DNA of 64,000 nucleotides from Varroa destructor (Eukaryota > Arthropoda > Arachnida > Mesostigmata > Varroidae), in NCBI RefSeq assembly GCF_002443255.2, contig NW_019211456.1:14716229-14780228 (forward strand), read 5' to 3'. A program made the translations under genes and the position numbers. Under the pieces are notes generated by a model. That model was not told where the DNA came from. It saw only the letters and a program-made list of their open reading frames with translations, and made no database searches. Shown one piece after another: positions 1-64,000 of this stretch. Numbering within the stretch: position 1 is the stretch's first letter; each line of letters begins with the position of its first letter.

Positions 1-306
1 ATTAGATATGACAGAAGCTTAGTAGTTAGGACTAAAATATTAACGAGATTAATTGGCGTATTAACAACTGATAAAACGAACAAAGATTACGAATTTTAAT
101 AATACAGAGCGGTTGCGTTACTAAAGACAGTGATTTCAATAAGCGTTCTATGTACACGGAATAAACCGGTAAGTATGCCTATAGAATGAATTAGCTTAGA
201 GGATGCCATATTGTCAGCTTTGTACACGCAGCGAAATTAATTTGAACTGATAGAAATCAAGCCTCGTTTCAAAAGTTGCAGCGGGATGAGGCAAGGTTTC
301 AGGTAC
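1..306. other. intronic flank, no feature seen
   Basis: AT-rich sequence immediately downstream (minus strand) of the 5' splice site that ends the 307-495 exon. It should be the start of an intron leading to exons outside the window. I see no ORF or RNA signal in it. Confidence 0.5.
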
Positions 307-495
307 CCCTAATATGAAGCTCCACAATCGCTTGAATAGTTCCTAAACCATTCGCGGCCAGACAGGCAAAGCGAGCCCCGTGAAGTCGCGCAGCGCCGCG
401 GACACGCAAAACTCGTGCCCCTGGAGTTTCGCTGGATTTTAGTGGCACGATGTCAACTTGTGGAGGTAGCCACGAGCTCCAATGACCGTCTGATC
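307..495 (-). CDS. exon: C-terminal half of a Dscam-like Ig domain
   Basis: A 189-nt exon between a 3' splice site (TTTTCAG at 498-496) and a GTACCT 5' splice site (306 downward), phase 1 at both ends. It encodes the second half of an Ig domain. The F-strand cysteine and G-strand lie in ARFACLAANGLGTI, which matches the C-A-x-N-x-x-G signature of I-set Ig domains in Dscam. A preceding low-complexity stretch (SSWLPPQ...) replaces the usual C'-D region, and the canonical D-x-G-x-Y is degenerate (LHGARFAC). Its partner is the exon at 3984-4109, which supplies the B-strand Cys and C-strand Trp. The position of the internal intron, just after the Trp-containing strand, is the same as in the Ig2 pair at 46.6-48.2 kb. 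The gene continues to the left of the window. Confidence 0.72.
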
Positions 496-3400
496 CTGAA
501 AACATTTTGATGAGCAAACAATAAATAGCGATATACACAGGAAAGCGCAACGAAGTTCTCATAACTGCTTAATTTCGTCTCGGATTAATGGTTGGAAGCA
601 ATATTCAAGTTTCAAAGTCAGCACTAAATGATCCTTACGTACATCAGAACTACATATGGTGAATCACATAAGCCTATACGGCAATAGCTCAGTATGCTTA
701 CAATAGAAGTGTGGCTCAGTCTCTGATCAAAAAAGAGTATGAAGCTTCGAAAAAAATACGTTAATAGTATATGACTTGTGTGGATAATGAGGGTTTTTTA
801 GTTGGCGTAAAACATATCATACGAACGATGTGAATGGTTTCAAGAGCACATGAAGACATCGGGTGGAAAATCTTCAATATTTGTAAAGCTTCAACAACGT
901 ATAAAGTATAGCTTCAAAACTTTGCTTTATTCAGGTAATCGCTCGCATGTCGAAGAGCAATAGTAACTGAGATTTTTTTGTGCAAATATGGAAAGTAGTA
1001 CGCGTGTCATTTACTTCCATCCCTAACAAAAATAAAGTCCCTGTTTGGGTCTCACTTATAGTGATTTTTCAGAAAATAAATGCAACACAACATCTAGTTA
1101 TTCACGAAATAAAAACACTAAGAGCTCTTCATAAGAACGTTTGCTGCACGTGAAAGTTTGACAAAGTATCTAATTTCCTAAGTATACAAACATTCAAGCA
1201 AATCAAAGACTACAAAGGAAAAGTTATCAGTTCATATTGAAGATAATGGCTTCCAAAATAGTTTACCGGATTTTACAGCCATACTAAAAAGGAATATATA
1301 GCTGTAAAAAAAAAAACGCCAAACAAATATAACCCTGAAAATGACCTCTTGTTGTAATCAGCATAAATTTACTAGAATTACCAGAATGAAACGATGGCTG
1401 TTTTGTATGGTTTGGAGTTACCGATTATTTAAAGGATCGGGAAAAAAGCGACTTCTAACAGTAAAACATGGTGTCATAATACGGCAGTTGAAATCATTCA
1501 TCTAAATTAGCAAAGTCGCACTATATGATGTTAATATTTAATATCCAAAGGCCTTTCTTGATGAACGATGTTTTTCTGTAAACCAATAGGGGGCTAAGAG
1601 CTTAGGTGGAGCAGAAGCATTATGAGAGATTTGCTCGCACAATGTTTTTTTTTTATTACAGAAAACCCTGTTCTTATTTATTTAACGTTAGACCTCTGGT
1701 GGAATAAAAATTCGTAGATGGCGCCTATATTAAGATCAGTTTAAAGGTCAAACCTGTAGCGAGCGGCTCACCTGACCACTGTACCTCTGGCAGACACGGA
1801 GGTGATTTATGAAGGTATTTGAGAAGCAACTTCTCGCTCTGTCGTTTAAATAAGAAAAAGGTGGCCAGACAACGAAATGAACATGTACATTATTTAGTAA
1901 TTGATTTTATGATCTTCACTAAGCATTTGCAACAAATGGAAGTGGCAATATAACCACTGGAACAGCTGCGTTAAATGTTTGCACTTCAGTTACCTCTACC
2001 TCAGTAGAATTAATGGAGGTTTTCCTTTTTAGCTGACAAGAAATATTTATAAAACAAACTATAGCAGGGTGTTATTTCATATATTTCTTGAAAGAATAAA
2101 GGATTATATAGCGTAATTAAAACAGGTGGACGCGACGGACAATCTGGAATTGTAAACAATACGTAAAAGCACCTAATGGTGGCACCATTGTAAATGATAC
2201 GAGCTCTTGTTACGCTTTGTTATAATTATGATATTATCAACATTATATTTTACGTATGCACACCATAAGGCGCCAAATTTGACGCTGTTTATTTATGTAC
2301 TAACACGGTTAAGCATGTGCAACGGGTAGAACAAAGCTTAACTATTTGTGCCTTACGCAATATTATGGCTACATATTAACTAAGTATCTTCAGTTTCTAA
2401 GGGTCTTCAGTTTTCTCTGGCTAAATGCATTATATTTCCTGTGCTTATGTATATAGACAACTAACATTTTTAACATTTACAGCTTTTTGGAGCAGTATAA
2501 AGGGCCGCATAACGGGCTAAGAATGACTATAATATCGGCGGTCTAGAAAACGTTATGATCTTGGTAGCTTCAGATAATAGCACTCTAGAAATCTGCAAGA
2601 AATGCGAAGGTTTTCTACTTTACAGGCTTCTTTTTACAGAGTATTACCATACTTCTTCGAGATGCAAGCACAAAACCAATACTGTTTTTTTCTGGAAACT
2701 CTTATAGGAAATAGGTATTAAATAGTCATAACAGCCGGCTCTTTTCTAAAATGATTTCGAACTTCGCCGGAGCAACCGCGGTTGGATACGTGTATATAAT
2801 TAGTTTCTCACATTCGTTCCTTTAATGATTCATACCACGATATTTGCTGACAGCTGTGGAGACAGTTCCGGCTAATCGTACACAGTGTTCACGCGTTTTT
2901 ACGTTCAAATGGCATCGACAAAATACACCTACTTTTGACGAGTAGAACACGAAACCAATACAACAATTTAAATTTCCTTCATCTATCCTTTTACTCAGGA
3001 TAAATCCTGTACTTAATCATAGTTCCACCAAAAACATTACCTTTTATAATTTGATTTTATATGATTGCAAGATTTTGGATTAGATATATTACCATTCAAT
3101 TGTAATACACAGATCGTTGGACAACGTAAAAGGGTTTAGTCATAGTCAGCGTGGACTGCCCGTATTTGATTAACTATTTAAACTGTTTTACTGTTCTTCG
3201 TATTATTCATAACACAACAAAAATTAAATGCTGTCATTCTGTGTTTAAATAAAAGCCGATACGGGTTGTCCTTTTCTAAACGTATACATATAACTTCAGT
3301 TGGCTTTTGCTTACCATATGATTAAACAAACAAATATGTAAATATGCTTATTTAAAATTAAGATTTAGATCAATTTTGGTCCTATCATTTAAGCCAAAAA

Positions 3401-3983
3401 CAATGTTGTATAGTGCTTCTAGAAACCAACCAATCCACTTTCATCTAGACCTTTTAAAATGTTTTACCAATTTTAAATGAGTCAACAAAACGTTGAAACA
3501 GATAGGTGAACTAGCAGATGGTGTGCAATATGTAAATCCATACATTTGATCAGCTGACCGAAAAAGAGAACAAAAAGCAAAATGTGACAGTGATGTTCAT
3601 TAATAACATTTATGCAGGGCGCGCGAGCCGGTGGATCATAGTCATCGTCCGAATTTTCCTAAGGCTATTAGCTTATTGTTGAATACCTAAATATGAACAT
3701 TACTTGTCGATCTTATGACTAGACATAAAGTAACCCCACGGTTTATGGGAAAGACTGGCCGGAACGTTGGGCCTCGATTTTGCCTTCCAAAATACTTCCA
3801 ACGTTAAATTAAATGGGAGGGAAGATTAACTATCTAGATAGAGTAGAAGATGTTGTTTAAAATAAAAGTTATCTTACACGTTACTTGCGCATGGAATTAT
3901 AAGAATAAACCTAATATGTAGAAGGCAAAGAATAGGCATTGGGTAAATGCTGTTAACATCACTAATGGTCGTAGTTGGCTTGC
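496..3983. other. intron inside a split Ig domain
   Basis: About 3.5 kb of AT-rich DNA between the two halves of the same Ig domain. It would be a GC-AG intron (GCAAGC at the 5' end, CAG at the 3' end). No long ORF or structured element was seen in it. Confidence 0.55.
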
Positions 3984-4109
3984 CTTCAGCAGTCCACGAG
4001 ATTTCTGGCGCAGGCGAGCCGGTTGCATTGCATGAGATATCAGCCGTCTCTTCCACCAAAAGGTTGATTTCACTTGGCGGCGGCGTACCGTTCGACCATC
4101 GCGGGGGAA
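3984..4109 (-). CDS. exon: N-terminal half of a Dscam-like Ig domain (Ig8-like)
   Basis: A 126-nt exon, phase 1 at both ends, opened by ATTACAG at 4116-4110. The translation starts VPPRW, the typical start of Dscam Ig8, and contains the B-strand cysteine (ADISCNATGSP) and the C-strand tryptophan (PEISWTAEG). Reading past the exon gives a short open tail, but only the GC 5' splice site (AAG|GCAAGCC) keeps phase 1 with the partner exon at 307-495; the nearest reasonable GT site (near 3911) would leave phase 2. The joined domain has one Cys pair and one core Trp, as expected. It is a constant domain that follows the Ig exon at 29606-29884. Confidence 0.75.
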
Positions 4110-4387
4110 CTGTAATACGGAAAACAGAATAACAGACAGATTCAACGTATCGTTAGAATGTGTCACTATTTCACATAGAATCAAACATAAATACAGCAAA
4201 TCTCATAAAGAAACAGACGACTTGTTCTACAACTACGACTTGTTTTTAAACAGCAAGAGCTCCACAAAAAAGCCACTACAAGGATCAATAGCATTTATCG
4301 TATTTAACATATGCAGACGGATTGCATATGTAATTCGTATGTAGAAACAATTACTTTTTACAGTGACACATACATTCGATATAGTGT

Positions 4388-4425
4388 AACGAGGTATATA
4401 TATATATATATATATATACCTCGTT
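4388..4425. repeat. (TA)12 tract flanked by a perfect inverted repeat
   Basis: AACGAGG (4388-4394), then twelve TA units (4395-4418), then CCTCGTT (4419-4425). The whole 38 bp is a perfect palindrome and could form a cruciform or a hairpin in RNA. Confidence 0.9.
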
Positions 4426-7019
4426 TTAACTAAATTTGATATCCAGTGATCTTAATGCAACACAAGATATGCAAGTAGAAACTTGAATAATAACCCCGGC
4501 AAACGCCATCACTAGGCAAGAGGTTACTACTGATCTATTAAAAATGATTCAGGTTGTAGCATAGGTTAGGACTCATTAGTTACGGACGTATTCATGAAGA
4601 ATACATCCAAAATCAAAATTAAATTCATTTGCAAAAATTTTAAACTTAATACACGGGGCATGATGATCTACTATATTGCCATAAGCATAGATGTCACCTT
4701 AAGATCAACTGAAGTCACTTACAGTAAAAAAAATCTGTCTCGAAACGCCTACAAGAAGATCACTTGCATCAAATGGTGCCTACAATATCCTAAAAATACT
4801 GTGGACATCATAACTTCGAAGTCCTACAATCAAATTGCGTGTCGATTTTCCGACTAAGTCGCTACGGGCATCTATAAAGCAAGTGAAGTTCAAAAAAGGG
4901 GGTTGGTTATGGTGAAATCGTAAATGCTTGGGATCATATCAGTACCCCAAGAGAGGAACTAACATTGATTCCCCCATCGACATGTACACTTACCGTACAT
5001 CTCGGAAGGTATGCTATAGACACGCTTGAAAAAAATAAAAAGTAATCGCCCTTCAGCGCTAACCGTGAAAGTAAGGGTTACATATGTGAACTGAAATCCT
5101 AAAGGAAGATGGCACAGAAAAAATATAAACAGACTTAAACCCCTATTACCTCATGATATGCATCTGTAACCCATCACTTGCAGCTGTCATCAGGAGATCA
5201 GATGGCCTTGCACGTCTTTATGCATATGGAGCGTAAAATCGGCATGGTAAAAACAAAAACAATGTGGAAGATCAGTAGAATTTGATAAAAAGTCAATAAA
5301 ATGTAGGGTGCATCTAGGGATTCGTAAAGCGTGAAGTCTAGTCTATTCGGTCAACACACCGCAAAGCCAAACAAATGTTGGCGATGAGAGGCTTCGGGGT
5401 TTTCCATATAAAAGTAGGGTAGCAGGCTAATGTGACTTGTAGAAAAACGGCTGTTCTATCTAGTAGCAGATGAATCGCTTTTCGTTAAAAAACACCGAAA
5501 ACAGTGCACCTTGCCGGAAACATCGGCGTACCAGTAACTTCATTAACGCACTTACTTTTTTTTACTATTAGCGCAATAATTAACATGATATAAAAAGGTA
5601 TGAAACGATTTTGCATACAGTCGTCATATATGTAATCCATAACATACTTTATAAAACAAAAGGTTATCACGAAATAAATCATGGCTGCCTATATCTGTGA
5701 AAATTGTAATCTTTTGCAAAATCATGACTTTAAACGTATTCATTTGACGTCACCAACACCACCAATGAAAGAACTCAGCCCTCACCCGCGGTTACAGATT
5801 GTCAAAAACGCAATTGTACAATTGACAATAATTTTCAAATAAAACAATGGTAAAGAACAGTAACCTGTCAACGCTATAATAATACTAATAGTCAGTGTCG
5901 TTTGGGGTCCAACAGGATTGACCTTGCGGACGAAAAGAATATCTCCGAGCCTGCTTATAGGATGGTCCTTTTAAGCACGTTTATATAATTCAACTGCCCA
6001 TCATGTTTATCGATAGTATAGTCGGAATCTAAATACTTCAATAATATATGATATGTCTGTACACATATGGCTAAAGTTGAATGCAATGTAGTAATAATAA
6101 GAAAGTAATAAGGTTGAATGTAAATGAATGTTTGCTCGAGAGCTCAGACATAAGTATCATCATGCAGCTCGGTAAAAAATACGGATTTGGACGATTATAT
6201 TAACACTAAGAATCCCTGCGGACTCTCTAAATGCGGATAAATAATAAAATAATCTCAAAACATAAAATCATCAACACAGCGAATATTATTTATGCTTCAT
6301 ATGCTTTAGCCTAATAAGAGGTTTCACCTATACAACCAGTTTCATGGACTATTTAATAGAGGAACACACAAACAGTATACATTAACATGTTTACAGCTAA
6401 ATGCAGTTCCGTATTTTGTACGCTGAATTTACCGTGCTAGATTGTTTGAGAAAAAAAAAAGCGGCTCGATACCTCATTTTTCGCTAACTCAGAATGCTCC
6501 ATTGTATGAATATAGTAAGCCATCGTTGATTACCCATCTTCAGGGATTAAGATATACATTCATAGTGCAGTGCAATCTAGTGCATTGCTTCATCTACATG
6601 CTATTCTATGCATCAGCACAATTTGGCTACATCCTTCACCACCATTATGCCTACTTACCATAGCGCACAACACTAGTTACGAACTCCTAAAATATAATAG
6701 TTGGTTTCACACACTAGAAATCTGGATTAATAGTACCTGCTCACACAGCCTAATAACATGTTTCACAGCAAGTAGCGTTTGACAGCTGCTTAAATTTTAG
6801 CGCGCCCGCCAGATAGTCTCGTTCACTGTTACGTATGGCAGAGAACTGTAAAATGGGCATGGTTAGAGCAAATTTACAATGACAAATTTATCTTTCACCG
6901 CCTTTCCCGCCATCGGTAATCATTTTCTACAGAAACTTTCTAAAAATCATTACAAATTTTGTCCTATAAAACACGTGTTTACATTCGGCTAGCCGGCAAG
7001 CCACGTGTGGAGTTCGTTG

Positions 7020-8060
7020 TTAGGGGACATAGATGGCGCTGCGACCTCGTCTGAAGGGCTAGCCAAACTCGTGCGAACAGCCCACAGTGGTTGATAGCCG
7101 GTAGCCAGTGGTTGTTGTGCGCGTACTGGCCTGTCTGTGCGCGGAACGCGAGAGCGGAGGGGAGACGCCCGACGGGCGACGGCGTTACCCCCGGGAGGTG
7201 GCGCCCCCTATCTAGATAGGCACAGCAAGCTCAATACATTCAGCCAAGCAACGGACAAACCTACCGATGATATCATGCTGGCTTCCCTTTTGAGAAAACT
7301 CCTCTTGGGGTCCCATCGCTGGCGTGAGCAGCATCCTCAACGCCCGTCTGTCTTCCTTAGCTAACATGCAGGAAGGGACGCGGTAGGGGCGGAAAAGGGG
7401 TCGCTCACCAAGAAGCTGTGCTGCTATCATTCTATCACCGTTGTCTGTTCTCTTTGTCGATGGTGCACGGGTTTCGCTGGCACAGTTGAGCTGCCTATCA
7501 TGCGACCACTATGCGCGCGAAATATACCCCGACAAAACAGAACAAGGCCGTCTGCCTGCTGTTAGCTGGAGCCGAAGCTAGCACACACAGATAGTCAGGT
7601 TAGCCAGTCGTTCCGAGGAGAGGAGGAGAGTTCGTGAAGTAGGAAAATCATAGTGAGTACATGAATGGCAGAAAAAGCTGGTTGGGTAGATAGCTAGCGG
7701 GACAGCAAGCTAAGTAACAGCATCGGCTGGTATAGTTACGAGGCAGTACTGCTGCTACGGAGATCTGCGGAGCAGCAGAGACGGCGAAACAACGAGAAAT
7801 GCACTAGTGCGACATGCAGCGCCCGTTGCTCATGCTATCGAATCGCTGTTCAGAGTTGTAGAGCGAAACAGCAGCCGGTAGAATCGCTCGCTCACTGTCG
7901 ACTGAATGAGTCACTCGGGTGTAGCGCGGGTCGAGGTAGTATCGGTCCCGATGGTAGCCGTATTGGCGGGTGACGGACGAACCGAGGGTCAGTGAGCGCA
8001 GAGAAGCGCGCGGGGACGCACAGTGCACACAATGGAGCCATGCGAAAACACACAAAGATG
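7020..8060. promoter_or_regulatory. CpG-rich island, possible promoter or 5' exon region
   Basis: About 1 kb that is clearly richer in G+C and CpG than the flanking AT-rich intron. Examples are the GC runs around 7137-7215 and 7915-8030. Short ORFs occur on both strands, but none resembles a known protein, and all begin or end arbitrarily. The composition fits a promoter or non-coding first exon of an unidentified transcript, on either strand, or an old GC-rich mobile element. The assignment is composition-based only. Confidence 0.25.
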
Positions 8061-9450
8061 GGGATAATGATGAAAAAACGACTATGTTTTGTTAAAGCAT
8101 TGGAAGCGCTAAGCTAGATAGTCAACCTGCAAGTGATTCGCTAGCGCGTTGTGGCGACGCATGGCGACAGAACGAAGGTTGAACGCGTAATAGACAATTA
8201 TGAGAGGAAAAAATTGAGTTTTGACCTGTGATCGCCTATGGTAACTATGATCTATTGACACGTAAATAAAAACCTATAAATATGAGGAGGGGGAAAAGGA
8301 AATCTGCTCTTCGTCCAATGAATTGGGACTTGTTGTCTCCTTATGACAATAAAAAAAGCATTTTCGAATTATCTACCTTATAAGTCAGACGAATGGAAAA
8401 ATAGTTGGCGTTATAAAGTATCGGCGTCTTAGGGTAAAACTTCACTTTTCAGATTTAAACAAGGAAAATATTGGAATAGTGGGATAATAAACCATAGGCA
8501 GATCCATAATGACGATTAAGCCGTACTGTCTTTAGCTGCACAGGTGAAAATCACAACGGAGCTCTGAGCGCATAGCGAATACCGAGAAGCTGATGTAGAG
8601 CAATCTCAAACATTGAAACCATGATCATTGATGGTCAGTACTGCTGGTTTATTCGATTGCTTGCGACAGCCCACAAATAATAAATCCTCTACTTGAAAGA
8701 AAAAATCCAAAAAACATCGAAGCTTACTGTAGCGTTCAATGCACCCAATGGTCATTTATCTCAAATTTTATAAAGCCAAATCCCATTTATTTCACAAGTT
8801 ATTCTTTTGCACACAGTATGTGTGCGAATAGATGTATGGCATAGGTACCGAAAAGCACCTTGACAAACTTAAAAGTTACACTGCTTCGGTAACGTCGGCT
8901 TCAATGTATTGCGGTTTCCGAATGTGGGGCTGATTAAGAGTACAGGGTACTGATAATAGGACAAAAAAAAAGATGAAATCGGGCGAGACCCAAAAGATTA
9001 GGCTGAATTTAGGAGCCAATAAGCTGTATACTGATGATAAACAGATGACTAACCTAGTTCAAATATTTATATTTTCAGTACGATTTGGCATTTAATGTTC
9101 AATCGACGCTCTTCAAACATAAATCGCAAAACTTAACGAAATCCCATGTCATCTCTCGGTAACAACCGAAAATTACTCACGTAGCATTGAATTGTAATCA
9201 ATGCTTGTAACGATGCCTGCGGACTGAATTATTCCTTTTACGCCGACGGCGCCCTAGAGCTGCATTCCTGCCTGGACATCACACAACTCTTTAGGCTTGC
9301 ATCAAGTGCTATACGTTGTGAGGCCCCTCCATCGTGTTTGGATGGCTTAATCCGCTTTGGGTGACGGCGTATTCTAGGGGAAACATGTTTATCTACGATT
9401 CTTTGTTTCGTCATAACAATAAAAACAAAATAATCAAACAATAATAACAA

Positions 9451-9467
9451 ATATATATATATATATA
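9451..9467. repeat. AT dinucleotide microsatellite
   Basis: A run of alternating A and T in intron sequence, just downstream (plus strand) of a short A-rich stretch. No further significance seen. Confidence 0.8.
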
Positions 9468-11342
9468 CATTGTGTAATTGGGTTCGAGAAGAACGATTTT
9501 ATATTAAAGCAAAATTATTTCATTTAAGGTAAATGTCACCCGGCACACTTTCACGTGCCGAATACAATATAATATGTAACACGGTGTGTCTACAGTGCAC
9601 ACGTTATTGCTACATGTAGTCAATATACAGACGGGCATAAAATCATTAACATTCGATGTAGCACTAATTGTTATTAGATTAAATTTCAGTGGACCTTTTG
9701 CTTTTCCTAGACAATTTATAGATGACATTTGTAGTAATGAGAATGAGCGCTTTCATACCTATTTGATTCGCTCTGCTATATATTCGTTGACGCTATGGCT
9801 AGTACTTGTTCCAACCAATCAACGACGACCTCGCCGATTCAGCCAACAGTCACTTTCGTCAAAGAGAAGATACCCTCTCACACCCGTATTCAGACAAATA
9901 CTCATATAAGCTGTTGGTAAGACGCTTTCGATTAAACCAAATTGGCTGTCATGTGGAAACACGTGTTGGATCATCGGTTCGATATATGTGATCACGCAGC
10001 AGTACCCGCGAAGCGGTGGATAGCCCCATATTATATTGATGTTAAATGTTTCGAGTTTACGCCCGAGACTCTGTTTACAGTGCATCTGAGAGCCGACCTC
10101 ATCCAGCCTATTGGGCTGAGTCTTTACCAGCGTCAATAATAATGATATTCGAAACGATATTTATCAGTGTACTTCAATACTACAGAGAAACGCTTCGCCA
10201 CAACTGCTACTTCGCGTCAGCGAAACAGGGCGGCGTATTTTAATTTTACAATATCGATGCAACAGCTTCGATCAAATAGAACTATAATCGCGGGTTGTTA
10301 AAGTTCTACTTTGCCATTTCTTCAGCGACCCATCGAGGTTTAGATATTCATTGCATGTAGAATACGAGCTGCTTTTGCTCACTTCCTTTGGCTAATGGAT
10401 GTTGCGCTTGAATACACAGTATGCCATGTCAAAACGATTGTATCGATGCAAATTTCATATTATCGAATAGAGCTTATTTTTAGAAAATGATCCATTTCGT
10501 GTACGACATCTGCGAAATGATCACAGAAAAAGAAGAATAAGCCAATATTTTCTTTCGCGGTGGTTCTTGTTTTCCGTCCTCAACTTGAGAAAAGTTACAA
10601 CAACAGATACCTTTACTAGCGAATGACGAATGTGGTTATTGATACGGCTTGCTTCTGCCTCTGAACAATCAAACATTCTTTAGCAATGCCTATTTACTTC
10701 GTGAAAACATCCATTTTCCAGTACACACAAAGATGTCGCATCTACACGACGCGTAGTTCAAATAATTTCCCAAATGCCGATTGCAGAAGTCGCCTAAGAC
10801 TTCGACAGGTGCCTAATGCACCCAGAGAATCCGCCCCAATCTGCTCGATGCATTTTTCGTTTTCGTATATTTTTACCTAACTGAGCCTACGTTTACCGAC
10901 GTGGCAAGCTTGCAATCGTGAACGGGGCTAAATGAGCGTCAAAGTTTTTATATTTGTAAGAAAAAAACAGCAAAAAAATCATTTTGGACAAAGCTACATA
11001 GTCGTACTATGAGAATGTTGTATGCATTAAGGCTGGCTTACTGCGCGCTAGCCCTTATATAGCGTTTACGACAGAACTGTGTTATACTATAGAACAAGGA
11101 GGGCATAATTTTGGTCTGCAGCGCGCTCATTACTTATTCCCCATTCGTTGATGTTTCTATTCACGGCTATTATTCAGCCCACTAAGCGTACCTTCGTTCA
11201 ACTTTGGTCTTCCTCTTTTCATCCCTATGACGCCGAGTTTAACTGAGCTGGACGTGTAGCGAAAACGAAACAAGGTAAAGCGGTTATTGTAGCGCCCGCC
11301 AGACTAACAGACTCGGGTACGAGTCACTTCAAAAACTGACTG

Positions 11343-11360
11343 ACTTACTTACTTACTTAC
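11343..11360. repeat. (ACTT)n microsatellite
   Basis: Four to five copies of the tetranucleotide ACTT in intron sequence. Confidence 0.8.
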
Positions 11361-14300
11361 TGTCGTCTTTAGTCTGCAACAGTAACTGCCAGTCCCCAGA
11401 CGTGCCCCAAGCGTCTTTCATCAACCTCTGCCTATGTACCACGGCATCCCTCAACGCTGAGATATAATGATACGATTACCCCGCTGTTCTCGGCTGTTTC
11501 TTCGTTTCGGTCCTTTTCTTTAGTCGATTTGCCGTTCGCTCAGGTACTTAATCTGACACTGTTTAACTGGCTAATCTATTTTGTAGCCTAAACGGCGAGG
11601 ATTAGCTTGTTGTTTTTTTGCCTATTGATAGAGTTCGCATTGGTTTGTATCCCCCTAAATGCTAAAGAGCCTGATAACGGGGCAAATGTATAGGAGTTTA
11701 TGGGTAATATTATTGATATATAGACGGAGATTAAAGCAATGAAGTGCGCTGTGAAGAAAGAAACGGCGACACCAATTGAATGTACTAGACCAAAAAGACC
11801 TAGCTCTATCAACCTCGGAGATGGTGATGCTTAAGGGATGATTGTATAGCGGTTACACACGTTAACGCCTACCGTTGTCGACGGCTAAAGTATCAAAGTG
11901 ATGGTGAGAACTGTGATTTATCTTGAATTATATCAAATGCAAAAGATCTGAGCTAAGTAAAAATATGATTCATAACGACACGGAACCACTACATGAGATT
12001 GTAACTCAGGCAAGGCTGCAGGATTATAGTCCTGATGGCCATTCCAAGAGTTACAAGCTTTCGCCATTGTCGAAATATATTATCATAATGTTGCAGGGAT
12101 GAAATTTTTGTGCTGCGCGTTAGTCACAATCGATTTGCTTTCAATAGAATGGGTTTATATTAGATATTATTAAAACAGATAAATTTATTCTTCGAATTAT
12201 CGAGTAGCGGAAAACGAATTACCTTATATAATAGGTATGTAATACTGCCACACTTAACATCTGGTGGACAACGTTAGAGTGAAATTTAGGACGAATCCAT
12301 CTTCCCTAACCCATATCTATTAAAACTTTGATATTATAAAATTGATTCCAGATAGTAGTATTCCGTTGAAGATAAATTTCTAGCAAAAATTAACATCATT
12401 GTTTTATACACCAGCATCACTGTGTCATTTGAAACGGAATACTATTTGTTCGTGTACGCTGTAGATGATATAAGCCAAACAAACAATTCATTATTTGTAT
12501 CGTTCTACCTTGAGAAGAGGTCGAGTGTAGTTGTTCCAGCGTGCACGAACGTTTGTTCTGTTTCCATAATGTCCTACGTCTGCCCGATGGAGGACATTAT
12601 GGAGAGAGGCCCGTGAACGTTGCCTGATACGGGGATGTTGGCGTTGCCAGAAAAGACCGTAAGCCTGTTTGTTCGAAGAGCAAATGAGTACATTAATATG
12701 CAGCGGGGACAAACATAAAAAGCCCGCGAACAGCGGGGCACCGAAAAAACAGAAATATAGCCCGAGAACTGATGACAAGGAGAGCTATTTCCATGTATTG
12801 CAGCACGATGGTAATAGATGGGGTTGTTGCAAAGGAAGGAGTGGCTACAAACGGTAGTTGACTCAAACGATGTATAGAACCTGCGTGGAGGAAGGTGCGA
12901 GAGCGGACTATGATGAGTTAATACGAGATAAAGTACGAGGACGGCAGAATTCGAGCCTGGGCTTGTTAATGAGAAGCGGAAGGCCACAGCAGGAAAAGCA
13001 AATGGGTAATCTAAGCTGCTGCTGGTCACAGTCATTGGCTTAGCATTGTGACGCACTTCGTCGTCGGTCGTCGTTTTTGCATCAGTCATACGTCACCTCT
13101 ATATATTGGTTGCCTATGTTCTCAAATTTTAGCTGTCTGAATTCTGACGGAAAAATTGTGAGTCCGAAATTGCTTTCTTGACACAGAGGGGTACATTGAG
13201 AAAAAGGTCTCATTTCTTTTAAATCTAAAGTTTCGTGTATTATAAGCCACTAATCATGAGAGATATTTTTCTTCTGAATTTTTCCCTATCATGTTGTTTA
13301 GTGATAGCTAAACATATTACGTTTACATAGTAATTTCTACTTTGGTCGTTAATATATTACCCATAGATAATTATACGCACTAATATATACCAAAATTAGA
13401 ACTTAAATGCCTGTAAGGATTGGGAGTCTTTCACTTCTGTTATGATAGCAGCCAGTTGCAATTTTTAATAAACTTGGGCGTTAATTACGTTCACTACTAA
13501 CTGTACACTCGGAGGAAGTTCGATCGTATAAAAAAGATGTTCCTAATAATACGGCATAGTAAATACTACTAATGCTTTATATGTCGTTCTACGTCGCCTA
13601 GATAGACTATGAAACGTGAACTAAGCTTACACACGCACAAAGCGAGAAAGGGAGAAACTAACGATGTAATCACCATCCACGGATGGCATCTGAGAGTTCC
13701 TTCTTTACCCTCTAAACGATCATTTGTGTAGACAAGAGAAACTGGGTCGTTTACGAAGACGCTTCCACCGTGTCGAGCTCTATGCATTCCGTCGCTGTCC
13801 TCTCCTTTGCGAGCGTCACTAGCTGTCACCTAGGTAACGTTTGGTTCATTTTTGGATGATTGAAAATGCCGTTTGGCGATTAACAAGACGTTCATACTAA
13901 TTTCGTCGACGGGAATTCGTCCTCGGTTTGCTCTAGATGACGAAAAGATCGAGATGTATTGCTTGGTTATTCATTCGGATTTGTCTTAAAGTTGAACTGT
14001 AACGCACAAGTAAGCTTCTAATCGAGTTGGCAGTACTTGTTCTAGTAAATTTTGTCTCCTCTTTTTGTCTTAGATATAATTCACCATTTATAACGGCCTA
14101 TTTTATCTCTAAACACATTTGGTCTATGCATTTAGTTGTGATTCCAAAAGTCCCATATAGTTCCCTATTTTTAGCAAGATGCCAACCAAAATATATACAG
14201 TTTCTAGTACTTATTGCCTCTTTCACTGTCATCACTGTAAATACAAATGTAACCTTTGTTTTGCTATTTTACTAACTAAATATACGGCATTTGTATGCAA

Positions 14301-17300
14301 AGACAATTTGCAACTCTTTTTACTCTTTTAGGGGGCGAATATAGACCCCACAGACTAGATAATTCGCGCCTCAAGGTTTCAAACTGAAAACGATAACTGA
14401 AAGAGTCGGAAGGCAACAAGCCAATTTTCCCATCAGTACATGACATTGAGGCTGACGAGAAAATACGAGGAAGCAAAGGAGCACAGTTGTTCCTGCCAGC
14501 CTATTCACTATCTTGTCCTCTGTCCCTCCAAGCAGCGCCGTACCCTAGAGAACGTCATTCTCCTCCGGGGCTGCGGACAACGGGGTACGAAAGGATAACA
14601 ATCGAACACTGGAAAATAAGCAACTGTGAGGAAAAGCCTATGCGAATCTGTCTGTGTCCGTAGGGAGTGTAGTACAGTTGAAAGTTGCCTGGAAACGCCG
14701 AAGGCGAAAGGGCACTGAGACCGGAAATAGAGGCCGTTTATAGGGAGGGGCTGAACAATCACTCTTGGCTTGGAAACGCAGGCTGGATAAAACTCGGAAA
14801 GCGGGCACTGTTGTTGAATCAATGTTGACACCGCGTCTGTTCATATCTGCATCTTGAAGCAAATCTCTTCGAATGAGTGAAAAATATAAACGTCAGTCAC
14901 ATAAGTGAGCTGCTGTCCAGGAGTTTCCGATTTCCGCCTACTCCCTAGAAGGTGGAAAATCTAAAACACTAATAGATTTGTCATTGTAGCTTTTGCGTAT
15001 ATATTAGAGAAACACTAAAGAAAGTGGCTGGTGTTTTTTGTTGGCAGTCGTCCAGACGTTTTCAGTATTTTACCAAATATTGAAAGAGGCCGAATAATTA
15101 CTTAAGACCGACAAAGATTTGAATACGATCGAGTTAGACACCGCCGTTATCAATTTTACTGTTCTAATAAATGAAAGATACTGATTACTATATAAGTAAT
15201 GGAGGTGTTTCGAGACATTTCTGTGGATGCGTGAATGCCTGTATATATCCAGATTTAGGCTAGTTAAGCTGGGGTTGTAAAGTTTGCGATGGTAAAGCGA
15301 ATAAAATGCCATAAGCGAACTTTTGCTTGCTAGACTGAATCCGCTGATAGCGAAATACGTTTTTTTTTTTCGCGACTAAGCTGCCGGAATGAGTCTTAAA
15401 TTTAAATCAATCTAAAACAAACAATAGGGCGGTGTAAGCACTCGAATTTTTGACAGAAGATCCGTTTTCCAATAAGTCGTTGGCCTTTTCTGTCTTAGTC
15501 TATGTGGTTACAATTGCGTTTCGAATAAGAATAAAAGAGTGGATACAAGAAACACATCGAAACAATGCGGACGCAGAAAAGGGTGGCATTGACGTTTGGC
15601 CAAAATAAAATGCGGAAGAGAGCTTCTACATTTAAATAACTTCTCGGCTTACCTGTCGGCTGCCCAAGTAATCGGCCATGTTTTGCATTTCTAATGCAGG
15701 CGGCGACGATGACATGAAACGATTTCGATAAAAAACTTTCCACTGGCAAACTAGCTAGTCATCTTGCGTAGGTAGTTCTATAGAAGATCCAGGGACACGA
15801 AGGGTTTCGCCCAAAAGAAGGAACACTGAAACTAGGCTGCAGCACTTGAAAAAAGATTTTTATCGTTGATGACAATCACAGATCGCTGTGACAAAGAATA
15901 GGCTTAGATAGTCTCTAATACGGAACAAAAGTGATAAGCAAGTGATACTTAGTCGAGGTGACACGCATCTTATTTTTCGATAGAAGAGAAAAGGTTCGGA
16001 TCCCAAGAAAGTTTGCACTGAGATTTTTCGCAGAACATTTTTTCTCATAGTTGCAACGTCCCAAATATTACGGTATTTTGGTAGAATATTAAAATCTATT
16101 TTAGTTCGGTCTATTAGAATAGCGAAAGGCCTTCAAGCCAGTAAACAGGAACATAAAGAGATAGCTGCACCTCAAACCTACTCACAATAGTGAGCTTCTA
16201 GGGCTCAATGAAACTAGATATGCCATAAAGTGACATTGAGATGCATTCAAGAGCGCGTGCTATCAGGCGACAATAGCAGATGTCCATAAATCCTTCAGAG
16301 TCGCCTCTTGGTATGCCGCCGTCATCAAATCATTGACGATGATGAGGATAAGGCTAAGCAGAGCCAAGGCGATTGAACACGTTCACTGGTCCAATTGAAT
16401 CGGACTGTCACGTTTCGTTAATCTTCATTGGCACAATCAAAGATAAGACGTAGCACAATGCATCTATTGCGTGTATCACTTTGGAGAATCACATATAGGA
16501 CGTAATGATCACCTAGCTTTGATTCCAGGTATAGGGGGCAGTTCGTTCTGTGCTGAGAGACAGCTGTCTGACTAATGCCCAACAGTAAAAACATATGTAG
16601 AAGCCAGGCTTTGTCGATGGCTAAGGCTCTTCTGTGGAAACAAACTTTTACGGTGACTAAAGTCTTGGATCGGAACTCCCGTAACTCACAGATTCACATG
16701 GGTCTGGATCTTTCCGGTACTATCGATACCCACAGTACTAATTTTGCGATAACTGTTTCGTCTGGGCTGTCAATCCCCAGCAGGCATGAAGGAGTCGGTC
16801 AGAACTTGCACTGGTTTGGGTCCATGCGCGGTAGGACGATGGCCGTTGTAACTGATGGTCTGAGTTGGCCAGACCCATTTTTCCATACTATCTAACGGCA
16901 GTATGTTATTTACTGTCATTTCTCCACTAACTGAATTGCCGTAATGTTAAACGAGGTATTTTCACAATTACCTTCCCGATCTATGTCAGTTCATCCAATA
17001 ATAAAGCACAGCTGATTTTAAACTCTAGTATTATCCGCACCGCAAGCAAAACGACCTTTCGACGTATAGATTTAATCATTGATCATGGGTCACATAGCTT
17101 AAAAATTATGCATTAGATTTCTATGCTTATTTTTCCCAACCCCATATTGTGCTATCACATCCAGTCGCTTCGCGTTCAAAATCGCTCGCCCTTTAAATCG
17201 TGGCCCTAGTCGATCGTAAATTTCCTTGTAGGATGTTCGCGGCACACAATGAAAGGCACACCAGTCGCTTGGTGTCGTCCTCAGGCCGTTGTGATTCGTG

Positions 17301-20300
17301 CGGCCCCCGTCTCGACGTTTTAGTTGTCGTAGTGGGCGTTCATAGCAGACAACAGATCAAGTACAGGGAAACTGTGCAGGGATGATTTGTGACATTTCAA
17401 TTAATTCAAAATGAGAGTCTCATCGAGTCTTTCCGGATTCAGCATTAGAAGAAAGATTCAAAGGCGTTGCCATCTTGCAGACGTTAACGACATTTAAGGA
17501 GATAAAATTTTAAAACACATATAAATGGCTTGACAGAAGCGGCAAACCTATTACCGGGTCTACAGTGGAGCAAAGAGGATCTGATCAAACGCGGTCATCG
17601 AAATACGGATGTTTTTGTGATGTTCTCAGAGAATTGTCCTAAAAAGCTGCAAAGGCAACGCTAAGATGTCCTTTATAGAAAGATTTAAATCTTCACCAAT
17701 GATATGAATATTTCTCTACTTGTCGCTGTTGACTTCCTTGCAAAAAATTACATTTTCTAATAGTATTTCAAACCACCAACAACAATAACAACAGCAAAAA
17801 GACAAGATTATTACGTTGTATACGTCTGCCACACGCACACCAGGACTCCACTTTCATTCTACCATATAATAAGAAATGCAATGTACATAGCCACTCGTAC
17901 ATTGTGACAGTTACCAACAGGATGTCCTAGATAAACTTTTCTTTTCAAGACCCGCCAATGCACGTAAGTACGCTCTCTTATTGAGCAGTTATCTTCTTTA
18001 GGTTGCTTTGCTTTTGAACCAGAGATCATTGTACTGCTCCTTTTTGTCTATACTGTCCAAGCGTTTACGGCGGTCTTTCAAAATTATAAGCAAGCTGCTT
18101 CAGAATTTTATTTAAATGGCCTGGCTTAGTGAACTTGAAGCTGTTTGTTTACAGAGATAAAATGACGATCTCCCTTTTTTTTTCGGTGTTCTGCAAAATG
18201 TCGAAAACGTTGTCGTTGGCGTACCCGCCGGTTTTCGCTAACAGCAAACATAACGTATTCGTCCACGTATAATTGTACGTCATATTAGTAGTACACTGAT
18301 AAACTTTTGATAACGTTAGAAGAATTTTGTTTGGAAAATAAACCTTACCATGACGTAAGCAGAGTACAATGTTTTAGATTAGCATAACATCGCTGCATTC
18401 TGATGCGTTCCGCGTGAACTCCGTTCGGATAACCTGCTCGTATTCCAACCCATGTATATATAGGCCTCTCTCCCTCCATATATATTGTCATAAGAATGTC
18501 AGCTATACTACACTGGTGTCGAAAGACGACCAGTTTTTGTAAAAGCATATAATACTTTTGCCACATTCGCAGCCAGAGGCCCCATGTTTTGATTCAAAAT
18601 TCATCTGTCGGCGTTTCCTTCCGACTATCTAATTAGTTACTGTCAGCCACCTAGCTAGACTGGCTTCATTCATTACAAATACTCGATTGGAACTACATAT
18701 ACTCTTTTCCGCATCGGCATTTTCTGCCGTCGGATCCAATGGTGCACTCCTTGTTAGGGTTCGAAGAATGACTGAAAATTGGAGCGTTCGTGCATGTACG
18801 TTCGTACGCAGGCGTAACGCGCGATATGCCGAATCACCGAAAGACGATGACAAGGGCAAGCCTGAAAAAAATGTACCCATTCATAGTACTGGATAAAAAC
18901 GCGCACATATAAACAAGTAGAATCCTTAAAGCTGTAGATATTCTAAGACATATAGATAAATGTCGATTGGCTTGACATTTTCAGGTCACAGGCTTTTACT
19001 TGCCGGCGTAAATAAACAGATACCGTACTTAGACTGTATCTATCGGAGTCGAATTCTTATTAGTATTACTAGTCAGGATTTGCGTGTCCGACTTCGCCGA
19101 TGAGCGAGGTTTCCACCGGAATACTATATTATTATGACACAGGGCGTACAACAGACGAAAAAGTTGCATCAAGTTAATGAATGAATAGCTAGAAGTAATA
19201 TGAACATAGGAAAAATCATGGCTGGCGAGATCGAAACACCTTTTATTGTTAGTGCTATAATAGCGTTTATAGAAAAATACGACCAGACTCCGGTATTGGT
19301 AGGGAGGACAGCATGATACGGTCGGCGCGACTTCGTACGTGTACATTGGGAATCGAAAGCGAAATGGTTTGTAATAGCGGTAGCCACCATCTCAGAAAAC
19401 TGAAGTAAAAACACACTTAAATTTTTTTCGCGAATTGTGCAAAGGTCACTCACTCACTCACTTAATAACGCTGTTAAATGCTCAGTGATCAACGCTAGGT
19501 TGAAGTATGTCGAGAAACAAGTTTTACAAATGTAGCTTGCGTAACCTTAACAAAAATTTTTTCTTCGACAACAAGGACCTCTATACGTAGCCATGACACG
19601 TCCACTTGGGTGTATCTAACGATCTTATATAATCGCACATAGTTAGTCCTGTCTCGCATCGGGAATATATTACTACACGTCTAGATAATAAGTAACCGTG
19701 AAGAAAACCACAACGCCAATTAGCGTTTGCATATTACCCCCTGCCCTGCCCCTTGTACTACAACAAGTATGAGACATGGCTCGTCTGATCGTATGGTTTA
19801 CTCCATTTAATGATGGCTGGTGTCGCCAGCAGAACGAACTACAATACATATAAACCGTAAAGCAGTTGAACTGCGACTCAACGCTACACAGCAATCAAAC
19901 GAAAATGATGAGCTTCAATTTCGTCAGTGTCTGGCTTTTGAGCTCTGCTTCAGAAGTACGTCATCTTTCTTTCGGCGTCCACAGAGATGCTCTAGCGCCT
20001 TCGCTACACATACGCTGTCAGTACGCTAACAGACGGACATCGTTGCTACAATAGAACTCTATGATTATTCGACGAACCGGAGGAACGTTGCTATTTGGCT
20101 TTGTTGGTTGTTGAAGTTGCTATTGATAAATGTCATATGCGGATATGCGTATTTTTTAAACGATATGCGACTAGTTCTCAATGAATATCAATGACGGCCT
20201 ATGGCCGATCTACAACGTTTCTAGCGAGATGAGCATCTCCTCCCTTTATTCGCGTGAGATTGATTGAGCCGTGGTTTACTTCGTTCGCCAATAAAACCAC

Positions 20301-23300
20301 AATACACATCGGTGCCACTCCCACACCATCAGTAAAGTAACAACGGCAATGGCGCACACGAAATCGTTCCTTTGTTGGTTGCTGGTACTTGGAAATTGTC
20401 TATAGCTGGGGTTGTTCCCCTGGTGCTTTCTGTTTATGCTTAGACAAGTTATTGCTTAGTGACATATTCTGTTCTAAAGATTTTTCTGGCAACCCCTGCT
20501 AGGCGAAGCAAAAGCAGGGATGTCGTAGTACCTAAAACATCGTTTATTTTAAACGACTACTGTTTACAGTCAACGACTAGACAAGAGTAGTGAGCACTGC
20601 TTCGAACCATTAAGACAAGCGGCAGTTGAGTAAAACTAAAGGCGAAAAAGCCATGGGAAATGAACGTGTGCAGACTTTAAGCTTTACCGTATTTCTACCT
20701 GCTAAGCTTAACAGATCTGCTTGGAGCATTGATGTGTTGGAAATGAATTTCTCTACAGACCAGTTACGCGCAATGGTCGAAGACGACAGAGAAGCCAAGT
20801 TTCGCTCTGTATTTCTCAAATGCAACAAGCTTGGCTTCCATTTGACATCGATGGGCCAACAGTATCTGAGGCCGTCTTGTGTAAACAGTTGTCTATACGT
20901 GTTGTAATGAAAGATTACGCCAGCTGAGTAGTAGCGTTCAAAAGCATTTCGAACATCGGTACATTTGGAAATCGATTATCGACTCAGTTAAGCCTTCATT
21001 GATAATAGTATCTTACAAAACAGTTCCGTGCAACAATCAACGTGAAGTCGCTTGATTTTTGAATACAGAGTTTCTCCGGACTAGGAGTAACATGGAGCCA
21101 CCTCGAATGGTCAAGAGAAAAATTTCGGTAGCAAACGCTATCATTGTATAGCCCAGGCTGCGTAGCAATCCACGATTCTTTCGCACGTGTTTGTACAATG
21201 AAGGGTGCGTCGGTTTAATGAACAGTATGTTTTACGAATCTCGAGATGGCAACTTCTAAATATCTATGTAGCAAGCGGAAGTCATTTGGAAGGCAGTGAC
21301 TCTTTTTCTTTCAGAATACACCTAGTATGTGCGTTTCAATAGGTTTTATGACATGAGCTCGAAGCCTGTAAATCTCTACGGGTCACCTTGATAGGCGCTC
21401 GATACTTGAGCATTCAAGAACCCATCATGACCTGTTATGACGAAATGCTCGGCAATCATTCTCATCTCATAGTTTCAGACCTACCGTTTAAGACGTAAAA
21501 AACCTGAATGATCAATTAACGACGTTTTTCAGGATACAATTAGTCTAGTTTGTAGGACCAAATGAACCTAATGGTACTTTACGATGGATCAGTGTTGCAA
21601 CATCGGAGTTCTTCTCGCAACTAACTCAAAGCAGACAACTCATCGTTAAACACAAATCACATCGTTTACGAAGCGCGGAATTGTTCTTTAGTGTTTCGTG
21701 AAAAATGCAGTTTTTGATATCTGGCTTTATCTGCGTTCTGCGCTCTGCCAATATCATAATAAAGCACTGCAAAAGACAGTGTAGAAACTAGCACGGAGTT
21801 GTTTCCAAAGGTCGGAATGGAGCTAGCAGTAGAAGCTGATACAGGGACCAAATACGAGAGCCCGAATCAATACTGCTTACTGGTGGATGTGATTGATTTG
21901 CGCACGCATGCACAATTTAACTTTATTCGTCGTATTTTTACTAAGAAAAATGAAATATAACAGTTTCGGTGTGACATTCAACAGACGGTAGTAAAGTACC
22001 TGAGGAAGTATATTCTTCAGTACAGCTCGTGTCATTTCGTTTTGGGATTACATACTCCTATTATAAACTATGACCGGATAGCCACTGTGGCTGACAAAGC
22101 ATTTGTTGATGATTGCTGGTTGTTACAATGGCTATGATTGTGATCATAGTACGTTTGGCTTTCAAAAAGCGGAACGTTTTATTCTGATAGGACTATCGTT
22201 AAAAAAAAATAAATACGAATGAGTTCTGTTTAGCATTATGAGGTTGTTTTTCTCGTTGAGTATTGCCCGAATTACGCTTCATAAGTTATATGGATCTACA
22301 TGAGTAGATAATTAGGATTTGCCGCTGCTACGAAGTTACCCTTGACTCGTTCCTTCGAATGCAAAATGAAACGTGTAATGTCTCGCCTCAGTGAGTTCAA
22401 TATGCCCCTTAGAGAATTTGATCGCTACCATGCATCAGGGGGCTTCATGAACGTTGACTAGGCTTTTCATCTATCGAATTATAGGTTTGTCTAGGTTTTT
22501 TGATCGCTTTCTGTCTTCGTATTTTATAGCTTCTGGACTATAGGACGCTAAATAACCGTAATAAAATCATCTGGTTCTTTATTAATTTCGTCGGTTGCCC
22601 CGTTCAATAAAGAGCAGATATTTTCACTTTGGTTGTGAAGTTGATGAAGATTATATTTTGTCTTTGCTGGAAATTATCGGTTTCTATATTATTGGTCTCA
22701 ATCACTAGAATATCACTCTATTCGAAGACGTAATCAGTCACATTGATGTTTTGGGGTAATGTCATTTTAATGGTTGGTCTGACCTAGAATGGAAGAATCA
22801 TTATCACTACGTGAATCACTTAATTGAATAAACGAAACGCTCCCCTACGAACAATGCGATATTGGCACCATTTAGCATCATCGAAAGCCAGGCATCTGTA
22901 TTAACGGCGAAAACATCGAAATCTTACAAATATAGTAAGATAATCCAACTATACAACAAGTTTTTATGGATCAGTTGAGTTGTTAAAGACCTTCAGGGAT
23001 CTAAATCGGTTCCATGGTTCCACAAGTGTATATATCAATCAGCAAAGATCATACGTCTGGGAGAAACACATTAAGTACCATTTCAACCGGTGTGTCAGTA
23101 AGGTCTCCTCAGGTGGAGTCGATGAAAAGCCGTCAGCCCCAAAATGATTTATCTCACCATAAGCACTAAAGCGTATAAAAATTGTTTCTAGCTACAAAAT
23201 GGCTTGGATACGAGTAAAGGGTAACGAATATTTTAATGCATGTCAAGGACAGTATGAGCTCGCAGTCGCCAAACCTATTGCTAGTACACTTGCGCACAGA

Positions 23301-25393
23301 CTGACTGCTCAAGGGAGAACACGAAATGAGGCTGTGTATGCGGTCTTATGCTTTTTATTAAGCTAGCTATAAATACGTATTGTATATAAATATCCAGCCC
23401 TCTTAGTATAGACATTTACGGACTTTCAATGACAAACCGCGTAAGCCCTTATCGGGTACGCGGCATCACCATAGACGCCGCGTACGATTATACCCTTCAA
23501 TTGGTCTGTCCGTATTAAGGGAGAATGGATATGTGTGCAACATTTCCAGCGAAATTAGCATTCAAATGAGGCAACAAAGCATAGGAGGTACGTCAGTCAT
23601 TCGAAGAAAAACAAATTTGTAACAGCGGCACCTTCATAGCATCTCTATATTGCTATACCATAGTGTCACATGTGCATTCAAAGATTGAACACTGACTTGT
23701 CGCATCTTGTAAAGATGATTTTTTTCCACGGTGGCGCGCTTTCAAAGCCTCAGACCTACTTTTAGTACACGTGCTCGGCCTTTTGTCTCACGATCCATTT
23801 CCGTTCATCGTTAGAGAGAATCATATCGAAATCATTGGCGTGCAAAATTTAAAAAAACATCGGGAAACTAGACTGAATGATTAACGAAAAATGCCTGATT
23901 AGTACCATGTGCGTGATACTACTATTGACATTTAAAATACTGCACGAGGACTTCTGGTAGTCGAGTACCGACTGGTGGTCTGCATCTCGATTATTTCTGA
24001 ACCTATCTTCTTTTGGCGATAATACTCAACAGAAGATACAGGGAGGGCAATAGGCATAGACCCTCGGTAAACGAGAACCTGTGACTTTGTTTGGTCAGCA
24101 AACCTGTCAGAATCGAATTTAGATGCGTACATTGGGTTAGAAAGACGCGCAAACAGATGTATGGCAGATTCAACAGGATACAGTGACGAATGCAATTTTC
24201 ACACCACCGGAAGGTCATACACATTAGTACTTTCATAACACCCGCGCATATTCAGTACTATAGGAAAATGGTGCGCCCTATTATAAACCCGCTCTTTCTT
24301 GTTACAGTTCACAAACCTCGTACTACAACAGACGCTGGACTAATCTTCAGAGACGGCCGACGTCTCAATACGTTACGTTAGTCGAGTCGGCTTCGGGAAT
24401 GGATGCTGCCTTTAATCGCTGTTATATTTTCAGGATGCACGCTCATATCGGCTGCCGGTACATCGTATAGCGTCGCGGACAGAAAATCAGCACGTTTTCC
24501 GCTACTTCAACACACGTGAAATGAAAACCCAACCCTCGAAGTAGTTCAAGTAATTTGCTTCACGCAATCTATTGCGTGATCCGCACTAATCAGGACAGGA
24601 ATGATAAAATGCTTTGCTTTTTCAACGTACGCATACACAAATGGGATTGCCTGCCCGTAGAACATCCGTATTTCATTAATCGTGTGCCGCATAAAATAGG
24701 AACAAAGTCATATAGATGTGGCGCGCTTGAACCTCAATATTTTAAACCTACAAGATTTCAAATTAATTGCCCTTAAGCCTTCCAACATTTTTTACCAAAT
24801 CAAATCTTCGTAACAAGTACGTTTTTACCAGAATATGATACACGATGGTCGCTGCTGGCCGTTATACTTTGAGCGCCGAAGGCTATCATTTCAAAATGAC
24901 CAAAATTCACAGTTTTTATAAAGGAGAAAATCTATTTACATGATTCGGACTAGTGACAGAGTGCTGATGATAAAATCAGCAATAATCGCTTCGTTTTTAT
25001 AGGGTTGATGTACTGCTCGCGCCGGCGGTAACTACTAGGAAGGGCGAACGTAGCTTCGGCGACCCGTCAGATTTACTGCTCACACAGCATCAACATAGTA
25101 AACTTGGCGATCTGCTCGTTGACTCATCGTGGCAATTGCCGCAACATCTCTTCTTCGAGCTAATATTGAGGAGAATGTTGCTGACGAAACGTCGGATAGG
25201 TTTGTATAAGTAGCAGACTGCTATTGATGTTAGCCAGAATAGTTCAATAGATGTCTGCGTCGTACACTCTAGGGCTTTTATCGACAGAATCACCAACGAA
25301 CAGAGGGGGATTCGTCCAATCAGCAAAAAAAGGCTTTGCGAACGCTTATTTAAATGAACGTCTGCTCGGTGCCTACTGCGTTTTAACAGAAGT

Positions 25394-25450
25394 CCAAGTT
25401 GTATTCTTATATAGAACACCTTACGTGTTCTATATAAGAATACAACTTGG
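25394..25450. repeat. perfect 26-bp inverted repeat with 5-nt spacer
   Basis: The left arm, 25394-25419, begins CCAAGTTGTATT. Its exact reverse complement occupies 25425-25450. The two are separated by CTTAC. There is no mismatch in 26 bp, so it is a recent or selectively maintained hairpin. It is short for a miRNA precursor, and no terminal repeats or target-site duplication are obvious around it. Confidence 0.92.
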
Positions 25451-26275
25451 CGACCCGCATCCTGTTACTAACATAGTAATTATAGCTATATAGTCAGCAG
25501 CAGGGCATGGAGTTGTGACCTTAAATGGTCATGTGCAAGCCTCATTTTGATGCGGTTTAAAGGTTCTCTACTATAGAAGTGATTTGATGAAACCGCGTAG
25601 GGTTTCGAAGAGATTTCGCTAATCAAAAATAAACCTAGTATAGATTAAAGCAAAAACTATTATAATTAGTTTAGGTTGGCCCGTCTAGTGTTACCGGGTT
25701 GTTATCCTTTAACTAGCAAAAAAAATCACTATCCACAGATGCTCAATCGTATATTCCGTAGAGGCCTAGTCACTCGCTAGCTGTGGACACTGTTTGCCAA
25801 ATCGACTTGTCTTTTGTCTCAGCTAAATTTCCTGTCCTTTGGTTTGTCTATGGTTCTCTTTTACTACTTTAACGCCATTGGCTACAAGGACGATTATTCC
25901 TCTGATGACATAATTTGTCCGCGAGATGAGATATTTTACGACTAATAAACACGTGTGCTTTGTTTCTGGTTGTACTATAACTAACGTCTTCTCTTCCATT
26001 CTATTATTCGCATTTGATCGTCTCTTAAAAAACGATAACGATTCCGCGTTCCTTAAAGATGTTGGAGGCTTTATCTGGGGCATTACATTAATCAGTGGTG
26101 GCATTTTTGTTTTGCGCAGCAATGGCCCTTTTTCAGCTCTAATGCGCTTCCCCTGCGTTACAAATCAAGCAGGGCGTACCAAGCGGTCACCAGATCTGTT
26201 CCGTTCAGAGGAGGCGCATTGTGCTAGAGTTGCTAAAATCGGTTTACCAGGCCCAAACCTAATTTGAACCCTTTC

Positions 26276-26480
26276 TAGGCGCCTATTTTTCCCCTGTTTT
26301 TTTTTTGGAGCAGAAAGTTTTCTCGAAAACATTCCTTATCTTTTTCTCTCCATTACATTTTCTCATTCCACTTTTCTTCTTCATACTGAACTTGTTCTTC
26401 AGTCTACGGTTTTCATTCTCCCCTTGACCTCATTACCTTTTCCTTCGTGTTTTTCTTTTATCCTTGCTCTGTTCGTCCTT
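26276..26480. repeat. long pyrimidine-rich tract
   Basis: About 200 bp made mostly of C and T on the plus strand, with several TTTTCT/TTCC runs and one T10 run. It is low-complexity intron DNA. On the plus strand it could act as a strong polypyrimidine tract, but no credible exon follows it. Confidence 0.6.
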
Positions 26481-29400
26481 GGACGTATAGTTGCGTGTGG
26501 TTTTAGGTGTGCGTCTATATAAACATTTTTAGCATATTCTCTGAACAATAAGTTTAGAAGAATCAGGAAGATTTGCCTGCCAGCGTTTCAGAACGATAAT
26601 GGTTTGATCTCGACGATCTCGTTCTTGAATAGTGCAGGATAGCGAGGCTATCGATGCCACAATGCTGCGACTATAACAATAGAAAGGCGGTGGACAACAC
26701 TGACGAGGTGAGGGAAAGCAGTCCTGCAACGGGTGGAGGAGTCTTTCCTTCGGTTTCGTCAGTTCTGCTAACGTCAGATGCAAGCTAACGTAGCGATGAT
26801 ATAAGTAGAACGATGGGCGCGGCAGAACCCGCATATATACAGAGAAGCAACAGAGGCACCGTGCGTGGGAGACGAAGGGAACCCCTGCAACCAACCCTCT
26901 CTCCATCTCTGTGTCGGTGGGTGAAGGTAACGATGACGTCACTGCAATCTAGATATGGGTAGCAGACGCGGCCATAAAAGACAACAAGCGGGCCATACAG
27001 CCGCTGCCTCCCTGCTCGCAGCCAGTTCAACTGTTGGCATTGAATCAACTGCCCGAGTGAGAGAAGGGAGTCACAGAAGGACACTATACTGAGACACGTT
27101 CATAGTATTCCTTGTACGACCGGCAAGGTCATACTGCAGACGGCGCAGTTATAAAATCCATATCAAAAAAAAAAAACAGCGAGATCTAGCTCTTTCTGGC
27201 GGAATTTTTTACATTCGCATCTCTCTATGAAGGGAGAACCGCAGAGAACTGAACAGAACTGCAGGTTAGTTCCAATGATAGGAGAAGAAACGCGAAAACG
27301 ATTCACAGCATCACCTGGTGGTCGCAAACTGGCCGGTGTTGGCCTCATTTTGGAGATGGCCGAAGGCCAGCAATCTCCGTATTTTTTCTTGCTTTATTTT
27401 GGCAGACGACGTAAGCACGCAAAAAGATTAAATAATTCAGTTTAATCAGTATGTTGTAAGCGTATAAATTTACATATTCCATATAAGATGCCCACGGACA
27501 TCCTACAAAGCTTGGAAAATGAATACCAATGAACCAGTAACGGCCGACAAAAGATAATGCTCTTAACAGAGTAGTATGTTTATGTTCGTGTTATTGACAG
27601 GAATCACTCGAGGAACATCATAGTCCCGTGAAAGTTCAGATTATAATATGGGTTCACTATATTGAACGTATTCGCGGCTCATATCGGTAAAGACGATGGC
27701 TAAAAAACATAAGCACTGCTTGAATGCGAAGGGGGGCACGTGAGCTTGCTACAGATTCATGTCACTTGGGAAGGGGCTGGAGCTTAAGACCTGTGCCCTT
27801 CGGGTCGCCGGAGAGACGGCAAGACGCCCTTAAGCGAAGGAAGTATAGGCGTCGCTCGAGTATCTCGACCTACTAAACTTCACTCTGCTAGAATGAGAGA
27901 TACTTTCACCTGGTTTTCAAACTCGTCGTATCTTGTAAACCTTTAGATGCCAATAAAATGCAGCCGATGCAAACGACCGCAATGCTATTATACGGCGAAT
28001 GTATGAAACGATCTTGTCAGATGTATTTTATTCAGCTGTTGTAGAAGTTAGCGTCAGTAATGTCGCTAATTTATACACGAGTCATAAATTGCATATTAGA
28101 GAACGTGTACAGTGAGGAGGTAGTCGCCACGATGCATTCTCTGTGAACGGCCATGATTTCGGGCATACCGAATTTGTATGATTTTCAATCTATTGAATTT
28201 AGATGACATGCGTATGCGTCGCGAAATTGAGCTGTAGACTTTTAAGCTCTAGAGCACTCTTAAATGTATCATATTATTTCCTCTACTCTTCATGTGTAAT
28301 CTTCACTTGAAAATCTTCAAACAAGTTTATCCGTTTAGCACCTGAGCAACAGTTGCAGATCGGTCGGTATGATGCTTCAGTAGATAGATCCCCTGCTGGT
28401 TACCATTTGTCAGTCAGTGCTTTAGCACTGATCTCATCAGCTCTGATTCTCTATGCTTTGTCGGACAATATGTTCATTCACAAGAGTGAAACTGACAGAA
28501 AACTCAGAATTCGCTTCCGTCATCTGTTTCAAATGCCACCCAACGGCCATCTGGAAGCCGCATAAGAATAATAACTGTTTATCGAAAATGTTCCAAACAT
28601 CTGCCGGCCAAAGATGCAGTTCTACTACGCGTAATCTTTTTTGATACCGCTAGCCTACTATGGCCTTTCCGTAGTTAGCGGTAAGTTGGTCGTCTACTGG
28701 CTGGCTACGAGCAGAGAAGGCAAAGACGGAACAGATTCTTGTGAGTAGAGCGCATCCGTGAATGATTACGAATCGGACCTAGCGTCGTCTTCTCTCTTTT
28801 CTACTATAGTGCAGCAGCGACGCCACAGAAAAATAGGATTGGCTCACAGCGATTTCTAGGGAATCTCCAGCAGAACGAATAAAAGAAGACACTGGCCGTA
28901 TTATGTTTACTAAGCTGAACATGCTTCCTCTTTTAATACTAGCATAATGTCTAGAGCAGTAGGAAAAACATATCTATTGCGGTGTCACATGAGTATGTCG
29001 CTAAATAAAAACAGCCTTTTTCTTAGAAAAGGTAACTAATACAGCGACTGCTATGTTCCCATAGACGTTCGATAGGAACCGTTGAGCCGTAAAAAGAGAA
29101 TATTACGCCATGACAACAATTCAGGACAACGAGTTCCTAAATGGTATCAACAGTTAGCCATCGACAAACGAAAAATTAGAAGAGATCAACTCGTGAACAA
29201 AAGCGGCCACTGCCCATAAGGCAATGTTAAAACTGTCGCGTAAGAAATAAAGGATAATTAAGTTCTCCAAGCTTTTGGAGTATGGTCGTGAACCGAATTT
29301 TCGTTGAACAGAACTCGATCATATTGAAAACATCCTCATATTGGTTCCTTCAATGCTGTATCTACACTATATACGCTAGCACCATATAAATAAAAATAAG

Positions 29401-29605
29401 TTAGTGTGTGTGCCGTTAACGGAATTCTAAGAGGCGAACTGTTGCACGTATTTGTATGTTTATTTTTCGTAAGTTTATTTCTTTGGTAATATCTGACCAA
29501 ACACCTTGCGCCAATAGACTTGGTATTCAATGAGCGTTGCGAAACTCATTTCGGTTACCCGTCGTTTCTGCCGTATGTAGATATTTTCTTTTTGGTCAAA
29601 CTTAC

Positions 29606-29884
29606 CAAGAACCACAAATTGAGTGGCGTGCCGATCTCTCGAATTCCTGGCGTCTTCTACCTCGCACTCGTATCTACCCCCATCGGCTTCAATCACTTGT
29701 TGAATCTGCAGTACACTTAAGTCTGTCAACTGCCGAAGCTGGACACGGGTTCCGCTGCGAATCAGATGTCCTTCATGGAACCAACGAAACTCAACGGGAG
29801 GCACACCACTGACGAGGGCACAGACAGCAGTTAAGTTCGAACCGACAGCTGTGGGGTGAATGCTAAACGCCTGGATGCGGGGAC
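29606..29884 (-). CDS. exon: complete Dscam-like Ig domain (Ig7-like, constant)
   Basis: A 279-nt exon with phase 1 at both ends, bounded by CTACAG (29890-29885) and GTAAGTTT (29605 downward). It encodes a whole I-set Ig domain. It opens GPRIQAFSIHP, has the B-strand Cys in LTAVCALVSG, the core Trp in VEFRWFHEGH and the F-strand Cys in DGGRYECEVEDAR. The G strand, ending QFVVLG, finishes at the splice site. The form (G-PRI start, EFRW...GHLI, one-exon domain) is that of Dscam Ig7, the same type as the variable cassettes, but this one is single copy. It can be spliced in frame either from the leader exon at 44343-44520 or from the Ig2 exon ending at 46621. Confidence in the exon is high; which upstream exon is used is open. 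Confidence 0.85.
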
Positions 29885-30879
29885 CTGTAGTGGAGAGAAT
29901 GCAGAATAACAGAAAATATCGTAATAAGTAACTGTAATTTTGCTATGGAGAGTACCGTGTGTGCACTCAATCATGTAACGGCCACTCAGTCAGTTCAAGC
30001 CCCAACTTACTCGTCCATTCTCCTATGGTCTAAACATATCTAATCATATGATCTGGGAGGTCCATTTTTCCCTATTTTTATCTATTTTCTGCATTGCATA
30101 GTATATACAAATTCGAGTCATATAGAACCAATCTACTTTAAGTGGCATAGAAAAACGACATCCATGCCCGTCTAGACAACTGAGCCGACCACAGCAGCGT
30201 CTGATAAACACGTGACTTGTAAGCATTGTGAAAGAACATCATTATAATACTTTGTTGATTGTCGCGTAGGAGTAGAAGCGAAAAAATCCCACCCAGCCAA
30301 ATATGCGCGTACGATTTTACATCATCTCGTGATGTCGTTTGCGCTGCCACCATCATCCACATAATATTCCTCTCTTGAGGCCCACTTTTTTGAAGTCATT
30401 CGCCTACTCCTTGATCAGCCGTCGTGACCGTTTGGGAATGATTTGTTGGAGTAGAAAGTAGCGAATAATAGTTTGGGTTGCTTATAAAGCTTTTGTTGTT
30501 TCTACCTATGTTATCCCATTTTCTTTTTTTGGACAGATTCATTGGGTTTGCTAACTATAAGCCAAGTTTATGAGAATCTGCGAAGGTGTTTCGAGGGAGC
30601 AAGTATCACTGAACTACCCAAATGTAAATATGTTCATTAGAATATGATCGTAAAGCACCACTATATGCCGCTGCATTTATAGGCGAGAACGAGTTTGGCG
30701 CCCAAAACAAGTATTATTATTACATATGTATATATTCGTTGTATACTTGTCGCATGTAAATAAAATTCGATTTTTTTCTGCCCGTGCGGTCTTCGAGGAC
30801 CGGATGGGAGTTCTCTAATCTTTTGATGTCCAAATGTGAATACGTTTTGCCGTCTGTATTTTTCAAATCTGAACATCAG

Positions 30880-31065
30880 TCAGCACCATTCAATGCCTAC
30901 CTCTGCAATCGTACGAACCGAAGCAGGAATTGCCAAATAGTGGATTGATGATTCAGGGCAGTCGGATGCTTGCGTCCTTTTACAGTTTTTAGGGCAATTG
31001 CAGTTCGATTCTTTCATGCATATTATTAGTGCGACAAACGAGACGATACTCAGGCTTCCGAACAC
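30880..31065 (-). CDS. possible small secreted Cys-rich peptide (61 codons)
   Basis: An intronless ORF starting with a hydrophobic, signal-like segment (MFGSLSIVSFVALIIC). A short cysteine cluster (NCNCPKNC...SDC) follows, and the ORF ends in a stop after 61 codons. I recognise no family. It lies in a large intron of the Dscam-like locus, on the same strand. A GTAGGC at the end could also be a 5' splice site, but it would give phase 0, unlike the other exons here. It could equally be a chance ORF; no promoter or polyadenylation evidence was established. Confidence 0.18.
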   Translation of the reverse strand: MFGSLSIVSFVALIICMKESNCNCPKNCKRTQASDCPESSIHYLAIPASVRTIAEVGIEWC

Positions 31066-33612
31066 GTGTGTACGAGGGTATAACGGCGTGTGCCAGCAAA
31101 GCAGGCAAACGTAAGAGAGGTAACACGTTTTTTGTTCCGTATTGTCCTGTTTTTTTTTTTCTTTTTGACTCTAAGCTGAGTTTCCTTTACAGCAGCAGAT
31201 GAAAATTGATCCTCTCGCTGTGTTATTGATTACCCTTGCTTTTGTTGTCTAAGCAATGTCTGTCACCGCACCCTCTCGCTGACAAAAGCAGTGTCGGCGG
31301 GTCCTGCGAATTCTTTTCTGCGTTTTTACCATATGTGAATAGGCTCTGATATCGCTAATGCCCGGTTCATTTTTCGGTCGTCCTCTAGGTAAGCCTACCA
31401 GCATCACAGCAGGTAGTTAGCTAAGCAGACAGACAGCTTCTTTCTTAAACCTGGGTTCTATCGGGTGTGTCATACAGCTCCCAGCTTCTATTCTACAGTT
31501 AATGTCTATTAGCCCTGTCCCTTGCACCCAATTTCTTTGTTGGCCGCCAAGCAAGCAGGTTACAAAATAACCTCCTCACAAGTCCTTGACTGGCTCGGCC
31601 GCTCGCACTTCCCCCATTTATTCGGGTGCTCGGGGTCTAGCTGCCGGTTCCTCAGCCTGTGTCCTCAGCAGCTAACGACTCGGCGTTGGTGAAAGCTTCA
31701 GAGGCGAAAGAGTGGCTGCGTGCTCCTAGGACTCCATCCCGTAGAGAACACTCCAGCCCAGACCCACCCGCTATCATGCTGCTTAGTTTGGAAATGTATA
31801 TTTACGGTTAACGGATGCAAAACACTGGGATAGGTGATGATTCGCTGGCAGTACAATTGCCCGATTATAGATAGTCATACGGGCAGTGAAGAGCAATAAC
31901 ATCCGGCCAAGCAATATTTGCGATCACCGAAATTCTGCTCGAAAAAACTGACAATCTTGCACAGTTTCATACTTTAGCGCCTATGCTTTTAGCGCTATAA
32001 ACGGATAACTCTGTCATGTTTGATGGTAAATCTTATTATAAGTAATGTGACCAATAAATTTCGAGCTATTTGAATAGACTCAGGTTGATTTTACATTAAT
32101 TATACCAGCTCACTCTGAAGAATATGCGCATAAAAAAAACATAACAACTTTCTAGTATAGAACAGATCTTCTCTTTTCCGTTAGCCATGTAATGCATTGC
32201 CTGTCGACTAGTCGAAATGTATGTGAAGATTTAACCATTTGTGTACTAACGCCTCATTTTTTATATGAAAAATCATAATGGCGTTGCGTATCATCAAGTC
32301 TATTTGCTGCACTTCAAGCAGTTGATATTAATTAACGAACTATTTACGTAATTACATTCCGTTTCACGTATGTTTGAAATTATTCCCTTTTCTAGGCCAT
32401 GATTGGTTACACTCAGGACCTTTTGCTACTCGTAAATTCGGCAGGCTGCCGGTTAACAATGTTGTCAGTCCGCCGTCTCAAGCGATTACGTTCATCTGGG
32501 CATGCGTGCGCACGAAGCTATCAGCTTGATATCATTAGAAAAAGCTTCTATTGTAACAGGTCTTTCAGGATTGTAAAAAGCGGATCTGGTATAATTTTCC
32601 CTGTTTAAGTAGAATACTCCATCGTATACGCGTCACCGTATTACGTGTCGATATATCCGGATATGGATAAAGCAACGGCTGTAGCCGTGCATTGACGATG
32701 CTTTTCGACGATACCTGCGTATCTTATGTGCCAATGTCGTAATAGCTAATTCATGGAGAGCGGATCCAACAATCTCCATAATCCCTTTTTTGAGGTTTGC
32801 AGCAGGTGGACCCGTTTTCCGACTTTTTCCGTAATTTTGCGGGTAACATCTGAGCATTGACTGAAGCTGAAGGAGCTGCGGCTAGGTCTTCGTATCGAGC
32901 GTTAAACTTTATGGAACAGGAATTCAGGGCTATAAGATGACAAACTGGTACAGAATCATTGGTAACTGTTGCTGTAAGGACTCCATACATAAAATCTGCG
33001 GCCGCGTCTGAAGTGTTGCTTGCGAATAATAGCTGGACAACTGCTAAATAGGAGGTTCCATAGGGGCTTAGTCGTAGTCCTATATAGTTAAAGCATGGAA
33101 AGTATAGCTTATTTTTTGTTACTGTTGATTACGTTTGCTTTCTCCGAGAGAAAGATGATATGAAAGTTACGTTTTAATTAAAACTAAAAACCTCACGTAC
33201 ATAGTGTATATGTTCTTATATGTAGATTATAATTAATTCGAGTAACTAGTTGGAGATCACTTATTTAAACTAAATCTTGATTTTCACTGTGTACGTTAAA
33301 ATTGGGAATGATAAATAAATGTGATAGAAGAGAAGTAGACCTTATTTTTTTCCTCTGGTTTGACTGGTAAAATATTTTGTTATTCTAGGAGGGAGCTCTA
33401 GGAAGGCCGATCACGATCATATCGAGTATGTTAAGAGAGGACCATGATTAAATAGATGGAGCAGCTCGATTGTTCGTCTTTCTGCGCTTGGCAGTCCCCT
33501 ATGATCCGCGCTAAATGTTTTACGTTTTGTGCTGCTGGTAGGCAATGTTTCAAACGGGTGGCGCTCTTCACGAAGTGTGAAATAAAAATTTACATCCCAA
33601 AGGTGGCTGAAC

Positions 33613-33641
33613 TAAAACTTCAAGTACTACTTGAAGTTTTA
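33613..33641. repeat. perfect 14-bp inverted repeat
   Basis: TAAAACTTCAAGTA (33613-33626), a single C, then its exact reverse complement (33628-33641). Confidence 0.88.
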
Positions 33642-35173
33642 TACAGTCTAAGTTCATCCGTTCTGACAAAGGATCCTAGGCCACAGAAATCGGTCCTCCA
33701 ATTATTTTTTCATTAATACAAAATATGTACATGAGTATGCTAAGCTTGTGCTAACGACTTCCCAGACTCACCAGTATCCAGGTACTGCTTTATAGGCAAA
33801 CGTATTATCTCGATTTGAATTGCTTCAAGTCCCGCTTACGATAACGACGACAATAATACACCAATCTTAAGAAATTCAAAATGAATAGTTTTATTTGGTG
33901 ATATATACATATTTTTCTTTTCATAAACATTTCTATTTTTTGCTCTGGCCTCGTGTATCGTATAATTTCTAAAACTTATCTTCGTGTATTTCCATTAACT
34001 CCTTAGGACGCACTCTTCCCTGTAACAGAAAAACAACTAAGGGCGTGATGGAGTAAGTCTAAAGGCAGAAAAGGTTCGCAATGTTTCAGATCAGGCTTAA
34101 CGTATCTGTGTCAAACGATCGACATCCTTAACATTCATAAAATGGCGCACAAGATTCGCAAAGATATCACAAGACACTGGAACCAAGCTTGTATTGTAGC
34201 CTACAAGTACATCCTATAATAGTACTGTTCCTTTATACAGAAGGATTATCGAAGGCGCACCTACATATCATATACCTTTTTGTGTTTATTTTTTTGCTAT
34301 TTCGCCTCCGTTTGCTTGTTTCTTGAGACATGGACTTGGTTTGCAACAAATTTCTCACGCTATCGGTCCTCGATTCGTTAGTAATGCTCTCTTTCAGTCC
34401 CGTGCACCTTTGTGCCTTTTTTCCTATTAGCTGAATCAGACCTATTATGTTATCACAACATCATGGATTCTATTATTACTCTCGCCAGCAATTAGTAAAT
34501 GTTGCGGGAGAAGCTGCAATATTAACACGGCATGATACAGGACGCACAGAAACACGAATTGGCAGCCAGGGCTGGTCGGGACGACTGTAAACGCGACGAG
34601 TCGGTCCATGGGACGCACGATTGGTCGTTCGTGTCCATCTGCTAGTTGCCATCTCTATCGCTCACTATTCGAGCGGTGTAAGTCCGTCCATCTGGCGAAA
34701 TCAGTAGTCTGTCGGCCCATCGCTGAGCCGTTTTGTCACGAGGCCGCCACTGCTGCGGCCGACGCCAACGAAAACCATGGGAAAAGAATCGATCAAATCG
34801 ATGTTTGTATGTATGTTTCTATGCGTATGTATTTGTGTGCATTATTAAATATTCCGTTTGCAATACGCCTGACGACTGTGTACGTTCGAGTAGATGTGTA
34901 ATGAAACACTTTACGTATTCTCCTTCTCCTGATTCCGCCAGTTCATTTAGATTACGGAAATGATTTTAGCAAGGCAGGAACTATAGCAAGGCAAAATATA
35001 TCTTCATTAAATGGTTCGTAGCAGAACCCAAGCTAAGTTAAACTCATTCATTGAGTTTTTAGAAATAGAACAGTTCGGGTAAAATCATTTGGAGGGAAAA
35101 TAGACAAAACGCAATTAAGGTAATTGTCGAATGCTCTTGGTCGACAGTGTGCGGGAAATTATAGAAAAACGAG

Positions 35174-35207
35174 TTGGATGTATTGTTGTCAACAATACAC
35201 CATCCAA
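35174..35207. repeat. near-perfect hairpin
   Basis: TTGGATG plus TATTGTTG on the left pair with CAACAATA and CATCCAA on the right. The loop is one base, and the right arm carries a 3-base bulge (CAC). Confidence 0.8.
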
Positions 35208-35632
35208 ATAGGGAGAGGTTCCGTTAGTAGGATACACTGTTGTTCGATGAAAAAGGACCTGTTGTCTAAGTCTAGGAGTTTTAGCACAAAGCTGCTTACG
35301 TCCTGCTAGATGTCGACAAGGAAAAGTGTACAAAAGCCTTGCGTGTACTCGACATTCAGTACCATCATAATTCATCTATCTCGCAGACGTTTTTGCTTAC
35401 GAGCGAAGTATGATTGTCTCGGCTGCATAACGTCTCGTCAGTTTTCTTCAACCTTAAGCCATGCAACAGTCATTATTTCGCGCGTTGACGGCGGTAAGTC
35501 GCACGACAACGGGACCACCAGCCATGTGCGCTACGTTCTTATCCGTATTTAAGACTCATAATATTCGTAATTTTGTTGTATCATTATTTTTTACAGTGTT
35601 TATTATTTTAGCTTGCCGTTATCGGAACGACA

Positions 35633-35648
35633 CGTCGTCGTCGTCGTG
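35633..35648. repeat. (CGT)n microsatellite
   Basis: Five CGT units in a GC-richer part of the large intron. Confidence 0.7.
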
Positions 35649-38600
35649 ACCGCCATCTTCATTCTCAAATCGTCAGAAAGTGTGGGGGACCGCCGCTGGT
35701 TGGCACCTTTGTTTTCTTCGCAGAACATCGCGAGCTGCTTAGCACATCGTTTGATGCGAGCGTCTCTGGCTAGACATTTAACGAGTGCTAAGAATTGAAG
35801 ACACCATAATAAATGTTAGAATAATCTCTTTTTGTCAGAACTATCTATCTATGCATACGTCATATATTAACTAGAGTTAATGAATACTAAGTTTGTTATT
35901 ACATAACAATTACGTACGCAAACGTGATTGAGCAAGAACTCCAACGATCACCGAAGACTTACGGCGGGATCCAGATTATTATTGCTGCTGGTCGGACGCT
36001 TGTTACGGCTGCAGATGGTAGCGATGCTCGTAACAACGGTAGATAGGGAAAAAAACAATAGGAAAAGCTATGTGAGAAATTCTACGGCTGCGTAAACCAA
36101 GCGAGCAGGGCGTACGATGCGGCAAAATTAGAAATAGACGAGTTGATTCAGCTAGCTTTGTCAGCTAGCTTGTATCGTCCGGTTATCGTACACCATGGAA
36201 CGAGATATCAATGAAGTTCCCCTATAAGGGTCATCTGTAGACGACAGCCGTCCAGTGCGATGAGCTGTTTCCCCACCCCACCCCATCTCGCCGCACCATT
36301 CTTACACTACATGTTAATGATGGTAAACTACGGCAGCAGATGTACGTACAGTTGCTTTTCTTTTCTCCATTCTTGTTGTGATCAACATTGTCATCATCGT
36401 ATCATACTAATGATAGTAATGAAAGGAGTTTTAATAAAAACAGTCTATCGGTGGTGATTATAGTTGTCGATGATATCGTCCTTGCACGGCACATTGACCG
36501 TGGATAAAATCGCTGGATATTTATTTCTCTGCTCGCATTACCGACTTGTATGTTTTCCCGAACGTCAGACGCCGCATCAAATCGATCACGATTCACGTTC
36601 GACAACAAATTATTGCTATTACAACAATAGGAATTAGTCTGAGCATCAGCCAAGAATCTGTCTGCTGGCATTGTCAAGTGTGCGCTTGTCAGTCGTAGGA
36701 AATCTAAGCTAAATAAATTCGCCTAGGTCGCAGATCGAGTGAATCATCTACCTCTGTCACTCTCTAATAGCCAAACAAGCGGAGAGTATATGATGATAGG
36801 ACGCAATTGAATAGGGACAAAGTTGTTTTGTAGTAGGGATCATTAACGGCTTCCCTCGACGACGAGGACGATAACAGTCTGCCGTCGCGGCTTAGCGTAC
36901 GTGAAAATCGAAACAGACAGATGAAGAGAGTGGCATAATCATGTACATAATCGACGATAGGCGACAAATATGTCGACCCCAACGACAGATATTTCCGATA
37001 TCTCCATAATAACGAAAAGGGAAACAATCATCACAATCACAATACCCACGGCTCTACTCAGTGTCAGAATACGAGCCAGCTAGTAATGCTGCCTTTTACA
37101 TCTTCCCTGTACATTGTATTAGATTTCTATCCTTGAAGACGAAGTAGAAACAACAGCGCGTCATACGATTTCCTGCTCTAAGAAGCAATGCCTGATTATG
37201 TGCCGACGTAGATACATCTGGTCGTAGACAACCGTTGTTTTCGAGGTGGTTATGGCGGCGCTACTTGAACCAATTGACTGAATAACTGGACGTCGTATTG
37301 TAACGGCAGAAGCGGCAACACGATCGGATAAAACGCTTCTCCGCTCCACTCCACTCCGTTCAGTTGGACGAATCGAACCAGTCGTCAGACGTCAAGGAGG
37401 TGCACCAAATGACCGACCAATTAGGTCATTATGCGAAGGTGGCGACAATAACAACAGCTAGAGTAGCATCATGCAACAACTGTCGATGTAACCCCCATAG
37501 CAGACGACGAGATACCGAGATAATCAACGAGCCGCCGTCGCTGCAAAATGACAATTGAACAACGATCGCGATGTCTTTGGGAGTGGCAGTACGATTCGCT
37601 GATGGCAAATTTACTGCTTTCCGTTTATTTCGTAGCCAGCAGCAGTGGATAGAAACGGAGAAGTGAGACGCGCAGAAGTCAAAGAGGGCGAAAGGGAGTC
37701 ATCGGGTCACACAGCACTGTCTAAGTTTTCGTGCGTGTGTCTTTGTGTGCATATTGTATACTTCCGCATATTTTATAGTATCAGTCATTGTGTTTCTCTG
37801 GTGGCCGCCTATTTAGTGACGGCACAGTGTAAAAGCAACTAGAAAGAGAAGGTACAGCAAAACGGTACCGTCGTTGATACTGTTCTCTGTGGGGTGTTTG
37901 TTCTCGCGAGATTCGAGCTTTTGCTTTGTTTGGTCTTGACACTGGCACCCTTATTGGCGTAGTAGCGTGTACTCAAGAAAGTATCAATTTTATAGAAAAT
38001 TGTATTTCAGCTGAGAAGAACTATACGATTGACTATACTACTATATATTGATATACTGAGCTCAGTGTCTATTTTCACAGCGGATTTCATCTTGTCGTGT
38101 TTCACGTCTAGATACATCCTATCGGTGGTGTTGCATTTCTTAAGTTAAATGAATTTCTAAAGTTAAATAACTTGAATTTCATAGGAAAGTTTAATAGCCT
38201 AATTATTACCGATCGAATAATGTTAGTGTACCCAGCAAGGCTAAGCCAACGACTCTTGCTTCGAGTCATGTCTAGAGGTGAAAGGCTCCTGCAGGACACT
38301 AACTATCTTGATTAAAAATTGAGATCGTTCTATAGTAGATGAAGTGGAAAGAGAGTCAGCTAGATAGCTAGATGAATGGCCTGCGTTACAAGTGAATCGT
38401 TTTTATCACTATGTGGACGTGGCCCATCCTTGTTTCACCAGACCCCTGTTCACGGTAATCGGCCGGACCGGCGAGCAACACGGCACCAGCGAGACCTTCG
38501 TTCCCCATAAAGGTGCGAGAGCCCCTCTGCAATGCTAGTTGATCATGCATGACGCACGCGACGTTCACCGAAACAACTCGTATGCATTATCGACTCAATC

Positions 38601-41126
38601 CTATCAATCTTTCAGTTCTACGGAAAATTATATATATCGTTATAAATAGCGTGCGATTAGTACTGCAGGTCGAATAAGTCACTATCACAAAATAAGTATG
38701 ATTATGACAATTAGAAAAATTAAGGAAGGTGCGAAAAAAAAACAAAAATTACGGCTGTGACAATATTTCTGAATGCTATGAAAAAGCTCGCTCTGATAAA
38801 CCTACTTAAAATTTTTTATTTCCTATTATGACATACTGTGTAGTGTAAATGTTACGATTTGAGTAAACAGAGAAAATTATAGGGTTCGAACCAGCGACCT
38901 GTCCTGATTAAAAAAAAATTTAACAATTAAAACGTGGCTGTGGTCCTAGATCGACAGCGAAACGTCTAGTATTGATCAACTATAAAGCATTTTCTGTTCA
39001 TACACTGTACCAGTATTATCCTTCACCAGGGTGGCCGGCTATCTACAAGAGAAGATGCTTTCAAATTAGGGAAATTAGTCGTAGCGTCCATCCGTGACTT
39101 AGACGAAAGACAGCTCTTTTCAAACAAAATAGTGAACTCGTAAAAACGACAGTGCGTCGTTTTCAGAACTTGAACAAAGACCGGGTGTTATTTAACTTTT
39201 TAACGCTGAATCAATCTCATCAAGAGAAAAAAACTTTCCATTTGCCTTAAATAGACAGTCCACGTTATTGCTAGTTGTTACGCGGCTTACAGAATGAGCA
39301 CTTCAACGAGGCAAGTTAAGCTTTAGTAGCGCTTGGATTTATTATTTCTGATACACTTACGCTTTGAATACAAGAGTTCACTGCGATTTCAGGCAGGGCA
39401 ATATCATGGGCCAACTCGATCGTTCAAATAAGCCCAGTCTTTTTGAATTTCTGGAACTCTGACCTTCTGCCACTTTCCCAGAATTCAATTTCGCTCGATT
39501 TATATGCCGTATCTTGTATACACATATGTTAACGCACGATTACTATTACTAAGTTTACCCTTTAATTAACAAGGGTTAAAGAAAGAATATTTGGAAAATT
39601 ATCACATGAAAAAATTTCATTGAAATATCTGTTCAATTTAGTGCAATGTACACTCTACTCAGCAATGACGTGGAGCGTAAATCGTGCGTGGACCCGTACT
39701 GATAACAGAATAGCTGTCCCTGACAGCATCGATAGTAATGATGATAACAATAATGGCATCATTATAGATAATCGCAGACTATTTACAGTTTTATCTGTGA
39801 GCGGCACAGCAGAATAGATATTAATCAGCTCTGATAACAGGTGTTATGTCGTACCCTGTAAAACATAAGCGCATTCTTTTTTTCCCCGTAACGTTAGCGA
39901 TGTAATGATAATTTGTTTGTTTAGCTTCTGATACACTAACGTCAGACTTTTGCCAACCGGCGCCTGTTAATCCTATTCATGCCGCTAGTGAATGTTTGAG
40001 CATTTTTTATTGAAATAATTACTACCCGCAGCCAAAAAAACAGCAAAGAATTTGTCATTTAGGAACAATTTTGATGAAATGTACAGCGCTGAAGCCCAGC
40101 CCGTATTGCCCATTGGCTACTCTTAATGGGAACATACTGTACTCATAACGCTGTAGTAGCTGTTATTGGAGGAACGCTGAAATTCTCAGCGGTACGATAT
40201 AAGGCTTTACATCAAAGCTAAACGACTCGGATGTCATTGGCAATATTTCTGACCATCACTGCCATCGTGATTATCTAATCTTCTGTTTTTTCCGTGTATT
40301 GAATACATCGTGGATTTCTTTCACAACCTTTAAATGCAGACAAATCACCTATTGTGTTTCGCGAGATAGGTTTCATTCACACAACAGGGTTTCATAATTC
40401 GTTATACGTTTCGAAGCGGTTTGTACTTACAGATACAGTGTGCTTATGCGGACTTTCATATGAGTACGTACTAGGCACTTATGCTGTAAGCAACCCCTCC
40501 CTTTTGCTGAAGAAAGTAAACCAATGCTCGGAAAACCCGTAGCAGCAATTTGCCTGCCAGTGTAGAGGCACTTAGGATGTAAATCTGTAACGCGAAAAAA
40601 GTACAACTTATTGTTTACTTTCCTTGAGAACGTCCTGAATGGCAATTTGTTCAATATGTAATGGAAGCTGGTATTCTAAATATCCTCAAAAAATCAAGCT
40701 GAATAGTTGAAACATGAGAATAGAACACGCTGTAGACCCAAACCGCAATCACTTTTAGTCATCATTTGTCCTTGTATTTTTAAGCTTGTTCTATCGTGTA
40801 GCCTGCTCTATTTCCAGATTTTTGTTCGTACCTTTTAAGTGTACTTGCCTTTTACAAATATTATTTTAGTTCCCCATGCTTTTGTTGTAACTGCTGTTGT
40901 CGTTGTGACATTGGAATCATGCAGAGGAGACATGTTCACATTCAGATTTTAGAAAGCAATCAATACCACCACTGAGTACGGTGTTTCCGATGCTTCCTAT
41001 GGCGTCGTTGTTTTTGTGCATGGCGACCAGTTTGCTGTGCTTATAGACTATAACTGTAGTACACATAGAACGCACCATTATCATCACGTTCTTAAATCCA
41101 CAGACGAAATCACCCTAACGTTTTAT

Positions 41127-41145
41127 GTACATACATACATACATA
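41127..41145. repeat. (ACAT)n microsatellite
   Basis: A run of ACAT/TACA tetranucleotides in AT-rich intron DNA. Confidence 0.8.
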
Positions 41146-44100
41146 AAAAGCAAGACCATCTACATTTAGAGTAACTATATACTGCGCGGATTCATTCAAT
41201 GGAACTCAAATGTTTTGAGAGCCGTTTAGCTGCTCACCGAAAATTCAAGCGGGAAAATATCTTTTAATCGAAATTATAGGGAGACCTATAAACCGTTATG
41301 CCATGCACACACCTATAATGCTATATGCTATGTCCACTCCCCAAACCCCACCATTCCGCTGCAAAGGTACAAACCGCACAAAAAAACACGCAATAATAAA
41401 TTATGTACGATGCGTTCTCTATCGAACTTAATTGCCGATGGGTTTGATACTAAGCGTTCGCTCCTTCCAACCAACTAGATGCCGCTTAATATTTCCGTCC
41501 TTCATAGTCGACGTTACGCTCTTTTCAGCTTAACGTTGCTGACCACTGTGCGCAGATCGCCATTGAGGTGGAAACGCGTAGCAACTGCGTATTACTAAAA
41601 CCAACTTGTCTTTCCTTTCCTCCTGCCATTTCTGACAAGCTGCCAGCCATGGCTACTGGTCAAGAGTGGCCGGCTAATTACTCTTCATCGCTTCGTTTCG
41701 TTTCGATAGGGGAGGCTAATCCTTTATGTTATCGTATGATGACGAAAGACTGTTTTTGCCATATAACAACAGTAGCAACTGATATCTATTTAGACGAAGA
41801 AGGATTTTTGTACATGTGCTGGCTCTTGATAAACATTGATAAAGTTCAGTATCTTCTGATGGTCTCCCGCCGACTTCTGATTAGCTACTAGGTGTCCCTG
41901 CGGCTAGTCCTGAACGATGCTCACGAAATTCAATCATCGCTTTATCACAGGTCATAAAAGTGCTATTGAGAGCCTTGAACTGATCAGGTGTTTAACGCTG
42001 GTCGATCGTGACGTGTCGGAGCAATGCCACAAATAACAGTGAAAAGATATATGTGCGACAATTACGCGTACGAGAAAATGGCCAAATGTCTTATTTTTTT
42101 GTTTCTTGCCAGCGCGACATTGATAAGTCTGTGAAAAGCAGCGCGTCAGAGCTTGAAACAAATGGGAACGGATAAATGTGGATGCACGTATCTTTCTCTA
42201 TTATGGGTCCACTTTGCCGGTCAGTGCATTCGGTTATGCCCAAAGCATGAGCACGACTGTGACGACGATAAGGGCAGCAACAACATGGCGCCATAATTAA
42301 TCCTAGGCTGAATAAATCATTTTTATATCGTCATTTGAACGAAAACAAAATTGATACGGATCGTATGATCATAGCCCAATTGTAGGCAATTACTATGCTG
42401 CTCTCTCTGTGGGTCTGTCTGTTTGTGTGCGTGCCTCTGTGTAGGACAACAAAAAAATGGGCGGACGAGATCGGACATATTTTTGTAAACTGTAAACGTT
42501 TTATGGATAACCTCCATTTTACTGTATTGGTAGTAGCCGTCAGTCATGATAAAAACGTGATCGAATCGATGAATATATAAGCGAAAGGAGGAACAGGATG
42601 ACAGTAAGAGAAATGGTTTATAGTGCGTCTTTTATATAAGTGGTACTATGTAATTGACTATACGTTGCCGATTTCGACTCTAGGGAATTTTTATGTACTC
42701 GTTCATAAACTTATTATGACTTATGGTAGCAACGTCATAAAGAGGAAACAGAGATTTGATAAAGTAACATAACATCTTATCGTTCATTGCAGTATTCTGT
42801 CTTAATTAAAATTAACGAAAGCGAAGAATGATAGGGTTGTCGATCGGTCTTACATTTGTCTTACACGATATCGCGTTAACAGCGACGTCTAATGTTTTTC
42901 CTAAATTATTCATTCAATCCGCGGTAAACTCACCAATGTCCAATGGACATAGGTAAAAAATGCTCTGTGGGCTAATGGGTAAAAAACACAAGTATATATT
43001 GCTACATGCGATTGCTAAGACTGCTCCGTCGGAAGTGTGACAATGCGCAACGCTTCAGAACGAGTGTATTTGTTAAGAGCTAACACAATTTCGAAGGCTT
43101 GTTGGTGTTAAAGTGAATCCATCGATTCGAAAGATCAGAGCTAATTTATCCACACAGAACTACTGAACAATACCGACCATGTAAAAGTTGACGACTTTAT
43201 GTCCGTATATAGACCCAGTGATGGTTGTTTAAACGTTTACATTATTGGTTGCAGCCATTGTCTATTGTCCGTATCTAGGCGATTTTCTAATTCAGAAAAT
43301 CATCCATGACAAAGTTGCTGACGTCTTACGGCTGTTATGAGTGCAACTGCCTCACTAATCTCTACTCGCTCATTTCAACACCAGCAGTTCCGTGAGATGG
43401 CTACATGCTGGTGGAAACGACCCGTCGTCGTTCAAACAGAAGCGCTACTCCGAACAGTAACAAGAATAACTTCAAAAAAATCGACATGCTTCATTTTTAC
43501 TAAAAGCTGACTGGCGATCGGATTCGGACCCAGACCAGCGGTAGAAGTTTTCTCGATGCCTGTAATATTTCTGTGAGCAATTGACTCTTGGTTGGGCGCT
43601 AATAGTGGTGACCTATTCTGAACCGCATTACCGACAGGGTAGTCTTGGAAAATGTATCGATCCGCGCCGTTTTTAGATAGGACAGGATAAATACTCTTTC
43701 ATATCTGACACCAGTCAGCATTAAGAGATATTCAAAAAAGCCCACCACTATTTCGCAAACGTGGCATGGAGACTAATGTCGATTGATAGCAGTCGGTGAT
43801 AGTCACAAAATAAAGATTATGAATTTCATTTAAAAGCGAAATTGCTCTAACATTTCATAGTCTGCTTTGGCTGTTCTATCATCATTTGGACTCTTAACAG
43901 AACAATCTGTAGAAGCGTGAAAAAACCAAATCACCTAAGAATTGTAAAGTTTTAGTACTTATTATTGTATTGTTATTAATTAGATATATATGTGTGTGTG
44001 TTCATTGCTTGCCAGTTGAAATCTTCCACAGAGAAAGTATCGCAGGTAAATTGATACCTAACTTATTTGACAAACTTCAATGACTCGATGTAGCGGTTCA

Positions 44101-44342
44101 TAAGTTCAGCCAAACCATCAATTCGCGTAAGCTTAGTTAAAGAACACGAATAACTTTGCTTCGTAATATCGTACTAAATAAATTTCATTCAAGATATATA
44201 ATACCTGTTACATACGCGTTAACTAATGAAGATGGGTTTCAGGAAATCAAAATGTAGAAAACGTATCAAAAATTATAGTGCACTTGTGTCGCGTCAACAC
44301 ATTATCTATATGATATTTAAAGTACAGCTAATGAATACGTAC

Positions 44343-44520
44343 CGACAGCGACCTGTTGTTGTTGTGACACATTTTCACTAAACTGAGTTCGATCACTATC
44401 GACTAGTTCTGAACGTAAGGTTTCTGCAATTACCGATGCAACTGTCTCTGTCGTAGACGATGCATAAACGATGAGAACACAGAGTACATAACACTTATTC
44501 CAATGAGCGATGCACTTCAT
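44343..44520 (-). CDS. leader exon with signal peptide, alternative N-terminus or first coding exon of a second Dscam-like unit
   Basis: Starts at the ATG at 44520 and runs 59 codons plus one base to a GTACGT 5' splice site (44342 downward), phase 1. Residues 1-26 are a good signal peptide (MKCIAHWNKCYVLCVLIVYA). About 33 hydrophilic residues follow, ending SQQQQVAV. Joined to the next Ig exon (29606-29884) it reads ...VAV-GPRIQAF, a natural linker. A (GT)n tract followed by TTCAG at 44544-44540 is a plausible 3' splice site, so the exon may begin at 44539 with an untranslated exon further upstream. The promoter element of the variable cassettes is not found here. The exon offers an N-terminus that skips the variable Ig1 and Ig2. 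Not homologous to the cassette leaders as far as I can see. Confidence 0.55.
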
Positions 44521-44539
44521 GACTTTATTTGGATATATA

Positions 44540-46620
44540 CTGAACACACACGCACACACACACACATATATACACACCTCACATAAACACTGGCCTTCAC
44601 GTACGATTGTATTCGGGACGTAATTATATCCGCCAAGTACAAACAGCGCCCTGTTTCATTTCGTACGATACTTTACACAGATGTTCCTTGCTGCTATTCA
44701 ATTACAGCAATTTCCAACTTCATCACTTGCTATCATAGACACAAAGTTACACTTTCCTGCAATATTTGTCTTCTTGGGGCAAAAGTATTCGTTTCCTCCT
44801 TAGTGCGTGTATCCTCAGATCCACAATGAATTAACAGCTCCGATGTTGCAAACTGATCTATTCCATCATCTGTCATATGCCTTCTTCCCTTTTAGGTTGC
44901 ACACATCGTACGAAACTAGGCGAGGTTTTCAGCGTATTCTTCTTTGCACAAGCACATTTAAGCACAATACAACTCACTTTCAAAGATCACCACTTTAGTC
45001 TTAACGTAGCACACACTATACCTTTTACTTTTCAGGCTCTTCTCTTCCAACTTCCTCGAGCTTTCGCCCGCTGATAATCTTTTCACCATCAGGTCTGTGT
45101 TTTCGACTTCAGTATTACCCTATTGACATTATACGCCATCTGCATAGGCCGTTGTAGCCATACAAAAATCTGCACGCTGCACCCAAAAAAGTGATACTTA
45201 AGCACTGAGGAAGCTGGTTCAAAAAGCCAGCTACTCAACGCCGGCAATCCTCGATATAGACGATAAGCTGGCGTTGGCCATGGGCACCAGTGGTGCTAGT
45301 GATCTCGTGGGCGGTGGCGAGGGCCTGCGCTCGTGGAACAGACTTCGCCACTTCAGCATTTTAATGTCTTCAGACGCATCATGGAACGGGAAGCGTCATG
45401 ACACTGCTCTGAATCTGTCACAGAGCTAGTGCAGATAGACAGCGTCGATAATGACAGCCTAATTACATCCAAAGGATGTGTCTGTAAGCCAATGGGTGGA
45501 CTGTGGTAAGGGATGGGTCGCACGAATACATTTGGCATAATTTAGATTCGTAATAAGATTATCACTTTGTTGAAGGGTGCTGAGTTGAAAATTGTCAGTA
45601 AGGTGTGAGGGAACGTGGCAATAAAAAGTTAGTTGGGCCTTCATTTTACTCTTCAATTCGTGTATAAGGTGATGGAGAACAAATTTGGAGTATAAACTTG
45701 GGATCGATATTACGACAGACGATTTTCAACCTGGGGCTAAAATAGATCATCAGATTTCCCAATATCGTCGAATTGAACGATCGCGGAAGAAATTTTTGAA
45801 CAGGATTATACAAGACCAAAATGCAATCAGTGAAATGGATGTCTTGTTTTAGAAGTCACTACTGCGAATAAACCAATGTAATTCTATCTAATATAGTGCA
45901 GAGTTTCTGCCAAAAGGTTGAAAACAGACGACATTTTTAGGTATCCACTTGTAATTTCTAAACCTAAGCGTAAGACGTTACATTTATGCTATGTGTTTGT
46001 TGGTTTTGTCCTACCATTTAACTTCATATTTCGACAGGTACGAAAAAGGATCTAACTCTAACTTACTAGCGATATGGTCAAACAATACATTCTTCTATAT
46101 GACGGTGATTGAAGGGTACGTCTACGCTAGGAAAGGAGGAATTATCGTCAAAGATCTTTTATTTCGCTATGACCGATCTGAAATAGAAGGTAGAAATGAA
46201 TAGACTAATTGAAAATCAGCACATTATCGGTCTCGACTTCTTGTACGTTTCCTCTCGTCGGAGATAATGTTTTCTGATTGGACTTTCAAATGTCTACTTA
46301 CCGACTCACCCACCAGCAGTAAAAACAGATGAAGCCCAATGTCGTCGGAGATACAGGACCCAGTTCCGAAGCCGGGGACATGGTCAATTGATGATGGCAA
46401 CTTGTCGCTTTTCTTTTGTTAGTGTTAACTCGGTGTATAACTTGCATACCAGTCTCGGGACGTGCATGTATGCAGGATTCCCTAATTTCGCGCAGAGCTC
46501 ACAGGGGCAATCAATTGGCGAATAGGGAATAACGCATACATACAACGAACGAGATTGCTTACAAAAATACCCGAAAACTTGTACCGTTCATGCATCATGC
46601 TCAATTGTTTTAGACCTTAC
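44540..46620. other. spacer between leader exon and Ig2
   Basis: Contains the CA-rich microsatellite and a GC-richer patch at about 45.2-45.4 kb that is open in several frames on both strands. No Ig, FNIII or membrane exon with a phase-1 acceptor could be supported. An untranslated first exon for the 44.5 kb leader may lie here. Confidence 0.4.
44544..44575. repeat. CA-rich microsatellite (GT-rich on the minus strand)
   Basis: A CA-dinucleotide tract that, on the minus strand, forms a GT-rich run immediately before the TTCAG acceptor of the 44.5 kb leader exon. UG repeats at this place can affect splice-site use. Confidence 0.75.
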
Positions 46621-46758
46621 CTCGCACTACAACTTTGACCTCTTTATGAATTTCTCCGAGGGTATTTTTTGCCGTACATTTGTAGGTTCCCACATCGTCT
46701 CGGGTAACATTGGAGAAGTGTAGGGTACCATCCGGTTCGGATTGGAGATGCGTGTTAT
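46621..46758 (-). CDS. exon: C-terminal half of constant Ig2
   Basis: A 138-nt exon, phase 1 in and out, between GCTTAG (46764-46759) and GTAAGG (46620 downward). It encodes the second half of an Ig domain with DDVGTYKCTAKNTLGE, a textbook D-x-G-x-Y-x-C-x-A-x-N-x-x-G motif, and ends in the strand EVKVVVR. It pairs with the exon at 48088-48216. Read-through into the intron meets a stop after a few codons, so intron retention would give a truncated product. The next in-phase exon recognised to the left is the Ig exon at 29606-29884. Confidence 0.85.
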
Positions 46759-48087
46759 CTAAGCCCATATAAAAGAGAAGCAAAAACAAGAAAAACGATT
46801 GTCAATTTACTACATTTGTGGTACTCGATTATTATGCAGCGTTGGCTTGGAAAACCACTACGCTGATACTGTTAGCTTCGTGTTAACAAGACACCTGCGC
46901 CCCCATACGCATCCCGACATGTTTCTTTCAATCGTTAAACGCTAAACAATTGATGGTTTATGCTAAAATGCACTGTCAGTCCTTTTTAGCATCGTTTAAA
47001 TAAACCGGAATAGAACATTATGCAGTAAGCAGTGACCTGCGTGCACCACAAAAAGCAGAAGGTCGGAGGGGAAAGCATATGGCTATCAAAGCTATAACGG
47101 CACAGTTAGAGCAATCGTATGCACGTTGACAACAGCTAACGATAGTCGCCATATTGACATTTAGTGATAGCGAAGGAAATACGCGAGTTCGTGACTGTGA
47201 CGGCCCGGTGAATCTGCGACACGTAAACGAGTCACGAAGTAGCTACAGACATATAACTTATAAGAGAAGCAACAAAGCAGAAGACCCAAGCAGCCATCAC
47301 AGGTTGCATATACGATGATGTACGGTACGGGCACGTAGTTTAAACACACAATTGTAGCTGATCGAAAGCAGTACATTAATATAGTGCGGTGCCGTCGCTC
47401 TTTAATATCAAGCTAATCCCAATAATATGCTCAACCTAACCTGTGAAATGTGTCAAAATATGTACGTTCAACAAGCGAACAGCAAGACGTGGTCTAGCCA
47501 ACCACGAGCAGCAGAATTTACGGTATGTATATAAAGCGTGAAAACGGATAAATTTTTCTTTGTTTTTATTTTATGCATTCGTTTAAGTTGCGCAAATACC
47601 TAAGCGAATGATATAGCAAAATTCCGAATATGTTCTTATCCAGGTTTTAAGTGCAATGAAAGGTTTATATATAAGGCCGAGTATTTACCGAAGGCCACTA
47701 AACCTTACGAGCGATAAATTGCGTAGCCAAAAAGAAACAAAGTCAAAACTGTGTAGAGAATTATATACGTGTTGGAGAATATTTAAGGACACTAACTTAA
47801 ATAATAATCTCTGTACTGTTGGAAGGGGCTAAGGACAAAGCAAAATCAATCGCAATAACTAATAGCTTGCGTGCGTTCTTAGTACGTTAAAGATTACCTC
47901 TGGATTGACTTATTTGGTGCGTACCATAAACTAAGTTTTTGCGTGCAGGCATTGTTAGTTCCGTTAGATGGTCAGCAAACACTGGCCAGAAGATCATGTT
48001 TGCGGTCTCATTCTAATTTGAAAGGAAGAAATGAACGTGTAGACAGTGAACTCAACGTATGATGATAGTTCATCACTGAGCACTCAC
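46759..48087. other. intron inside constant Ig2
   Basis: A 1.3 kb GT-AG intron (GTGAGTG ... CTTAG) that splits Ig2 at the same structural place as the Ig domain at 4.0/0.4 kb. No feature seen in it. Confidence 0.6.
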
Positions 48088-48216
48088 CTCCGAGATCAAC
48101 CCGCTGCCATGTAATAGTTGCCTGTGGATAACTAATTACGTCGCATTTTACGTTGAGCGGTTGGTTGAGAGAAGCTACGACTTCTTTTTGAAGATCGCTG
48201 GCCCATGACGGAGGTC
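48088..48216 (-). CDS. exon: N-terminal half of constant Ig2 (Ig8-like)
   Basis: A 129-nt exon, phase 1 at both ends, between CTAATAG (48223-48217) and GTGAGTG (48087 downward). It encodes GPPSWASDL, then the B-strand Cys (LNVKCDVISYP) and the core Trp (ATITWQRVDLG). Each cassette Ig1 exon ends V-E-G or a close variant in phase 1, so any of them joins this exon as VEG-PPSW without a frame change. It is therefore the constant acceptor exon for the whole array. The PP-x-W opening and the split Ig match Dscam Ig8, in keeping with Ig7-like variable exons upstream. Confidence 0.85.
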
Positions 48217-51007
48217 CTATTAGATTGCAGAATCACGAGCAAGCGGAAAATATGTTAGATTGTTGTTTCTATAGATTTTTACATGATTTGCTTTTTGGGG
48301 ACCATGCAGCGAAAAATAATTGTAAAAATGAAGGTCGAAATTCTTCGCCACAGAATTTTCCAATGAACACTCATTGACTTCACACAGTCAATGCGTTTCC
48401 GACACGTATTGTTTCAAGGAATTGACTCGATTTTAAGCTAGATGAACACAAAGAGTGTGATAATATGAATCAACAATGAATAAAAAGGATTCTGTGGCGA
48501 TATCAAACTGAGCAGAATCATTAGCTTAGACTAGTCTTTGTTATACGAACTTCTGACCCAGTCTGACTTCCAGTTAAACACTGATCGACCTAATACAGTA
48601 TGCTCTCCACCTTAGATAGAGAAGGACTATTGATAAAAAAAAAAAAACTAACAAAAAAATCATATCTATGGTGGAGCAACAACTGAGCATGCATATTTTC
48701 TGGAGGAAGTTCAAAGCAGTGAATTTTGGTAAATTACATCGTATTATAAGGCTATTTATAAATTGTTGAAAAAAAAAAACTGTTTAAAAATCTTCTTCTG
48801 AGAACTGTTAAAAAATCTTCTTCATTTTCTAATCGTATATTGGATATCATAAGGGTCTGCTCAGCTTCCTTCAGAATTTTGTTGGGGGGTGGTATTCTAC
48901 AAAGATAAAGAAAGCACTTTACGATTTTCGTTGAGTTATTGATGACCTGAAAATTTACCTATGCGGTAGAGGACCAAGGGCCCTCACCGCAGGAACTGAC
49001 CCAGCACTATCTATAGGTTATTGTGCTGTCAGGTGTGTGTGTTAGGCCAAAATGTACGACTCACAAGGTTCGCGCACTTCGCCGCTGGGCAGTTCTACCT
49101 AAAACATACGATACCAAGGACATACAGGATGTTCTTCTTCCTTTTCAGCAATACATATTATATAGCTAAACTGAATATTGGTTGGACTCGTACTCTTCTT
49201 CTTCTTCAATTCAGAGTTTACAGGACCAAACTTGCCATAATTTTTGATTGAATATTGTAAAAAAAAACTGCCTGTAATAAGACTTCGCCATAAAGAAAGC
49301 GACCGAACACGTTTTCGTAAGCATAGGAATGAGTAGTAGCTTTAAGAAACCGGGACTAACAGCCGATAATCTTCCCCTCGGATAAAGAAGCTGCGAGTAT
49401 AATATATAGGTTCATTTACTTTGCGTGACGGGTAGAAAAATTAGGGAATGAATAAGATCAACCGCAAGAGGACTATAATCGAGATGTCGCTGGCAAGAAA
49501 TCTGGAAAAGAGGCGATTTATTATCAAGACAACCACGGGTTATCCTACACGGCGCTGGACATTTTGAATCAGAGCTTACTGTGGTGACCGAGTGAACCAG
49601 CTCCTGTGTTCTCAGCCGACGCCAAAGACGCCTGCAGCAAAAGCTTCAAGCGAGCAGCTGATCGAAGAACACAAATTTATTGATATATAATTATGATTAT
49701 TATTATTATTTGTTCTTCACTCGTTGATAGCACCGCGTACACAGGTCAAAAATAATTGCGTTCTATGGCATTCGTCGCTAAGTGCGTCTCGAAACCATCT
49801 GGTGATCGCCACTAAATGAGACCCCAAGAGGACGTAGGCGTGTGTCGATGTCAGACCAGTACGAACATAGTATTATTCAGCGCTAGTGATTTTAGCGGAT
49901 TTAATCTAACAATAATAGTAAGAAAGATATTGAGGCAGTAATAAGTGAGATATTTTTTCCCAGCTGTGTGGTAACAAGCTTCTGTTTTCGATACAAAGAG
50001 TAATAAGAGGAAAACTAATCTACGAAAGCCAATAAATACTCATCAAAACAAGCACGTACACAAAAATATGCGTAATAACCATGTCCCACCCAATTCATAT
50101 GGAAGAATGCCATGAAGGTTGAGCTCTGCTCGCGAATGTAGAACTGAACGAAGCGCTATAGTTCGAACGCGAAAGCTGCTGCACGCAACGAGCTGGGTCA
50201 TTTAGGCTAGCTTTTAAAGCCATAAAATTGACGAAAATTATCACCAGTGAGGGGTCGAGGCAGAGGCTAAAGTAAAAACAGATCAATAGAAACGAAATGT
50301 AATATCAGCGGACGTACGCACGACAAAACAAACGACGTATTTATATGATTGCGTATACATGTATCATTAGTGATACTTTGATAAATACAGGCAGACAGAG
50401 GAACCAGTTAAATCCGTAGGGGAGAGTGAATGAGATTAATTCAGGGCGCAGTTGATAAGCAGCAACCAATGGGACACGATACATTATCGCTACGATTAGA
50501 TATTATATACAAACTTCGACGAAGTTAAGCAAGAGAATCTATTGAGAGAACATCCTGTATGCATATACCTACATACAATAGAGTGATGATAATGATCATT
50601 TGCAAAAATCATTTGCAATTTTATTGATAGTATCGATATGTACATGCACAGACGCAATGGTAGACAGCGGACGTAACGTAACATCGCCGTGTCTTAACAT
50701 CAGCTGCTAAGGACTTGAAACGTCACACATAGCCCAATGCGTTTACAGCTCGAAAGCTTTGCTTGTCGAATGTGCAATAAAGTATGACTAAGCATCAATA
50801 ATCTTTCAAAGTAAAAAAAAAACTGACTTTACTCATTTAATACAGATTGGATGTGTTACAACTTCAAGTCCTTTTACAAATATCTTTGTTATTGCTACCC
50901 CTCCCACCCTTTTACCTGAAAACGCACAGTAATAAAACGTTAATTACTTTCATCACAAACAATTTCATATACACATATGAATGCTGAACAGATAAAAGAA
51001 GCCTTAC
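48217..51007. other. spacer between constant Ig2 and the cassette array
   Basis: About 2.8 kb, AT-rich with A-runs (for example near 48.64 and 48.77 kb). A GC-richer patch near 49.55-49.67 kb has splice-like ends, but the phase-1 frame is closed. In other clustered gene families this position holds docking or regulatory sequence; nothing specific is recognisable here. Confidence 0.4.
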
Positions 51008-51142
51008 CAGTGCTAGTCGTAATGGCGCATATACGTCGAATTCAATCAAATATCTTGGGCTGGAACAAATCTGGATCGATAATTAGATCTGCAGCTTCCG
51101 GGAAAAAACTAGCAAATCCTGGACCAAATTCTCTTTCTGTAT
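51008..51142 (-). other. exon-like segment with in-frame stop (possible poison exon or C-terminal exon)
   Basis: 135 nt bounded by a T-rich tract plus AAG acceptor (51150-51143) and a GTAAGG donor (51007 downward). It is phase 1 at both ends, like the true exons around it. The phase-1 frame is open for 33 codons of protein-like composition (EFGPGFASFFPEAADL... ending KIFD) before a TGA at 51044-51042. It lies between the last cassette and Ig2. If included after any Ig1 exon it would add a tail and stop translation, giving a one-Ig secreted product or NMD. No family recognised; it could be coincidence. Confidence 0.25.
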
Positions 51143-51740
51143 CTTCATGAGCAAAAAAAAATAAGTATATCGAAGATTCACCAGAAAATGCCTATACTGC
51201 TTTTGTACTTCACAACCGAATCTCTTCAGCGTGACTTTCTTTTTCTTCTATTGTGTTTGTAGTTCTCTGTCTGAGGGGGGGGTTAGCGATGTGTTGCAGT
51301 TCAGGCATTTTCCGGTCAATCCCGAGCAAACGCATTACGATAGTAGAATTTGTTCTCAATTTATGTACCCCATATGATCCTCCTTAACTCGTTCTTGTTT
51401 TGCAAAGCCATAATACACGTTGTGAAAACAGAACAGTGTAAATGATATAATAAATTTCCAAACACTCAAAGCGCACCTATTAACTGTACCAGGAATAAAC
51501 CGATAACCACGACACCAGTTCGAAACCTTGAAGTGACGGATAATTTTTGGGAAAGCCGATAGTAGCTTCTGACATGATAAACGCTCTTATCGCGTAAGTC
51601 ATCGTATGCGGTACTCTGTTAGATTGTATATCCGACGTAAGCGCAACGTTCCCATGTGTTTACCACTTCGTTTAATCATATCTTTATGCCTAGTGCTTTA
51701 AACCAATGGAATATAGAAAATATCCACTAGTAACAGATAC

Positions 51741-52223
51741 CTTCGACAATAAGTCTGGCGCTAACTCGATCCTCTGAAAATGAGTTCTTAGCCACACAAG
51801 TATAGTTGCCAGCGTCACCGGCCTCTATGTCGCGGATGGTCAGAAATGAGCTTACAGGATTATCATGAATACGGAATTTTCGGCCATCTCGAATGAGCTG
51901 ACCGTCTCTGGCCCAAAGGAATTCCGTAACATCTCCCGAAAGCACCGTACAGACGAAATTCACCACCCGGCCAACGCGCACCTTTTGAGTTGTTAGCTTT
52001 TCTAACTGTACCGTTTCTGTATTAAACATTCGACCATAAGCCATTCACAAACGGAACTGTTTTTGAAGATATTCCAGATGTCTGAATGTATATTCTGTTG
52101 CATACAATATAGTGTTTTTACAAACAAAAACTCCCGAAAACACTCACCGGTGCTGATGGAAATACAACTCGTCCATAAAGTGCACGTAACTAAAAATGTA
52201 GATGCAAGTGGTGACGCCATCAT
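51741..52223 (-). CDS. sDscam: variable cassette 1 (proximal): signal peptide exon + Ig1 exon
   Basis: The leader exon 52148-52223 encodes MMASPLASTFLVTCTLW and on, ending AGC ACC G|GTGAGTG (phase 1). The Ig exon 51741-52016 (276 nt) starts after TACAG and ends GTC GAA G|GTATCTG. Together they give a signal peptide plus one Ig domain. B-strand Cys is in VVNFVCTVLSG, core Trp in TEFLWARDGQLI, and the F-strand motif is DAGNYTCVAKNSFSEDR, with an N-glycosylation sequon (NYT). This is the membrane-distal recognition domain in sDscam proteins. It is the cassette nearest the constant exons, and in the F-G region it resembles the 58-61 kb cassettes more than its nearest intact neighbours. Own promoter at 52257-52310. 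Confidence 0.85.
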
Positions 52224-52256
52224 ACCCGAAAACGTTTTATCAAAGGAGCGCGTCAA

Positions 52257-52310
52257 TGAAGGCTCCTTGAGTATATGTGAGTTGGGTTCAAATAGCCTCG
52301 CTCCCAGCGC
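52257..52310 (-). promoter_or_regulatory. promoter of cassette 1
   Basis: Shared core element on the minus strand, CTGGGAGCGAGGCTATT (plus-strand 52291-52307). A TTCATTG initiator-like sequence follows with its A at 52257, 35 bp from the core, and the ATG lies 34 nt further on. The upstream CTAG-GCG block of the other promoters is only partly kept (CTAGGGA near 52324). Confidence 0.5.
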
Positions 52311-52841
52311 TTGGAAGTTACGGCTAGGGAGATTACAGCGGCAGTTTTGATCAAATCGAATAGGAAGCCTTAAGACAGACATATAGTCAAGACAAATCCC
52401 CGTCGCTTAGAGGTTCGAGTTCAAGATGCTTTAAACAAAATAGGCTATCTCAGGAACCGCATTTGGGTAATCTGGTACAGGTAAAAGCTGAACTACATAA
52501 ATGAATAAATTTGTTATATCTGTTCTACCCTGAGCTGGCTCAATAAGATACGGTAGCTGATGCGTGTATCGAAGAAACGCCGCGGATATTTTCACCTTAT
52601 TCTAAAAGTGTATCCTTTAGCACCAGTACCATGAATCATGAGATCGAGGTATCAATATAAACATAATATGAACGCCTCGATCTTCTCTTTCATAAAACAT
52701 ATCTGTTCTATCAGTAAATAAGTATGATTATTGAACACGCCAATCCTTCTTTCTGTCGAAGTAAACAATGAGTATTACACCAATGAACTGAAGCTTTATC
52801 TTCATTGCCGCTCGCTTTAAGCTGGCTTCCTTTCATAGTAC

Positions 52842-53111
52842 CTTGCACAGTCATAACAATGCTGACCCGGTCTTCTGAGCGAGAATTCTTTACTGCGTAA
52901 TTATCGGCATCATTATGACTCACGTTTCGCATGTTTAACATGAAAATATCCAAATTAATATTTATCACATGTTTGACAGTGTCGTTATTGATCGATCGGC
53001 CTTTATAAGTCCACAAGAACTCTTTGACACCCCCAGCGAAAATAATTCAGTCAAGGAGTGCAGTCTGTCCGGCCTTCACTGTGATGGGTGGAAGTTGTCA
53101 ATGTGAATTTG
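52842..53111 (-). pseudogene. decayed variable cassette A (Ig1 exon remnant)
   Basis: Aligns along its length with the cassette Ig exons: ITVKAGQ, EFLWTYKGRS, NVSHNDADNY and NSRSEDRVSI are all in the expected order. A usable GTACTA donor and a possible acceptor remain. Inactivating changes are a TGA exactly where the B-strand Cys codon should be, another TGA near the start, and loss of two codons at the F-strand that removes the second Cys (NYAVKN instead of NYTCVAKN). No matching leader exon or promoter element was found upstream, so it is a dead unit. Confidence 0.75.
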
Positions 53112-54080
53112 CTCTCAGATATTAGAAGGCCGATTTTACCAATTCACATCAATCGTTAACATATTGGAAATTCGTAATATGCTTTATTAAAAGAAGCTCG
53201 GTTATTTAGTCTACTTCATTAATGAAAAATGTACTATGAGTCGAAAACGGAGTGTTTCATTATAATCGAAGTCCGTGCAGTATTTGACGTGAACTAAAGT
53301 GGTAAAAGCGTTTCATCATCCATAAAACTTAATTTACCTTAGATACGATATAATGCAATTCGATATGAGTAATGGCCCCCCAATTGCTGCCTGAGGCATC
53401 GCAAGAAATAAGTGGGAACTGTATACCTTTACTGAAAGCAAAGAGATACATGGCGAACCTTGATCAATCTATTAGCCAATCAATCGTAGACACTGGCGTT
53501 CAGCTTTTTACCGTTGGACAATGATGTATCCGATAGCGGCAGTGCAATTATTAGCTGAATAATAGCACCCGGTAACGTATTTCCACATACGACACGTCTG
53601 GTATTATAAACGGATTTCAGTTCTCGTTAACGTTTTTGAGCTGTTCCGTTTGTATGGGTTGTTCGTACGATAGTCTTATTCCCATAGGCTCGACGATCGA
53701 TATCTAGAGTTTGACGCAAATTTGCGGATATTGGTACAACAATACAATTACCATATGTTTTCTACGAATCATTGACGCGTTAAACAATTTTTTGATGGCT
53801 CGCTTCAAGCGTAGCTTATCTACAACAGTCACCTACATCGGTTTTCACGCAGTGTACGTCATCGATCCATCGATCAAGCTATCTATGAAATCAAAAATCA
53901 ATCTGTTCGACTCAATAATTTGTATTAGCTTTGGCCCCAAATGAATATTTGGTTGAATGACTTTGTCAAGGTGTATATAAACTGAATTATTAGAGTGAAT
54001 AATAACTGTATAAAAGGTACAGTCCGCAGTGAACACAGCCGATGTTGAAACCAAGATCTTTCAGGGTTTGAGCCCTCGAA

Positions 54081-54366
54081 AGGAAAACCACATGTATTAG
54101 ACAATGCCTTGTGCCGAATGTGGATTCTTTGCTAGGCACATTTACCTGCCAGCATCGTTATGGTTTACATTTTGAACGTTCAGCACAGAGTAATCAGGAT
54201 AATGTTTATCATGATCTCGAAACGCCACTCCTTAACAGCTGATCCTCCTTGACTCATGAAACCGACTCCGTCGCATTTCTAGCGATAGCTGTACAGACGA
54301 AGTGTACTGTGCGGCCTGCTTTCCGGCCGAGGCTTTCCGGCCGAGGCTTTCCTTAGTGAATAGGTT
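54081..54366 (-). pseudogene. decayed variable cassette B (Ig1 exon remnant)
   Basis: The acceptor (ATTTTAG at 54373-54367) survives, and the exon begins EPI as in other cassettes. Recognisable blocks are GRTVHFVCTAIARNATE (B-strand), VKEDQLLR, and YSVLNVQNVNHNDAGR followed by CLAKNPHSAQ (E to F strands). The core Trp codon is replaced by TGA, there are further stops and at least one frameshift, and a 14-bp tandem repeat sits near the start. The donor is lost (about 54081). A hydrophobic ORF beginning MLGSAIIIPICYLFSFN (start near 54592) may be the remnant of its leader exon. Confidence 0.7.
54318..54352. repeat. 14-bp tandem repeat, 2.5 copies
   Basis: GCTTTCCGGCCGAG at 54318-54331 and 54332-54345, followed by GCTTTCC. 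It lies inside decayed cassette B. It is not a multiple of three, so its expansion alone would shift the frame. Confidence 0.88.
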
Positions 54367-55552
54367 CTAAAATACGGTTCATATAAATTTTCTGTCAAAC
54401 TTCGTGCATAGATAGCATTAATAAACGGGGTGCTATTCCAAATTTAGGGAAAATGTTGCGTTCCCTTGTTGAAATTACGCAGGATCTAGGCAGTACCATA
54501 AGAATACATCTGTCGTTATGTAGTGAATTATCAGACTTTTTATTAAATGAAAATAGATAACATATAGGAATTATAATTGCAGAACCTAACATTTGCTTTA
54601 TTATAGTTTACGTCTATTAAAAGCATTGAAAACAGGACGGCGATGCATTAAACTGACGCGTGATACCTTAATTTGGAAATAAAAAATGGACAAGTTTGTG
54701 GTTCGTACCTATAGCTGAAACAATTCATCAAACGACTGAAATCCAATAAGGATTGATGATATGCTTAATACCATGTTTGTGTGCAAAACGGACATAAATA
54801 AATCAATGAACAAAAAGCACCTCACATGGCGTTCTCTTTCGGCCATCGCCCTTCTTTGTCCTTTGATAACAACTGAGCGTCTCAGGATAAAGCCTCGCTC
54901 CCATTCCTCTAGATCATGGGTGTCTAGGATAGAATAGGTATTTTTGGATAAGCCGTGCGTGGTTCACGCGCGGTTTAGCGAACATGTCTTTCCTGTTTTT
55001 TTTTTCCAATTTAATAGGGGCAATGCTATTCCTACATAAAACTAATACCGTTTACTGTCGTAATTTACAGTAAAACGTACGCATTTAGGTCTGGTTAATG
55101 AAACTTTGTTGAAAAAGGTTGAAAAGAGTTTTGAAAAGGTTCAACTCGGTCTGAACATACGGCTTTAGTTCGATGCTAAATATTAATATGAGTATACCAC
55201 GCAGTTCTGTGTTGTGTTACATTACATTTTAGAAATCATAATGTAGCCGGCAGAACGGATAAATAGATACCCACCCGTTTTTCTAATCCCGTACTGGATA
55301 TGTCTAATCTCTAAAAAAAAAACATGTGACTCTCCCGGTTTAAAGTCTTGCGTAACATTGTGTCCGCTCAAACTTGTCAAAACAAATTCATGGTACCTTA
55401 AAGCCTTGCCTCATACCATGCGCAAGTATGGAAACGTTAGATTGATGTTTGAAATGTCTATCTAATTGATATAGTAGTACTATTTAATACCAACGAACTT
55501 CACATGTTCACTATTTCATATTAGGTTTCTGGGTGCGTTCCTCTGGACAAAC

Positions 55553-56087
55553 CTTCAACTGCCAACTGTGCTGTAACTCTGCCTTCTGAGACTGCACTGT
55601 TTGCAATACATGTATAATTGCCACTGTCACTATTGTTCACACCGCTGATTTTCAGTATCGATGATTCAACATCGTTTAGAATTCTAATACGATTTCCATC
55701 TTTGAGTAAATGCCCATTCTTTGTCCAGGAGAATTCGGCATCTTTGCCCTGGGTGAGCTCACAGACGAGCGTCGCCATTCGGCCCACGCTAAACCTTTTC
55801 GACCCAATTTCCATCAGGCGAATGCTTCCTCTATCGAGTTTATCTGCCCAATATATTGAAATTCATTCGGAATATATGACTTCATCATTTAGAGAAACTG
55901 ACCATGCTAAAATTATAAGAAACACTGAATTTGTCTAACCGAGAACATGAACTGCATCAAGTATTTCGTTTCTGGAACATGAAAAGCGCTGCTTACCCCA
56001 GGTTGCGAGATTGCTGCGCGACCCACAAATTAGAAGAATGATCACTAAAAAATACTGGCGCACTAGATTGTAGTAAAATATAATCAT
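55553..56087 (-). CDS. sDscam: variable cassette 2: signal peptide exon + Ig1 exon
   Basis: The leader exon 55997-56087 starts MIIFYYNLVRQYFLVIILLI and ends ACC TGG G|GTAAGC (phase 1). The Ig exon 55553-55843 (291 nt, the longest) starts after TTGGGCAG and ends GTT GAA G|GTTTGT. Domain motifs are MATLVCELTQG (B Cys), DAEFSWTKNGHLL (Trp) and SDSGNYTCIANSAVSEGR (F Cys), with an NYT and an NNS sequon. It differs from the distal cassettes by an extra KLDRG near the start, a GKDAEFSW insertion and SSILKIS in the E strand. It shares the last two with cassette 3, so the two neighbours form a subfamily. Confidence 0.85.
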
Positions 56088-56142
56088 CGTTACAAATGCT
56101 TTCACACAGCACATTCAATACATCAGTCTGAACGGGCATCAA

Positions 56143-56228
56143 TGCTTTTTGGTGGTTCGGGATATCAAAGGTGGTTAGAAAAGTCTCATTACCAGACTTT
56201 GGTTGGGAGTGCAGCTAGGCTAGGGCGC
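56143..56228 (-). promoter_or_regulatory. promoter of cassette 2
   Basis: A diverged core element on the minus strand, AAGTCTGGTAATGAGACTT (56181-56199). An upstream block, GCGCCCTA (56221-56228), sits about 40 bp before it. A GCATTG initiator-like site with A at 56143 lies 38 bp after the core, giving a leader of about 56 nt. Confidence 0.45.
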
Positions 56229-56874
56229 CAAACCTTGAACATTCGGTAAATGTAGTTTGGCTGTCGCATCCTTCAGAGACGGTAAAGTTTCAAATACGTT
56301 ACCATTACTTAAGTCACTTAGTATCATTAGTCAGCCAGAATAATGATCTGACAATTAAAGTATTCGACTTATTATAATAAGTTCGCCTGTTTTTTTACCA
56401 ATATTTTTGAAATTTTATTCCGTGCACACAACTCTAACTGGTTAGCCACAGTGTGAAACGCACAACTAACAATATGCGTTTCTAATAGATCGGTTTGATT
56501 AGGACCTTGGAAAGGTTGTTTTTTCAATAACACCTGCGGGTTCAAATATTGAACATTACTGCTGGGCTTGGATAAAACAATGCGAAAAAAAATGTCGACA
56601 ATTTTTAATTATTGAGGGTTCACTGTGTAATAAATAGGTCATTTGTATCACTTTGTTTATTTGTCCTTAGGTATTCCTGTTTTATAAGACACCATTGACT
56701 CTATCCACTGACCAAAATAACTTCAATTTTTACCACAGGAATTTCAATAGGCTCGCATTAAGCAGAATATGCAATAATCTATGCAAAATTTCCGCGGCTT
56801 AGAAGCTCTGTGTTTTTGACAATTTATATATAATAAACAACAGTGCAGCTTTAACGCCGCCGATCCCAGCTAAC

Positions 56875-57417
56875 CTTCCACACGCAGTCGAGTTGTTACA
56901 CGGGCCTCGGAGCGTCTAGTCTTTGCTACGCAAGTATAGTTTCCACTATCATTGTGACCCACATTAGATATTTTCAAAATGGACGATTCTTCCGAGCTTA
57001 TAACTCTAATTCGATGTCCATCTCTGAGAAGACGGCCTCTTGAAATCCACGAAAATTCAACGTCTTTGCCATCACCCTCAGATATTTCACAGACGAATGT
57101 GCCCACTCGTCCAGATTTTAAATCTTTCGATGGAATTTCAAGGAGCTTAATAGCGTCTGAAAGAATCGTATGGAAATTTCAATTTTTTTTAAAGATATTA
57201 TTGTACTAGTCTCGTGTGCTTTTCGACTACCATTGTAGTTTACAGTCGTGTGTTATAATTGCTACACCTCGACTAAACTGGCACGTAAGAGCATTAGGGT
57301 AGTAAAAATTATTTCTCTATCTAGGTCGAGGAGAGTCTACTTACCATTCGCGGCAGAACATCGACAAAAATGATATCCTAGCATAAGTGTTAACGTCAAT
57401 AAATGTTCATTCTGCAT
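56875..57417 (-). CDS. sDscam: variable cassette 3: signal peptide exon + Ig1 exon
   Basis: The leader exon 57345-57417 encodes MQNEHLLTLTLMLGYHFCRC and ends GCG AAT G|GTAAGT (phase 1). The Ig exon 56875-57156 (282 nt) starts after CTTTCAG and ends GTG GAA G|GTTAGC. Motifs are GTFVCEISEG (B Cys), DVEFSWISRGRLL (Trp) and NDSGNYTCVAKTRRSEAR (F Cys), with NDS and NYT sequons. It shares the GKD(A/V)EFSW insertion and SSILKIS strand with cassette 2. Splicing to the constant exon at 48216 keeps frame. Confidence 0.85.
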
Positions 57418-57482
57418 CTTCAGCACTCGCTCACGCCACAAACAAAAGCGGTAAAGCCTAAAACTTTGATTGTGCGAAACGA

Positions 57483-57566
57483 TGCTTCCCAGCAGAGTGC
57501 TAACGTTCGTTAGTCAATTTTAGCCTCGTCCCCAGAAGAGGATAACATTGCACCCTGCCTAGCGCG
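57483..57566 (-). promoter_or_regulatory. promoter of cassette 3
   Basis: Core CTGGGGACGAGGCTAAA on the minus strand (about 57518-57535), upstream block CGCGCTAG (57559-57566), and a GCATCG initiator-like site with A at 57483, 37 bp from the core. The implied leader is about 66 nt to the ATG at 57417. Confidence 0.55.
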
Positions 57567-58481
57567 TAAAATTTAAAAACTTGCCATGTTCATTGTTTAT
57601 CGTAGTAGTTGCTCCTATTAAGGTGAACATGACAAGGCCTTTCCAATGGATTTATTCTTTAATTGTAAGCGTAATTGAGACTATTGCCTTCAGTAGTCTT
57701 CAATAAAAAATGTATGTGAGAAGACAAGCTTTTGGCTTACCAAAGTCTGCCATTTATGGGCGGATTTATAGGTCGTTCAAAATTTCCGTAGGGTGTCAAA
57801 GAGAGTATCCCGCTTTATTAGGGCTGCCATCACAATAAATATATAAAAACAAACTGTCTCTGACTTATAGCATCAAAAATGTACATCGCTATTTCTGCGT
57901 TTCATGTAACTTATTACAGCACGCAAAACTATATATAGAGCATTGTAGCATATGCTTCATCTAGCATATATTTTCCAATAGAAAACCTGTAGCTATGCGA
58001 AGTACATCTGCACATGGATAATTTTAATGAATGTAGAAAACTAAACTTCTTTTATCAATTCAGACGATATCTTCAACGTTCTGAAGCACCCGATGTTTTT
58101 TTGTATTCAACTAGTGTTAACTATCAGCGCTCCGCATGTCGTTTATAACATATTCATTATTTCATTCAATACTAACGTCAGTAAACATCATTTTAATAGA
58201 TAAGTTTGTAGCCAGCTTATAACTGGTCCTGAATTTGCTATATAACGTCTCTGCTTTATCTATTTCAATAAGCAGAACAGAAAACATGTGCTTATCGTGT
58301 TATAATAAGTAAGACAACTTACGCAGCTTCATTTTACTACATACAAACATCGCATTCACTTTCATGTTCGACCTTTTTTTGTCCAATATGTGATCATGTC
58401 CACCAAAAAATAAAAAAATAGAACTGTACATATATGTACATTTTATGCGTTGACAAATACGAATGTGCACCTAATGAATAC

Positions 58482-59008
58482 CTTCAACCCTAAGTGTTGC
58501 ACTCCTTCGATCCTCTGAAAAACTATTTTTCGCTACACACATATATGAACCAGCGTCCTTTGGATTGACGTTCCGAATTGTCAGGAATGAATTTTCAGGG
58601 TGACTGGTTATCCTATATTTTTCATTTTGTCGAATCAGTTGTCCTTCCTTCAACCAAAGAAATTCAATCGCTATCCCATTTACCACAGTGCATGTAAAGC
58701 TGGCGCTTTTTCCAGTTCGGACCGTCCTTGACTGAATATTTTCCAACTGAATAGACTCTAAAAATTTCACATAACAGCTCGTATAAGGCAAATGTTTCGT
58801 CATGGTACTTTCGGGTTCAATTACTCCATGTACGCACGCATTGTCGTCGACCCAGGCCTCCAATTCTGGCCCAATTATTCTCAATATCGTGTACACAGAA
58901 CTCACCGTTAGCGTGCGTAAATCTGCTTAAGCTGCAAACTGTCATAAGAACTGTCAAAACCACAGAGTTAAGGTGTACAAACACCCTTATTGCATGTTCC
59001 TTTGACAT
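58482..59008 (-). CDS. sDscam: variable cassette 4: signal peptide exon + Ig1 exon
   Basis: The leader exon 58906-59008 begins MSKEHAIRVFVHLNSVVLTV and ends GCT AAC G|GTGAGTTC (phase 1); an in-frame ATG three codons earlier (59017) is also possible. The Ig exon 58482-58757 (276 nt) starts after TTTTTAG and ends GTT GAA G|GTATTC. Motifs are SASFTCTVVNG (B Cys), IEFLWLKEGQLI (Trp) and DAGSYMCVAKNSFSEDRR (F Cys). It belongs with cassettes 5 and 6, which share the FTHA-like leader end, the (S/A)KTVR-GKSASF B-strand and the C-V-A-K-N-S-F-S-E-D signature. Local tandem duplication is the simplest origin. Confidence 0.88.
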
Positions 59009-59066
59009 AACTTCCACTGCTTACAACGCTCACATTACGGTGTGACAATGCAGAATAGATAATGAC

Positions 59067-59152
59067 TGAGTAAGAAGAGATTCCAAATGATCTAACCATT
59101 GTCGTAGCCTTGCTCCCATATCGTGCCCTCTGCGTATGCGAGACTAGGGCGC
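59067..59152 (-). promoter_or_regulatory. promoter of cassette 4
   Basis: Core ATGGGAGCAAGGCTACGACA on the minus strand (about 59099-59118), upstream block GCGCCCTA (59145-59152), and a TCAGTC arthropod-type initiator with A at 59067, exactly 37 bp from the core. The implied leader is about 59 nt. Confidence 0.6.
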
Positions 59153-59827
59153 TCATATTTTAACATGTAGACGACAAAGTGTGCCATGTATTCCTCATTC
59201 TCAAAACGTCTGTGCTGTTTGTGTAAATAGCAAGGTTTGCTAATTCTAAAGAGTGCCGTTGCATATTACGGACATAGATGCTATGGCGTTGTTGATTTTT
59301 CCCAATATGCTATGCCATGAGGCCGATACCGTAAATTATGGACTTTTATTCACCACTCGCAATCCATTCCGTTTTGCATGTAGGTGTTTACTGGCTCTCT
59401 AGCCGCCGTGCCATCGGGTTATTCCCTCCAGTGAGCATTGATTAAATAGGACTATATAGGTTGAGTAAAGCGAGGTGCATTTGTAAATTCGTAAAAAAAC
59501 ATTTACTTTGCTCTTTTTAGGGTTTTTCCATTGGCGCCAACAAGGACATGATTTTATATTGTTTCTTGTTTAACAACTACAAACAAACAGGTAGATCATA
59601 ATTTGTGTCTATCTTGGTTCTCTGAATGATATTGTGACATGGTATTTCTGGTGAAAAGATGTTAAGGCAATAGTAGAGTGATATTTTGGATGTTTTTTTT
59701 ATTATAATTTAAATGGGCTGTTTTTTTTTCGATTGCAATTAAAATAGGCTTATTTATTTCGGTATCAAAAAGCGGACGCATTGCCTGCATAAATATTATT
59801 ACAGATTTAGTTGTAAAAATGTATTAC

Positions 59828-60314
59828 CTTTCACTGAAAGTATGGCTTTTGTATGATCTTCGGAGAAGCTATTTTTAGCAACACAAACATACGTCCCTGC
59901 GTCGCTTTGATCCACATTTTTAATCGTCAAAACAGAATTTTCAGGAGTAATTATTATCCTTGACTTTTCATCCTGCTGCAACAATTGTCCTTCTTTCAAC
60001 CATAAAAATTCCGTAGCGTCACCACCGGCCACAGAACACATAAAACTGGCACTCTTTCCTTTTCGTACCGTTTTAGACTGGATTTTCTCCAACTGAATTG
60101 GATCTTGAAGTTCATCAATCAACAATCCGATATGTTATTCTCTGTTTTGTATGTAAAGAAATGACAAAAAATCTGGTTCAATCTCAAGCATCAGAGCAAT
60201 CCTTCCGAAAGATATCAATAGCCAGAACTCACCATTGGCATTGGCAAACTTGACTAATACAGAGCAAATTGTCACGAAAATCGTAAAGACCACAAAACCA
60301 AAATGTAACGACAT
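59828..60314 (-). CDS. sDscam: variable cassette 5: signal peptide exon + Ig1 exon
   Basis: The leader exon 60233-60314 encodes MSLHFGFVVFTIFVTICSVL and ends GCC AAT G|GTGAGTTC (phase 1). The same frame is open upstream to ATGs at 60413 and beyond, but these lie before the predicted initiator (60393), so the ATG at 60314 is preferred. The Ig exon 59828-60103 (276 nt) starts after TTCAAG and ends GTG AAA G|GTAATAC. Motifs are SASFMCSVAGG (B Cys), TEFLWLKEGQLL (Trp) and DAGTYVCVAKNSFSEDH (F Cys). Very close to cassettes 4 and 6. Confidence 0.88.
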
Positions 60315-60392
60315 CCCGGTTTTTATTTGACTCGGTTGCACCTTTTCTGCTGTAAAAGCACACAGTATAACATTGCGTGTGACGAAGCAAAC

Positions 60393-60479
60393 TGAACATG
60401 AAAATGTATTCATAGCTTTCAATGTTGTCGTAGCCTCATTCCCAGAGCGCTTCGTTACCCTACGGGAGGTTCTAGCGCG
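60393..60479 (-). promoter_or_regulatory. promoter of cassette 5
   Basis: Core CTGGGAATGAGGCTACGACA on the minus strand (about 60425-60444), upstream block CGCGCTA (60473-60479), and a TCAGTT initiator with A at 60393, 37 bp from the core, the same spacing as in cassettes 3 and 4. The implied leader is about 79 nt. Confidence 0.6.
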
Positions 60480-61189
60480 TACATTCAAACTCCTCTACAG
60501 AAGTACAATCTCGCTTAGACCAAACATTTATAATATAGTGCATATAAACCGTAATATGCTGCAATACAAAAAAACCAAGCCAGCCAAACAGAGTGAAAAA
60601 CATTATAGCCGCATATCGAGAACAGATATAAAAGCCCATCATGACCATATCATAGAAAAATGTTTGCTTTCTCTTTTTTAAAAGCATGAAATATAAAAAT
60701 GCACTAATAATAATAGTATTCTATACAAATGTCTGTTCCAACCTATATTTTTTCTCTCTATAGCATGCTACAGCATGAGATGCATATTCTATTATTGTAT
60801 CTTAACGGTCGAAGTATAATAATATATAAATTAAATACAGCACCTTTGCTTACTTGCTGTAAGAAAGCCCACGAATATACACGTACATTTGTACGTTCTA
60901 AGCATTATCGCAGCGACTATCTTGTGAGTTTCATATTTACGTAACCAAACAATTCCTCTCGTTGGATTGTGTCTACAATACCTCATATGACAACTGAGAA
61001 CAATTAGGTTCTACTGAGGCTCGTACAATCAGTTCAGCCTCAAGAAGATATGACGGGTATCTCGACTGAGAATCACAATCTAAAGTGCAGCGATAAACGC
61101 ATCGACTTACCAAAAGCATGTACGATTCTGTCACATTGCAAAAACAAGTCAGCATTCTTTTATAATTGACACTCATCAATATTTTCTAC

Positions 61190-61748
61190 CTTCAACTCGA
61201 AGGATAGCTGTTGTTCGATCTTCTGAAAAGCTATTTTTCGCCACGCATGTATATATCCCAGCATCGTTCTGGTCCACATTACGCACTGTTAACAACGAAT
61301 TTTCGGGATTGATGTTAATTCTAAATTTTGCGTCTTGCTTTATTAGCTGACCTCCCTTCAACCATAGAAATTCGCTTGCTTCACCATCAGTTACGATACA
61401 TGTAAAGCTGGCGCTCTTTCCAGTTCGCACTGTTTTAGCTGGAATCTTTTCCACTTGTACTGTCTCTAAAAATGTCACACATTGCCGTTTAGACGAAGCA
61501 TCTTTTCCGGTGCATATATGCTATTTGTGTATACATGTATCCGTGATCTCCATCGAAGAACAACCAGCGCTTATATTCTACGGACCATCGGCATAAACAG
61601 TAATTTCAATCTAAACCGCCTGCAGCTTAGCGTATGGGAACTCACCGGTTGCATGAGTAAAATGGCCCGAACCCAAAATTGTCACGAGAAATGAAAATAT
61701 TAGTGAACTGACTGTTATAATCCTTCCTGATTTCTTCTCAGCATACAT
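61190..61748 (-). CDS. sDscam: variable cassette 6: signal peptide exon + Ig1 exon
   Basis: The leader exon 61646-61748 encodes MYAEKKSGRIITVSSLIFSF and on, ending GCA ACC G|GTGAGTTC (phase 1). The Ig exon 61190-61465 (276 nt) starts after TTTTTAG and ends GTT GAA G|GTAGAA. Motifs are SASFTCIVTDG (B Cys), SEFLWLKGGQLI (Trp) and DAGIYTCVAKNSFSEDR (F Cys). It is the most distal intact cassette in the window. Confidence 0.88.
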
Positions 61749-61802
61749 TGTTCTATCTTGAGAGAGCACACATTCTAGCACTACTTCGGGACTAACAAGG
61801 AC

Positions 61803-61887
61803 TGAAGACTATTATACGACTCGGGAGTCTTACAGTAACCTCGTCACCAGAGAGTTGGGCCTACGTATACGAGACACTGGCGGTCAT
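61803..61887 (-). promoter_or_regulatory. promoter of cassette 6
   Basis: Core TCTGGTGACGAGGTTACTGT on the minus strand (about 61833-61851), a diverged upstream block (ACCGCCAGT near 61875-61883), and a TCAGTC initiator with A at 61803, 32 bp from the core. The implied leader is about 55 nt. Confidence 0.55.
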
Positions 61888-62136
61888 ATTCAAACTAGGG
61901 AATGAAAAATATTGAGCATCAATATTGCACCCCGATACCTTGTCTATTAAAACCTTGCAATCATTGAGGAACTTGTGCTACATACTACTGTACTGAAGAA
62001 ATATCATAAATGGGCACGGGGCAAAATCGGTCTGCAACAGAGGGGTATCAGTGTTGTAGCACCTGACTCAACTTATTCACGAAAGACACGTTACACAATA
62101 GATTTAATATGTGTGTATATCTATAGCCACAATTAT

Positions 62137-62647
62137 TTTCAACCGTGTGTTTGTTGAAGTTGGTCTTCTAAAAATATAGATATATAGCCACATAGATGTA
62201 TAGCGTGCGTCTCTTTGGTTAACATTTCGAATTGTTAATACTGAATAGTTAGGGTTAACCTTTACCCGAAATTTCACGAATTGCTCCTTTTTCAGTCACG
62301 TAATTCGGTTGTACCACCACCTCTCACCACACACATGAAGCCGATACTTCTCCCATCTCGGAACGGTCTTTGACTGAAATGTTTTCAAATTTACCGGCTC
62401 AAAAAAGGATCTCACAATAATTTATTTGCATCTTTTACCCGTGTATCTCCATTGATATTACAACAGGCGTTTGCATCTTCTAGCGTATGTATGGTTTCAG
62501 CTCTGGTACTTCTATTTTCTAGGGAATTCAGCATAGCGTTATCTTAAAAACTGTCTATTAGCACGTACGAATACAACAGAAATGCAAATGATCACTGTAA
62601 TGTTTAAAAACAGGGTTTTGTAATTCCTTCAGAACGCGGCACCTCAT
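62137..62647 (-). pseudogene. decayed variable cassette C (leader and Ig1 remnants)
   Basis: The Ig remnant, 62137-62399, keeps EPVNLKTFQSKTV at its start, then (after a frameshift) RSIGFMCVVRGG with the B-strand Cys, and NPNYSVLTIRNVNQRDA in the E strand. The core Trp codon is TGA, the acceptor AG has become TG, and the donor is gone. The leader remnant, 62555-62647, has a hydrophobic core in one frame (LNITVIICISVVFVRAN), but the ATG is in another frame, and the 5' splice site has changed from GGTGAG to GACAG. The gap between the two parts (about 155 bp) equals that of intact cassettes. No clear promoter element remains. Confidence 0.72.
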
Positions 62648-63856
62648 CACTCTAATAGCACACATATTGATTACATCATAACTAAAACGGGGAAGCGCTT
62701 ACTTTATCGGAAGATAGCGAACAAAATCAAATTTTCAGGGCTTCAGATCTCTCCATACGAGGTTATCGCAGTATTCCCTGTTGATGTAGTCTTTTGATTA
62801 TATGTAAATTCTTGCTTTTTACGTTCGTCATTGATAACAACGTAATCTCTAGGGGTTGCAAAAATTTAACTGGTGGAACTTAATGACGTCCTACTTTTTT
62901 TTTTTTAACTACAAACTACTTGAGCTTCTATGAGTTATCGTAGCTAAATTTCGAACAACATTCTGATCGTTAAACTCAGTCTAATTCTCATTCATAGTCT
63001 CCATACTTGACAAATTACTTAATGGATTCATTAATTCGCCAAGCGTAACTACTACTGAAGTGGGCTAACATCCGCCATCATCACGTACACCCGCGGGCTT
63101 TACCCCGCGCCTGTTTTGCTACTGAACACACCACATATGTGTGAAAGTGAAAATCTCATTATATTTATAATAGCCGTAAAGTCAAATATCATGTAGCCTA
63201 TATTGTGTATAGTATAGTCTCCTATATTGTATTTTACGATCAGTTTTTTTTATACAACCCATGTTGCGGAGCACAATCTTTACTCAAAATGTACAACTGT
63301 ACATTCGATAATATTTCAGCACAGACATGTTATTGGCAGCCTCGTGGCTGGCGAGCCGTTACTTTGAAACGTTGAAAAAGAAAAAGTCTCTGCCATCGGT
63401 TCATCATTAATATAATTAACATTATGGTCTAAAAAATAGACAGGATTTATCCCCTAAAACCATAAGGATTTAATCGATTGGCTTTATCTTGCGCACAGTT
63501 TTTCCTGAATGAAAGTCCGTGATCCATTAAATTTGCTAAATTCACTCCCTTTAAACCCCGCAAGCTTAAATTTTTAATAGAGCATAGTCGAAAGATTGTA
63601 CGTTTGGCGCTTTCTTTTTGTAAAATCGTAACCCAGACATTACTGTTAGAGATATTGTGCTTTAATTATGTTCTTCCCAAAAGCCAACAAGTCGAACACT
63701 TTGGGCAGCAACATGATTTTATATAAAACCATCTAATTTGCTCGGTAGAATTGATAAGGCTAAAATCAAGGAAATATTTCATATGAAGATAATTATGCAC
63801 AAGATAATTACTTGTGCATGCAAATACAGCCTCTAAATCTCACTCATTGACAATGG
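62648..63856. other. distal array spacer, possible heavily decayed unit
   Basis: Mostly AT-rich, with a short GC-rich stretch near 63.09-63.12 kb. A degraded copy of the promoter core may lie near 63337-63350 (minus-strand CACGAGGCTGCC), with an ACAGT initiator-like site about 39 bp downstream. A faint SLTIR-like strand appears near 62.98 kb. The evidence is too weak to call a cassette. Confidence 0.25.
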
Positions 63857-64000
63857 CTTCCACTTTTAACAGAACCGCTGTTCTTGCTTCGGATGAACTG
63901 TTTTTTTGTCAGGCAGCAATAGTTGTCTGCACGGTAAATAGTTCTCGCTCTCTAACTTCGACTAGAAAATAACACACATACGCAAAGTTTTTCCCGCGCC
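63857..64000 (-). pseudogene. decayed variable cassette D (Ig1 exon remnant, cut by window edge)
   Basis: Its end matches the end of cassette Ig exons. ADNYCCLTK holds the F-strand Cys, then comes a one-base shift in a run of seven A, then KNSSSEARTAVLLKVE. The donor position reads GAA G|CC instead of GAA G|GT. The exon continues past base 64000, so the array extends to the right of the window. Confidence 0.6.

Follow-up and report, generated by a model that had tools for sequence, protein, structure and literature searches.

The 64,000-nucleotide stretch of Varroa destructor DNA analysed here (the window) very probably carries the 5′ half of an sDscam-alpha gene, in which six cassettes with their own starts (A to F) are followed by a shared Ig2. 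The sDscam-alpha family is already published and the Varroa gene is a further member of it; in the Dscam, sDscam and Chelicerata literature, no account of a Varroa sDscam was found.

The preliminary description of this DNA had claimed six self-contained units, each a leader and a single variable Ig exon, on one strand and in a shared phase. All six were found intact on the minus strand (Table 1), and the claim held for exons, splice sites and phase, which is 1 for leader and Ig1 in every cassette. The leader exons begin with ATG, are 73–103 nt long and are followed by the donor GTGAGT in A, B, C and F, GTAAGT in D and GTAAGC in E. Introns of 129–188 nt separate them from Ig1 exons of 276–291 nt, and an in-frame stop lies 15–186 nt 5′ of each of the six ATGs. 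The exact starts of B, E and F are uncertain because an additional in-frame ATG is present upstream, and the leaders of D and F are weakly hydrophobic. Across all 15 pairs of Ig1 cassettes, pS is 0.69–0.87, with synonymous sites near saturation, and pN/pS is 0.21–0.58; every pair is under purifying selection. Pfam I-set was recognised in the five cassettes scanned, B to F (1.8e-12 to 2e-20), and in P0004, the database protein that bears cassette A (2.3e-47). Three further Ig1-like stretches in the window have a decayed appearance. Between 62.5 and 64.0 kb there was no tblastn match to P0004 or to a second database protein, P0106; there were no repeats of at least 40 nt within 1–48 kb, no tandem arrays scoring at least 80 and no Rfam families at the gathering score.

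Table 1. Features of the window (Ig1 and Ig2 exons, putative upstream elements, decayed units and exons of the beta-like route)
Feature	Coordinates	Strand	Remarks
Cassette A leader exon	61646..61748	-	ATG 61748; identical to P0004 residues 1-34
Cassette A Ig1 exon	61190..61465	-	one residue differs: K in window, R at 77 of V. jacobsoni P0004
Cassette B leader exon	60233..60314	-	gene model
Cassette B Ig1 exon	59828..60103	-	gene model, Pfam I-set
Cassette C leader exon	58906..59008	-	gene model
Cassette C Ig1 exon	58482..58757	-	gene model, Pfam I-set
Cassette D leader exon	57345..57417	-	gene model
Cassette D Ig1 exon	56875..57156	-	gene model, Pfam I-set
Cassette E leader exon	55997..56087	-	gene model
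Cassette E Ig1 exon	55553..55843	-	gene model, Pfam I-set
Cassette F leader exon	52148..52223	-	gene model
Cassette F Ig1 exon	51741..52016	-	gene model, Pfam I-set
Element of A	61834..61851	-	starts 103 nt before ATG
Element of B	60429..60446	-	132 nt before ATG
Element of C	59103..59120	-	112 nt before ATG
Element of D	57519..57536	-	119 nt before ATG
Element of E	56179..56196	-	109 nt before ATG; weakest of six
Element of F	52291..52308	-	85 nt before ATG
Untrained element copy	54888..54905	-	score 16.6; 707 nt ahead of matched part of decayed Ig1 54115..54198
Untrained element copy	53669..53686	-	score 14.9; 589 nt ahead of matched part of decayed Ig1 52840..53097
Decayed Ig1	52840..53097	-	E 5.8e-12; F-strand Cys lacking and a stop in frame (by eye)
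Decayed Ig1, matched part	54115..54198	-	E 0.003; stops and frame shifts (by eye)
Decayed Ig1 fragment	62206..62283	-	E 6.4e-5; best upstream element match only 5.3 (1010 nt searched)
Ig2 (Ig8-type), first half, common to A-F	48088..48216	-	phase 1; 100% to P0004
Ig2, second half	46621..46758	-	phase 1; 100% to P0004
Ig3′, putative Ig7-type exon of alternative beta-like unit	29606..29884	-	top identity 38% among 142 retrieved proteins
Alternative first exon of P0106 (V. destructor isoform X12)	7266..7430	-	100% over 55 residues
Ig4′, alternative Ig8 unit, first half	3984..4109	-	GC donor inferred from P0106
Ig4′, second half	307..495	-	gene model, P0106

The link between cassette A and the constant part is provided by P0004, from V. 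jacobsoni, which consists of leader A, Ig1 A and the two halves of Ig2 (Ig2a and Ig2b; 100% over 89 residues), followed by a further Ig, three FNIII, a TM and a tail. Pfam places three I-set and three fn3 stretches on it, a hydrophobic segment of 19 residues lies at 640, and Ig2b runs directly into the Ig9-like part. The proposed junction from Ig1 to the exon at 48216 is thus seen for cassette A. The exons for the Ig9-like, FNIII, TM and cytoplasmic parts would lie to the left of the window, since these parts are in P0004 and absent from the window. Cassette A is the sole one of the six present in a protein among the 142 retrieved, a set clustered at 90%, so that B, C, F and perhaps D could sit within the 16 members of P0004's cluster; the best identities in it over nearly the full Ig1 are 57–69% for B, C and F and 40–51% for D and E.

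The layout of an sDscam (three Ig, three FNIII, TM and tail, with no Ig1–6 or Ig10) fits P0004, its 3′ exons being outside the window. The three FNIII best match residues 589–682, 684–779 and 1077–1169 of the D. busckii Dscam, which are FNIII 1, 2 and 5 when numbered by order, and therefore argue for an sDscam-alpha gene; the third match is weak (2e-8, 22%), with FNIII 6 next at 3.6e-5. This pattern, the domain order and the joining of A to 48216 in P0004 agree with the earlier assignment to the chelicerate sDscam genes, in which alternative cassettes come first, as opposed to the internal exon clusters of insect Dscam1. Two traits of sDscam-alpha can be followed in the window: tandem 5′ two-exon cassettes of leader and one Ig, found in all six units, and the joining of a cassette exon to a constant Ig8 exon, found via P0004 for A only.

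In the tree, Ig2 and Ig4′ fall in a group with Drosophila Ig8 (97/89), inside which Ig10 is also found, and the third Ig of P0004 groups with Ig9 (87/85, not starred); Ig1 did not join Drosophila Ig7. A phmmer search with Ig1-Ig2 of F against 3dmk gave 57.6 bits at residues 444–605 and 54.2 at 631–798. With a profile of A–F, a PDB search placed titin first, and the best Drosophila Dscam1 stretch was 439–524, upstream of Ig7. Both 3dmk 444–605 and Dscam1 439–524 lie one domain pair upstream of the expected position. An Ig5-equivalent reading of Ig1, raised by the PDB searches, was set aside because Ig1 directly precedes an Ig8-type domain. By that same position before Ig8, Ig1 would be a candidate counterpart of Ig7. 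As modelled (pLDDT 96.6), Ig1 A is an I-set fold; the Foldseek ranking, with titin-type Ig first and sDscam Ig1 at 23, 32 and 50 among the best 50, is not discriminating.

A 14-nt element common to all six intact cassettes, 85–132 nt before the ATG, probably forms part of each cassette's promoter. Its score is 72/84, which none of 100 dinucleotide shuffles (maximum 69) or 100 random sets (maximum 70) reached, and an element conserved before every ATG is compatible with one promoter per cassette. In a leave-one-out analysis, which used sites previously aligned with all six, it ranked first of 127,961 positions for five of the six cassettes; the held-out score of E (12.5) is beneath the best matches in the window (14.7, 14.0 and 12.8) once the six sites and the two copies preceding decayed units are set aside, all three of which score lower than the six trained sites. 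Beyond the Ig1 donors, the best conserved element scored 68/84 and was AT-rich, and so no common docking site was detected by the motif search. No account of such an element was found in the sDscam literature consulted.

The element might instead be a simple leftover of cassette duplication, without function as a signal, which we consider unlikely. The cassettes are indeed duplicates; weaker copies of the element precede two of the three decayed units, at 589 and 707 nt from Ig1 rather than the 292–386 nt of intact units, and the third decayed unit is without one. A plain match count over four lineages only does not stand out either, with 48–50 of 56 for the element and 47–49 for control regions. 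However, residual similarity is less easily reconciled with synonymous sites that are near saturation, with a core identity across lineages of 0.76 (inflated, as the element was picked for its conservation) beside 0.26–0.37 for flanking sequence, and with the first rank of the element in five of six leave-one-out trials.

Variation among the Ig1 domains A–F is greater on one face: conservation is 0.43 for the ABED strands and 0.65 for CFG (one-sided permutation p 0.014), and 0.18 for outward and 0.49 for inward residues of the B strand. The F-strand N-glycan site is present in D, E and F and absent in A, B and C (three of six in Varroa), and is found in 9 of 30 units of Galendromus, which we take to be a synonym of Metaseiulus (M. 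occidentalis). Cheng 2023 reports this site in Ig1 without exception, with a logo built from 40 alpha isoforms of Mesobuthus martensii, a statement that covers the isoforms studied there and is not a family-defining rule. No mention of sDscam-alpha units lacking the site was found in the sDscam literature consulted. A wider proposal, which we regard as rather doubtful, is that each cassette has a single promoter element in a set orientation, equivalent in mites to the CSE of protocadherins, with a single factor or chromatin loop picking cassettes, and that, alongside this, the CFG-shielding F-strand glycan has been lost from many units in mesostigmatan mites, so that A–C may bind in a way not open to scorpion sDscams.

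The single constant split Ig2 of the preliminary description stands for the route from A–F (48216, 46758) but not for P0106, which has a different start and bypasses Ig2 through another Ig8 pair. P0106 passes from Ig4b to the Ig9-like part, skipping Ig3′, and shares its 3′ part with P0004. Comparison of the domains suggests that Ig3′ and Ig4′ are an alternative pair: in the tree, Ig3′ lies near first-Ig domains of other sDscams (on a long branch, its placement unsure) and Ig4′ among second-Ig domains. The top BLAST match of Ig3′, the spider Ig-like protein P0058, is less clear than the tree. It appears that a beta-like unit between 30 and 0.3 kb offers a second way into this 3′ part; no description of such an entry was found in the sDscam literature consulted. 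Our initial reading was a longer protein of four or more successive Ig (Ig1-Ig2-Ig3′-Ig4′), beyond the sDscam architecture. The exons at 48216, 46758, 29884, 4109 and 495 are phase-compatible, and Yue et al. 2016 describe unanticipated isoforms whose variable region holds three or four Ig repeats. This reading was dropped on the architecture of P0004 and P0106, where Ig2b and Ig4b respectively lead straight to the Ig9-like part, and given also the grouping of Ig3′ with first and Ig4′ with second domains it is most improbable.

A start region of its own, an exon resembling a signal peptide and a single variable Ig1 exon make up every cassette, and transcription would start at the chosen cassette. 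The leader would be spliced to its own Ig1 (for A as in the database protein, for B–F as predicted from sequence alone), Ig1 to the shared Ig2 pair and this, following P0004, to the Ig9-like, three FNIII, TM and cytoplasmic parts. Published sDscam structures and the variable positions of A–F suggest that homophilic specificity would be set by the chosen Ig1 via its ABED face. One isoform per promoter choice, as the preliminary description inferred, is a possibility; in most scorpion sDscam genes, non-canonical isoforms are estimated to make up ~10–40%, with some exon joins across cassettes (Yue et al. 2016). That the Ig1 exons are mutually exclusive internal exons of the insect Dscam1 kind, with one upstream leader and promoter and ATG exons arising by chance, is scarcely credible, for although their common phase makes the six swappable as internal exons, the ATG exon of every unit ends at a phase-1 donor and is preceded by an in-frame stop, each unit has its own upstream element, and in place of the one leader that serves all Ig7 variants in Dscam1 there are six, with P0004 beginning with leader A. 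The mechanism of sDscam cassette choice is not settled in the literature; a short element that can be removed makes that choice directly testable by reporter, and isoforms with and without the F-strand glycan are a natural test of the glycan's role.

Among the closest known systems is sDscam-alpha of M. martensii, Metaseiulus occidentalis, spiders and Limulus, with tandem two-exon 5′ cassettes (leader and Ig7-type Ig) followed by common Ig8, Ig9, FNIII 1-2-5 and TM (Yue 2016; Cao 2018). The Varroa gene differs in having six intact cassettes within the window, where 40 and 62 are reported, in its three decayed units, in the beta-like entry to the shared 3′ part, and in the lack of the F-strand glycan site in A–C. 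The cassettes of sDscam-beta have four exons, for Ig7 and Ig8, and are resembled by the Ig3′ exon (29884) and Ig4′ pair (4109, 495) feeding the same constant part; however, a single unit is seen in Varroa, and P0106 omits Ig3′. Vertebrate clustered protocadherins are also built with alternative first units, mostly with a conserved element, the CSE, at a roughly constant distance before the start codon (review PMC7811963), although the protein is unrelated. CTCF is the factor bound by the protocadherin CSE, which also includes a CGCT box; in Varroa, by eye, CGCT (reverse strand) shows up in no element other than that of F and the copy at 54905. Drosophila Dscam1, with ten Ig and six FNIII according to the literature, has in its exon 9 cluster a variable Ig7-type domain, as Varroa would by position, but there the variants are internal exons selected by mutually exclusive splicing.

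Each of the six cassettes A–F, A being the rightmost, consists of an ATG exon of 73–103 nt, an intron of 129–188 nt and an Ig exon of 276–291 nt, all on the minus strand and with exon phase 1 throughout. The preliminary description, which had proposed six intact leader-plus-Ig units on one strand in a common phase, is thus borne out for all six, and its coordinates 51741 and 48216 are precise exon ends. An open reading frame is present in all six once they are spliced to the Ig2a, Ig2b and Ig7-type exons (table). The cassettes are old copies maintained by selection, since across the 15 pairs pS is 0.69–0.87 (past the Jukes–Cantor limit in 13) while pN/pS is 0.21–0.58. Three further Ig1-like stretches are decayed, with stops, frame shifts or a lost core cysteine as judged by eye. 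Also by eye, an ATG frame with hydrophobic stretches lies downstream of the match at 54905 to the shared upstream element described below, and may be a leader-exon remnant of a decayed unit.

Exons and decayed stretches named in the text (window positions)
Feature	Positions	Strand	E value	P0106 match
Decayed Ig1-like stretch (matched part)	62283-62206	minus	6.4e-5	
Possible leader-exon remnant	54750-54845			
Decayed Ig1-like stretch (matched part)	54198-54115	minus	0.003	
Decayed Ig1-like stretch (matched part)	53097-52840	minus	5.8e-12	
Ig2a	48216-48088			
Ig2b	46758-46621			
Ig7-type exon (Ig3')	29884-29606			
First exon of P0106	7430-7266			7430-7266 (100%)
Alternative Ig8, first exon	4109-3984			4116-3982 (97.8%)
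Alternative Ig8, second exon	495-307			499-308 (98.4%)

The protein search scored the 7987 candidates with most words in common and listed 120 of 217 matches. P0004, a Varroa jacobsoni protein annotated as a Down syndrome cell adhesion molecule homolog and representing 16 clustered sequences, runs from leader A through Ig1 A, Ig2a, Ig2b, an Ig9-like domain and three FNIII domains to a membrane segment and tail. Leader and Ig1 A differ from it by a single residue (K in the window, R in P0004 at 77), and Ig2 is identical across 89 residues; on the strength of this protein, cassette A would join Ig2. Cassettes B–F are present in none of the 142 retrieved proteins, among which P0004 stands for its whole cluster. 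The parts of P0004 from the Ig9-like domain to the tail have no good match within the window by tblastn. The V. destructor protein P0106 (isoform X12) matches three exons (table), with mismatches in the second and third only where, in our reading, the match overruns the exon ends, and then continues into the 3' part common with P0004. By the P0004 and P0106 matches, the window is from Varroa, most probably V. destructor, and the gene crosses it from right to left and extends past its left edge.

The single constant split Ig2 proposed earlier therefore stands for cassettes A–F but not beyond them, since P0106 takes another Ig8 pair. This pair is preceded by the Ig7-type exon, and the three exons resemble a single beta-type unit that leads into the same 3' part. 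The Ig7-type exon is well formed (I-set, 2.6e-10); it occurs in none of the 142 retrieved cluster representatives, the top identity being 38%. A mixed gene is not unprecedented, since the available text of Yue et al. (2016, PMC4835542) mentions cassettes arising by combination of different duplication units. With its end taken from P0106, the first alternative Ig8 exon has a GC donor (GCAAGC) in place of GT. By eye, no signal peptide is apparent in the 55 residues that the first exon of P0106 encodes, and a protein starting there would be without the first Ig.

As described in available parts of Yue et al. (2016, PMC4835542) and Cao et al. (2018, PMC5775551), sDscams are defined by loss of Ig1–6, Ig10 and FNIII 3–4 and 6, and sDscam alpha cassettes comprise one Ig in two exons. 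Pfam places three I-set and three fn3 stretches in P0004, and the FNIII domains of this protein are closest to FNIII 1, 2 and 5, by order, of Drosophila busckii Dscam. A domain tree was built from 68 rows, with few columns available. Stretches shorter than 70 residues were excluded, which removed one of the 31 Galendromus units and one of the five from P0124; the three domains of P0004 itself were omitted too, as the Varroa rows represent them. Ig2 and the alternative Ig8 fall in a group (97/89) containing Drosophila Ig8 and also Ig10, and the third Ig of P0004 groups with Drosophila Ig9 (87/85). The Ig7-type exon is placed among first-Ig type domains from Limulus, Tachypleus, Ornithodoros and P0121 (88/99); its branch is long, and the program marks the placement as unsure. 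Cassettes A, B, C and F form one group (100/97) and D and E another (100/95), both among Galendromus units, with weak deeper forks. Contrary to a clean Ig7 label, Ig1 of A–F does not group with Drosophila Ig7, and PDB sequence searches favoured titin and, in Drosophila Dscam1, the domain at 439–524.

Crystal structures, in the available text of Cheng et al. (2023, PMC10154414), have sDscam Ig1 self-pairing via its ABED face, the CFG face being conserved and kept out of homophilic contact by an F-strand glycan site found 'without exception'. With strands assigned on an AlphaFold prediction for Ig1 A (mean pLDDT 96.6), mean pairwise identity among A–F is 0.43 in ABED strands, 0.65 in CFG strands (one-sided permutation p 0.014) and 0.42 in loops. 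Conservation of outward against inward residues, assigned by alternation along the strand, is 0.18 against 0.49 in strand B and 0.33 against 0.89 in strand E. This pattern fits the same homophilic mechanism. The glycan rule, in contrast, fails in these mites within the units compared, since the F-strand sequon is found in three of six Varroa Ig1 domains (D, E and F; A, B and C have no N-x-S/T at any position) and in 9 of 30 Galendromus units, at most 30 of a reported 62 alpha cassettes being covered. The sequon is present in all seven domains from Limulus, Tachypleus, Ornithodoros and P0121 that the tree classes as first-Ig type, and absent from the Varroa Ig7-type exon. The Galendromus units derive from three Galendromus occidentalis proteins named titin-like or peroxidasin homolog (P0001, P0002 and P0006), with 14, 11 and 6 Ig1-type stretches; these are probably sDscam-alpha cassettes that gene prediction has fused.

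The mechanism of cassette choice is one that we infer. A TGGGAGCGAGGCTA-like sequence is the best-scoring ungapped 14-mer shared by the 400-nt stretches upstream of the six ATGs, and its 18-nt form starts 85–132 nt before the ATG in constant orientation in all six cassettes. Its score, 72 of 84, is reached by none of 100 dinucleotide shuffles (maximum 69) or 100 random sets of same-strand stretches (maximum 70). Over the 127,961 positions of the two strands, a five-site matrix ranks the held-out sixth site first in five cases (A–D and F) and fifth in the case of E, a test not fully independent because the sites were aligned with all six included. The two best untrained matches, at -54905 (16.6) and -53686 (14.9), stand 707 and 589 nt before the matched portions of two of the decayed Ig1 stretches. 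The margin for the second is small, since the next match, -60029 within Ig1 of B, scores 14.7, followed by +49501 (14.0) and +16341 (12.8). Several points count against the element: those two distances compare with 292–386 nt from element to Ig1 in intact cassettes; in the 1010 nt searched for the third decayed unit, no match exceeds 5.3; control stretches from the six cassettes reach 68 and 69 of 84 through AT-rich matches; and a plain count of matches (48–50 of 56), with no more than four lineages to draw on, is similar to that of controls (47–49). Identity across lineages is 0.76 in the core, a value inflated by the choosing of the element, 0.26–0.37 in the flanks and 0.52 in the Ig1 exons. 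The word 'motif' is absent from the available main texts of Yue et al. (2016) and Cao et al. (2018); the former, as far as available, predicts promoter elements and shows that two cassettes from a single gene are active in reporters. In the vertebrate clustered protocadherins, according to the accessible part of PMC7811963, such an element (CSE) is present in most genes, roughly as far upstream of the start codon as here.
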